Positions 1 to 40,280 of a stretch of DNA of 40,280 nucleotides are shown here, piece after piece. The position numbers and the translations under genes were made by a program. The notes below the pieces were generated by a model. That model searched no databases and was not told where the DNA came from. It worked only from the letters and a program-made list of their open reading frames with translations. The stretch comes from Myxococcota bacterium (lineage in GTDB: Bacteria; Myxococcota_A; UBA9160; JAFDET01), in the NCBI GenBank assembly GCA_028278065.1, contig JANQFA010000038.1, positions 66,497 through 106,776 on the forward strand, in the 5' to 3' direction. The stretch's first letter is position 1. Each line of letters opens with the position of its first letter.

Positions 1-645
1 GTCGACCAGGGCGCGCAGCTCGCCGCCCTCGTGCAGGTAGTTCCCCGGGCCCGGGTCGCCGTGGACGAGACACGGCCGCGGCGTCTCCGGTGCGTTGTTG
101 CGCAGCCACTGGGCGGCCTCTTCGACCAGAGGTGAGGGCTCCCCTGCCAGCGAGCGGCGGTAGACCTCGTACCAGCGCTCCACCTGGAGGAGAGCCGAGT
201 CCCGGGGCGCACGGGGGACTTCGAAGAAGTCGATGCCCACGCTGGCCGGATCGAGGCGGTGGAGACCCGCGAGGGTCTGCACGTAGGGATCGAGGCTCTC
301 GCGGGTGAAGACGCTCGTTCCCTCGACGAACTCCATCACGAAGAAGGGCTGGCCCAGGACCGCCCCTGTGGGTTCGTACGAGAGCACCTCGGCGACCGGG
401 AAGCCTGCGGCACGGAGGGCGCGCATCACGCGGACCTCGTCGCGACTGTCGCTTCCCAGCAGCCCCCACTGCTCGACTCGGATCACGACCTTGCGCACGC
501 CCGCGCGTTCGCACTCGAGCTGGCCGATGTACATCGCACGGGACTGCCCCATCGACATGCGTTCGGCCTTCACGAGCCTGCAGCGCTCACCCAGGACCTC
601 GCCCAGATGGGCTTCGAGCGCGCTCGTCTGCTCGCTCGAGATCAC
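1..645 (-). CDS. APH-fold kinase (LvaA-like phosphotransferase), 3' end cut by window
   Basis: Phosphotransferase of the aminoglycoside/choline kinase fold. The 215 residues present start at a GTG at 645 and stay open to the window edge, so the C-terminal third (about 100 residues compared with the complete paralogue at 9833) is missing. The catalytic-loop motif HGDPGPGN is at residues 195-202 and an N-lobe strand containing VVIRVEQWG is near residue 53. The GTG overlaps the stop of the preceding small gene by 4 bp, the same junction as in the second copy at 9833. In the levulinate pathway an enzyme of this family (LvaA) phosphorylates 4-hydroxyacyl-CoA. The acyl-CoA dehydrogenases in this operon make that kind of substrate more likely than an antibiotic. 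Family assignment is firm; the substrate is inferred. Confidence 0.85.
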   Translation of the reverse strand, partial: MISSEQTSALEAHLGEVLGERCRLVKAERMSMGQSRAMYIGQLECERAGVRKVVIRVEQWGLLGSDSRDEVRVMRALRAAGFPVAEVLSYEPTGAVLGQPFFVMEFVEGTSVFTRESLDPYVQTLAGLHRLDPASVGIDFFEVPRAPRDSALLQVERWYEVYRRSLAGEPSPLVEEAAQWLRNNAPETPRPCLVHGDPGPGNYLHEGGELRALVD

Positions 646-1085
646 TTCGCCCCCACCATGTTGCGCGCGAAGGCGGAGAAGAGACCGATCGTGCGAGCCA
701 TCTCCGCGTCGAGCTGCTGGCGCAGGACCGGGTGCAGAATGGCCCGCACCCGCTCGGACAGCTCGCTCCCGTCGTTCTGGCACGCGACCAGGAGCCGGCT
801 GGCCGCCTGGAAGGGCGACTCCTCCGCGAGCGCCTCGGACCACGCGGGCGCGGGATCGACGGCCACGATTCCACGCACCTCCTCCACCGCGCGTGCCATT
901 TCCTCGCGCCGGGCGGCGTTCGGATGCCCGCGCAGGAGTTCTTTGGCGTACTCGAGCGATCCGACCATCAGCTCCGCGCTGTAGCGCGGCCACTCCCCTT
1001 CGACGCTCGGCACCACGACGTCCCGGAGCGTCTCGATGCACGAGTCGAGGATCGTCTCCACGTCCGGGCTCACGGGCAGGGTCAT
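642..1085 (-). CDS. DUF6285-like small protein (LvaB-like kinase partner)
   Basis: A 147-residue protein starting MTLPVSPDVETIL, mostly helical, with no catalytic motif that I recognise. I take it for the DUF6285 type, a family usually encoded next to an APH-fold kinase; that name is from memory and should be confirmed. The ATG at 1085 is preferred over a longer upstream reading because the paralogue at 9390 begins with the same PV(S/T)PDVETIL sequence. Shared blocks include YQAAS or FQAAS followed by a run ending in QNDxS, and LHPxLxQQL. It overlaps the kinase gene by 4 bp and follows the acyl-CoA dehydrogenase by 59 bp. In Pseudomonas the small protein LvaB is needed for full LvaA kinase activity, and the same role is inferred here. 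Confidence 0.8.
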   Translation of the reverse strand: MTLPVSPDVETILDSCIETLRDVVVPSVEGEWPRYSAELMVGSLEYAKELLRGHPNAARREEMARAVEEVRGIVAVDPAPAWSEALAEESPFQAASRLLVACQNDGSELSERVRAILHPVLRQQLDAEMARTIGLFSAFARNMVGAK

Positions 1086-1144
1086 CGCTTCTCTCCCATG
1101 CAGGCTCGGCGAGCCGTCCCGCCTCTCCGAGACGCCGCCGCCGT

Positions 1145-2305
1145 CTAGTCGTGGGGCAGGCCCAGGATCCGTTCGGCGATGATGTTCTTCTGGATGTTCG
1201 GCGTCCCGCCGCCGATCACCGCCGTGCACCAGCCGAGCGCCTCCTTCTGCCAGCGCCCTCGCTCGATGGCGTAGGGGGTGCCCGGAGCCAGGCAGCCGTA
1301 GCTCCCCTCCAGCTCGATCGCGAACTCCGCCATGTACTTCTCGAGGTGGGCCGTGTGGAGCTTGTTGACCGACGTCTCGCTGCCGAGGGGCTCTCCCCGG
1401 ATCTGCTTCGTGAGATAGCGCAGGCCATTGAAGCGCATGGCCGCAATCCGCGTCTCGAACTCGGCGACGCGCCGCCGCACGCGGGAGTCCTCGACGGCCG
1501 GCCGTCCGGCCACGGTCGCCTGCCGGACGAGCTTCTTCAGCAGGTCGAGCTCCCAGAGGAGACCCGAGATCTCGGAGATACCGGAGCGCTCGTTGGCGAG
1601 CGCCCCGATCGTGATCTGCCAGCCCTGCCCTTCCTCACCCAGGCGATTCTCCGCCGGGACCCTCACGCCGTCGAAGAAGACCTCGGCGAAGAAGGGCTGG
1701 CGCGCCATGTTCGCGATGGGAGCGACCTTGATGCCGGGCGAGTCCATCTCGACGAGCAGGCAGGTGATGCCATCGTGCTTCCTGTCGCCGCCCTCGCCGG
1801 TGCGCACGAGCAGGATCATCCACTTGGCCCACTGGGCCAGCGAGGTCCAGATCTTCTGGCCCGTGACCACATAGTGATCGCCCTCCCGCACGGCCTTGCA
1901 CTGGAGCGCGGCGAGGTCGCTCCCGATGTCCGGCTCGGAGTAGCCGGTGCACCACTGGTACTTCCCGTCGAGGATGTCGGCGATGAAGCGGTCCTTCTGC
2001 TCCGGGTTGCCGTACTGGATGATCGCGGGCCCCACCCAGGCCAGCCCCATGATGCAGGTACCGAGCGGCGGCGCCCGGCGATTCGCCATCTCCTCCTTGA
2101 GGATCGCCTGCTCCATCAGCGTGGCGCCGCCGCCGCCCACTTCCTTCGGCCAGCTGAAGCCGACCCAACGCTTCTCCCGCACCAGCTTGCTCCAGCGCAG
2201 CGGGAACATCGCATCGCGCTCGGATTCGGGCGGCAGGTTCTCGTCGAGGAAGGCGCGCACCTCGTCGCGGAACGCCTCCTCCTCTTCGGTGAGATTGAAG
2301 TCCAT
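1145..2305 (-). CDS. Acyl-CoA dehydrogenase, subunit A of a likely heteromer
   Basis: A 386-residue FAD-dependent acyl-CoA dehydrogenase beginning MDFNLTEEEEAFRDEVRAF, with the family's N-terminal helices. It has the substrate/FAD stretch QWCTGYSEPDIGSDLA (around residue 130), the beta-domain motif VTGQKIWTS and the C-terminal block GGTPNIQKNIIAERILGLP. It would form an alpha,beta-double bond in an acyl-CoA and pass electrons to ETF. The ATG is chosen because it overlaps the upstream dehydrogenase stop by one base (TGATG), a translational-coupling arrangement. Two adjacent, dissimilar acyl-CoA dehydrogenases are typical of the heterotetrameric enzymes of steroid side-chain degradation and of other bulky-substrate pathways. 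Heteromer formation is inferred from that arrangement. Confidence 0.93.
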   Translation of the reverse strand: MDFNLTEEEEAFRDEVRAFLDENLPPESERDAMFPLRWSKLVREKRWVGFSWPKEVGGGGATLMEQAILKEEMANRRAPPLGTCIMGLAWVGPAIIQYGNPEQKDRFIADILDGKYQWCTGYSEPDIGSDLAALQCKAVREGDHYVVTGQKIWTSLAQWAKWMILLVRTGEGGDRKHDGITCLLVEMDSPGIKVAPIANMARQPFFAEVFFDGVRVPAENRLGEEGQGWQITIGALANERSGISEISGLLWELDLLKKLVRQATVAGRPAVEDSRVRRRVAEFETRIAAMRFNGLRYLTKQIRGEPLGSETSVNKLHTAHLEKYMAEFAIELEGSYGCLAPGTPYAIERGRWQKEALGWCTAVIGGGTPNIQKNIIAERILGLPHD

Positions 2306-3435
2306 CAGAGTCCCCCCAGGCTCGCGACCCGCTCGTAGTGATGGTCCGACCCGCCGTAGACCGACTTGACCCACTTGGAGCGCTTCAGGAAGAGCTGAGC
2401 GTCGTACTCCCAGGTGTATCCGAGCGCGCCGTGGAGCTCGATCCCGTCGATCCCGATCCGCGTGAAGGCGTCGCTCGCGTAGGCCTTGGCCATCGAGACG
2501 TACAGCGGCGCTTCTTCGGGGCTCTCGTCGAGGCACCAGGCCGCGTAGTAGAGCAACGATTTGAACGACTCGATGTCCACGTACATCTCGGCCAACGGGT
2601 GCTTCACGCCCTGGAAGCGCCCGATCAGCGAGCCGAACTGGGTGCGCTGATTCGCATACTGGACGATGAGGGCGTGTCCCCCTTCCGCCGCGCCGATCGC
2701 CTCCGCCGTCACGGCGGCGGCCGCGTGGTCCAGCAGTCGCTCGACGGCGGACCAGCCGGGCCGGGCCGTGTCCGCGAGCACCCGATCGGGCGAGATGCGG
2801 ACGCCGTCGAGCTCCAGTCGACCCATCCGCTTGGTGGCATCGATGCCGGGCGTGTCCTCGACCTGCAGCCCCTCGACCTCCCGGTCGACGACCGCCAGCG
2901 AGACGTCCTCCGGGCGCTCTCCGCTGCGGTACGCGACCACGAAGCAGTTCGCCGCGCAGGCGTCCGGCACGAAGAGCTTCTCGCCCCGAAGGACGATCCC
3001 ATCGGCGCTCTCGGCGCCTGCGAGTCGGATGCCATCGGGCCCGAGGACGTCGTTCGCCTCCAGGACCGCGAGCGAGAAGACCGAGCTTCCGTCGGCGATG
3101 CCGGGAAGCCAGCGTGCCCGCTGCTCCTCGCTCCCGTTCTCCTGGATCGCCAGCGCCGCCAGCGTCGAGGCGATCAGCGGTGAGGGAAAGAGCGACCGTC
3201 CGCACTCCCCGAGCAGTACGGTCAGATCGACCCATCCCAGACCCGCCCCGCCCATCTCCTCGGGAACCAGGAGCCCCAGCCAGCCCATGCTCGCCATCTC
3301 CTTCCAGAGCTCGGGCGAGTAGCCCTCCGGGGTCTCCATGATACGCCGGACCTCTTCCAACGGGGCGTTCGCATCGAGGAACTTGCGGACCTCGGCGCGG
3401 AAGATCTCCTGCTCCTCCGTGAATCCGAAGTTCAT
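2305..3435 (-). CDS. Acyl-CoA dehydrogenase, subunit B of a likely heteromer
   Basis: A 376-residue acyl-CoA dehydrogenase starting MNFGFTEEQEIFRAEVRKFL. Features: MGWLGLLVPEEMGGAGLGW in the N-terminal helical domain, QRTQFGSLIGRFQGVKHPLA (the FAD-contacting RxxFG segment), and the C-terminal HGALGYTWEYDAQLFLKR block characteristic of the FadE-type partner subunits. It is shorter and more divergent in the central beta-domain than its neighbour at 1145, as expected for the second chain of an alpha2beta2 enzyme. Its ATG overlaps the upstream gene's stop by 4 bp (ATGA) and its own stop overlaps the next start by one base, so the pair should be made in a fixed ratio. Confidence 0.92.
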   Translation of the reverse strand: MNFGFTEEQEIFRAEVRKFLDANAPLEEVRRIMETPEGYSPELWKEMASMGWLGLLVPEEMGGAGLGWVDLTVLLGECGRSLFPSPLIASTLAALAIQENGSEEQRARWLPGIADGSSVFSLAVLEANDVLGPDGIRLAGAESADGIVLRGEKLFVPDACAANCFVVAYRSGERPEDVSLAVVDREVEGLQVEDTPGIDATKRMGRLELDGVRISPDRVLADTARPGWSAVERLLDHAAAAVTAEAIGAAEGGHALIVQYANQRTQFGSLIGRFQGVKHPLAEMYVDIESFKSLLYYAAWCLDESPEEAPLYVSMAKAYASDAFTRIGIDGIELHGALGYTWEYDAQLFLKRSKWVKSVYGGSDHHYERVASLGGL

Positions 3436-3875
3436 GAGCGGCCGGTCTCCCCGGTCCCGGAGACCTGGCGGACGAGCATCGTGCAGCGACTCGCGCCTTC
3501 GGGAATGGTCCCGGTGATCGTCAGCTCGGCCCCGCAGCGCCGCAGCATGATCCGGTCCATGTCCATCGCGGTGTCGCAGGCCCGGCGATGCTCGGAGCTC
3601 GTGAATCCATAGGGGCAGTAGGGGAGCTCGAGGACGAACTGATCGCCCTCGATCTCGGAGAACTGGAAGGGAAAGCCCATCTGCTCGCCGGAGTCGACCA
3701 GATGCTGCTTCGTCTCGGCGATCGACGCGGTCCTCCGCACGCCTCCCAGCCAGGGGAAGATCGCCATGTACCAGCTCAGCCCCCTCGCGAGGGGCTCGCC
3801 GATCCCGGGGATGCGGCAGAGCAGGAGGTGCAGGCGTCCCATCATCCGCATCGTCGCGTCGATCATCTTCTGCAT
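3432..3875 (-). CDS. Small Cys-containing protein, possibly thiazoline-carboxylate-hydrolase-like
   Basis: A 147-residue protein of unknown function. The ATG at 3875 (MQKMIDATMRMMGRLH) is preferred; a TTG at 3920 would extend it into the upstream gene. The C-terminal half carries YCPYGFTS, then RRACD, MDMD and a final EGASRCTMLV. This spacing of Cys, Asp and Gly-Cys resembles the L-2-amino-thiazoline-4-carboxylate hydrolase-like (ATC hydrolase) family and other small-ligand sensor folds, but the match is by eye only. The gene sits between an NmrA-like dehydrogenase and the acyl-CoA dehydrogenase pair and overlaps the latter by 4 bp, so it is probably part of the same pathway. Function unassigned. 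Confidence 0.65.
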   Translation of the reverse strand: MQKMIDATMRMMGRLHLLLCRIPGIGEPLARGLSWYMAIFPWLGGVRRTASIAETKQHLVDSGEQMGFPFQFSEIEGDQFVLELPYCPYGFTSSEHRRACDTAMDMDRIMLRRCGAELTITGTIPEGASRCTMLVRQVSGTGETGRS

Positions 3876-3903
3876 CGTCCGGAGCTCCCGACGCCGTGCC
3901 CGA

Positions 3904-4803
3904 TCAGGCCAGGCTCTCAAAGTAGCTTCGCAGGGTGGTCTCGCCGCGCGCCGGCCCCACGCCGTCCACCTCCCCTGCCGTCACGATGAACTCGGCCAGG
4001 TCGCCGAACTGACGGCTCAGCAGGCCGATTCCACGCGCGAGTCCATGCGCGAGCCAGAGCGGAATGACCGTCACCTTGACCGGCTTGCCGACCACGTCGA
4101 AGGCCAGCTCGGCGACCTCTCGCTGGGTCAGCACGTCCGGCCCGCCGGCTTCGACGACCCGCTCGGTCCCTTCGGCGGCGTCCACGCAGACGGCAGCGAG
4201 GTCCGCGCCGTGGATCGGGTTGAAGCGGTTGGTCCCGTCTCCCACGAGCAGGACCCGCCCGCGCCGCGCCATGTCCAGCACCGCACCCATGTCGGAGAAG
4301 TAGCCGGACGGGCGCACGATGGCGTACTCGAGCCCCGATGCCTCCAGGTCCGCAACGACCCGCTCGTGCGCCCGGGTGATCGCGAGGTGGGCGATCTGCT
4401 CGGCGCCGAGCATCGAGACGTACACGAACTTGCGAACGCCCGTCTCCACGCACAGGTCGATGAGGTTCCGGTTGGCCTGGTAGTCCACCTGCTCGAAGGT
4501 GAGGCCGTCGCGCTGCCGCGAGATCCCGACCGAGGAGAACAGGATGTCGACACCGCCCTCGAAGAGCGGCTCCAGGGTCTCGGGCCGAGTCACCTCGGCG
4601 ACGCAGACCTCATCCACGTCGCCGCGCGAAATGGCCGGAGCCGTGAAGGGACCCGGCTGCTCGAGACGCTCCACGCTTCGGGTGAGAGCGCGGACCCGGT
4701 AGCCGCGCCTCTTGAACTCGCGCGTCGCGTACTTGCCCAGGTATCCGGTCGCCCCGGCGACGACCACCCGCCTGGCGACGCCCGCTGCGGCCTCCGGCGA
4801 CAT
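3904..4803 (-). CDS. NAD(P)-binding NmrA/epimerase-like SDR
   Basis: A 299-residue atypical short-chain dehydrogenase. After a short leader the Rossmann motif VVVAGATGYLGKYATRE appears at about residues 12-28, followed by RALTRS (NADP-type arginine after beta-2). RPSGYFSDMG lies in the substrate half, and the classical YxxxK pair is not evident. This is the NmrA / complex-I 39-kDa / isoflavone-reductase-like group, which includes both reductases and pure NADP sensors. The start ATG is 11 bp downstream of the preceding SDR stop. Its catalytic role in the operon is unknown; the family call is secure. Confidence 0.88.
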   Translation of the reverse strand: MSPEAAAGVARRVVVAGATGYLGKYATREFKRRGYRVRALTRSVERLEQPGPFTAPAISRGDVDEVCVAEVTRPETLEPLFEGGVDILFSSVGISRQRDGLTFEQVDYQANRNLIDLCVETGVRKFVYVSMLGAEQIAHLAITRAHERVVADLEASGLEYAIVRPSGYFSDMGAVLDMARRGRVLLVGDGTNRFNPIHGADLAAVCVDAAEGTERVVEAGGPDVLTQREVAELAFDVVGKPVKVTVIPLWLAHGLARGIGLLSRQFGDLAEFIVTAGEVDGVGPARGETTLRSYFESLA

Positions 4804-4814
4804 GCCCGTCCCGC

Positions 4815-5618
4815 TCAGTCGAGGTCGAAGGCGGCCAGGATCTCGTTCGCCCTCACCTCGAACCCGGCCTTGAAGTCCGGATGCGGCAGAATGTAGAAGT
4901 CCCCGCGCCGGATGCCGCGTACCACCCGCTCGGCGATCACCTCCGGCTCCGTGGCCACCGCCAGCATCTGGGTCATGAACGCGTCGGGCTCCTCCGGGCC
5001 GGGCCCCAGCTCCTGCGGTCGGTTGCGGTGGCCCTCGTGGAGGCGCGTCTTCACGAAGGACGGACAGACCACCGAGACGCCGATCCCGAGAGGAGCCAGC
5101 TCCCCCCGCAGCGTCTCGGAGATTCCGACCACCGCGTACTTCGTCGCCGTGTAGGCACCCAGGGTCGGGAGGGCCACGAGCCCCGCGACCGAGGCCGTGT
5201 TCACCACGTGCCCGCCCTCGCCCTGCTCCTTGATCCGGGGAACGAGGACCCGGATGCCGTGTACGACGCCCATCAGGTTGACGCCGAGACACCACTTCCA
5301 GTCGTTGGGCGCCATCTCGTCCATGGCGCCGGACGGGGCCACGCCCGCGTTGTTGCACAGGATGTGGACCTTGCCGAAGGCCTCGATGGCGCGGTCGGCA
5401 GCCGCCTCGACGGAGCCGTAGTCCGACACGTCGCACTGGACACCGACCACCTCGGCGCCGGCTGCGAGGAGATCCCCCTCCGCCTTCTTGAGGGCCTCGA
5501 TCTCGATGTCGGCGAGGGCGACCCGGGCGCCCTGCTCGGCGAACGCCCGGGCGAGGGCCAGGCCGATGCCCGATGCCCCGCCCGTCACGAACGCGACCTT
5601 TCCGTTCAGATCATCCAT
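4815..5618 (-). CDS. Classical short-chain dehydrogenase/reductase
   Basis: A 267-residue classical SDR: cofactor motif TGGASGIG near residue 13, NNAG near residue 90, catalytic Ser in NTASVAG and the Tyr/Lys pair in YTATK. An acidic residue after beta-2 (ALADIE) suggests NAD preference. The substrate is probably a secondary alcohol or ketone, possibly a 3-hydroxyacyl-CoA given the acyl-CoA dehydrogenases downstream. LvaD of the levulinate cluster is also an SDR, so an equivalent role is possible. The ATG at 5618 removes an Arg-rich N-terminal extension that would otherwise precede the Rossmann fold. It is 46 bp from the upstream SDR. Confidence 0.92.
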   Translation of the reverse strand: MDDLNGKVAFVTGGASGIGLALARAFAEQGARVALADIEIEALKKAEGDLLAAGAEVVGVQCDVSDYGSVEAAADRAIEAFGKVHILCNNAGVAPSGAMDEMAPNDWKWCLGVNLMGVVHGIRVLVPRIKEQGEGGHVVNTASVAGLVALPTLGAYTATKYAVVGISETLRGELAPLGIGVSVVCPSFVKTRLHEGHRNRPQELGPGPEEPDAFMTQMLAVATEPEVIAERVVRGIRRGDFYILPHPDFKAGFEVRANEILAAFDLD

Positions 5619-5664
5619 TCCGTTGCTCCTGATGTCCCCTTGTTCCCGGGCGCGCCGCCTCGAC

Positions 5665-6639
5665 TCATCCGGCGCCCGTGATGTCGGGCCTGGGGTAGAC
5701 CATGATCCTCTTGATGGCGTGGGACCAGCGCTCCGGCATGAGCCACAGCGCATAGAAGAGTGTCTTCGCCAGCCGTCCGCTCAGGTATCGCGCCTTCGGC
5801 CGCTTCGCCGCCAGGGCGTGATGGATGTCCTCGACCGCGCACCTCGGATCCTGTGCGATGCGAGTGAGGCCCGCGGACTGCTGCTCCACGTACCTCTCGA
5901 GCCACTCCCGGGTCCACACCTTCTTCCATTCTCCATCGGGGTCGAGTCGCTCCATCGCTTCCCACGTGTCGCGCATCGAGCCCCAGAAGCGGTGCACGAG
6001 GGGCGTCTTCAGGGTCGAGGGATTGATGACCGACACACCCACGTTCCAGAAGGAGAGCTCGGCCCGAAGCGCATCGGCGTAGCCTTCGGCGGCGAACTTC
6101 GAGGCATCGTAGGGCGCGTTGCCCGGAAGGCTGACGATGCCGTCCACGCTGGTCACCACCACGATCCTCCCGCGAGCCGCCCTCAGCTGGGGGATCAGCA
6201 TCTGGGTGAGGTTGATGATGGCGAAGAGGTTCACCTCCATCATGCGCCGGTAGTTGTCCAGGGGCTGGAACTCGATGAACCCGGGCTGGGCGATTCCCGC
6301 GTTGTGCACGAGCCCGGAGAGACGGCCTGCGCAGGCCTGCTCCACTTGGTCGCAGGCCTTCCTCAGGGCGGCATCGTCCGTGATGTCCAGGCGGGGTGCC
6401 AGCCTGGCGCCGGCCGCGAGTGCCGCACGCGCACCCTCCTCGGTGAAGACGAACGCGACGACGCAGGCACCCGCCTCGACCAGCCTCTCGACCACGCCGG
6501 CGCCGATTCCGGAGTCGCAGCCCGTGACCACGTACCAGCGATCACGGATGTCGAGCAGCGCCCTCCGCCGCAGGCGCTGCCATGCCAGCCATGCCACCCA
6601 CGCGACCAGCAGGCCGACCGCGAGCTGCATCACCGACAT
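5665..6639 (-). CDS. Membrane-anchored SDR resembling retinol/17-beta-hydroxysteroid dehydrogenases
   Basis: A 324-residue SDR with an N-terminal hydrophobic segment (about residues 3-21) followed by QRLRRR, which looks like a single signal anchor with the catalytic domain in the cytoplasm. The cofactor motif is TGCDSGIG, close to the TGCDSGFG that marks the animal retinol dehydrogenase / HSD17B6 / BDH1 group (SDR9C). The catalytic residues are in VTSVDG and YDASKF, and NPSTLKTPL follows the active site. A lipid-soluble alcohol such as a retinoid, steroid or other isoprenoid is therefore a sensible substrate class; this is inference. The gene is 20 bp from the upstream SDR and in the same operon. 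Confidence 0.88.
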   Translation of the reverse strand: MSVMQLAVGLLVAWVAWLAWQRLRRRALLDIRDRWYVVTGCDSGIGAGVVERLVEAGACVVAFVFTEEGARAALAAGARLAPRLDITDDAALRKACDQVEQACAGRLSGLVHNAGIAQPGFIEFQPLDNYRRMMEVNLFAIINLTQMLIPQLRAARGRIVVVTSVDGIVSLPGNAPYDASKFAAEGYADALRAELSFWNVGVSVINPSTLKTPLVHRFWGSMRDTWEAMERLDPDGEWKKVWTREWLERYVEQQSAGLTRIAQDPRCAVEDIHHALAAKRPKARYLSGRLAKTLFYALWLMPERWSHAIKRIMVYPRPDITGAG

Positions 6640-6658
6640 CGACGCGCCCTCTCCACCC

Positions 6659-7495
6659 TCAGTCCGTCGCGGGAGGCGCGGCCGCTTCCCTTCGCCGCCG
6701 GGGCGGGCCCCAGCGGGGCAGCCGGAGAAGGTTGTTGCCTCCGTCCACGGGAATCACGTGACCCGTGATCGAAGACGAGAGGTCGCTCGCGAGGAAGAGC
6801 GCCACGTCCGCACACTCGTCCACGGTGGTGATGCGTGCGAGAGGCGTCTCGTCCAGGAATCCCTGGACGATGGGAAGGTCCTCCTCCATCTGCACGTGGG
6901 TCTCATCGGTGGGGGTCATGCCTCCGTAGGCATTCATCGCGGTCGGGACGAAGGACGGGGCCAGCGCGTTGACGCGTACCTGGTCGGGACCGTACTCGAG
7001 CGCCGCCATCTTGCTGGCGAAGTTGACCCCCGCCTTGCAGCCCGAATAGGCGGCGTTGCCTTCGGGGACCATGATCGCGGTGGCGGAGGTGACGTTGATG
7101 AGCGAGCCGCCGCCGGTCTCCGCCATGGCGTTCCCCATGCGCCGCATGAAGTAGTAGAAGCCGAAGAAGAGCACCGCCGCGATCTCCTGCAGGTACTCCG
7201 GCTCGATGTCGCTGATCCGGCCCGGGCCGTTGACTCCGGCCGAGTTGACGGCGACGTCGATGCGTCCCCAGCGCTCGAGGGCCGCGTCCGCCAGGGCCTC
7301 GACCTGGCCGTCGTCGCTGACGTCGCAGCGGACGGCCGCGCCTCCGGTCTTCTCGACGAGCGCCTCCAGCTTGTCCTCGCGGCGCGCCGCCACGATGAGG
7401 TCTGCCCCCTCCTCCGCGAAGCGCTCGGCGATGCGCCAGCCGATGCCGCTCGAAGCGCCGAGGACGACCGCCTTCCTGCCGTCGAGCAGTCCCAT
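6659..7495 (-). CDS. Short-chain dehydrogenase/reductase, first gene of the leftward operon
   Basis: A 278-residue SDR with GASSGIG near residue 13, NSAGV, Ser in NVTSATA, catalytic Tyr and Lys in YSGCK, and the FabG/3-oxoacyl-type ending SSSITGHVIPVDGGN. An Arg/Ala/Pro-rich tail of about 20 residues follows. A strong ribosome binding site (AGGAGGAGG) lies 5 to 8 bp before the ATG at 7495, confirming the start. It is the promoter-proximal gene of a nine-gene leftward run ending at the kinase. VAARRE after beta-2 suggests NADP(H). Substrate unknown. Confidence 0.92.
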   Translation of the reverse strand: MGLLDGRKAVVLGASSGIGWRIAERFAEEGADLIVAARREDKLEALVEKTGGAAVRCDVSDDGQVEALADAALERWGRIDVAVNSAGVNGPGRISDIEPEYLQEIAAVLFFGFYYFMRRMGNAMAETGGGSLINVTSATAIMVPEGNAAYSGCKAGVNFASKMAALEYGPDQVRVNALAPSFVPTAMNAYGGMTPTDETHVQMEEDLPIVQGFLDETPLARITTVDECADVALFLASDLSSSITGHVIPVDGGNNLLRLPRWGPPRRRREAAAPPATD

Positions 7496-7672
7496 GCTCC
7501 CTCCTCCTGACCAGCCCGTTGCCGGGTGGGGCGTCCGGCGCCCGGAAGTGCGAGAACATAGCCGCAGCCCCTGGCTTCGGTAGCCTGCCCGCCCCGCGCG
7601 CGTTGACAACCCCAGGGCCGTGCCTCATGGTCTCCGCGCGTTCCCCGGCGGGGGTCGCGTGGAGAGGATTCC
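7496..7672. promoter_or_regulatory. Divergent control region between the two LvaAB-like operons
   Basis: These 177 bp separate the leftward nine-gene operon from the rightward four-gene operon and must hold both promoters. A rightward TTGACA at 7603-7608 could be a -35 box, but the hexamer 17 bp downstream (CATGGT) is a poor -10. GTTGACAAC here resembles half of the palindrome found at 21150, without the second arm. No long inverted repeat is visible. Confidence 0.4.
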
Positions 7673-8857
7673 TTGGCACGACGAACGCTCACCGAGCTGG
7701 ACGAATGGCCGCGGCATCCGACCATCGACACCTTCGACCAGGTCGCGACGGCCAGCCCCTACTGGAGCGACGGCTTCTGGTTCTGCATCGGTGATCCCGA
7801 TGGGCGCTGCAACCTCATCACCGCGATCCGCTTCTACCCGAACACCAACGTGGCCGACGGCTACGCCTGCCTGAGCCTCGACGACGGCAGGCAGTACAAC
7901 CTGCGCGCCAGCCGGCGCCTGCGACCGCGGATCGACGACATCTCGGTGGGCCCCCTCTGGCTCGACATCGTCAAGGGGCTGCGCACGATCAAGCTCGGCT
8001 GCCACGAGAACCCCTACGGCATCGAGTTCGACCTCCTCTGGGAGGGCGCAGCGCCGACGTTCGACGAGATTCCCGGCCGGACCGGGGTCCAGGACGGGCG
8101 CGTCGTGTTCCAGCGCTCGAACTTCGTCCAGCTCGGCCACGTGAGCGGTCACATCCGGGTTCTCGATCGCAAGTTCGATCTGGACCCGACCTGGGTCGGG
8201 GCACGCGATCACTCCTGGGGGCTCGGCGACACCGGGGGCGGCAAGAAGACCAATCCCCACGCCGCCCCGCCCCCCGGCGGCAGCGAAGTCGTCGGCGCTT
8301 CGAGCATTCCGGAGTTCGGCCTGCGGCAGTGGGCGCTGGTGCGTTTCCCGAAGCGCTCGATCTACTACTCGTTCTTCCACGACAAGAACGGCCGCTTCAG
8401 CGCCGCTCAGAGCCACGTGGCCTACCCCTACGAGTCGGACCGCCCGCCGTGGGCCTACAAGAAGTTCGAGATCGAGTCGCTCGAGTTCGAGGACGGCGAG
8501 CCGCGCCTGCGCAGCGCCCGGCTGGCTCTCATCCGACGCAGCGGCCGGGTCGACCGCTTCGGGATCGAGGTCGTGAGTCGCCCCCTCTACATGCAGGGCG
8601 GAGGCTACTGGGAGGGCTTCGACGACGGGCTCGGACGCGGGGTCTACCGAGGCGAGGAGATCCTCGAAGGCGACGTCTGGGACGTATCCCACCCGACGCG
8701 CGTGACCGATCTCGACGGCGCCGAGATCGTCCAGAACAACGGCGCCTGGGCCGAGGCCTTCGCCCGCTACGTGAACCTGGACGATCCCGACGAGCAGGGA
8801 CTCGGCCTGCTCGAGTGCGTCGTCAAGGGCCCCTACCCCGGCGTCGCCGGGGCCTGA
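7673..8857 (+). CDS. Uncharacterised lipocalin/CrtC-like protein (DUF7064/7065-type)
   Basis: A 394-residue protein with no signal peptide, rich in aromatic beta-strand segments. A conserved-looking GARDHSWGLGD lies near residue 180, and there are several short W/Y/F-rich strands, e.g. SPYWSDGFWF near residue 29. This matches my memory of a mycobacterial and proteobacterial family of unknown function (DUF7064/DUF7065) distantly like CrtC/AttH hydratases, but I cannot verify the family. The start is a TTG at 7673 preceded by GGAGAGG at suitable distance; the next in-frame ATG lies far inside the protein. It heads an operon with an NTF2-fold protein, the DUF6285-like protein and the kinase. Confidence 0.75.
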   Translation: MARRTLTELDEWPRHPTIDTFDQVATASPYWSDGFWFCIGDPDGRCNLITAIRFYPNTNVADGYACLSLDDGRQYNLRASRRLRPRIDDISVGPLWLDIVKGLRTIKLGCHENPYGIEFDLLWEGAAPTFDEIPGRTGVQDGRVVFQRSNFVQLGHVSGHIRVLDRKFDLDPTWVGARDHSWGLGDTGGGKKTNPHAAPPPGGSEVVGASSIPEFGLRQWALVRFPKRSIYYSFFHDKNGRFSAAQSHVAYPYESDRPPWAYKKFEIESLEFEDGEPRLRSARLALIRRSGRVDRFGIEVVSRPLYMQGGGYWEGFDDGLGRGVYRGEEILEGDVWDVSHPTRVTDLDGAEIVQNNGAWAEAFARYVNLDDPDEQGLGLLECVVKGPYPGVAGA

Positions 8858-8883
8858 CACCGGAAGGCGTGGAGACATCGACC

Positions 8884-9348
8884 ATGGCAGGACAGGCAGA
8901 GATCGAGATCGCGAGACGGCTCTTCGAGGAGGGCTGGGGCGGACCCGACTCGAGCGCTCCACTGCAGTACATGACCGACGACGTCGTCATGCGCGACATC
9001 CTGGGCCACGCCGGTCCGCTGCGTGGCCACGAGGCGGTCCGGGGCTTCTGGCAGGCGGTGGCGGGGGGACTCAAGGTCATGCCCGAGGAGTACTTCGTCA
9101 ACGAACGCGGGGTGGCCCTGACCTGGATGGCCTACATCCAGATCCGCGACGACAGCAACGGCCCCGAGAACCGGGGCAAGTGGGTGTGCGGCGAGGGCAT
9201 GTCGCGTCTCGAGTTCCGCGACGGCAAGGTCTGCCTCGAGATCGACTACTGGAACGGTCCCCAGGGCCGTTGCGACGACTGGAGGGAGCATTTCGAAGCC
9301 CGCCAGGCCATGACCCCCGAGGAGCGCGGGGCCACACCGGGCACCTGA
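8884..9348 (+). CDS. NTF2/SnoaL-fold protein
   Basis: A 154-residue cone-shaped alpha+beta barrel protein of the NTF2/SnoaL superfamily. It has an N-terminal helix (IEIARRLFEEGWGG), then MTDDVVMRDILGHAGPLRGH, the GHEAVRGFWQAV helix, and strands ending in LEFRDGKVCLEIDYW. Members act as small isomerases, dehydratases, hydrolases or cyclases, or as ligand-binding partners. It lies 26 bp after the CrtC-like gene and 41 bp before the DUF6285-like gene, so it is co-transcribed with them. No catalytic assignment is possible from sequence alone. Confidence 0.82.
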   Translation: MAGQAEIEIARRLFEEGWGGPDSSAPLQYMTDDVVMRDILGHAGPLRGHEAVRGFWQAVAGGLKVMPEEYFVNERGVALTWMAYIQIRDDSNGPENRGKWVCGEGMSRLEFRDGKVCLEIDYWNGPQGRCDDWREHFEARQAMTPEERGATPGT

Positions 9349-9389
9349 GCCGACACCCGGCCGCAGCGAGGCCAGCAGGGAGACCCAAC

Positions 9390-9836
9390 GTGGCGCTACC
9401 CGTCACCCCCGACGTCGAGACCATCCTCCGCGCCTGTGCGGCAACCGTCCGGGCGGAGATCGTTCCCGAGCTCACCAGCGACTGGGGCCGCTACAGCGGA
9501 AACCTCGTCGCGGCCTCGCTCGAGTACGCCGTCGCGCTGCTCGCGGACCCGGAGGGACCGGACCGGAGGCGCCGGGAGCTGGCCGAGGCGATCGAGGCGC
9601 TGCGGCCGCGCATCGAGGCCGCGGACCGGGCAGAGCTCGCGAACGCGCTCGCCGCGACCTCCCCCTACCAGGCCGCCTCGGGACTGCTGGTGGCCGCCCA
9701 GAACGACTCCAGCCCGCTGGCCTCCGAGCTCCGCGCAACCCTGCATCCGCTGCTCGAGCAGCAGCTCGAAGCCCAGCTGGCGGCGAGCGGTCCGCTGCTG
9801 GCCGCCTTCGTCACGAACATGCAGGAAGCCCGGTGA
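9390..9836 (+). CDS. DUF6285-like small protein, second copy (LvaB-like)
   Basis: A 148-residue paralogue of the protein at 642-1085. It starts at a GTG (9390) that aligns with the ATG of the other copy (ALPVTPDVETIL versus TLPVSPDVETIL). Shared features include YSGNLVAASLEYAVALL, SPYQAASGLLVAAQNDSS and LHPLLEQQLEAQL. It overlaps the kinase gene downstream by 4 bp (GTGA), as in copy one. No enzymatic motif is visible. Inferred role: an obligate partner of the adjacent kinase, as LvaB is for LvaA. The retained 4-bp overlap in both copies implies the two genes were duplicated or transferred as a unit. Confidence 0.82.
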   Translation: MALPVTPDVETILRACAATVRAEIVPELTSDWGRYSGNLVAASLEYAVALLADPEGPDRRRRELAEAIEALRPRIEAADRAELANALAATSPYQAASGLLVAAQNDSSPLASELRATLHPLLEQQLEAQLAASGPLLAAFVTNMQEAR

Positions 9837-10807
9837 TCGACGAGAGCCAGCGAAGCGCGCTGGGGCCCTACCTGAGCGAGGCGCTGGGACTGCCTGCCCC
9901 GCACCGCATCGCGCGCCTCGAGCGCATGGCCCTGGGGCAGTCGCGCGCGATGTACCGCGCGGAGCTCGAGCCGGAGGACGGCGCCGCGGACGGCGCCGCC
10001 CGGCGTACGGTGGTCATCCGCGTCGAGCAGTGGGGCCTCCTCGGCAGCCACAGCGCCGACGAGGTGCAGGCCATGCAGGCGCTCCACGCCGCAGGCTACC
10101 CCGTGGCTCGCGTGCTGGCGTACGAGCGCGGCACCGAGGTGCTCTCCCAGCCGTTCTTCGTCATGGACTTCGTCGAGGGGACGAGCGAGTACACACCGGA
10201 CAGCCTGCGGGACTACGTCGCCCTGCTCGACCGGCTGCACCGCATGGACCCGGAGAAGGCCGGGCTCGGATCACTCGAACGGCCCAAGGGCCCCCGCGAT
10301 GCCGCGCTCTCGCAGGTGGAACGCTGGTACGACGTCTATCGATCCGCGCTCGTGGGCGAGCCCTCGCCTCTGGTGGAAGAAGCTGCCCAGTGGCTGCGCA
10401 ACAACGCACCCGAATCCGAGCAGATCGGAATCGTGCACGGTGACCCCGGCATCGGGAACTTCCTGCATCGGGATGGCCGCGTCACGGCCGTCGTGGACTG
10501 GGAGTTCGTCCACCTCGGAGACCCGGAAGAGGACTGGGCCTATCTGATCAGCATGCGCGGCATGGGGGTCATGAGCGACGACGAGTGGGTGGAGTACATC
10601 CGCGACGCGGTCGGTGTGCGGCTCACCGCGGAGCGGCTCCACTACTGGCAGGCCCTCAACTTCTTCAAGGCGGTCTGCATCGACTGCACGGCCCTCCGCC
10701 TCTACGTCGAGGGAATCCACCAGGCTCCGAACATGCTGGCGATCGGTACCGGGGTGCAGATGGTGGCGCTCCAGCGCCTGGTGCGGGCGACGGTTCTCTC
10801 CGACTGA
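9833..10807 (+). CDS. APH-fold kinase, complete second copy (LvaA-like)
   Basis: A complete 324-residue phosphotransferase. Motifs: VVIRVEQWG (nucleotide-binding strand), FFVMDFVEG (hinge), HGDPGIGNFLHRDG with the catalytic HGD at residues 202-204, and VVDWEFVHLGDPEEDWA supplying the metal-binding Asp. By eye it matches the partial copy at 1-645 at roughly three residues in five, with whole blocks identical (EEAAQWLRNNAPE, GEPSPLVEE). Start is GTG within the 4-bp overlap. The pair with the DUF6285-like protein matches the LvaAB arrangement, so a hydroxyacyl-CoA substrate is inferred. A resistance function is unlikely in this setting. Confidence 0.9.
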   Translation: MIDESQRSALGPYLSEALGLPAPHRIARLERMALGQSRAMYRAELEPEDGAADGAARRTVVIRVEQWGLLGSHSADEVQAMQALHAAGYPVARVLAYERGTEVLSQPFFVMDFVEGTSEYTPDSLRDYVALLDRLHRMDPEKAGLGSLERPKGPRDAALSQVERWYDVYRSALVGEPSPLVEEAAQWLRNNAPESEQIGIVHGDPGIGNFLHRDGRVTAVVDWEFVHLGDPEEDWAYLISMRGMGVMSDDEWVEYIRDAVGVRLTAERLHYWQALNFFKAVCIDCTALRLYVEGIHQAPNMLAIGTGVQMVALQRLVRATVLSD

Positions 10808-11051
10808 CGCCGGCCTCCCGACTGGCCCGGGCTTTCGTGTTCCCTTCGTCCACTGCCCCCTATCTATATACAAGACCCTGGGCTGGGATCGGGGCTTGCC
10901 CCCAGAGGGACTCAGCGCACGGAATCCCCGAGGGAATGCGGTGGCTCACCGCCAGGTAGCGACAATTAAAATGACACTATCGGGGCCCTTCGAACCACGT
11001 ACAGACACGAGACCGCTCGTCTGAGCCGGAGAGCCGGAAAGGGACCCGATC

Positions 11052-11681
11052 ATGAAGCTCGCTCGTTCGCTGATGCTGACGGCCACCATGTTGTTCGCCG
11101 CGGGGACCGCCTCCGCGGTGCCGGTCACGTTCACCTTCGAGAGCGCGGAGATCTTCGACGCGGGCTTCACGGTGCAACAGACCTTCACTCCGAGCCTCCC
11201 GCTGGTCGGTTCGGGCGACGTCGACGAAGCCGCCGGAACCTACGACCTCACCCTGCCGGACTTCTCGATCACGCTCGACATCGTGATCTCGCCCAACGAC
11301 GGGGACGATGCGCGCCTCGACACCACGGGCTGGGGGCAGGTGGGCACCTTCGCCGCGGGCGTCGGCGGCGACCTGACCTCGAGCAGCGCCACTGGCAACA
11401 CGACGTGCACCGTTCTCGGTGGAATCGGTGGCCTGGTCTGCGCCGACTTCCCGGCGCCCGTCGATCCCTGGCCGCCGACCGGGGACTCGGGCCCCACCCT
11501 CGGAGCCCCGAGCGCCACGATCGACATCCTCACCAACACCATCGTGGTGATCAGCGACTACGACGCGAATGGTGGTCAGGTCCGCAGCATCTACAGCTAC
11601 GAGGTGCCCGAGCCGGGCACGATCCTGCTCGTGGGGGCGGGCCTCTGCGGCCTGCTGCTCGCCGGGCGGCGGCGCGCGTAG
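11052..11681 (+). CDS. PEP-CTERM sorted exported protein
   Basis: A 209-residue secreted protein. An N-terminal signal peptide (MKLARSLMLTATMLFAAGTASA) is followed by a beta-rich Asp/Thr/Gly region with one Cys pair. The C-terminal sorting signal VPEPGTILLVGAG, a hydrophobic helix and GRRRA complete it. PEP-CTERM proteins are processed by an exosortase and usually end up in the envelope or exopolysaccharide; no exosortase lies in this window. It is monocistronic: 244 bp of upstream DNA and a strong hairpin immediately after. The conserved signals are unambiguous; the role of the body is unknown. Confidence 0.9.
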   Translation: MKLARSLMLTATMLFAAGTASAVPVTFTFESAEIFDAGFTVQQTFTPSLPLVGSGDVDEAAGTYDLTLPDFSITLDIVISPNDGDDARLDTTGWGQVGTFAAGVGGDLTSSSATGNTTCTVLGGIGGLVCADFPAPVDPWPPTGDSGPTLGAPSATIDILTNTIVVISDYDANGGQVRSIYSYEVPEPGTILLVGAGLCGLLLAGRRRA

Positions 11682-11707
11682 CGCGAACCGGCCGGGCCGG
11701 AAGACCC

Positions 11708-11740
11708 AGGGCGGTCATCCTCTGCGAGGATGACCGCCCT
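11708..11740 (+). terminator. Intrinsic terminator after the PEP-CTERM gene
   Basis: A perfect 15-bp inverted repeat (arms 11708-11722 and 11726-11740, starting AGGGCGGTCATCC) closes on a TGC loop. It starts 27 bp after the stop codon. The following TTCTCATT is only moderately T-rich. Confidence 0.8.
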
Positions 11741-11874
11741 TCTCATTGGGCGCGCCGCTCCCCATTCGGTGCGCGGTCCACGCCCCGCGGCCCGCCGCCT
11801 GCGGAGCCCTCAGGGTTTCCACCCAGCGCGAGCGCCGATTCCCCCGCCCCCGGAGCAGCTGATTTCTCCGCCCC

Positions 11875-11888
11875 TTGAACATGTTCAA
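11875..11888. promoter_or_regulatory. Perfect palindrome TTGAACATGTTCAA, operator candidate site 1
   Basis: Perfect 14-bp palindrome in a short AT-richer patch, 191 bp before the DUF1302 start. A near-copy follows 36 bp downstream. The form (5- to 6-bp arms of TTGAAC) suits a dimeric TetR- or GntR-type repressor. Confidence 0.55.
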
Positions 11889-11910
11889 AAATCAGAAGGG
11901 ACACAGCTCG

Positions 11911-11924
11911 TTGAACGTGTTAAA
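11911..11924. promoter_or_regulatory. Imperfect copy TTGAACGTGTTAAA, operator candidate site 2
   Basis: Matches the site at 11875 in 12 of 14 positions. The 36-bp centre-to-centre distance places the two on a similar face of the helix within about half a turn. Confidence 0.5.
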
Positions 11925-12079
11925 CATGAACTCGGAGTGTCTGCGCCAGACTCGATCGGGGGAGAAGGCCTCGTCGCCCGCGAGGTGAAGAGGGATCTCG
12001 GCGAGATCGGCTGACGCATCATGCGCACGGGAGCCGGCTCCCCGCAGAGCCGACTCATCGGAGTGTCGAGGAGAGAGCG

Positions 12080-15000
12080 ATGGAGCGCGCCTCGTACCGA
12101 CTCGTTTCGGGCACGCTGCTGGTCCTTGCGTTCCTGACCGCCCGCCCGACGGCGGCCGTCGAGTTCTTCGACGGCAAGCTCGACATCAACGGCTTCTACG
12201 AGCTCCAGGTCCGCGCGATCGGACGGGACTTCGGCACCGACGACGACTGGGATCTCACCCAGTTCGCCAACGTCCTCAACATCGAAGCCGACGCGAACCT
12301 GGTCGAGTGGGGCTGGGGGCCCTTCGACATCGTCAAGGGCTACGCGCGGGTGGAGGTCCGCTACGACTGCATCTGGACCCGCGTCTGCGGGATATTCCCC
12401 AGCGCCAACACATTCGGGAACAACCCGTCCAAGCTGCCCAAACGCCTGAACAGCGGTCGCCGCCACGGCCTGGTCTGGAACGTCGAGGACGGCGACACCC
12501 GCTTCTACCGGGGCGAGACGCCGGAGCAGTTCGCGCTCCGCTATCGAGACTTGCCCCCCGGCTCCCGCCGCCCGTACAACATCGACTCAGCGCCGGTCTT
12601 CGGGCTCCTGTTCGCGTCTCCGGGCATCGACGACATCATCGGCACGGCCGACGACCCCGCCCCGTACGTCCTCTCGCGCTACTTCGACGACCGCGGCGGC
12701 AAGTGCAAGGTCAGCAGCCGGCAGGTCGAGGGGCCGACCAACGGCGCCTTCACCCAGATCCTCGGCTTCCTGGATCCCAAGTGCGACATCAAGTCGCTGG
12801 CGGGGATGATCGAGAAGCCGAACCCGTTCCGCGCCGGCGACTACAACCCGATCACGAAGCGGTACGGGGCCTACTCGCTTCCCTACCGCCCCGCGCCGCG
12901 CGCGGGAAACAACTCCGGCGGACCCTTCGACCAGGCGCGGGGGCTGTGGCTGCCGCGGCAGGAGATGGCCCGGCGGCTCCGCAACGGCGACGTCGACGAC
13001 ATGGGCTCCGCGTTCAACTTCAGCAAGACCGACCTGGAGTGGAACCACGGAGCCAGCCAGGGCTGGGAGCAGGAGCTGAAGGAGCTCTACCTCGACATCG
13101 AGCTGTTCGACACCCGCCTCTGGCTTCGCCTCGGCCGGCAGACCATCGTCTGGGGCAAGACCGAGCTCTTCCGCAGCCAGGACCAGTTCAACCCCCAGGA
13201 CCTCGCCCTCGCGACGCTGCCGAGTCTCGAGGAGTCCCGGGTGCCGCTCTGGGCGGTGCGGGCCGTCTGGTCCTTCTTCGACATCGGCCCCTTCCAGGAC
13301 GTGCGCCTGGAGTTTGCGGCCAACCTGGATCAGTACGAGCCCCACGACCTCGGCACCTGCAACGAGCCGTACAGCCTCGCGCTGATCTGCGTCCTCTCCT
13401 TCGCGAGCGCGATCAACGGCTTCCAGGGGATCGGCATCGCGGGCGAGCAGCGGCCTTCGGACCCCTGGGACAGCCTGAGCGGGCTCGAGGTCGGTGCCCG
13501 CCTCGAGTGGCGCTGGAGGCGCTTCAGCTTCGCCCTCACCGACTTCTACGGCTATGACGACGCCTTCTATCTCGAGAAGGTGCTCACCTTCGAGCGCAAC
13601 GTGGATCCGATCACGGGGCGTCCGCGCCGCCTGAGCAACCGCGGTCGCTGCAAGACCGGGCGGGAGCCCGACTGCCTGGGACCCGGTGACGACGCTCTCT
13701 ACAACACGTCCGGAAACCGGACCATGTTCGACGCGAGCTGCGCGGGCGTGATCGGGATGTCCATCGACCCGTCGGCCTGCGGCCTGTCGGTGTTCAACAG
13801 CAAGGACATCCCCCCGCAGGCTCCGGTGGCGGTCACCCTGGCCGAGAGCCTGTCCAATCTCATGGCGGGGGACCGCGCCGGACTCGTCTGGCCAGCCTTC
13901 GCGTTTCCCAATGGCGCGGATCCCCTGCGCGTGCTGTCGCCCCTCAGCATCGACGCGAACGACGGTCCGTCCGACGGCTTCTTCGGCGTCATCAGCTCGG
14001 ACATGTCGGGGGCCCTCACCGACGAGCAGGAGGCGCTCTTCGGCTGTGGGCGGTTCTGGCAGACGTCCTGCGACATCGACGGGATCGACCTCTTCAACAC
14101 CGAGGCCAGCGCCCTCGCGATGTCCTTCGTGGGCTTCGAGGGCACCTTCGGCGACTGGGACACGACCGACGCCAGCCGCCCCCAGCCCGGGACGGTCGGT
14201 TTCCAGGGTGGACCGCTCTGCACGCGCTACGAGCGCGGCAAGCTCTTCGTGCTGCCGGGCTGCCGCGGCCCCGGCGACCGCGGCTACGACCCGCGCGTCG
14301 ACGGGACGCCCCCCAACTCCTTCGTCAACGCGAGCACGGGCCTCACCGGACACCCCTTCACCGGGCAGAAGTGGGCGCGCGAGCTGGCGGCGCTCTCCTG
14401 GAACTTCATGGCGATCTTCGTGGCTCTCTCCGCGCCGCCACCGCCCCAGCTCGCCGCCGGCGAGCCGCCCGCGATCGACCAGTACGACGAGACCCGGCCG
14501 CTGCGCAAGGACGGCTGCTCATTCGCCAAGCCTCAGCTCTGCAATGCCTTCTCCTTCTTCCTGGCCCCCATCGGAAACCGCCGCAACATCGTCACGGCCG
14601 GGGGCAACGGGACGTTCGGGCGCCGCGACTTCCTCTGGCACGCGGGAAACCCGGTCATCCTGCGCTACCAGAAGCGCAACGTCCTGGGCTTCTCCATGGA
14701 CTTCACCGAAGACATCAGCAGGACGAACTGGGGAGTCGAGGCCACATGGCTCGCCAACGTGCCCTTCGCCGACGGCGACGAGCCCGACGGCCTGCGCGAC
14801 GCCCACGTCTACAACCTCACCATCTCGATCGACCGTCCGACCTTCGTCAACTTCCTCAACTCGAACCGCACGATCTTCATCAACACCCAGTGGTTCTTCC
14901 AGTACATCAGCGGATACCGGGACAGCTTCCGGACCGACGGTCCCCTCAAGGTGCTCGGCACGCTGACGCTCCAGACCGGCTACTTCCAGGATCGTCTGCT

Positions 15001-15265
15001 CGCGGGAACGACCATCGTGTACGACGTCAACACCAACTCGGGCGGCATCCTCCCCCAGATCTCGTACCGCTTCTCGGGGAGGTTCTCGGTGAGCGTCGGC
15101 GTCGCCGCCTTCTTCGGCGAGACGGACCGGATCGACATGGCCACGAACGAGATCGCCATTCTCAACCGGGTCGGACGCGACGCGTACAAGGACTACATCG
15201 AGGACGGACTGTCCATCCTGAGGGACCGCGACGAGGTGTTCCTCCGGCTCCGATACACTTTCTGA
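12080..15265 (+). CDS. DUF1302-type outer-membrane beta-barrel protein, unusually long
   Basis: A 1061-residue exported protein. A signal peptide ends near TARPTAAVEF, and the mature N-terminus (FFDGKLDINGFYELQVRA) is typical of DUF1302. LYLDIELFDTRLWLRLGRQTIVWGKTELFRSQDQFNP near residue 336 is the family's most conserved stretch. The last residues (VFLRLRYTF) end in Phe as outer-membrane barrels do. Usual members are about 550-650 residues; the excess comes from Cys-containing insertions around residues 200-270 and 510-740. DUF1302 proteins occur beside DUF1329 partners and RND-like MmpL transporters in hydrophobic-substrate export or uptake; no transporter is in this window. It leads a rightward operon. 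Confidence 0.88.
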   Translation: MERASYRLVSGTLLVLAFLTARPTAAVEFFDGKLDINGFYELQVRAIGRDFGTDDDWDLTQFANVLNIEADANLVEWGWGPFDIVKGYARVEVRYDCIWTRVCGIFPSANTFGNNPSKLPKRLNSGRRHGLVWNVEDGDTRFYRGETPEQFALRYRDLPPGSRRPYNIDSAPVFGLLFASPGIDDIIGTADDPAPYVLSRYFDDRGGKCKVSSRQVEGPTNGAFTQILGFLDPKCDIKSLAGMIEKPNPFRAGDYNPITKRYGAYSLPYRPAPRAGNNSGGPFDQARGLWLPRQEMARRLRNGDVDDMGSAFNFSKTDLEWNHGASQGWEQELKELYLDIELFDTRLWLRLGRQTIVWGKTELFRSQDQFNPQDLALATLPSLEESRVPLWAVRAVWSFFDIGPFQDVRLEFAANLDQYEPHDLGTCNEPYSLALICVLSFASAINGFQGIGIAGEQRPSDPWDSLSGLEVGARLEWRWRRFSFALTDFYGYDDAFYLEKVLTFERNVDPITGRPRRLSNRGRCKTGREPDCLGPGDDALYNTSGNRTMFDASCAGVIGMSIDPSACGLSVFNSKDIPPQAPVAVTLAESLSNLMAGDRAGLVWPAFAFPNGADPLRVLSPLSIDANDGPSDGFFGVISSDMSGALTDEQEALFGCGRFWQTSCDIDGIDLFNTEASALAMSFVGFEGTFGDWDTTDASRPQPGTVGFQGGPLCTRYERGKLFVLPGCRGPGDRGYDPRVDGTPPNSFVNASTGLTGHPFTGQKWARELAALSWNFMAIFVALSAPPPPQLAAGEPPAIDQYDETRPLRKDGCSFAKPQLCNAFSFFLAPIGNRRNIVTAGGNGTFGRRDFLWHAGNPVILRYQKRNVLGFSMDFTEDISRTNWGVEATWLANVPFADGDEPDGLRDAHVYNLTISIDRPTFVNFLNSNRTIFINTQWFFQYISGYRDSFRTDGPLKVLGTLTLQTGYFQDRLLAGTTIVYDVNTNSGGILPQISYRFSGRFSVSVGVAAFFGETDRIDMATNEIAILNRVGRDAYKDYIEDGLSILRDRDEVFLRLRYTF

Positions 15266-15307
15266 GACCCCGTGCACGAGCCCCAGAGGGCCGAGGAGAA
15301 CGAGAAG

Positions 15308-16669
15308 ATGCCCCCCCTGAGTGACGGCCGAGCAGCGATGAGGCGTCTTGCAGAGCCGATGATGCAGAGCAGCGCTTTCCTTGCCTTCCTGATGGCACTG
15401 GCCCTGGCCTGGCCGGCCCCCGCACAGGAGGACGCCGGCCCGACGGCCCCGCCCTTCACGGAGGGGGACGTCGTCAGCTTCGACAAGATCGAGTCCCTCA
15501 AGCCCTATCTGCCGCCGAAGTTCTGGGAGAACCGCGACTTCTTCTTCTACGAGGGCATGCGGATGGAGATCGGTCCCTTCTACCGGGACTACTCGCCCCC
15601 GCCGGAGTACAAGGCGGCCACCGAGCGATTCAAGGGCCAGCCGCGGATCGGTCCCGGGAACAGCCTCGAGAACTACACGGCCGGCCAGCCGTTCCCGATG
15701 GACGAGATCGACTGCCTCGGCGATCCCCAGGCCGGCGTGAAGGTCGCGTGGAACTTCGACTACCAGTGGAGCGGAAGCGGCGGCGCCTCCGACTACTACT
15801 ACTCGTACTGGGATCGCGGGGAGCAGCTCCCGCTCTTCTACGAGGGTACGTCCAGAGGCGTGATCCTCTCCCGTCGGGTCGAGAAGGAGCTCCTCGAGAA
15901 GAGGAACGGCGATCTCTTCAAGGCCGAGAAGCGCAAGACGGCCTTCGGCATCGAGGTCAACCAGCCCTTCGACGCCCGCGGCATCAACCTGATGACCTAT
16001 CGGTACAAGTCCGCAGACGAGCCCATGGAGGTGGCCAAGAACGACGACACCTGGGTCTACCTCCCCACGCTGCGTCGCGTGCGCAGGATCTCCACGGCCC
16101 AGCGAACCGACGCGATCTCCGGCACCGACTTCACCTTCGACGATCTGCGCAGCTTCTCTGGCATCGTTCCCCAGTACGAGTGGGAGTGCCTCGGGGAGAT
16201 GGACCTGATCGCACCGATGAACACGAAGGTCCGGGCCTATCCGTACGAGAAGGACCACAACTTCGGCCCCTACGGGCTCTCCTACGCGGACGACAACTGG
16301 GAGGTGCGAAAGGCGATCAAGATCCGCTTCAAGGCGAAGAACCCCTCCCACCCCTACGACCACAAGGACATCTACCTGGACAAGGAAACGCTGACGGCGA
16401 TGTACTCGTTCGCCTACGACCAGAAGAACGAGCTGTGGAAGATCATCTACCACAACCATCGCTTCAGCGAGGACGATCCCGACTGGTACGTGGGTTGGCC
16501 CGGCGTCCCCGTCCCCAGGGACCTCCGGGTCATCAGCGACACGATCGTCAACGTCCAGACCGGAACCGGCAACCGCATCGACTTCTGGGACGCCCACGGG
16601 ACGCCCCTCAAGAGCAAGGGGCGGATCCGCCGCTACATCGACATCGGACGGCTCAGCAAGGGCCGCTAG
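15308..16669 (+). CDS. DUF1329-type exported partner of the DUF1302 protein
   Basis: A 453-residue exported protein. The hydrophobic segment FLAFLMALALAWPAPAQ acts as signal peptide after a 20-odd-residue leader; ATG 15338 is an alternative start. Family marks: MTYRYKSADEPMEVAKNDDTWVYLPTLRRVRRIS near residue 230, the FDDLRSFSGIVPQYEW stretch, and DKETLTAMYSFAYDQKNELWK. The WVYLPxxRRVRR segment is the LolA-like lipoprotein-carrier feature of DUF1329. These proteins are thought to work with DUF1302 barrels at the outer membrane. It lies 42 bp downstream of the DUF1302 gene. Confidence 0.9.
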   Translation: MPPLSDGRAAMRRLAEPMMQSSAFLAFLMALALAWPAPAQEDAGPTAPPFTEGDVVSFDKIESLKPYLPPKFWENRDFFFYEGMRMEIGPFYRDYSPPPEYKAATERFKGQPRIGPGNSLENYTAGQPFPMDEIDCLGDPQAGVKVAWNFDYQWSGSGGASDYYYSYWDRGEQLPLFYEGTSRGVILSRRVEKELLEKRNGDLFKAEKRKTAFGIEVNQPFDARGINLMTYRYKSADEPMEVAKNDDTWVYLPTLRRVRRISTAQRTDAISGTDFTFDDLRSFSGIVPQYEWECLGEMDLIAPMNTKVRAYPYEKDHNFGPYGLSYADDNWEVRKAIKIRFKAKNPSHPYDHKDIYLDKETLTAMYSFAYDQKNELWKIIYHNHRFSEDDPDWYVGWPGVPVPRDLRVISDTIVNVQTGTGNRIDFWDAHGTPLKSKGRIRRYIDIGRLSKGR

Positions 16670-16698
16670 CGCGCCGCCTGGAAGATGCGAGGTCGACC

Positions 16699-17271
16699 AT
16701 GCCCGAATCGGTCGAGAACTACGAGAAGGTCTCGATCTATCCCCTGGATCCGGAGGTCCGGGAGCAGCTCCTGTCGACGCAGATCGAGTGCGTCTTCAAC
16801 TGGGCCACCCGCGACGGCTGGCCCATGGGAGTGATCATGTCCTGCTACTGGAACAGCGGGCGAATGTGGCTCACGGCGGGGGCCAACCGGCACCGCGTCT
16901 CCGCCATCCGACGCGATCCCCGCTGCTCCGTCGTCGTGACCAGCACGGGCACGCCCCTCGGCCCGGGCAAGACGGTGACGATCAAGGGACGCGCCGTCAT
17001 CCACGAGGACGAGGAGACCAAGGGCTGGTTCTACCCGGCCTTCGCATCCCATCTGAACCCGGACCCGGAGGGAGCCGAGACCTTCCGCCAGCGCCTGGAC
17101 TCGCCGCTTCGCGTCGTGATCGAGGTCGTGCCGGAGAAGTTCATCAGCTACGACGGAATCAAGATGTTCCAGCACAGCCAGGGCATGCTGGACGAGCAGC
17201 AGCTGGGCGAGCCCAAGGAATCGGACACGGTTCGCCTGGCCCAGGAGCTGAGACGCCGGGGGCTGGACTAG
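16699..17271 (+). CDS. PNPOx-fold flavin/F420-binding oxidoreductase
   Basis: A 190-residue split-barrel protein of the pyridoxamine-phosphate-oxidase-like superfamily. It shows VFNWATRDGWPMGVIMSCYW, then RMWLTAGANRHRVSAIRRDPRCSVVV (the strand-helix unit that binds the cofactor phosphate), and GKTVTIKGRAVIHED. Members use FMN, F420 or heme-breakdown substrates; the cofactor cannot be told here, though a luciferase-like gene nearby (20060) is another possible F420 user. It sits 29 bp after the DUF1329 gene and is in the same operon as the CrtI-like oxidoreductase. Confidence 0.85.
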   Translation: MPESVENYEKVSIYPLDPEVREQLLSTQIECVFNWATRDGWPMGVIMSCYWNSGRMWLTAGANRHRVSAIRRDPRCSVVVTSTGTPLGPGKTVTIKGRAVIHEDEETKGWFYPAFASHLNPDPEGAETFRQRLDSPLRVVIEVVPEKFISYDGIKMFQHSQGMLDEQQLGEPKESDTVRLAQELRRRGLD

Positions 17272-17309
17272 AGCCCGAGCGCCGACCCATTGCAGGAGAC
17301 GGCCAGTCG

Positions 17310-17450
17310 ATGAACGAGGACGGTCGGCAGGAGCAGCAGCTCCGCTCGAGCCGGAACGGACCGCGACGGCAGCCCAGGGGGCGCACCGTCCTCTACTACT
17401 GGCGCCTCGTGCGACAGCTCCCGTGGCTCGTGCTGCGCTACAAGCTCTGA
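17310..17450 (+). CDS. Possible 46-residue basic amphipathic protein
   Basis: A short open frame with an ATG preceded by GGAG at 9 to 11 bp, located between the PNPOx-fold gene and the FAD oxidoreductase gene. The N-terminal half is polar and Arg-rich, the C-terminal half (VLYYWRLVRQLPWLVLRYKL) is aromatic and hydrophobic with spaced arginines, as in a membrane-surface helix. No family recognised. Composition differs from shadow frames (Trp/Tyr/Leu-rich rather than Arg/Pro/Ala only), which is the main reason to list it. Confidence 0.4.
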   Translation: MNEDGRQEQQLRSSRNGPRRQPRGRTVLYYWRLVRQLPWLVLRYKL

Positions 17451-17466
17451 CCCCTTTTCCGGGGCC

Positions 17467-19032
17467 ATGGGTGATGGCCATGGATGGAGCGAGCCCCTGT
17501 CCACCCACGACTACGACGCCATCGTGATCGGCGCCGGCCTCGGCGGCCTGGCAGCGGGCGGCCTCCTGGCCCACCGGGGGATGAGCACGGCCATCTTCGA
17601 GCAGGCTCCCCGCGTCGGGGGCTGCTGTGGGTCGCTCCGACACGGCGACTACCAGTTCGACGTCGGGGCGACCGTGGTGCTGTTCCTCGACGTGATCGAG
17701 CGGTTCTTCCGGAGCACGGGCCGCGAGATGGCGCGGTACGTCCAGTTCCTTCCGATCGAGCCCCTCTTCGAGGTCGTGGACCAGGAACGGCGGCGCTTCC
17801 AGATCCCCACCTCGCCCCTCGAGACGGGCGAGCTCTTCGCCTCCTTCTCCGAGGAGGACGGAGAAGGTTGGAGGCGATTCGCGGAGGCGGCCGAATCCGG
17901 CATGGCGGCGGCCATGACCCAGATCTTCACGCGCCGCTTCCAGACGCTCTCGGATGCGCGCGAAATCGCGCGCACCTCTCCGTCGATGACGAGCGATCGC
18001 AGCAGCCTGCTCCACAGCTTCGAGAAGACGCTGCGCTCGTACTTCCGCAGCGAATCCATCCTCGGAGCGCTCAGCCTCGCCTCCTACAGCGTGGGACTGC
18101 CTCCGGCCCTGGCCCCGGGCTACGCCGCGTTCCTCAGCTACGCCGAGCATCAGGGCTCCTACTACCCGAAGGGGGGAATGAAGGCGCTGCCCGAGGGAAT
18201 GGCGACCGCGTTCGCGGAGGACGGCGGCGAGATCCACCTCGGTGCCCGCGTGTCCGGCATCCTCACCGAGGAGCGCAGGGTCGTCGGGGTGCGGCTCGGC
18301 GACGGGCGGGAGATCCGCTCCCGGGTCGTCGTCGGGGACATCAACGCCAAGGCGATCTACGGCCAGCTCCTGCCCCGTTCCGAGGTGCCGCTCTGGGCGC
18401 GGCTGGCCCTGAGGAGCCTCCGCCTCTCCCAGTCGTCGTGCATGCTCAAGCTCGGCATCGAGGGCGACGAGGGCTTCGGAGCCCATCACACCCTCTACTC
18501 GGGCGGCCTCGAAGCCCTGAATCGCATCTGGTTCGACGACTACGAGCGGGGTCGCCCCTCCCGAGGTGGCTATCTGCTGGCGTCCATACCGAGCAGGACC
18601 GATCCCTCGCTCGCTCCGCCCGGACACCACGTCGTGCATCTGCACACCCTGGCTCCCTACCAGCTCGCCGATGGCGCGAGCTGGGACGACATCCAGCGAC
18701 GGGAGGCCGACCGCATGCTCGACTTCCTCGAGGCTGACTTCGGCGTCCGGCTGCGGGAGCGGATCCGGTTCGCGCACCTGAGCACCCCGCTCGAGCTCGA
18801 GCGCGAGGTCGGCCTCCACCGCGGCGCCCTGTACGGCCTGGAGAGCGGCCTCCTCTCGACGTCGATGTTCCGGCCGCGCATGCGCTCACCGATCTTCGAC
18901 GGCCTCTATCTCGCGGGCTCGTCCGTCCACCTGGGCGGCGGGATTCCGGTCTGCATCGGATCCGGGATGATCGCCGCGGACCTGGTCTGCGAGGACGCCT
19001 CGCTCGCTCAGTCAGGGTCGTCGGGGCCGTAG
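17467..19032 (+). CDS. CrtI/CrtISO/RetSat-like FAD-dependent oxidoreductase
   Basis: A 521-residue flavoprotein of the phytoene desaturase / carotenoid isomerase / retinol saturase superfamily. The dinucleotide motif VIGAGLGGLAAGG starts at residue 19, followed by EQAPRVGGCC. GSYYPKGGMKALPEGMA near residue 232 lies in the substrate-domain hinge, and the C-terminal FAD block is GLYLAGSSVHLGGGIPVCIG. Reactions in the family are desaturation, isomerisation or saturation of polyenes and other hydrophobic chains. No good ribosome binding site precedes ATG 17467, but no later start keeps the FAD motif intact. Last gene of the operon; its end overlaps the convergent gene at 19008 by 25 bp. Confidence 0.88.
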   Translation: MGDGHGWSEPLSTHDYDAIVIGAGLGGLAAGGLLAHRGMSTAIFEQAPRVGGCCGSLRHGDYQFDVGATVVLFLDVIERFFRSTGREMARYVQFLPIEPLFEVVDQERRRFQIPTSPLETGELFASFSEEDGEGWRRFAEAAESGMAAAMTQIFTRRFQTLSDAREIARTSPSMTSDRSSLLHSFEKTLRSYFRSESILGALSLASYSVGLPPALAPGYAAFLSYAEHQGSYYPKGGMKALPEGMATAFAEDGGEIHLGARVSGILTEERRVVGVRLGDGREIRSRVVVGDINAKAIYGQLLPRSEVPLWARLALRSLRLSQSSCMLKLGIEGDEGFGAHHTLYSGGLEALNRIWFDDYERGRPSRGGYLLASIPSRTDPSLAPPGHHVVHLHTLAPYQLADGASWDDIQRREADRMLDFLEADFGVRLRERIRFAHLSTPLELEREVGLHRGALYGLESGLLSTSMFRPRMRSPIFDGLYLAGSSVHLGGGIPVCIGSGMIAADLVCEDASLAQSGSSGP

Positions 19033-19463
19033 AGCCCGGCTCGTCGCCAGAGGAACTCGATCCGCGTGTTCTCGATGAGCCACTTGCCGTCGACCTTGCG
19101 GTAGCGATCGTCGTAGATGCCGAACAGATTGAGAGGCTCGTCGTTGCCCGGGAGGAGGTTCAGGTCGAGCAGATACCAGCGACCGTGGGCCGTGTCCGCC
19201 CCGGTGAGCCGGATCCAGGGATTGGTGACCGCATGCATGAAGAGCCCGAAGGGCCTTGCACCCCCCGTCGTGTAGGGTGCGTAGTTCTGCCGGATGGTCT
19301 CTCGCCCCACCCAGGTTCCACCGTACTTCTCTCCGAACTCGCACACGGCGTCTTCGCAGAAGAGACCTGCCAGGCCTTCGAGATCGCCCCCGTCGAGGAA
19401 GTGTGAGTAGAGCATGCGCAGCTGCTTGATCTCCTCGATCTCGAGCAGCTCCTCGACGGTCAT
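19008..19463 (-). CDS. NTF2/SnoaL-like protein
   Basis: A 151-residue SnoaL-like protein: the N-terminal helix EEIKQLRMLYSHFLDGGDLEGLAGLFCED is the hallmark of the SnoaL_4-type ring-hydroxylating-dioxygenase-beta-like fold. GRETIRQNY, HAVTNPWIRLTG and WLIENTRIEFLWRRAG follow. Such proteins are common in steroid, polyketide and aromatic pathways as isomerase/dehydratase-like enzymes or accessory chains. Third gene of the leftward operon headed by the luciferase-like monooxygenase. A 57-bp gap before it holds a 14-bp GC palindrome at 19484-19497. Confidence 0.85.
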   Translation of the reverse strand: MTVEELLEIEEIKQLRMLYSHFLDGGDLEGLAGLFCEDAVCEFGEKYGGTWVGRETIRQNYAPYTTGGARPFGLFMHAVTNPWIRLTGADTAHGRWYLLDLNLLPGNDEPLNLFGIYDDRYRKVDGKWLIENTRIEFLWRRAGLYGPDDPD

Positions 19464-19520
19464 CTGGCACTCCCTTCCTCGCGGGCCCGCGCGGGCCTGC
19501 TGCAGCGGACCGTCCCCACC

Positions 19521-20063
19521 CTACTCCACCAGCAGCTCGAGCGAGGAGAGCGGAGGGCTTCCGAAGTAGATGTCCTCGCCCTCCAGGCGCCCGTCGGCGG
19601 CTGCGGGCCACACGGTGAGGATCCGGTTCTCGGACACGTAGCGGGCGTCGGGATCGACCGGGGCCCCGTGCACCTCCGCCACGCCGGAGGCAGCCAGGAC
19701 CGCCCCAGGGACCACGGTCCGCATCACTCCCTCCGTCACCACCGAGTGGCGGTCGACGACGATTCGACGGATGTCGAACTCGAAGCGGTTGCCTCCGCTC
19801 GCGATCATCTCGGTGTAGAAGGCCGCCACGGCTCGTCGCCCCTTCGGTCCCATCTCCGGACCGAGCCCCCACAGGTGGTAGTGCGGATCGTCGACGAGGG
19901 TGTCCATGAGAGGGGCGAGCTCGCCGCGGATCTCCGCGCGCAGATGGTCGCGGACCTGCTCGAGCAGACGCCGCCGGCGCGGGTCGTCTTCGGCGTCGAT
20001 CCGGTCCTCGAGCACCTGCCACGACCGCTCCGGATCGAACTGGGAGCGTCCCCCCGGCGTCAT
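19521..20063 (-). CDS. NTF2-fold protein with helical N-terminal extension
   Basis: A 180-residue protein. About 50 charged residues (ERSWQVLEDRIDAEDDPRRRRLLEQVRDHL) precede an NTF2-like core: LMDTLVDDPHYHLWG, KGRRAVAAFYTEMIASG and the strand DRHSVVTEGVMRTVVPG. The core could form the usual cone-shaped ligand pocket. The extension is not standard and may pack as a helical hairpin. The ATG overlaps the luciferase-like stop by 4 bp (ATGA), so the two are translationally coupled. Function unknown. Confidence 0.8.
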   Translation of the reverse strand: MTPGGRSQFDPERSWQVLEDRIDAEDDPRRRRLLEQVRDHLRAEIRGELAPLMDTLVDDPHYHLWGLGPEMGPKGRRAVAAFYTEMIASGGNRFEFDIRRIVVDRHSVVTEGVMRTVVPGAVLAASGVAEVHGAPVDPDARYVSENRILTVWPAAADGRLEGEDIYFGSPPLSSLELLVE

Positions 20064-21094
20064 GGCAGCAGCTTCGCGATCTCGGTCTGGTAGTGCATCA
20101 TCTTGATCGGGTCGATTCCGTAGGCGGGCGGAATCACCACCATCGAGTCGGCGACCGTCCAGGCCTGCTCGATGCGCTCGCGGATCGAGCTCGGGCTCCC
20201 GCACAGCACGAACGCGCGAACCATCTCGTCGGGGACGAGATCCGGACGGGTGAACACGTCGCGGTCGCGGCCGATCTCCTGGGCCCGACGCGCCTCGTCG
20301 CGGAAGCCGTGGGCAGCGAAGAACGACTCGTACTGCTCGAAGGAGGCGTAGAACCCGACGGTCGTGCGGGCGTCCTCGATGGCCTCGGCCTCATCCTCGT
20401 TCGGAGCGCACCAGAACCACAGATTGAGCTCGACATCCTCGCGCCTGCGCCCGCTGCGCTCGAGCCCCACCGCGATCTCCGGCTGGACCCGGTGGATCGC
20501 CCAGTCCAGCGACCACATCGGGTGTCCCATGATCCCGTCGCCGACTTCCGCCGCCAGGCGCACGGCGGGGCCTCGCAGCGCTGCGACCCAGATCGGGATG
20601 CTCTCGCGAACGGGAGGCTGCTGCGGCTGCAGCGCCGAGAAGTCGCCCTGGTAGTAGTGACCTTCGAACGGCGCGAGGCCTTCTTCGCTGTGGGCGCCGC
20701 GGACGATGTGCCGAACGGCGGCGATCGTCTCGCGGAGGTGCGCGAGAGGTCGGTGCGGAGGTGCACCGAAGAGCCCGCAGGTCCAGGCCTGGACGCTGGC
20801 ACCGAGGCCCAGGATGAAGCGGCCCTGGCTGATCCGGTCCAGGTCGATCGCCGCCATCGCCGTCTCGAACGGGCTGCGTGCCGCAGCGATCGCGACGCCG
20901 CTGGCGATCTTCAGGCGCTCGGTGTGGGAGGCAGCCACGGCGAGCGTCGACCACGGAGGCCCGATGACCTGGGGCGCGAAGAGGCCCTCGAGCCCCTCCG
21001 ACTCGGCTCTCCGGGCGAACGTCGCGATGGCCGGCGCGGGCAGCGGCGCGACGATTCCCCAGTAGCGACGCTCGCGTCCTTGCCCGGAAGTCAC
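20060..21094 (-). CDS. Luciferase-like (LLM class) flavin/F420-dependent monooxygenase
   Basis: A 344-residue TIM-barrel oxidoreductase. RYWGIVAPLP opens the barrel, FARRAESEGLEGLFAPQ is the first helix-strand, then SGVAIAAARSPFETAMAAIDLDRISQGRFILGLGAS (the most conserved LLM segment), IPIWVAALRGPAVRLAAEVGDG and a C-terminal CGSPSSIRERI. These enzymes use reduced flavin or F420 on long-chain, terpenoid or keto substrates. The GTG at 21094 is chosen because GAGGAAGAGG lies just before it. The upstream ATG at 21142 has no ribosome site and lies 8 bp from the operator. First gene of a leftward operon. Confidence 0.9.
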   Translation of the reverse strand: MTSGQGRERRYWGIVAPLPAPAIATFARRAESEGLEGLFAPQVIGPPWSTLAVAASHTERLKIASGVAIAAARSPFETAMAAIDLDRISQGRFILGLGASVQAWTCGLFGAPPHRPLAHLRETIAAVRHIVRGAHSEEGLAPFEGHYYQGDFSALQPQQPPVRESIPIWVAALRGPAVRLAAEVGDGIMGHPMWSLDWAIHRVQPEIAVGLERSGRRREDVELNLWFWCAPNEDEAEAIEDARTTVGFYASFEQYESFFAAHGFRDEARRAQEIGRDRDVFTRPDLVPDEMVRAFVLCGSPSSIRERIEQAWTVADSMVVIPPAYGIDPIKMMHYQTEIAKLLP

Positions 21095-21149
21095 GCCCTC
21101 TTCCTCGCTGCCGGCCCCGACCGATCGGACCGCAACGAGCATCCGGCAT

Positions 21150-21170
21150 TTTGTTGACATTGTCAACAAA
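21150..21170. promoter_or_regulatory. Perfect palindromic operator between divergent promoters
   Basis: Ten-base arms TTTGTTGACA and TGTCAACAAA flank one central base. A TTGACA -35-like hexamer is present on each strand inside the palindrome, so one bound repressor could block both the luciferase-like operon (left) and the decarboxylase-like/carotenoid-oxygenase operon (right). Degenerate copies occur at 32633, 32665 and 33493 around the TetR gene. Confidence 0.75.
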
Positions 21171-21213
21171 GCGTGATACACGACGGGCTGCTGCCAGCGA
21201 TCGAAGACCCGCC

Positions 21214-21978
21214 ATGCAGACACTCGCCGACCTCCGCAGCCGCACTCCCCACGACGACATGCTCGCCGGGCGCAACTCGTCGTACCTCGTGGCGGGTCAC
21301 TTCCCCACCCGCGCGCTCCAGGAGCTCCTGCCGCCGGCGATGTCGATCCCTTCCGACGAGGCGATGGCCGCGAGCTACCCGACGGCGCGGCCCCTCCCCG
21401 GCCTGCATCCCTTCATGCTCCTGTTCAGCAACTGCCGGAACGTCCATGACGTGATGACCGGGATCGAGCTGCGCCCCTATCGGGAGCTCATGTTCTTCTT
21501 CCCCGTCCTCTACACCCACGCAGGGGAGGAGCGACTCTGCTCCTTCGTCCCGGTGCTCTACCTCGAGTACCTGATCGGCGTGATCGGCGGGCTCTACCTG
21601 GGCCTGCGCAAGGAGTTCCATCCGGGCATGAGAGACGTCGAGACGGAGGCGTCGAAGTCCTTCGCGATCGAGGGCATCCTCGACGCGAGCTTCGAGAAGT
21701 GCCCGGCCGGGACCCTCAAGGAGCTCGATCCCTTCTTCACCCGGACCTTCGCGAACCCGACTGCGACGGTCTCCTACTTCAATCGGACCTGGTTCTACAC
21801 GACGAAGGTGCATCCGACCAAGGTGCTCGAGACGTCGGCCGAGTTCGAATGGCGGTACAAGGGTTCGGTCATCGAGAGCAACCAGGCGACCTTCGCCAAC
21901 TACGCCGAGTACGCCTTCACGACCTCCCAGGCGATGCGCTACGAGGCGTACTTCCATCCGAGCTACCCGGTGGAGTAG
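21214..21978 (+). CDS. Acetoacetate-decarboxylase-like superfamily protein
   Basis: A 254-residue protein starting MQTLADLRSRTPHDD. SSYLVAGHFPTRALQELLPPAM is the N-terminal strand-helix of the acetoacetate decarboxylase-like barrel, and IELRPYRELMFFFPVLY is the central barrel strand pair. YLGLRKEFHP holds a lysine near the position of the Schiff-base lysine, but I cannot align it with certainty. It may be a decarboxylase/aldolase-type enzyme or a binding protein. ATG 21214 is the first start clear of the operator at 21150. It heads a rightward operon with an SRPBCC protein (10 bp away) and a carotenoid oxygenase. Confidence 0.68.
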   Translation: MQTLADLRSRTPHDDMLAGRNSSYLVAGHFPTRALQELLPPAMSIPSDEAMAASYPTARPLPGLHPFMLLFSNCRNVHDVMTGIELRPYRELMFFFPVLYTHAGEERLCSFVPVLYLEYLIGVIGGLYLGLRKEFHPGMRDVETEASKSFAIEGILDASFEKCPAGTLKELDPFFTRTFANPTATVSYFNRTWFYTTKVHPTKVLETSAEFEWRYKGSVIESNQATFANYAEYAFTTSQAMRYEAYFHPSYPVE

Positions 21979-21988
21979 GCGCGATCCC

Positions 21989-22411
21989 ATGGGTCATCAC
22001 CAGGTCGCTGGCGAGATCGCGATGTCCGCGGATGCGCTGTGGCGTCTGCTCTGCGACTTCGGCGAGGTGAGCTGGCTCCCGGGCAACCCGGACTACGAGT
22101 GCGAAGGCGAGGGGATCGGGATGATCCGCACGATTCGCACCCCGCCCCTTCCCACGGTCCGCGAGCGTCTCGAGTCCATCGACGAGGAGAACCGTACCGT
22201 CCACTACCGGGTCCTCGACGGCAACCCGATGCCGGTGGACGACTACCAGGCCTCCATGCAGGTCGTGGACCTGGGCGACGGCCGGAGCCGTCTCGTCTGG
22301 AGCAGCACCTGGGAGCCGAAGGGCGTCAGCGAGGAGGAGGCGCGGAAGGCCGTGGACGATCTCTACACCGGCGTCCTCGCTGCGATCCAGAGGAACCTCG
22401 CCGGTCGTTGA
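21989..22411 (+). CDS. SRPBCC (START-like) ligand-binding/cyclase protein
   Basis: A 140-residue helix-grip protein of the polyketide cyclase/dehydrase type. IAMSADALWRLLCDFGEVSWLPG is the N-terminal strand-helix, then GIGMIRTIRTPPLPTVRERLESID, VHYRVLDGNPMPVDDY and the long C-terminal helix EEEARKAVDDLYTGVLAAIQRNL. Such proteins bind hydrophobic ligands and can act as dehydratases, cyclases or carriers. Co-operonic with a carotenoid oxygenase, which suggests an apocarotenoid or similar ligand; inference only. Confidence 0.88.
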   Translation: MGHHQVAGEIAMSADALWRLLCDFGEVSWLPGNPDYECEGEGIGMIRTIRTPPLPTVRERLESIDEENRTVHYRVLDGNPMPVDDYQASMQVVDLGDGRSRLVWSSTWEPKGVSEEEARKAVDDLYTGVLAAIQRNLAGR

Positions 22412-22436
22412 GAACGCACGCAGCGGAGCCGCGCGC

Positions 22437-23870
22437 ATGAGCCCGTCCGAAGCCAGGAAGAGCCGACTCCATCCGGCACGGATGGGAACCAAGCTCTCGC
22501 ACTTCTGGTCCGACCTGACCCGCGAGCACGGCTACGAGCCCCTGAAGCTCGAAGGCGACGTCCCCGGCGATCTCGCCGGGACGCTCTACCGCACCGGCCC
22601 CGCCCTCACCCAGCGGTTCGGGCGACCCTACAGCCACGTCTTCGAGGGCGACGGTGCCATCTGCGCCGTCCGCCTGGCGGCGGGCAGGGCCGAGGGCGCC
22701 CACCGTCTGCTGCGGAGCGATGGGTTCGTGGCCGAGGAGCGTGCCGGGCGGCCGCTCTACCAGACCGCCGTCTCGTGGCCCCGCCAGGTGGCCAACGGTC
22801 TTCTCGGGCGCTTCAAGAACACCGGCAACACGAACGTCATGGAATGGCACGGGAACCTGTACGCCTTGATGGAGAACGCCCGTCCGATCGCGTTCGATCG
22901 CGAGCTCCAGACGATCGGCGAGTCGAGCCTGGGCGGGGTGATCCGCGGCGCGTTCTCGGCCCATCCGCACCCGGTCGCCACGCGGCGCACCACCTACAAC
23001 GTCGGACTCCGCTACGGCCGCAAGACCCACGTGGCGATCTACTCCCTGCCGTGGGAAGGACCCGCGCGCTGCCTCGGCGAGCTACCCCTCGACCACCCGG
23101 TGATGCTGCACGACTTCATGGCCACCGAGCAGCACGTCGTGATGCTCGTCTCCCCTCTCAGGCTCGTGATCCACCGGGCGATCCTCGCCATCGGCGACTT
23201 CCCCGAGCTCTTCCGATGGACGCCGAGCGCCGGCACCGAGGTGATCGTCGTCCCGATCGACGCCCCCGAGCGCGTGCGGCGCTTTCGGACCGACGCCTTC
23301 TTCCAGATCCACTTCAGCGGCGGGTACGAGGAACCGGACGCGACGGTCGTGGACATCATGAAGTACGCGGACTCGAGCGCCCTGGACGTCAACGTCGCCG
23401 ACGTCGACCAGCCGCCCCAGGCGGGCGAGGTCACCCGGATCCGGATTCCCCACGGAAGCGAACGGGTCGAGCACGAGCGCCTCTGCGACACCACCCTGGA
23501 GTTCGGGCAGCACGACCAGCGCGTGGCGGGCAGCGCGTACCGGCACCTCTTCGGGCTGACCGTCGACGCGAGCCACCGTTTCGCACTCGCCCACGTGGAC
23601 CTGGAGAGCGGCGTGGAGGACCTCTTCTGGTTCCCCGACGGCGAGTTCAACTCCGAGGCGATCTTCGCGCCCAGGGGACCGGAGGCACCCGAAGGAGACG
23701 GCTACCTGCTCACGATCGTCTACCGCTCGAGCAGCCGGACGAGTCACCTCGCGGTGTTCGACGCCCGGCACGTGTCGGATGGCCCGATCGCGCGCGCGCA
23801 CTTCGACCACCATATCCCGTCGGGGTTCCACGGAACCTGGGTCGCTGCAGCCCGTGCCGGCGCGGCATAG
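22437..23870 (+). CDS. Carotenoid cleavage oxygenase (RPE65/CCD family)
   Basis: A 477-residue non-heme iron oxygenase. DVPGDLAGTLYRTGPAL near residue 41 is the family's opening, and HVFEGDGAICAVRL the first blade signature. The four iron-binding histidines fall at about H176 (AHPHPV), H225 (MLHDF), H292 (QIHFSGGYE) and H465 (GFHGTW). The enzymes cleave a conjugated double bond in carotenoids, apocarotenoids, stilbenes or lignin dimers, giving aldehydes. The motif at H292 replaces the common H-x-x-N-A-Y-E with H-F-S-G-G-Y-E, so substrate preference may be atypical. Third gene of the rightward operon; GGAG precedes the ATG. Confidence 0.9.
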   Translation: MSPSEARKSRLHPARMGTKLSHFWSDLTREHGYEPLKLEGDVPGDLAGTLYRTGPALTQRFGRPYSHVFEGDGAICAVRLAAGRAEGAHRLLRSDGFVAEERAGRPLYQTAVSWPRQVANGLLGRFKNTGNTNVMEWHGNLYALMENARPIAFDRELQTIGESSLGGVIRGAFSAHPHPVATRRTTYNVGLRYGRKTHVAIYSLPWEGPARCLGELPLDHPVMLHDFMATEQHVVMLVSPLRLVIHRAILAIGDFPELFRWTPSAGTEVIVVPIDAPERVRRFRTDAFFQIHFSGGYEEPDATVVDIMKYADSSALDVNVADVDQPPQAGEVTRIRIPHGSERVEHERLCDTTLEFGQHDQRVAGSAYRHLFGLTVDASHRFALAHVDLESGVEDLFWFPDGEFNSEAIFAPRGPEAPEGDGYLLTIVYRSSSRTSHLAVFDARHVSDGPIARAHFDHHIPSGFHGTWVAAARAGAA

Positions 23871-23884
23871 CCCCCGTGGGCGGT

Positions 23885-24262
23885 TCAGCGGTTGGGACGC
23901 ATCTCAGCGGGATTCCAGAAGGCACGCATGCTGGTGATCCGGCCCGCGTCGTCGAAGGCCATGACGTCGATCACGTCGAGATAGAGCTTGTTGTCGTTCA
24001 TCGTCAGCTCCGCGAGCATCGGAAAGGCGGCCTCGTTGCCGGCCACCCGGACCGGGCCCGTCAGCTCCACCTGGAGGCTCGGCACCGTACCCGCATAGAA
24101 GGTGCGGAGCTCGTCCTTTCCGCTCTGGATCTTGCCCCCGACCGGATCCTCGGCCGTACCGCCGTCTGCGTACAGGTCCACGATCCCGTCGACGTCGTTG
24201 CTGCACATCATCCGGACATACGATTCGATCACGCTTCGCACTTCATCGGGCGTCGGCATCAT
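23885..24262 (-). CDS. ksi: Steroid delta-isomerase (3-oxo-delta5-steroid isomerase, KSI)
   Basis: A 125-residue protein matching the ketosteroid isomerases of Comamonas and Pseudomonas along its whole length: NDVDGIVDLYADGGTAEDPVG, GKDELRTFYA, VELTGPVRVAGNEAAF, and the ending GRITSMRAFW. The three catalytic residues are kept: Tyr15 (Tyr14 of the Comamonas enzyme), Asp39 (the general base, Asp38) and Asp99 (same number). The reaction moves the C5-C6 double bond of a 3-oxo steroid to C4-C5. Start at ATG 24262 (a second ATG follows directly), with GGAGA upstream. Divergent from the P450 gene; stop is 15 bp from the convergent carotenoid oxygenase. Confidence 0.88.
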   Translation of the reverse strand: MMPTPDEVRSVIESYVRMMCSNDVDGIVDLYADGGTAEDPVGGKIQSGKDELRTFYAGTVPSLQVELTGPVRVAGNEAAFPMLAELTMNDNKLYLDVIDVMAFDDAGRITSMRAFWNPAEMRPNR

Positions 24263-24381
24263 GGGTCTCCATTGACGGCTTCTGGTCGCACGGATCATAG
24301 ACCGTCCCGATCGAAACGGGAACTGCGGGCGCGCGACCGAGCCCGACACAGGTGTTAGAATTCCCTCGAGACGGAGGTTCC
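24263..24381. promoter_or_regulatory. Divergent promoter region of isomerase and P450
   Basis: A 119-bp gap. TAGAAT at 24356-24361 matches a -10 hexamer in 5 of 6 positions for the P450 gene, with GGAGG ending 5 bp before the ATG at 24382. No matching -35 box or inverted repeat is visible. Confidence 0.4.
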
Positions 24382-25602
24382 ATGGCGCTGGCCGATGTGA
24401 GTGCGCTCTCCCCCGACATCGTCGAGGAGCCGTATGAGCTCTACGCGATGCTCCTCGAGGAGTCTCCGGTGCACTGGGACGCGCACCTCGAGGCCTATCT
24501 GGTCACGCGCTACGACGACCTGCTCACCGTCCTGCGCGACCCCCAGACCTTCTCCTCCGCGATCGGCGCGATGACCCGGCCGCCGCCCGAAGCCGCCATC
24601 GCGATCCTCGCGACCGGCCTGCCCCCGGCCAACACCCTCATCACCGCCGACCCGCCCATGCACGGCCGCTATCGATCGCTCGTCGCCAAGGCCTTCACGC
24701 CCCGACGGGTGGAGAAGATCCGCGACCACGTGAGGGTCGTCGCCCACGAGCTGATCGACGAGTTCGAGGCGGACCGCGAGGTCGAGCTGATCGGGCGGTT
24801 CGCCGCGCCGCTCCCTCTCATCATCATCGCCGAGCAGCTCGGTGTCCCGCGCTCTCGCATCGGCGACTTCAAGAAGTGGTCCGATGCCTTCCTGGACCTG
24901 ATCGGCGGCCTGGCTTCCGAGGAGCGGAGCGTCGAATGCGCGCACCAGATCCTCGAATGCCAGGAGTACTTCACCACCCGGATCGAGGAGTACCGCTCGG
25001 ATCCTCGCGACGACATACTCGGGGTCCTGATCCGTGCCAAGCTCGACGGCGAGCGGCCCCTCGACGATGCCGAGATGGCCAGCATCCTCCAGCAGTTCAT
25101 GCTCGCCGGAAACGAGACCAGCACGGCGGCCATCGCAGCGACCCAGCGCTTCCTGATCGAGCAGCCGGACGTGCTGGCCGAGGTCCGCGAGGACCGCAGC
25201 CTGATCCCTGGCGTCGTCGAGGAAGGGGTGCGACTCGAGTCTCCGGTACAGAACATCTTCCGCGTCTCGACCCGGGACACCGAGATCGGCGGGGTTCCGA
25301 TCCCCGCCTTCTCGCGGATCGGCATCATGTTCGGCGCGGCGAACCGGGATCCCCGGGTATTCCCCGAACCCAGCCGCATGAATCCCCGCCGCCCGAATGT
25401 GCGCGAGCACCTCGCGTTCGGTCACGGCGCCCACTACTGCATCGGAGCCGGACTCGCGCGTCTGGAGGGCTGCGTGGCGCTCGAGGCCCTGCTCGACCGC
25501 TTCCGTGAGGTCCGCTTCGCTCCAGGCCGCAACGACTTCAAGCACAACTCGATGTTCATCGCGCGCGGCCTGAGGGAGCTCCACCTGGAGTACCGGGTCT
25601 AG
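24382..25602 (+). CDS. Cytochrome P450
   Basis: A 406-residue soluble bacterial P450. The I-helix AGNETSTAA with the acid-Thr pair is around residues 241-249; ExxR is in EEGVRLES, and the heme-binding loop is FGHGAHYCIGAG with the cysteine ligand at about residue 353. Also DPPMHGRYRSLVAKAFTPRR (C-helix). It needs a ferredoxin and reductase, which are not in this window. Neighbouring ketosteroid isomerase suggests a steroid or terpenoid hydroxylation, but bacterial P450 substrates cannot be read from sequence. The ATG at 24382 follows GGAGG; an ATG-less upstream stretch is excluded. Confidence 0.95.
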   Translation: MALADVSALSPDIVEEPYELYAMLLEESPVHWDAHLEAYLVTRYDDLLTVLRDPQTFSSAIGAMTRPPPEAAIAILATGLPPANTLITADPPMHGRYRSLVAKAFTPRRVEKIRDHVRVVAHELIDEFEADREVELIGRFAAPLPLIIIAEQLGVPRSRIGDFKKWSDAFLDLIGGLASEERSVECAHQILECQEYFTTRIEEYRSDPRDDILGVLIRAKLDGERPLDDAEMASILQQFMLAGNETSTAAIAATQRFLIEQPDVLAEVREDRSLIPGVVEEGVRLESPVQNIFRVSTRDTEIGGVPIPAFSRIGIMFGAANRDPRVFPEPSRMNPRRPNVREHLAFGHGAHYCIGAGLARLEGCVALEALLDRFREVRFAPGRNDFKHNSMFIARGLRELHLEYRV

Positions 25603-25620
25603 CGACGAGATGCGCGCGGT

Positions 25621-26508
25621 TCAGCCGCGCTCCTTGACGACGTTCTGGCGCGTGTGTCCCAGCCCGACGGCCATCATCGCGTCCACGACCTTGTCGGGGA
25701 GCATGGCCATCAGGCGGTAGCCCAGCGTGTCGGTGCCCATCCGGTAGCGGGTGCGGGGAGACTTCGCCTCGAGCACCTCCGCGACTCGCCTGGCCAGCTT
25801 CTCGACGGGGATCCCGCGCCCCGACTTGTCGCGGAAGGTCTTGCGCATCGCACCGTAGCCCTGCTCGTAGAGGCGGCGCTCGGCTTCGGGCAGGCCTTCG
25901 AACCAGGCGTCACCGCTCTCGATCGACTTGTCCCAGAGCGGGGTGATCACGGCCCCCGGCTGCATCACGACGACGTCGATCGCCCACGGCGCGAGCTCGC
26001 GGCGGAGCGCGTCGCTGATGGACTCCAGCGCACACTTGCTCGAGGCGTAGGGCCCGAGGAATGGAGGGGTGAGATAGGCGCTCGACGAGCCGATCATCAC
26101 GACCCGGCCCGCGTCCCGGCGTAGCAGTGGGATGAAGGCCTTCGTCACCGCCAGGTAGCCCAGCACGTTGATCTCGAGCTGGCTGCGCAGGGTCTCGAGG
26201 GGGAGCAGCTCGAGCGGCCCGTAGACGGCGATCCCGGCGTTGTTGACGATCCCGACCAGCCGTCCGTCCTCCCCCAGCGCGTCCCCCACCGCCGCTGCAC
26301 CTTCGAGAACGGAGTCGTGGTCGGTCACGTCCATGCGGATCGGGGTGAGACCCGGTCCCCCGGCCTTCTCGAGGGATTCCGCGTCGGCGTCGCTGCGCAC
26401 GCTCCCGAAGACCCGGTAGCCGCGACCGACGAGCTCCAGGGCGCAGGTCCGGCCGATCCCCGTCGAGCAGCCGGTCACGACCACGGCCCCCTTCTCATCG
26501 CGCGTCAT
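25621..26508 (-). CDS. Short-chain dehydrogenase of the 17-beta-HSD type
   Basis: A 295-residue SDR: TGCSTGIG at about residue 12, NNAGI, Ser in MIGSSSAY, and Tyr/Lys in YASSK. After the active site comes QPGAVITPLWDKS, then a C-terminal part (RYRMGTDTLGYRLMAMLPDKVVDAMM) like the membrane-near helices of hydroxysteroid and retinol-type SDRs. FGSVRS after beta-2 suggests NADP(H). It converges on the P450 gene with 18 bp between stops. The setting (isomerase and P450) makes a sterol or terpenoid alcohol a reasonable substrate. Confidence 0.92.
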   Translation of the reverse strand: MTRDEKGAVVVTGCSTGIGRTCALELVGRGYRVFGSVRSDADAESLEKAGGPGLTPIRMDVTDHDSVLEGAAAVGDALGEDGRLVGIVNNAGIAVYGPLELLPLETLRSQLEINVLGYLAVTKAFIPLLRRDAGRVVMIGSSSAYLTPPFLGPYASSKCALESISDALRRELAPWAIDVVVMQPGAVITPLWDKSIESGDAWFEGLPEAERRLYEQGYGAMRKTFRDKSGRGIPVEKLARRVAEVLEAKSPRTRYRMGTDTLGYRLMAMLPDKVVDAMMAVGLGHTRQNVVKERG

Positions 26509-26696
26509 CGCTCCGTTCCTCCCCGCCCTGCCTCGGGCGGCACGACACACCCTAGCCCTGATCGGTTCGGGACACGACGCGTCCGGCCGCAGGATTCGCA
26601 GCGGGCGCATGCCCCTGGCCCGTCGGTCGGGCCAACGCCGATCGCGTGTCGGGCGGTCGTCCGATCGCGGTATTCTCGGGAACGAAGGAGCGCGCC

Positions 26697-27224
26697 ATGG
26701 CCGACCTCGAGATCCCGAACTTCCCGATGCTCCTGATGGAGCCCCTGGTCGCGGTCCCCGAGCGCTCGCGGGTGGGCTTCATCGCGAGGCTCGAGCGCTC
26801 CGCCGCCGACCGCTACCGGGTCTGGGCCGAGGAATCGGACGAGCTGCGCGAGGGACTGATCGCCTGCGCCGACCGCGAAGACGAGATCGCCGACCGCGCC
26901 GAGGCCCTCGTCCCGGTCCACCCCGCAGACGAGGAGATCGTCGGTAGATCGCTCGCCGAGGCACGCAGGCTCTACGCGAGCGCCTTCGAGGGCCACAGCC
27001 TGCTGGACCGCATCACCCTGCAGGCCCACGCCGAGCGGCAGGGTTCCCTCGCCTGGCTCGGCTTCGCGCGCCAGGCCGAAGACGAGGCCGCGAAGCGGGA
27101 GTTCCTGGCCCTGGCGGATCTCGAGGTGGCGAGCGCCGAGCACATCGACGCGACCCTCGGCATCCGGTCGAGCACATCGACGCGACCTTCCGCATCCGGT
27201 CGACCAGCGAGATCGGACGGCTAG
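26697..27224 (+). CDS. Ferritin-like helical protein with frameshifted C-terminus
   Basis: A 175-residue, almost fully helical protein starting MADLEIPNFPMLLMEPL after AAGGAG. Regularly spaced Glu and His (DREDEIADRAEAL, QAHAERQGSLAWLGFARQAEDEAAKREFLALADLEVASAEHID) fit a ferritin-like four-helix bundle, although the pattern is not a clean di-iron ExxH set. The last 17 residues (STSTRPSASGRPARSDG) are read out of frame after a 32-bp tandem duplication, so the original C-terminus has been replaced. The stop overlaps the convergent PEP-CTERM gene by 4 bp. Family call is tentative. Confidence 0.6.
   Translation: MADLEIPNFPMLLMEPLVAVPERSRVGFIARLERSAADRYRVWAEESDELREGLIACADREDEIADRAEALVPVHPADEEIVGRSLAEARRLYASAFEGHSLLDRITLQAHAERQGSLAWLGFARQAEDEAAKREFLALADLEVASAEHIDATLGIRSSTSTRPSASGRPARSDG
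27138..27201 (+). repeat. 32-bp tandem duplication (2 copies) inside a gene
   Basis: Units 27138-27169 and 27170-27201 differ at 2 of 32 positions (both start GAGCACATCGACGCGACC). The length is not a multiple of three, so the second unit is read in a different frame from the first. Confidence 0.85.
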
Positions 27225-27985
27225 CGGCGTGTCTGCCGGACCAGTACGGCCAGACCCACGGCGAGGAGGGCCCAGGTGCCCGGCTCGGGCAGGAAGACCA
27301 GATCCAGGGTCGCGAAGGTGGGGACCCTCACGAAGTACTCCTCCCCGGCGTCGATGATCATCACCGAGGCGGACACCAGGCGGATCTCCCCGATCCCGTT
27401 CTCGTCGCGGTTGTCGAAGCCGGTCCGGGAGACCGACGAGCCCGGCACGCTGTCCACGACCACGTCGTTCGCCGTGACGGTGCCCGTCGACCACTCCATG
27501 CCGATGGTCTGGGTGCTGAGAATCTGATCGAGCGGTGGCGGGACGAATCCGACCTGCACACCGCCCAGGCCGATCGGGTTGAGGGGAATGCTGATGAGGA
27601 TCTCGTCCGCCACGTCGTAGAAGTCGAAGGCGCCGTCCAGGGACATCAGGCCACCCACGCTTCCGTCCGGGCGAGGCGCGAAGCTGCCGGAAGTGGTCGC
27701 GTAGGTGGTGAAGGCGCTCTCGACGACGGCGGGGATCTCGGGCGGCCTCTCGGAGCCGAAGTCGCCGCCGAAGTCGGTCACGCCGAACACGCCGGCCGGA
27801 AGCTCGAACACGCCGGTCGTCGGATCGTAGGTCGCGTCCCCGGCGCCGTCCGTCGGGATCACGAGGAGGCCGTCGAAGATGTCGATGGTCAGACTGCCCT
27901 CGAACGCGAGCGCGGTCGCCTGGTGCGCCGGCACCAGGATCGCGAGGGCCAGCCACAAGTTCAGTGCGAGGGCTCGATTCCGCAT
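27221..27985 (-). CDS. PEP-CTERM sorted exported protein
   Basis: A 254-residue exported protein: signal peptide (LALNLWLALAILVPAHQATA), a beta-rich body with many Asp/Gly/Thr (SLTIDIFDGLLVIPTDGAGD), and a C-terminal LPEPGTWALLAVGLAVLVRQTRR sorting tag. The ATG at 27985 follows GGAGA; an upstream ATG at 28003 would add six residues. Together with the gene at 11052 it shows the genome uses an exosortase system. Body without recognisable domain. Monocistronic by layout. Confidence 0.9.
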   Translation of the reverse strand: MRNRALALNLWLALAILVPAHQATALAFEGSLTIDIFDGLLVIPTDGAGDATYDPTTGVFELPAGVFGVTDFGGDFGSERPPEIPAVVESAFTTYATTSGSFAPRPDGSVGGLMSLDGAFDFYDVADEILISIPLNPIGLGGVQVGFVPPPLDQILSTQTIGMEWSTGTVTANDVVVDSVPGSSVSRTGFDNRDENGIGEIRLVSASVMIIDAGEEYFVRVPTFATLDLVFLPEPGTWALLAVGLAVLVRQTRR

Positions 27986-28086
27986 GTCGTCTCCGCTTAG
28001 CATCGCTCCACAGGGAAGTGGGAACGAGACAGCCCCTGTGTCACTTTCTCGCGCGATTCGAGCAGAAACCGGGGAACCGCCGGGAT

Positions 28087-28111
28087 GGCCGAGCCCCGCG
28101 GGGGCTCGGCC
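28087..28111 (-). terminator. Hairpin downstream of the monooxygenase-fold gene
   Basis: Perfect 11-bp arms (GGCCGAGCCCC / GGGGCTCGGCC) with a 3-base loop, 3 bp after the stop of the leftward gene at 28115. No clear T-run follows on the minus strand, so termination may be weak or structural. Confidence 0.55.
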
Positions 28112-28114
28112 TCC

Positions 28115-28459
28115 TCACGCCTCGTCGAAGAAGTCGGCGCGCGGCACGCCCTTCGAGTCGTAGACGGCACCCCGTCTCGCCGGCTCGTACTTCCAGACCT
28201 CGATGCCCCGGATGCCGTGGGCCGCGATCGTGTCGCGCATGGCCGCGTAGTGCGGCCCCGCCAGGTGGCTGGCGAGCGACTGCGAATCCCGCCAACGCTC
28301 GTAGATGTAGATCCGGGCCGGGTTCAGCAGATCGGCACTCCAGACGTAGTCGAGGCAGCCCGGCCAGGCCCGCGTCCGCTCCATGTGCGGCCGCCCGGCG
28401 ACCAGCGCCGCATCGCGCTTCCCGGGATCGACATCCACCCACCCGGTGACCAGCAGCAC
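28115..28459 (-). CDS. Antibiotic-biosynthesis-monooxygenase (ABM) fold protein
   Basis: A 114-residue ferredoxin-like dimeric alpha+beta barrel protein: LLVTGWVDVDPGKRDAALVAG as first strand and helix, PGCLDYVWSADLLNPARIYIYERW as the central hairpin (the ABM signature), SLASHLAGPHYAAMRD as second helix. Members are cofactor-free monooxygenases or heme-degrading enzymes, and many have unknown substrates. The GTG at 28459 is selected by an ideal ribosome binding site (AGGAGGT) at 5 to 6 bp; the longer reading to 28630 would run through the divergent gene's promoter. Confidence 0.85.
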   Translation of the reverse strand: MLLVTGWVDVDPGKRDAALVAGRPHMERTRAWPGCLDYVWSADLLNPARIYIYERWRDSQSLASHLAGPHYAAMRDTIAAHGIRGIEVWKYEPARRGAVYDSKGVPRADFFDEA

Positions 28460-28559
28460 GTCCGACCTCCTTCCTCCGGGCGAGGCGAACGAACGTGCGA
28501 ACGCCTCGATGGCTCCATTGTCATGCATACTCGCAGGCGGGGGAACCCGGAGGATTGCC

Positions 28560-28991
28560 GTGTCCGCGACCCATCTGCACGACGAGCTCTCCGTGCGCGC
28601 CCTGATCGAGCGATACGCGGATTCGGTCAACCGCCGGGATGCCCGCGACTGGGCGGCGCTGTGGACAGAGGACGGTGTCTGGGAGCTCTTCGGGGGCGAG
28701 ATCGCCGGACGCGAAGCCGTGGTGGCCGCCTGGCGTGCGGCGATGGAGGGGATCCCGTTCGTCTTCCACGTACCGCACTCGGCCGTGATCGAGGTCGACG
28801 GCGACCGGGCGACAGGTCGCTGGACGGTGTCCGAGCAGCTGGTCGACGCCCAGGGGCAGCCCGCCGTCCTGCTCGCCCTCTACCACGACGAGTACCGCCG
28901 CGAAGCGGGAGCGTGGAAGATCGCACGCCGCCGGCTGCAGCCCCTCTATCAGGGCCCGGCGGACCTCTCGGGCCCGCGGCCCCCCGCGTGA
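28560..28991 (+). CDS. SnoaL-like NTF2-fold protein
   Basis: A 143-residue SnoaL_4-type protein: ELSVRALIERYADSVNRRDARDWAALWTEDGVWEL is the diagnostic helix-strand start, then GREAVVAAWRAAMEG, HVPHSAVIEVDGDRATGRWTV and YHDEYRREAGAWKIARRRL. The start is a GTG with GGAGG at 7 bp. It is divergent from the ABM-fold gene (100-bp gap) and converges on the serine hydrolase with 4 bp between stops. It is the fifth NTF2-fold gene in the window. Confidence 0.87.
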   Translation: MSATHLHDELSVRALIERYADSVNRRDARDWAALWTEDGVWELFGGEIAGREAVVAAWRAAMEGIPFVFHVPHSAVIEVDGDRATGRWTVSEQLVDAQGQPAVLLALYHDEYRREAGAWKIARRRLQPLYQGPADLSGPRPPA

Positions 28992-28995
28992 CCGC

Positions 28996-30150
28996 TCAGT
29001 TCACCACCGCGCCGATCACCAGGTCCGACAGTCGCGCGAAGCGCTCGAAGTTGCGGGAGTCCTCGAGCACCCCGCTCGTGAGGCAGACGAACGCCAGGTC
29101 ACGCTCGGGATCCACCCAGAACATGGTCGAGCCGGCGCCGAGTCCACCGTACGTGCCGCTCGAGGCCGTGAGTCCAAAGGGCATCGGGAAGAGCCCCTCG
29201 CCGCGCAGGAAGAACCCGAGCCCGAGATAGGCCGGCAGGGGCTCCCAGCCACGCGCCTCGCACATGCCGTCGAAGATGTGGTTGACCTCGGCACCGGTGT
29301 GGTTGCTCAGGGCGAGCTCCAGCAGGGCCGACGAGATCATCCGCGCCCCATCGAGCTCGCCACCGCGACGCAGCATCTCGCTCCATCGGAAGAGGTCGTG
29401 CGCCGTTCCCAGCGCGCCTCCGCCGGGCATCTCGAAGGTCTCGGTCTGCAGCACGTTGATGGCGTTCAGCGCGGCCGGCGGGATGATCCCCGGGTTGGGG
29501 TCCCGCACCACGACCGGGACCCGCCTCCCGGCCAGATCCGGGCGCAGGGTGAGGCTGGTGCTCTTCATGCCGAGCGGCGCCAGGACGTCCTCGTCGAGGA
29601 TCTGGCGGAACGGGCGCGCCCCCCCGTCGATGCGTCGGACGATCTCGGCGAGGACCGCGAACGCTCCGATGGGGCTGTAGCTCACGATGGTGCCCGGCTT
29701 CACGTAGGGGGCCTGTCCCGCCACGGCCAGGGCCACGACCTCGGTGCTGCCCAGCTCGCCCGGCTCGATGTGGGGGAGGTCCTTCGGCAGGCCCGCCCGG
29801 TGGCAGAGGAGCTGGGCCAGTGTCACGCGCTGCTTCCCGTGGGCGGCGAACTCCGGGATGACCTCGGCGACGGGAGTGGTCAGCTGGAGCTCGCCCCGAT
29901 CGACGCAGCGCAGGACCGCCACGGCCGTCATCGTCTTGGTCACGGAGAAGAGGTGGAACACGTCGTCGAGCGCCGCCTCCCGGCCGCCCTCCCGCTCCGC
30001 GAAGCCGATGGCTTCGTGCAGGCAGACCCGGCCGCCGCGGGCCACGAGGATCACGGCGCCGTCATAGCGCTTCGCTTCCACGTCCTCCGCGATGACCCGG
30101 CAGACGCGCTGCAGACGATCCGCATCGAGGCCCGACTCGTGAGTCTCCAT
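28996..30150 (-). CDS. Beta-lactamase-family serine hydrolase (class C / EstB-like)
   Basis: A 384-residue penicillin-binding-protein-like hydrolase. The nucleophile motif SVTK is at residues 69-72 and the general-base Tyr is Y158 in SYSP, where many members have YSN. The third motif is probably in the GTYGGLGAG stretch near the C-terminus, where class C enzymes have KTG or HxG. No signal peptide is visible, so it is cytoplasmic and more likely an esterase, transesterase or lactone hydrolase than a beta-lactamase. ATG 30150 is the only good start. Single gene between convergent and divergent neighbours. Confidence 0.9.
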   Translation of the reverse strand: METHESGLDADRLQRVCRVIAEDVEAKRYDGAVILVARGGRVCLHEAIGFAEREGGREAALDDVFHLFSVTKTMTAVAVLRCVDRGELQLTTPVAEVIPEFAAHGKQRVTLAQLLCHRAGLPKDLPHIEPGELGSTEVVALAVAGQAPYVKPGTIVSYSPIGAFAVLAEIVRRIDGGARPFRQILDEDVLAPLGMKSTSLTLRPDLAGRRVPVVVRDPNPGIIPPAALNAINVLQTETFEMPGGGALGTAHDLFRWSEMLRRGGELDGARMISSALLELALSNHTGAEVNHIFDGMCEARGWEPLPAYLGLGFFLRGEGLFPMPFGLTASSGTYGGLGAGSTMFWVDPERDLAFVCLTSGVLEDSRNFERFARLSDLVIGAVVN

Positions 30151-30258
30151 CCTCTTCCTCCACGTCGCTGGGACGATTCTCGCAGAGCCCGTCCGGCACA
30201 GCCATCGCGCAGCCGGAAGCTGCTAGACTGCCTCTCACAACCGTGTAGGGACGGGGAC

Positions 30259-31020
30259 ATGACGGCAGACACCGGCGAGTTCGGAACCGGCTGGCAGAAG
30301 TGGAATCCCCAGGCCTGGGTGGACTTCCTCACCGTCAAGCTGATGATGTCCAAGGTGGGAGATGTGATTCCGAGGACCTACGTCCCCATCCTCCGCCTGG
30401 TCTCCGAGGACGCGGGCAAGGTCGATGAGGGCTACGACCGGGTCGTGTCCCTGCGCGAGCCCATCCGTCTCCTCGATTCGCCCCGCGACAGGTGGCGCAA
30501 GATCTACGGCGCCTACATCCGCGAGCTCGAGTGGGTGTTCGGAGAGCTGAGTCAGCACTTCACCCAGGCGGAGTATCAGGACCTGGTCGTCGACATCATG
30601 GCGCGGAACATCCGCCAGGCCATGGGCTCCCTGCTGCCCAGCATCGAGCGGGCGACGCGGCCCGAGGGCTCGGCGCCCACCCGGCCCGCGACGGCCTCCC
30701 GGGGCTCCAGCCGCCGGGGCCGGCTCGTGGAGAAGGTCGGCGGCTTCCTGCTGAAGCACGTGAGCCCGATCAGCGCCATCGTCGGCCCGGCCGAGCTGAA
30801 GATGAGCGGGGGCCGCATCCAGATGTACATCCCCCGCTGCTGGATGCACACCGCGCCGGGCGACGGCCGGACCCAGGATCGGGCCTGCCTGGAGGGCTGC
30901 AAGGCGTCCTGCGAGGCCGTCTTCAACGGCAACACCCCCCTGGCGATGCTCTTCGAGCCCGATCTCCCCGAGTACTCCTGCACGATCTCGGTGACGATGG
31001 GCGAAGGGCTGGCCGGCTAG
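30259..31020 (+). CDS. Hypothetical protein with Cys-rich C-terminal domain
   Basis: A 253-residue protein of unknown function. The N-terminal 130 residues are helical (RWRKIYGAYIRELEWVFGEL, then EYQDLVVDIMARNIRQAMG), followed by a Ser/Arg/Thr-rich linker. The C-terminal domain has PRCWMHTAP, ACLEGCKASCEAVF and a final PEYSCTISVTMG. The C-x(n)-C-x(n)-C-T-(I/M) ending recalls the small protein at 3432 and the ATC-hydrolase-like family. TAGACT at 30224-30229 may be its -10 box. It ends 55 bp before a strong terminator. Confidence 0.75.
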   Translation: MTADTGEFGTGWQKWNPQAWVDFLTVKLMMSKVGDVIPRTYVPILRLVSEDAGKVDEGYDRVVSLREPIRLLDSPRDRWRKIYGAYIRELEWVFGELSQHFTQAEYQDLVVDIMARNIRQAMGSLLPSIERATRPEGSAPTRPATASRGSSRRGRLVEKVGGFLLKHVSPISAIVGPAELKMSGGRIQMYIPRCWMHTAPGDGRTQDRACLEGCKASCEAVFNGNTPLAMLFEPDLPEYSCTISVTMGEGLAG

Positions 31021-31075
31021 CGCGCCGCCGCACCAGGCTGAGCGCCGCCGTGCGCGCAGCGAAGCCCGAAACGAC

Positions 31076-31105
31076 GACGGGCGGCAGCCGAAGCTGCCGC
31101 CCGTC
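31076..31105. terminator. Bidirectional intrinsic terminator
   Basis: Perfect 13-bp arms (GACGGGCGGCAGC / GCTGCCGCCCGTC) around a CGAA tetraloop, followed on the plus strand by TCTTATTCT. It lies between the convergent genes ending at 31020 (+) and 31130 (-). Confidence 0.82.
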
Positions 31106-31129
31106 TCTTATTCTACGCTGCGCGTTGCT

Positions 31130-32362
31130 CTAGAAGCACTCGCAGGGGTTCTGGCCCGACAGGAAGTTCGAGGTCGACGGGCAGCTGGCACAGCCCGGGG
31201 GCAGAGCCGCTCCCGGATCGCACTCCTCGCCGAAGTCGATCGTGCCGTCTCCGCAGGTCCCGCACGAGGGCGCGGCGTCACCCGACACGGCCGGAGAGCC
31301 GCCGGAGTCGTAGTCGATCTGGCGGTTGAAGTTCTGGTCGCTCGCCCCCAGCAGACCGTCCTGGATGCTGGTGACGATGAGGGCCGACCCCGCGGACTGC
31401 AGCGCGGCGCTGGCGTCGCTCACGCACGCCGCCACGGTCGCGTTGTCGCAGGCGGTTCCGTCGTCCGTGGTGCCGCCGTTCCCGGCGCCGCCCTTGAAGT
31501 CGTTCTCGCACTTCAGGAGCGCCTTGTTGATGCAGCTCTGCATCTTGCCCAGGACCTTCGAGTCGCTCGAGACGCACTTCTGGGGATCGTCCGGATTCTC
31601 GTCGATGCAGCCCCCGGGCCCCAGGCCGCCGAAGTCATAGATGGTCGCGAACTGGAAGTCGAACAGCGAGAGCGTCCGGCGCACCGTCCCGTCTTCGGCC
31701 GTGTATGCAGCCTGCCACACCCCCGAGATATCGGCGTTCGGGTCGCCTCCGCTGCACGTGGCCAGATCGAGCTGGGTCCCATCGGCCGTCGAGCAGTCGG
31801 CGAGGCAGCCGAGCGCGGGGACGTCGCCGAGGGTGACCGCGGCACCGCTGCCGTCGTAGTCGAAGCCCTTCTTCGCGGGATTGAACTTCGAGTTGCACTT
31901 GTCGATCGCCGCGGCGAACGAGTTGGCGGCCTCCGTGCCGTAGGTCGCGCAGGGGCGGGGATCCGCAAGACACCGACCCGGCCTGTCGAAGACGATGCCC
32001 GGCGGCACCGTGATCTGGTAGTCGCAGAAGCTGTCGCTCACGCAAGGAGTGCCATCGGCGGGCCCGGAGCTCGGAACGGTCCCGCCGGTGAAGCAGGTCG
32101 TGTTGCCGGGCTCTCCGTCCGGATCGCTGGTGTCGCACTCCGCGATGCACTCGAGCACGCCCGGCTCGTCACCCTTGCTGTCGCACGAGTTCATCGCCTT
32201 GTTCATGCAGTCGTTGTACGCGTTGATCTGCTTCACGAGATCCGAGCGCCAACCCGCAGCGCTCTTCGTCGTGCCGGCGTCGAGGATCAACGCCGCGGCC
32301 ACCCCACTCCCGAAGATCAATCCCAGGACCGCTGCAACGCTCAGGTATCCGTTCCGCTTCAT
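31130..32362 (-). CDS. Secreted Cys-rich protein with a Myxococcus-type disulfide repeat
   Basis: A 410-residue exported protein starting MKRNGYLSVAAVLGLIFGSGVAAA (signal peptide) after GGGAGAAGAAGG. The mature part carries some two dozen Cys in pairs (INAYNDCMNKAMNSCDSKGD; later QSCINKALLKCENDFKGG, a repeat of the same CxxxAxxxC theme). It ends with CGTCGDGTIDFGEECDPG and CASC, the Myxococcus cysteine-rich repeat (TIGR02232/DUF4215 type). The protein should be disulfide-stabilised outside the cytoplasm; the function is unknown. The repeat supports a myxobacterial or related deltaproteobacterial origin. Confidence 0.85.
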   Translation of the reverse strand: MKRNGYLSVAAVLGLIFGSGVAAALILDAGTTKSAAGWRSDLVKQINAYNDCMNKAMNSCDSKGDEPGVLECIAECDTSDPDGEPGNTTCFTGGTVPSSGPADGTPCVSDSFCDYQITVPPGIVFDRPGRCLADPRPCATYGTEAANSFAAAIDKCNSKFNPAKKGFDYDGSGAAVTLGDVPALGCLADCSTADGTQLDLATCSGGDPNADISGVWQAAYTAEDGTVRRTLSLFDFQFATIYDFGGLGPGGCIDENPDDPQKCVSSDSKVLGKMQSCINKALLKCENDFKGGAGNGGTTDDGTACDNATVAACVSDASAALQSAGSALIVTSIQDGLLGASDQNFNRQIDYDSGGSPAVSGDAAPSCGTCGDGTIDFGEECDPGAALPPGCASCPSTSNFLSGQNPCECF

Positions 32363-32632
32363 CCTTCTTCTCCCGTTGTGGTACGGCGAGGCGTGTCTTG
32401 GTCGGCCGGCCTGCGTCTCCCGACCGCTCGTCCCGGAGACTCGCTTTCCCGGCGCACATGATCTCACCTTTCCGAGCGCAATCGAAGCCCTTTCGACACC
32501 CAAGCTGCAACTTTCTCGCGATTTCGGGTGAATGCGACGCGCGCCCGCGGGGGTTGCACCGAAACCTGCGCGTGTCGACACGGCGGCCCGAATCCCCCGC
32601 GCAATCGGCGAGTTACAGGCCGGCCTTCCGCC

Positions 32633-32653
32633 TGAGTTGACAATGTCAACAAA
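32633..32653. promoter_or_regulatory. TetR operator candidate, site O1
   Basis: Right arm TGTCAACAAA is identical to the palindrome at 21150; left arm TGAGTTGACA keeps 8 of 10. The core GTTGACA-N-TGTCAAC is a perfect palindrome. It lies 52 bp before the TetR start codon. Confidence 0.7.
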
Positions 32654-32664
32654 AGCGCCGGGAT

Positions 32665-32685
32665 TTTGTTGACACCGGCAACCTG
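32665..32685. promoter_or_regulatory. TetR operator candidate, site O2 (one strong arm)
   Basis: Left arm TTTGTTGACA is a perfect match; the right arm CGGCAACCTG keeps 5 of 10. Its centre is 32 bp (three helical turns) from O1 and it ends 19 bp before the TetR start codon, so binding would block transcription or initiation. Confidence 0.6.
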
Positions 32686-32704
32686 CTCTCGGAGACTGCC
32701 CCGC

Positions 32705-33430
32705 ATGGCCGGCCGCCCCCGCAGCAAGAACTCGGACTCGAAGAGACGCACGGTACGCAAGCCCCGCAGCGTACAGAAGCGCGCATCCAGGGAGTCGACG
32801 CCGCGCAGCGTGCGCCGACCGCGCGACGGCGGACTCCGCCGCGAGCTGATCGATGCGGCGCTGGCGCTGGTCCAGGTGTCCGGCACGCGCGGCCTCAGCC
32901 TCCGTGAAGTGGCGCGCCGCGCCGGAGTGTCGCACTCGGCGCCCTACCGGCACTTCGAGAACAAGGAGGCTCTCGTCGCCGCCGTTGCCGAGCAGGGCTT
33001 CCGAACCCTGCAGCAGCGCGTGATGGACGGGCTCGCCAGCGCGCCCGCCGACTCGGTGCGCCGCTTCGAGGCCGTCGGGGTCGCCTACGTGGAGTTCGCC
33101 GCACGACATCCTGCCCACTTCCGCGTGATGTTCGGGCCGGACGTCCCCGATGCCTCCGAGCATCCCTCCCTGCGAGCCACGCTGGATGCGACCGACAGCC
33201 TCTTCCGGGCCGCCGCCGTGCAGGCGCTGGAGCGGCTCGGGCCGCGGGCACGAGGCGTCGACCCCGCGCACTTCACCCTGCTGGCCTGGTCGCTCGTACA
33301 CGGCCTCGCGTCGCTGATCGTCGATGGAAGGGTCGGCGAGATCGAGAAGTCGACCGACGACCCCGAAGAGATCGTGTATCTGGTCACGGGAGCGATCCAG
33401 CAGATCGCCCGAGGCATCCAGCGCTCCTGA
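32705..33430 (+). CDS. TetR-family transcriptional regulator with WHG-like C-domain
   Basis: A 241-residue repressor. The helix-turn-helix is at residues 66-85 (LSLREVARRAGVSHSAPYRHF), followed by the ligand domain with VAYVEFAARHPAHFRVMFG, typical of the TetR_C/WHG group. An extra N-terminal region of about 40 residues is strongly basic (SKRRTVRKPRSVQKRASRES) and could contact DNA beyond the operator. The ATG at 32705 is chosen over an upstream ATG at 32666, which lies inside operator O2. Two operator copies in its promoter indicate autoregulation; further copies precede 33612 and lie between 21094 and 21214. Confidence 0.93.
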   Translation: MAGRPRSKNSDSKRRTVRKPRSVQKRASRESTPRSVRRPRDGGLRRELIDAALALVQVSGTRGLSLREVARRAGVSHSAPYRHFENKEALVAAVAEQGFRTLQQRVMDGLASAPADSVRRFEAVGVAYVEFAARHPAHFRVMFGPDVPDASEHPSLRATLDATDSLFRAAAVQALERLGPRARGVDPAHFTLLAWSLVHGLASLIVDGRVGEIEKSTDDPEEIVYLVTGAIQQIARGIQRS

Positions 33431-33492
33431 GGCCGCTCCGCGTCGCCGGGTCTTCCGGGAGCGGCCCGTCGCCGAGGCGCTCCTTCGAGAGC

Positions 33493-33513
33493 TTTGTGTA
33501 CGCTGTCAACCTG
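33493..33513. promoter_or_regulatory. TetR operator candidate upstream of the reductase gene
   Basis: Arms TTTGTGTACG and TGTCAACCTG match the 21150 arms at 7 of 10 positions each. A further half-site CGTCAACAAC begins at 33535, about 31 bp on, similar to the 32-bp spacing in front of the TetR gene. Confidence 0.5.
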
Positions 33514-33611
33514 CGGGCGCGGCGGCGTAGGCAGCGTCAACAACCCACCCGTCTCGCGCGGCTGACGCCTCCCGGGGCGGGAGGGCGATACCTGCGAGGA
33601 GAGGAGGGGCG

Positions 33612-34619
33612 ATGACGAAGCGGGTGAACCGGAAGTGCACACTGGTCCGCCGTCCCCAGGGCCGCCCCCGAAGCGCGGACTTCGCGATCGTCGAGGCGCC
33701 GGTCGAAGCGCCTCCCGAGGGCTGCGCGCTGATCGCCGTCGAGCATCTCTCGATCGACCCCTTCATCCGGGCCGCGCTCAATCCGGGCAGCGCCCATCCG
33801 CCCGTCGCGCTCGGGGAGGTGCTCCCGGCCCTCGGCGTCGGCCGGGTGGTGGAGAGCAACTGCGACGGCCTGCGCGTCGGCGACCCGGTGTGCGGCACCT
33901 TCATGGCCCAGACCTGCGCGACCCTGCCGCCGATGGCGGTCGAGGTGGTGGACGACTCCCGGGTTCCCCTGCGCACCTACCTGGGGGCGCTGGGCAGCAC
34001 CGCCGGGCTGACTGCCTACTTCGGCATCCTGGAGGTGGGCGGCGTATCCGAGGGCGATGTCGTGCTCATGTCCGCCGCCGCAGGAGCCGTAGGCTCGATC
34101 GCCGGCCAGATCGCCAAGCTCGCAGGAGCACGGGTCATCGGCATCGCGGGCGGGCCGGAGAAGGCCCGGTTCGTGTGCGACGAGCTCGGCTTCGATGCGT
34201 GCATCGACTACAAGCACGAGGACGTTGCGGCCCGCATCGCGGAGCTCGCGCCCGCAGGCGTCGACGTCTTCTTCGACAACGTAGGGGGCCCGATCCTCGA
34301 CGCCGCACTCGACAACATCGCGAACGAGGGGCGGGTGGTCCTCTGCGGCGCGATGACCCAGTACGACCACATGGAACGGGTCGAGGGGCCGAGCCTGTAC
34401 CTGCGTCTCGCCGAGCGTCACGCCCGCATGGAGGGATTCACGGTTCTCCACTTCCATGCACGCTACGAAGAGGGCCGCAGGCAGCTCGCCGAGTGGCTCA
34501 CGAACGGTGCGCTCGCGGTACGGGAGCACGTCGACGAAGGCATCGAGAACCTTCCCCGGGCGCTGCTGCGCCTCTTCGACGGCTCGCACATCGGGAAGCT
34601 GCTGCTGAAGGTGGGCTGA
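33612..34619 (+). CDS. NADP-dependent enone/alkenal reductase (CurA/PTGR-type MDR)
   Basis: A 335-residue zinc-free medium-chain reductase. EHLSIDPFIRAAL near residue 44 is the CurA/prostaglandin-reductase signature; VGRVVESNCDGLRVGDPV follows, and the cofactor motif is SAAAGAVGSIAGQIAKLAGARVIGIAGG. DVFFDNVGGPILDAAL and FTVLHFHARYEEG are also typical. It reduces the double bond of alpha,beta-unsaturated aldehydes or ketones. GAGGAGGGG precedes the ATG. It lies 181 bp after the TetR gene with its own operator-like site, so it is likely a target of that regulator. Confidence 0.92.
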   Translation: MTKRVNRKCTLVRRPQGRPRSADFAIVEAPVEAPPEGCALIAVEHLSIDPFIRAALNPGSAHPPVALGEVLPALGVGRVVESNCDGLRVGDPVCGTFMAQTCATLPPMAVEVVDDSRVPLRTYLGALGSTAGLTAYFGILEVGGVSEGDVVLMSAAAGAVGSIAGQIAKLAGARVIGIAGGPEKARFVCDELGFDACIDYKHEDVAARIAELAPAGVDVFFDNVGGPILDAALDNIANEGRVVLCGAMTQYDHMERVEGPSLYLRLAERHARMEGFTVLHFHARYEEGRRQLAEWLTNGALAVREHVDEGIENLPRALLRLFDGSHIGKLLLKVG

Positions 34620-34687
34620 GAGCGACCCCGGATCGCCCGGGATGCGTGCCGCGCAGGCGCGGCGCCCTGCCCTATCCTCGAGCTCGG

Positions 34688-35539
34688 ATGGGGCTGAAGA
34701 GGTTCGATCGCAAGTTCGGCGCGGGGCTCCTGGACGAGCTGCCCGCAACGCCGGCCGTGTACCTCTTCAAGGACGCGGACGGCGAGGTCCTCTACGCCGG
34801 GAAGGCCAAGAACGTACGCCGGCGGCTGCAGACCTATCGCAACGCCAGCCGCCGCAAGGCCCATCGCAAGATGCGCGCACTGGTACGAGAAGCGGCCACC
34901 CTCGAGGTGCGCCTCCAGCCCTCCGAACGGGATGCGCTCCTCGCGGAGAACCAGCTGATCCGCTCCCTGCGTCCCCGCTACAACGTGGACGGCGCCTACT
35001 CGTTCCTGTATCCGGCCATCGGCATCGCGACGCGACGCGGGCAGGCGCTCTTCTGCTTCACCACCCGGATCGACGCGTTCGCCGGTCTGGAGATGCGCTG
35101 GCACGGGACCTTCCGTTCGAGGCACCGGACCCGCGAGGCGTTCGAGGCGCTGATCTCGCTGCTCGGCCGATTGGGGCACCCCGAGCCGCGCTCCCGCACA
35201 CGCGACCTGCCCCGTGTGCGTGGATCGCGGATCGTCGCGCTGCGCCGGGTGGAGAGCCTGCTTCCCGGGATCGAGCAGCTCCTGGCCGGCCGTTCCCCCG
35301 AAGGGCTCCGGGACCTGTCGAGCCGGCTCCTGGAGAAGCCCGACGCGCGGGCCGAAGCCGCCGAGGTGGGCGAGGACCTGCGAACGCTCGAGACGTTCTT
35401 TCGCCGCGACGCACAGCGCCTGCGCCGGGTGCTGCAGGCTGCGGGACGGACCGGGAGCTACGCGAGCCAGGATGAGCGGGACGCCCTCTTCATCGCATTC
35501 GACCGCAGCGACCCGTCGCCCCGCCGAAGCGGGGGCTGA
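34688..35539 (+). CDS. GIY-YIG nuclease, UvrC N-domain/Cho-like
   Basis: A 283-residue nuclease. The GIY-YIG core reads AVYLFKDADGEVLYAGKAKNVRRRLQTY from about residue 24, as in the UvrC N-terminal domain. LQPSERDALLAENQLIRSLRPRYNV carries the catalytic Glu of that fold. The protein lacks the UvrB-binding and RNase H-like endonuclease regions of full UvrC (about 600 residues), so it fits Cho or another short repair nuclease. No ribosome binding site precedes ATG 34688; TATCCT at 34673-34678 ends 9 nt before the start, so the message may be leaderless. A 7-bp GC hairpin at 34648-34663 precedes it. Confidence 0.88.
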   Translation: MGLKRFDRKFGAGLLDELPATPAVYLFKDADGEVLYAGKAKNVRRRLQTYRNASRRKAHRKMRALVREAATLEVRLQPSERDALLAENQLIRSLRPRYNVDGAYSFLYPAIGIATRRGQALFCFTTRIDAFAGLEMRWHGTFRSRHRTREAFEALISLLGRLGHPEPRSRTRDLPRVRGSRIVALRRVESLLPGIEQLLAGRSPEGLRDLSSRLLEKPDARAEAAEVGEDLRTLETFFRRDAQRLRRVLQAAGRTGSYASQDERDALFIAFDRSDPSPRRSGG

Positions 35540-35548
35540 TCTCGACGA

Positions 35549-37234
35549 TCAGGGGCTGATCTCGTCGGCGAGGACATCGAGGTTCCGCCAGGGGCCGGCG
35601 ATGAACTCGAGGGGATTCTCGAACACCAGGATCTCGTAGGGCTCGATGAAGGGCGCCCAGCGCGAGCCGTCGTTGATGGTGGCGTCGCGGGCCCGCAGCC
35701 GGATCAGCTCGCGGACGTAGACGAGGCCGTTGTAGTAGATCCAGTCGGCCACCCCGTTCGCCCAGTAGACGTTGTTGTTCGCCTCGATCCAGTCCTTGTC
35801 CGAGATCGAGCGACGCGCCTGCGCCGGAATCGGGATGCTGGCCTGGAAGAGGGACTCGCCCTCCTCGATGTCGACCTCGATCACCCCGTTCGTGAGCGAG
35901 TACTCGAAGCGATCCGCGGGTCCCTTGAAGAAGCCCGGCGTGACCGGGTCGACGGAGAGGCCGCTGTGCTGTGCCTCCACGACCATGTAGTAGGGCACGG
36001 GATCGTCGCCCTTGGTGACGAAGACCGACCACTCGGCACGCAGTCCGGGAGCCAGCCCCGTCGCCGAGTAGATGTTCAGCACCAGGATGTGGCGTCGCCC
36101 GGTACCGCGAACGGTTCGCATGCGCGCCAGCTCGAACCCTTCGGGCAGGGGGATGGCATCGGCCAGGGCCTGCCGCTGACTCGACGGGATGTTGAATACG
36201 ATGAAGATGGACGGCGGCGTCTCTTCGACACCGAACAGGGCCAGGGGCTCGGCGAGCCGGTTGCTGACGTCCTGTGCCCGCTGTGTGAGCAGCGCTCCGA
36301 ACTCGGAGGCCTTCGTGGCGATCAGCGTGTCCCGGAAGGCGGGGTCGAGCGCGAGGGAGGGATCGGTGACGTTGACCCAGGGCACCATCGCGTAGTCGAG
36401 ACGCCCGTCGAGCAGGAACACCCAGCGGGGCTGCGGATCCACGTAGGCGGCCCACGGGGTCTCGTCGAAGATGCGGACCGATCCCGGCCGGACCACGTGC
36501 AGCTTGCGGTTCGACACGAGGCCCCGGTAGTAGAAGCGGTCCGCCACGCCGTTCTTCCAGTAGACCTGGTCCCAGCTGGCGTTCCAGCCCGGATCGACGC
36601 GCCACCTGCGGGCTCGCTTCGGCAGGTCGAACGATGCGTTGAAGGACGAGGTGCCGTCGATGACCCGAGCGGAAACCCGGCCGCCCGTCACGGAGTAGTT
36701 GATGAAGTCGGCCGGCCCGGCCTGGACGTCCACCGGATTGAGCTCGCCCTGGCTCGTCTGCGCCTCGAGGATCAGGGAGCGAGGCCTGGGATCGCTCGCG
36801 GAGGTGACGTAGGTCCGCCACTCCGCGCGGATCCCGGTCCGGTCACCGGCCTCCTGGCTGACGGCCACGGTGAGGTAGTAGCGGGGCCGCTCTCGCTCGC
36901 GAATCGAGATCTCCGCCAGGGTGAGCCCGGGCGGGAGCTCCGCGCCCAACGCCGCCACCTGGTCGTCGAGCACCGGAAAGTGGATCCAGAGGGTCGGCAG
37001 GAACTCCCCGTTGCGCAGGTGGAGCAGCGGGTCCTCGCTTCCCGCCTGGACGCCGGCCGCCTGGGCTGCCGTGAGTCCCGAGTACAGGCTGGCCTTGAAG
37101 GCCATCAGCTCCTCGAGCTCGTCGGGATCGATCGCGCGGCCGATCCCCGGCGCGACCACCAGCAGGGCGGTCAGCAGGATGGGCGCGATCAGTCGTGTGT
37201 TGCGGGTCGGGATCGGACTGGGCTGGGGGCGCAT
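35549..37234 (-). CDS. Exported protein with two copies of an acetoacetate-decarboxylase-like domain
   Basis: A 561-residue secreted protein with signal peptide (LIAPILLTALLVVAPGIGRA). Two related domains of about 210 residues follow, at roughly 75-290 and 340-550. Matching blocks: RAEWRTYVTSASDP and RAEWSVFVTKGDDP; FINYSVTGG and FEYSLTNG; VYWKNGVADRFYYRGLV and VYWANGVADWIYYNGLV. The PPGLTLAEI and PLPEGFELARM strands recall the acetoacetate decarboxylase-like barrel, but no catalytic Lys is evident. Probably a periplasmic binding protein. ATG 37234 follows GGAGAG; an upstream TTG is a weaker start. Confidence 0.75.
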   Translation of the reverse strand: MRPQPSPIPTRNTRLIAPILLTALLVVAPGIGRAIDPDELEELMAFKASLYSGLTAAQAAGVQAGSEDPLLHLRNGEFLPTLWIHFPVLDDQVAALGAELPPGLTLAEISIRERERPRYYLTVAVSQEAGDRTGIRAEWRTYVTSASDPRPRSLILEAQTSQGELNPVDVQAGPADFINYSVTGGRVSARVIDGTSSFNASFDLPKRARRWRVDPGWNASWDQVYWKNGVADRFYYRGLVSNRKLHVVRPGSVRIFDETPWAAYVDPQPRWVFLLDGRLDYAMVPWVNVTDPSLALDPAFRDTLIATKASEFGALLTQRAQDVSNRLAEPLALFGVEETPPSIFIVFNIPSSQRQALADAIPLPEGFELARMRTVRGTGRRHILVLNIYSATGLAPGLRAEWSVFVTKGDDPVPYYMVVEAQHSGLSVDPVTPGFFKGPADRFEYSLTNGVIEVDIEEGESLFQASIPIPAQARRSISDKDWIEANNNVYWANGVADWIYYNGLVYVRELIRLRARDATINDGSRWAPFIEPYEILVFENPLEFIAGPWRNLDVLADEISP

Positions 37235-37389
37235 CAGCAACTCTCCGGAGGTTCGTGCAGCAGCAAGAAGGCGCTCAGTCTAACGCACGCGACCGACCGG
37301 TTTCGACGCATCGGTACACGGGAGCTGCGCGGCGGGCCTTTTCCGTCGTCCGTCTGGGGTGTTCCACGGTCCATCTGCGCCCGGCGCCC

Positions 37390-37488
37390 GCGAGCTGGGC
37401 GACCATCGCCCGCCGGGCGATCGCGAGCTGGGCGACCATCGCCCGCCGGACGATCGCGAGCTGGGCGACCATCGCCCGCCGGCTAGAC
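37390..37488 (+). repeat. Three tandem 33-bp repeats in a divergent intergenic region
   Basis: Units begin at 37390, 37423 and 37456, each starting GCGAGCTGGGCGACCATCGC; the third diverges in its last bases into the promoter. Every unit contains the inverted repeat GGGCGA-CCA-TCGCCC and can form a hairpin. A 264-bp region lies between the genes at 37234 (-) and 37499 (+). Confidence 0.85.
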
Positions 37489-37498
37489 TCGCGGCCTG

Positions 37499-38029
37499 AT
37501 GCAACCCACTCTTCGACTCGCTCGCAGCGGAGTCCGCCCGGCTCGCTGCGTTCGGTTCCTCCTCGCGCTCACCTTCTCGCTGCAGCCCGGCAGCCCCTCC
37601 GCCGCCGAGGAGACGCAGCCCGAGGAGATCCGCTACGAGACGCCGGGACAGTTCCCCACCCTCGATCCCGACTACCGGCAGACCGACCACGAGGTCGTGC
37701 TCATCACGGACAACGAGCTCCGTCCGCGCGCGGCCGCCCTGAGAGAGGGGCAGCTCGTCGCATGGATCAGCTACTCGAAGGCGGCGTCGACGATCGTCTT
37801 CGAGCGCGACATCGCCCAGTCGATGATCTGCCACAGCCTGGTCAACTTCCACCTGGACGAGAGCGGGCTCCGGTCGGCCGAGATCCACACCGGCGAGTTC
37901 GCCAGCTTCTGCGAGCTGAAGCCGGGACGCTACCGCTACAAGGTGTTGCGTCGGGATCCCAAGGCGGCCGGTGCGGGAGGCGCCGCCCGACGCCTCGAGG
38001 GCGAGATCATCGTGGGGAAGACGGACTGA
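37499..38029 (+). CDS. Small exported protein, cupredoxin-like fold possible
   Basis: A 176-residue protein with an N-terminal export signal (CVRFLLALTFSLQPGSPSAA). The mature part is beta-rich: EVVLITDNELRPRAAALREGQLVAWISYSKAAS, then SMICHSLVNFHLD and a final FASFCELKPGRYRYKVLR. The strand order and the G-x-Y-x-Y-x-V ending recall cupredoxins, but a full His-Cys-His-Met copper site is absent; two Cys could form a disulfide. TAGACT at 37484-37489 ends 9 nt before the ATG with no ribosome site, so a leaderless message is possible. It directly follows the triple repeat. Confidence 0.65.
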   Translation: MQPTLRLARSGVRPARCVRFLLALTFSLQPGSPSAAEETQPEEIRYETPGQFPTLDPDYRQTDHEVVLITDNELRPRAAALREGQLVAWISYSKAASTIVFERDIAQSMICHSLVNFHLDESGLRSAEIHTGEFASFCELKPGRYRYKVLRRDPKAAGAGGAARRLEGEIIVGKTD

Positions 38030-38121
38030 GGCCGAGCCGCTTCCGCGACTCGGCGGAGCGGGGGATTGAGTAGCGGCGAGTTCGGACGTAGCATGGAGCG
38101 TCGAACGCCGGAGGACGAGCT

Positions 38122-38970
38122 GTGCCGCCCGTCGAAGACCCCAAGCACCGGCCGAAGGTCCCGTTCGACGAGATCGAGCCCGGCGCAGCGATCGGCCCCT
38201 TCGAGTACGAGCTGAGCGACGAGCTCGTCGCTCGCCACCTGAGCGCCACCGAGCAGGAGCGCTACCCCGACCCGCAGCTGGCGCCGGTGTCGATCCTGGC
38301 CGCCGACGGCGTGCAGCTGGCCGACCGCTTCTTCGACATCTCCCAGTCGGTCCACGCGGGCCAGCGCATCGAGGTGCTGCGCGTTCCCCGTATCGGGGAG
38401 CGGCTCCGGGTGACGGGCCGCGCGCGCGAGAAGTTCGTGAAGCGCGGCCGCCGCTACGTCGTGACCGACACCGAGACCGAGGGTGAGGGCGGCGACCCGG
38501 TCGCGCGCGGCACCACCACGGGAGTCCTGGTCTACGCGGAAGGCGAGCCGGCCGGCGACGGCGATCGGCCGCGGCCGCCGCCCGAGGAGCCGCCTGCCAT
38601 CCTGGAGCGGCTCGGTCCCCTGGGACGCACGATGACCCTGGAGAAGATGCGCCTCTACGAGGCCCCGGACGAGCTCAGCATCCACACCGACGACGACTTC
38701 GCCCGCGCCGCGGGTCTTCCGGCGGCCATCGCCACCGGGACCCAGTTCCTGGCCTACATCTCCGACCTCCTCTACCGGACCTACGGCATGGGCGCGGTGG
38801 CGGGGACGGAGCTCGACGTGCGGATACGCCTGCCCGTCTTCGCGGGCGACCGGGTGGAGGCGTCCGCCGACCTGGTCTCGCGTCGAGAAGGCCGGCTCGA
38901 GCACAGGGTGCGCTCCCGCGTGGAGCGCGGCGACGCGATCGTCGGGCGCGCCTGGATCCCGGCCCGGTGA
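38122..38970 (+). CDS. Double-hotdog MaoC-like hydratase/dehydratase
   Basis: A 282-residue protein with two hotdog halves. The first (KVPFDEIEPGAAIGPFEYELS, residues 13-140) is like the FAS1/MaoC N-domain. The second (residues 165-282) has DELSIHTDDDFARAAGLP, retaining the Asp-x4-His pair of the hydratase motif. Likely acts on an enoyl-CoA to 3-hydroxyacyl-CoA or the reverse. GTG start at 38122 after GGAGG. It overlaps the CoA-transferase gene by 4 bp (GTGA). Confidence 0.82.
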   Translation: MPPVEDPKHRPKVPFDEIEPGAAIGPFEYELSDELVARHLSATEQERYPDPQLAPVSILAADGVQLADRFFDISQSVHAGQRIEVLRVPRIGERLRVTGRAREKFVKRGRRYVVTDTETEGEGGDPVARGTTTGVLVYAEGEPAGDGDRPRPPPEEPPAILERLGPLGRTMTLEKMRLYEAPDELSIHTDDDFARAAGLPAAIATGTQFLAYISDLLYRTYGMGAVAGTELDVRIRLPVFAGDRVEASADLVSRREGRLEHRVRSRVERGDAIVGRAWIPAR

Positions 38971-40253
38971 GCGCCGCCGACGCACCCGGCTGGGCCGCCG
39001 CCTTCGGCCGGCGCTGGGGCACCCCGGACCAGGTCCTGGCCCATGTCGAGGACGGGATGGACCTGGCCACGGGCCTGATCGAGCCCACCACCCTGCTGGC
39101 CGCGCTCTCCCATCGCGACATCGGCGGCAGCGCCCTGGTCGCCGTGATGGCACTCGGTGGGCTGGCTCTCTCCCAGAACCCGCGCTTCCGACTGCGCACG
39201 GGCTTCGCCACGATCGCTTCGGCGCCGCTCGTCGCTGCGGGGCGCTGCGAGTACCTGCCCCTGCCCTTCTCCGAGGCGCGCCGCCACATGGCCCGGGTGA
39301 AGGCGGACTGCGTGATGGTGCGCCTGGCGCCGCCGGACGCCGAGGGCCGCTGCTCCTACGGCTGGGCCGCCGGCTTCACCCCGGAGCTTCTCGACGTGGC
39401 GCGCGAGCGCGACATCCCGATCCTCGCGGAGATCGACCCTCAGCTACCGCGCACGCGAAGCGGCCGCGAGCTGCCGCTGGCCGCGATCGCCGGAGCCTGC
39501 CTCGCACAGGGCGAGGCAGCCAGCGACAGTCCGGCTCCACCCTCGCCTCACGTCGACGCGATGGTCGGCCACCTCGCTCCGCTCATTCCCGACGGCGCCA
39601 CGCTGCAGGTCGGAATCGGCTCCGCGCCGGACGCGGCCATGGAGCGACTGGAGGCCACCGACCTGGGCATCCACACCGAGGTCCTCGGACCCGGCCTGGC
39701 TCGCCTGGTGAAGCGGGGTCGGGCGACGGGGCGGCGCAAGACCGTGGATCGCGGCCTGGCCGTCTGCACCATCGCTTCCGTCGATCCCGACGTGCGCGAG
39801 CTCGTCGAGGCCGAGGGACTCGCCGAGGTGCGTGCAGCGGGCGAGGTGCTCCATCCGCAGCGCATCGCCGAGCACGACACCCTGCGCTGCATCAACAGCG
39901 CCCTGTCAGTCGATCTGCGCGGCCAGGTCAACGCGGAGAGCCTCGGCTGGCGACAGACCGCCGGCGTGGGCGGCCAGCTCGACTTCTTCCGCGGCGCGGC
40001 CCTGCGCGACGATGCGCAGCGCATCATCGTGCTGGCCAGCGAGACGTCGAAGGGAGCCTCACGCATCGTGTCCGGGCACCCTCCGGGCAGCGTGATCACC
40101 GCCACCCGCTACGACGTGGACGTGGTCGTGACCGAGCACGGAGCCGCCTGGCTGCGCGACCGCACGGACGAGGAGCGCGCCCGCGCCCTCACCGCGATCG
40201 CGCATCCCCGCCATCGCGAGGCCCTGGAGAGAGAGCGCAGCGAAGCCGGATAG
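38967..40253 (+). CDS. Acetyl-CoA hydrolase/transferase family CoA-transferase
   Basis: A 428-residue CoA-transferase of the acetyl-CoA hydrolase/4-hydroxybutyrate CoA-transferase family. GATLQVGIGSAPDAAM begins the C-terminal Rossmann-like half, and LGIHTEVLGPGL holds the glutamate that forms the glutamyl-CoA thioester (the usual S-x-H-S-E-M is here G-I-H-T-E-V). GVGGQLDFFRGA and GSVITATRYDVDVVVTEHGAAWLRDRT are further marks. It probably activates a carboxylic acid as its CoA ester for the MaoC-like enzyme it is coupled to. GTG start inside the 4-bp overlap; 27 bp remain after its stop. Confidence 0.92.
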   Translation: MSAADAPGWAAAFGRRWGTPDQVLAHVEDGMDLATGLIEPTTLLAALSHRDIGGSALVAVMALGGLALSQNPRFRLRTGFATIASAPLVAAGRCEYLPLPFSEARRHMARVKADCVMVRLAPPDAEGRCSYGWAAGFTPELLDVARERDIPILAEIDPQLPRTRSGRELPLAAIAGACLAQGEAASDSPAPPSPHVDAMVGHLAPLIPDGATLQVGIGSAPDAAMERLEATDLGIHTEVLGPGLARLVKRGRATGRRKTVDRGLAVCTIASVDPDVRELVEAEGLAEVRAAGEVLHPQRIAEHDTLRCINSALSVDLRGQVNAESLGWRQTAGVGGQLDFFRGAALRDDAQRIIVLASETSKGASRIVSGHPPGSVITATRYDVDVVVTEHGAAWLRDRTDEERARALTAIAHPRHREALERERSEAG

Positions 40254-40280
40254 GTCGCGAGCACGGCGACAGCGGCTTCC

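Follow-up and report, generated by a model that had tools for sequence, protein, structure and literature searches.

Does a TetR-type regulator control a gene cluster 11 kb away from its own gene? This question is raised by a 40,280-bp stretch of DNA from a Myxococcota bacterium (hereafter the window), where a palindrome lying between two divergent genes recurs near a tetR gene. An initial sequence-only reading proposed that the repeats define one multi-operon regulon, whose inducer would relate to the carotenoid-oxygenase pathway. The relevant features are as follows.

20060-21094, minus strand: LLM-class (luciferase-like, possibly F420-dependent) oxidoreductase (PF00296, 2e-55); predicted regulon member
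21150-21170, no strand assigned: operator O1, in the gap between the divergent LLM and ADC-like genes
21214-21978, plus strand: ADC-like protein; predicted core regulon member
21989-22411, plus strand: SRPBCC/polyketide-cyclase-like gene (PF10604, 1e-19), 10 bp past the ADC-like gene; presumed same operon
22437-23870, plus strand: RPE65/carotenoid-oxygenase family dioxygenase (PF03055, 5e-103); presumed same operon
32633-32653 (core 32636-32650): operator O2, exact core, before tetR
32665-32685 (core 32668-32682): operator O3, 2 mismatches, 32 bp from O2
32705-33430, plus strand: tetR, repressor with TetR_N and TetR_C_33 domains, 241 aa
33493-33513 (core 33496-33510): weak operator O4, 3 mismatches
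33524-33544 (core 33527-33541): weak operator O5, 3 mismatches, 31 bp from O4
33612-34619, plus strand: CurA/PTGR-like medium-chain reductase (PF16884/PF00107)

Operator sites and their statistical support

Read directly from the window, O1 is TTTGTTGACATTGTCAACAAA, a perfect 21-bp palindrome with one centre base. The initial reading had described two degenerate copies with 32-bp spacing before tetR. Both are present, but the term understates O2, whose core (GTTGACAATGTCAAC) shows no mismatch to the 15-bp core. The further copy it had placed before the reductase gene, with a second half-site at 31 bp, corresponds to O4 and O5. Its statement that the motif is absent elsewhere in the window also holds, as O1-O5 are the sole matches with up to 3 mismatches in these 40 kb. 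O1 and O2 additionally agree at a few bases past the palindrome (GTTGACAATGTCAACAAAA-xGCCGG), which is compatible with, though no proof of, a common origin.

Copies with up to 2 mismatches to the core are confined genome-wide to O1, O2 and O3, all in the window. The 5.35-Mb genome is a draft (90.5% complete), and further sites may be missing from it. A reversed-pattern control gave 0 genome-wide matches at this threshold. Simulated sequence with the dinucleotide make-up of the window yielded no site at 0-1 mismatches, 0.017 sites at 2 and 0.3 at 3, and no pair of sites 15-40 bp apart arose in 60 runs. The 3-mismatch class comprises 52 places genome-wide; it is mostly background and was rejected as a source of regulon members. 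Given these 52 places, neither O4 nor O5 is significant singly, and the two were judged as a pair and by a scoring matrix.

This matrix was built from 31 sites of other genomes and zero window sites; since the foreign sites were chosen by likeness to the window core, it is independent in data and not in seed. Scanned over the window, it ranked O1 (34.0), O2 (29.9), O3 (21.2) and O4 (18.9) first to fourth and O5 (9.3) sixth. Simulated sequence totalling 5 Mb contained no site that scored as high as any of O1-O4; the O5 score occurs by chance 3.8 times per Mb.

The regulator and its promoter

The tetR product exceeds the curated cut-offs of PF00440 (50 bits, cut-off 24) and PF13305 (58.6 bits, cut-off 26.8), which assigns it to the TetR_C_33 subgroup of the TetR family; a palindromic operator is also kept at orthologous genes. 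Its predicted structure is all-helical (pLDDT 85) and matches solved TetR structures, with an unstructured, basic N-terminal tail of ~40 aa. The best match both in sequence (4e-20) and in fold is 3on2, an uncharacterised regulator from Rhodococcus RHA1 whose domains are arranged alike overall. The window TetR contains no cysteine, which rules out thiol-based electrophile sensing.

In the window, 36 nt separate the TTGACA of O3 from the tetR ATG. At least 14 of 19 loci, the window plus 13 or more others, have TTGACA 34-36 nt ahead of an in-frame tetR start codon. This spacing, a matter of sequence geometry in which the start codon is set against the predicted transcription start, suggests that tetR genes with this operator are probably leaderless and self-repressed. 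The -10 boxes of these promoters are weak.

A comparable arrangement has been described for the AcuR-AcuI-DddL system of Rhodobacter sphaeroides, in which a TetR-family autorepressor is encoded by a leaderless gene with an inverted repeat over its promoter (PMC3017554). The window tetR resembles acuR in that an operator overlies its promoter and its start codon coincides with the predicted start of transcription, although the leaderless start is predicted here and was proven for acuR (PMC3017554). The AcuR half-sites TAGAC/GTCTA resemble GTAGAC variants of the window operator family, but in the AcuR operator, TAATAGAC-n6-GTCTATTA, GAC and GTC are separated by 6 bp, whereas window-type sites all have 3 bp there and none fits that pattern. 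Both systems include a medium-chain reductase, which acts on an alpha,beta-unsaturated compound in the case of AcuI. The AcuR reductase is co-transcribed with its regulator; in contrast, the window reductase gene follows a 182-bp gap that contains its own weak sites, and the enzyme is CurA/PTGR-like, not an AcuI-type acryloyl-CoA reductase. The targets differ as well, comprising a DMSP lyase for AcuR and the LLM, ADC-like and carotenoid-oxygenase genes here.

Gene order in relatives and a proposed relocation of tetR

A protein search identified the closest two TetR orthologues in genomes G013 (57% identity) and G085 (55%), and a separate DNA search found the palindrome directly upstream of tetR in both. 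In each genome the exact palindrome is single-copy and sits between tetR and the ADC-like gene, in the arrangement ADC-like gene <- palindrome -> tetR - LLM - thiolase - acyl-CoA ligase (genes assigned by Pfam). Identity to the window protein is 71-73% for the ADC-like orthologues (G013, G085 and G052; 72-73% in the first two) and 80-82% for the LLM orthologues, whose genes immediately follow tetR in G013 and G085. The ADC-like copy in G052 is of no use as a natural control, its contig ending 53 bp upstream. The three TetRs of the window, G013 and G085 form one clade (support 100/99). These loci support the proposal that the cluster 11 kb away belongs to the TetR regulon. A TetR scan of the named genomes returned distant relatives only, with the palindrome in four upstream regions (L034, L035, L036, L038). 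Two TetR relatives that adjoin molybdopterin oxidoreductase genes (L156 and L158, in G006 and G034) have tandem sites of variant sequence (GTGGAC/GTAGAT) at a spacing of 32-33 bp.

The O1-flanking genes, which lie 11 kb from tetR in the window, thus flank the tetR/operator unit in relatives, suggesting that the window is a rearranged form in which the operator was left at its old targets. The G013 and G085 tetR promoters have a GATGCT -10-like box, 17 nt from TTGACA, which is retained in the LLM-side flank of O1. The simplest history would be that tetR moved 11 kb out with a copy of the operator and that the LLM gene is now transcribed from the former tetR promoter. The operon thiolase seems to have been lost in the window lineage, as the best copy in the window genome (G000) is on another contig and 78% identical, versus 89-92% in G013 and G052.

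For TetR itself and divergently encoded TetR-family regulators, a palindromic operator between repressor and target is common to both promoters (PMC3511530). The G013 and G085 loci share this divergent layout, whereas in the window the regulator has left the divergent pair; the classical target is an efflux pump, and the window targets are enzymes.

Genes predicted to be controlled from O1

The LLM start codon, a GTG at 21094, was picked by its ribosome-binding site. The LLM protein scores best against F420-type families, below their cut-offs, and an F420 ligase is encoded in the window genome. Three of four ADC-like members give weak matches to the ADC family PF06314 (best E 5.5e-4), which weakly supports an ADC assignment for the protein encoded at 21214. 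Its predicted structure (pLDDT 42) is unusable, and a profile search of solved structures gave no match.

The ADC-like, SRPBCC and carotenoid-oxygenase genes are separated by gaps of 10 and 25 bp, and the oxygenase is presumably reached from O1 by read-through, in the window genome only. NCBIfam models for carotenoid and stilbene cleavage score alike on this oxygenase, both far below cut-off. The SRPBCC, carotenoid-oxygenase, SnoaL and P450 genes (window 21989-25602) form a conserved module with 76-86% identity to G013:C160 (L234), on a contig other than that of the G013 tetR/ADC-like/LLM unit. We therefore rejected this cluster as the ancestral target. The G013 orthologue of the oxygenase (86%) has no palindrome and G085 has no carotenoid-oxygenase gene at E<=1e-40, which indicates that the conserved regulon core consists of the LLM and ADC-like genes and that the oxygenase, with its presumed read-through, is a local addition. 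Also near the carotenoid oxygenase, and without a palindrome of its own, is a CrtI-type phytoene-desaturase-family protein (17467-19032; 281 bits with TIGR02734, whose cut-off of 238 it exceeds). Elsewhere in the window, PEP-CTERM sorting signals terminate two proteins (27221-28003, minus strand; 11052-11681, plus strand).

Proposed mechanism

Starting from what the sequence itself provides (sites, uniqueness, conservation, gene order and spacing), we infer binding, repression, a leaderless start and a ligand as follows. A TetR dimer would bind GTTGACAnTGTCAAC and repress its own gene, with O2 and O3, three helical turns apart, covering the tetR promoter. The TTGACA of the operator would double as the -35 box, and transcription of tetR probably begins at the start codon. 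Bound to O1, TetR would repress two divergent transcripts, one encoding the LLM protein and the other the ADC-like, SRPBCC and carotenoid-oxygenase proteins; through the weak O4/O5 pair it probably also represses the CurA-like reductase gene. The expected releasing ligand is a small metabolite, either hydrophobic or of acyl type. Ancestrally, tetR would have lain between O1 and the LLM gene; its shift in the window lineage, together with an operator copy, could explain why the now unlinked cluster still carries an operator. We assign this model as a whole a probability of about 0.85.

Probable control of the CurA-like reductase

A less secure target is the reductase. The protein reaches 273 bits with the NCBIfam CurA model (cut-off 440) and 30 bits with the AcuI model. 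The locus does not qualify as a CurR/CurA pair (NF058643/NF058644), given that TetR scores 19 of the required 300 bits and the reductase falls short as above. O4 and O5 are upstream of the reductase start (33612), inside the 182-bp gap beside tetR. It could be that the regulon comprises only tetR and the O1 genes (LLM and the ADC-like operon), with O4 and O5 as non-functional remnants or chance matches, a reading we consider improbable but worth weighing. Both sites belong to the 3-mismatch class with its 52 genomic places, O5 has a score expected by chance every few hundred kb (3.8 per Mb), and the CurA homologues in other genomes all have no palindrome upstream. On the other hand, the O4 score is unattained in simulated sequence, the O4-O5 spacing of 31 bp resembles the 32 bp of O2-O3, and the probability of both sites falling in this gap is ~1e-6, estimated from genome-wide density. 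The proposal that the reductase is a TetR target is thus moderately supported: the two sites are jointly non-random, yet they are weak and homologues elsewhere have none. We consider TetR control of the reductase gene probable and lineage-specific.

The closest CurA homologue (60%), in G071, shares a 5-kb cluster with an RPE65-family gene, a weak hint at a function common to both. This region (L236, G071:C208, 5903-11171) also contains a beta-lactamase-fold hydrolase and an SDR, a set resembling that of the window.

The operator family and the nature of the inducer

We searched 379 genomes of the phylum, by sequence only, for the palindrome followed by 20-22 nt and RTG. The pattern gave 25 matches compared with 5 for a reversed control, 9 of them in a single odd genome (G352) and 16 elsewhere. 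Ten of these 16 coincide exactly with the start codon of a TetR homologue, six being seeds known beforehand and four new (G008, G029, G033, G182). Because the six seeds make a binomial test on all 16 matches non-independent, the valid count is 4 new TetRs among 10 non-seed matches. Eight of the ten TetRs, among them every new one, have an adjacent RPE65-family gene; the remaining two are orthologues of the window TetR. The same operator type occurs in a sister clade of TetRs (support 100/100), which has an RPE65/carotenoid-oxygenase neighbour in 8/8 members and sites that are mostly in tandem, 21 bp (two turns) apart. This operator type and carotenoid oxygenases thus recur together. A separate locus, L167 (G146:C444, 8560-8760), has a divergent TetR and carotenoid oxygenase (40% to that of the window) with another palindrome, TGTAAACGACGTTTACA, in the gap.

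These associations bear on the suggestion that the inducer derives from the carotenoid-oxygenase pathway, which is only indirectly supported. If the inducer were a product of the oxygenase, the regulon would be an apocarotenoid- or enal-processing unit, as the neighbours of the sister clade and of the four new TetRs and the clustering in G071 might suggest. AcuR, de-repressed by an alpha,beta-unsaturated product that its partner reductase removes (PMC3017554), offers a precedent for an enone inducer, not evidence for one. However, gene order indicates that the orthologues of the window TetR control an LLM/thiolase/acyl-CoA-ligase operon along with an ADC-like gene, and their operators have no carotenoid oxygenase nearby; G085 lacks the oxygenase at the threshold above, and the window enzyme is ambiguous between carotenoid and stilbene models. 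We hold an oxygenase-derived inducer to be doubtful. A broader scenario, which we offer tentatively, is that a phylum-wide leaderless TetR family (operator GTWGACAnTGTCWAC) might be a dedicated sensor of RPE65-family (carotenoid- or stilbene-cleaving) oxygenase products. The window TetR would then be a branch that kept the operator and was rewired to the LLM/ADC-like acyl pathway, the carotenoid oxygenase being re-acquired in this lineage when its cluster became joined to the former operator.

The 6.7-Mb genome of G352, of the same phylum, contains 18 scattered exact copies of TGTTGACASTGTCAACA (for example, L270-L284, position 1501), compared with 0 for the reversed control. They are mostly within long reading frames and resemble a dispersed chromosomal motif or repeat and not operators at promoters. 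That the window palindrome is bound by another regulator, a paralogue or a global factor, with the adjacency of tetR incidental, is very improbable: these copies of a near-identical palindrome in a distant genome indicate that another protein can use such a sequence, and the window genome does encode a second TetR (43% identity), but that paralogue has no palindrome upstream, and the best genome palindromes of G000, G013, G085, G016, G028, G017 and G037 are directly at their own TetR of this type. Overall, the data strongly support the palindrome as the operator of the window TetR.

Implications

The evidence points to a genuine gene switch of conventional type, with a mechanism ordinary for TetR proteins and an operator family that is apparently undescribed. 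In the parts of the open-access literature seen, GTTGACA/TGTCAAC or GTAGACA/TGTCTAC operators were not found linked to any TetR. We found no TetR linked to carotenoid oxygenases in the open-access literature, nor any described regulator for bacterial carotenoid- or stilbene-cleaving enzymes. This analysis adds an operator rule, the finding that the operator recurs next to carotenoid oxygenases, and a proposed relocation of tetR. A repeat spotted by eye has become a testable regulator-operator pair, and the rule (palindrome, with TTGACA 34-36 nt before the repressor start codon) predicts targets from sequence in poorly studied, mostly uncultured bacteria. The locus also provides an example of a regulator leaving its ancestral operon while the operator stays. 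Should the sister clade prove to sense the cleavage products of these oxygenases, it would supply a regulator, and with it a biosensor, for bacterial enzymes that cleave carotenoids or stilbenes.
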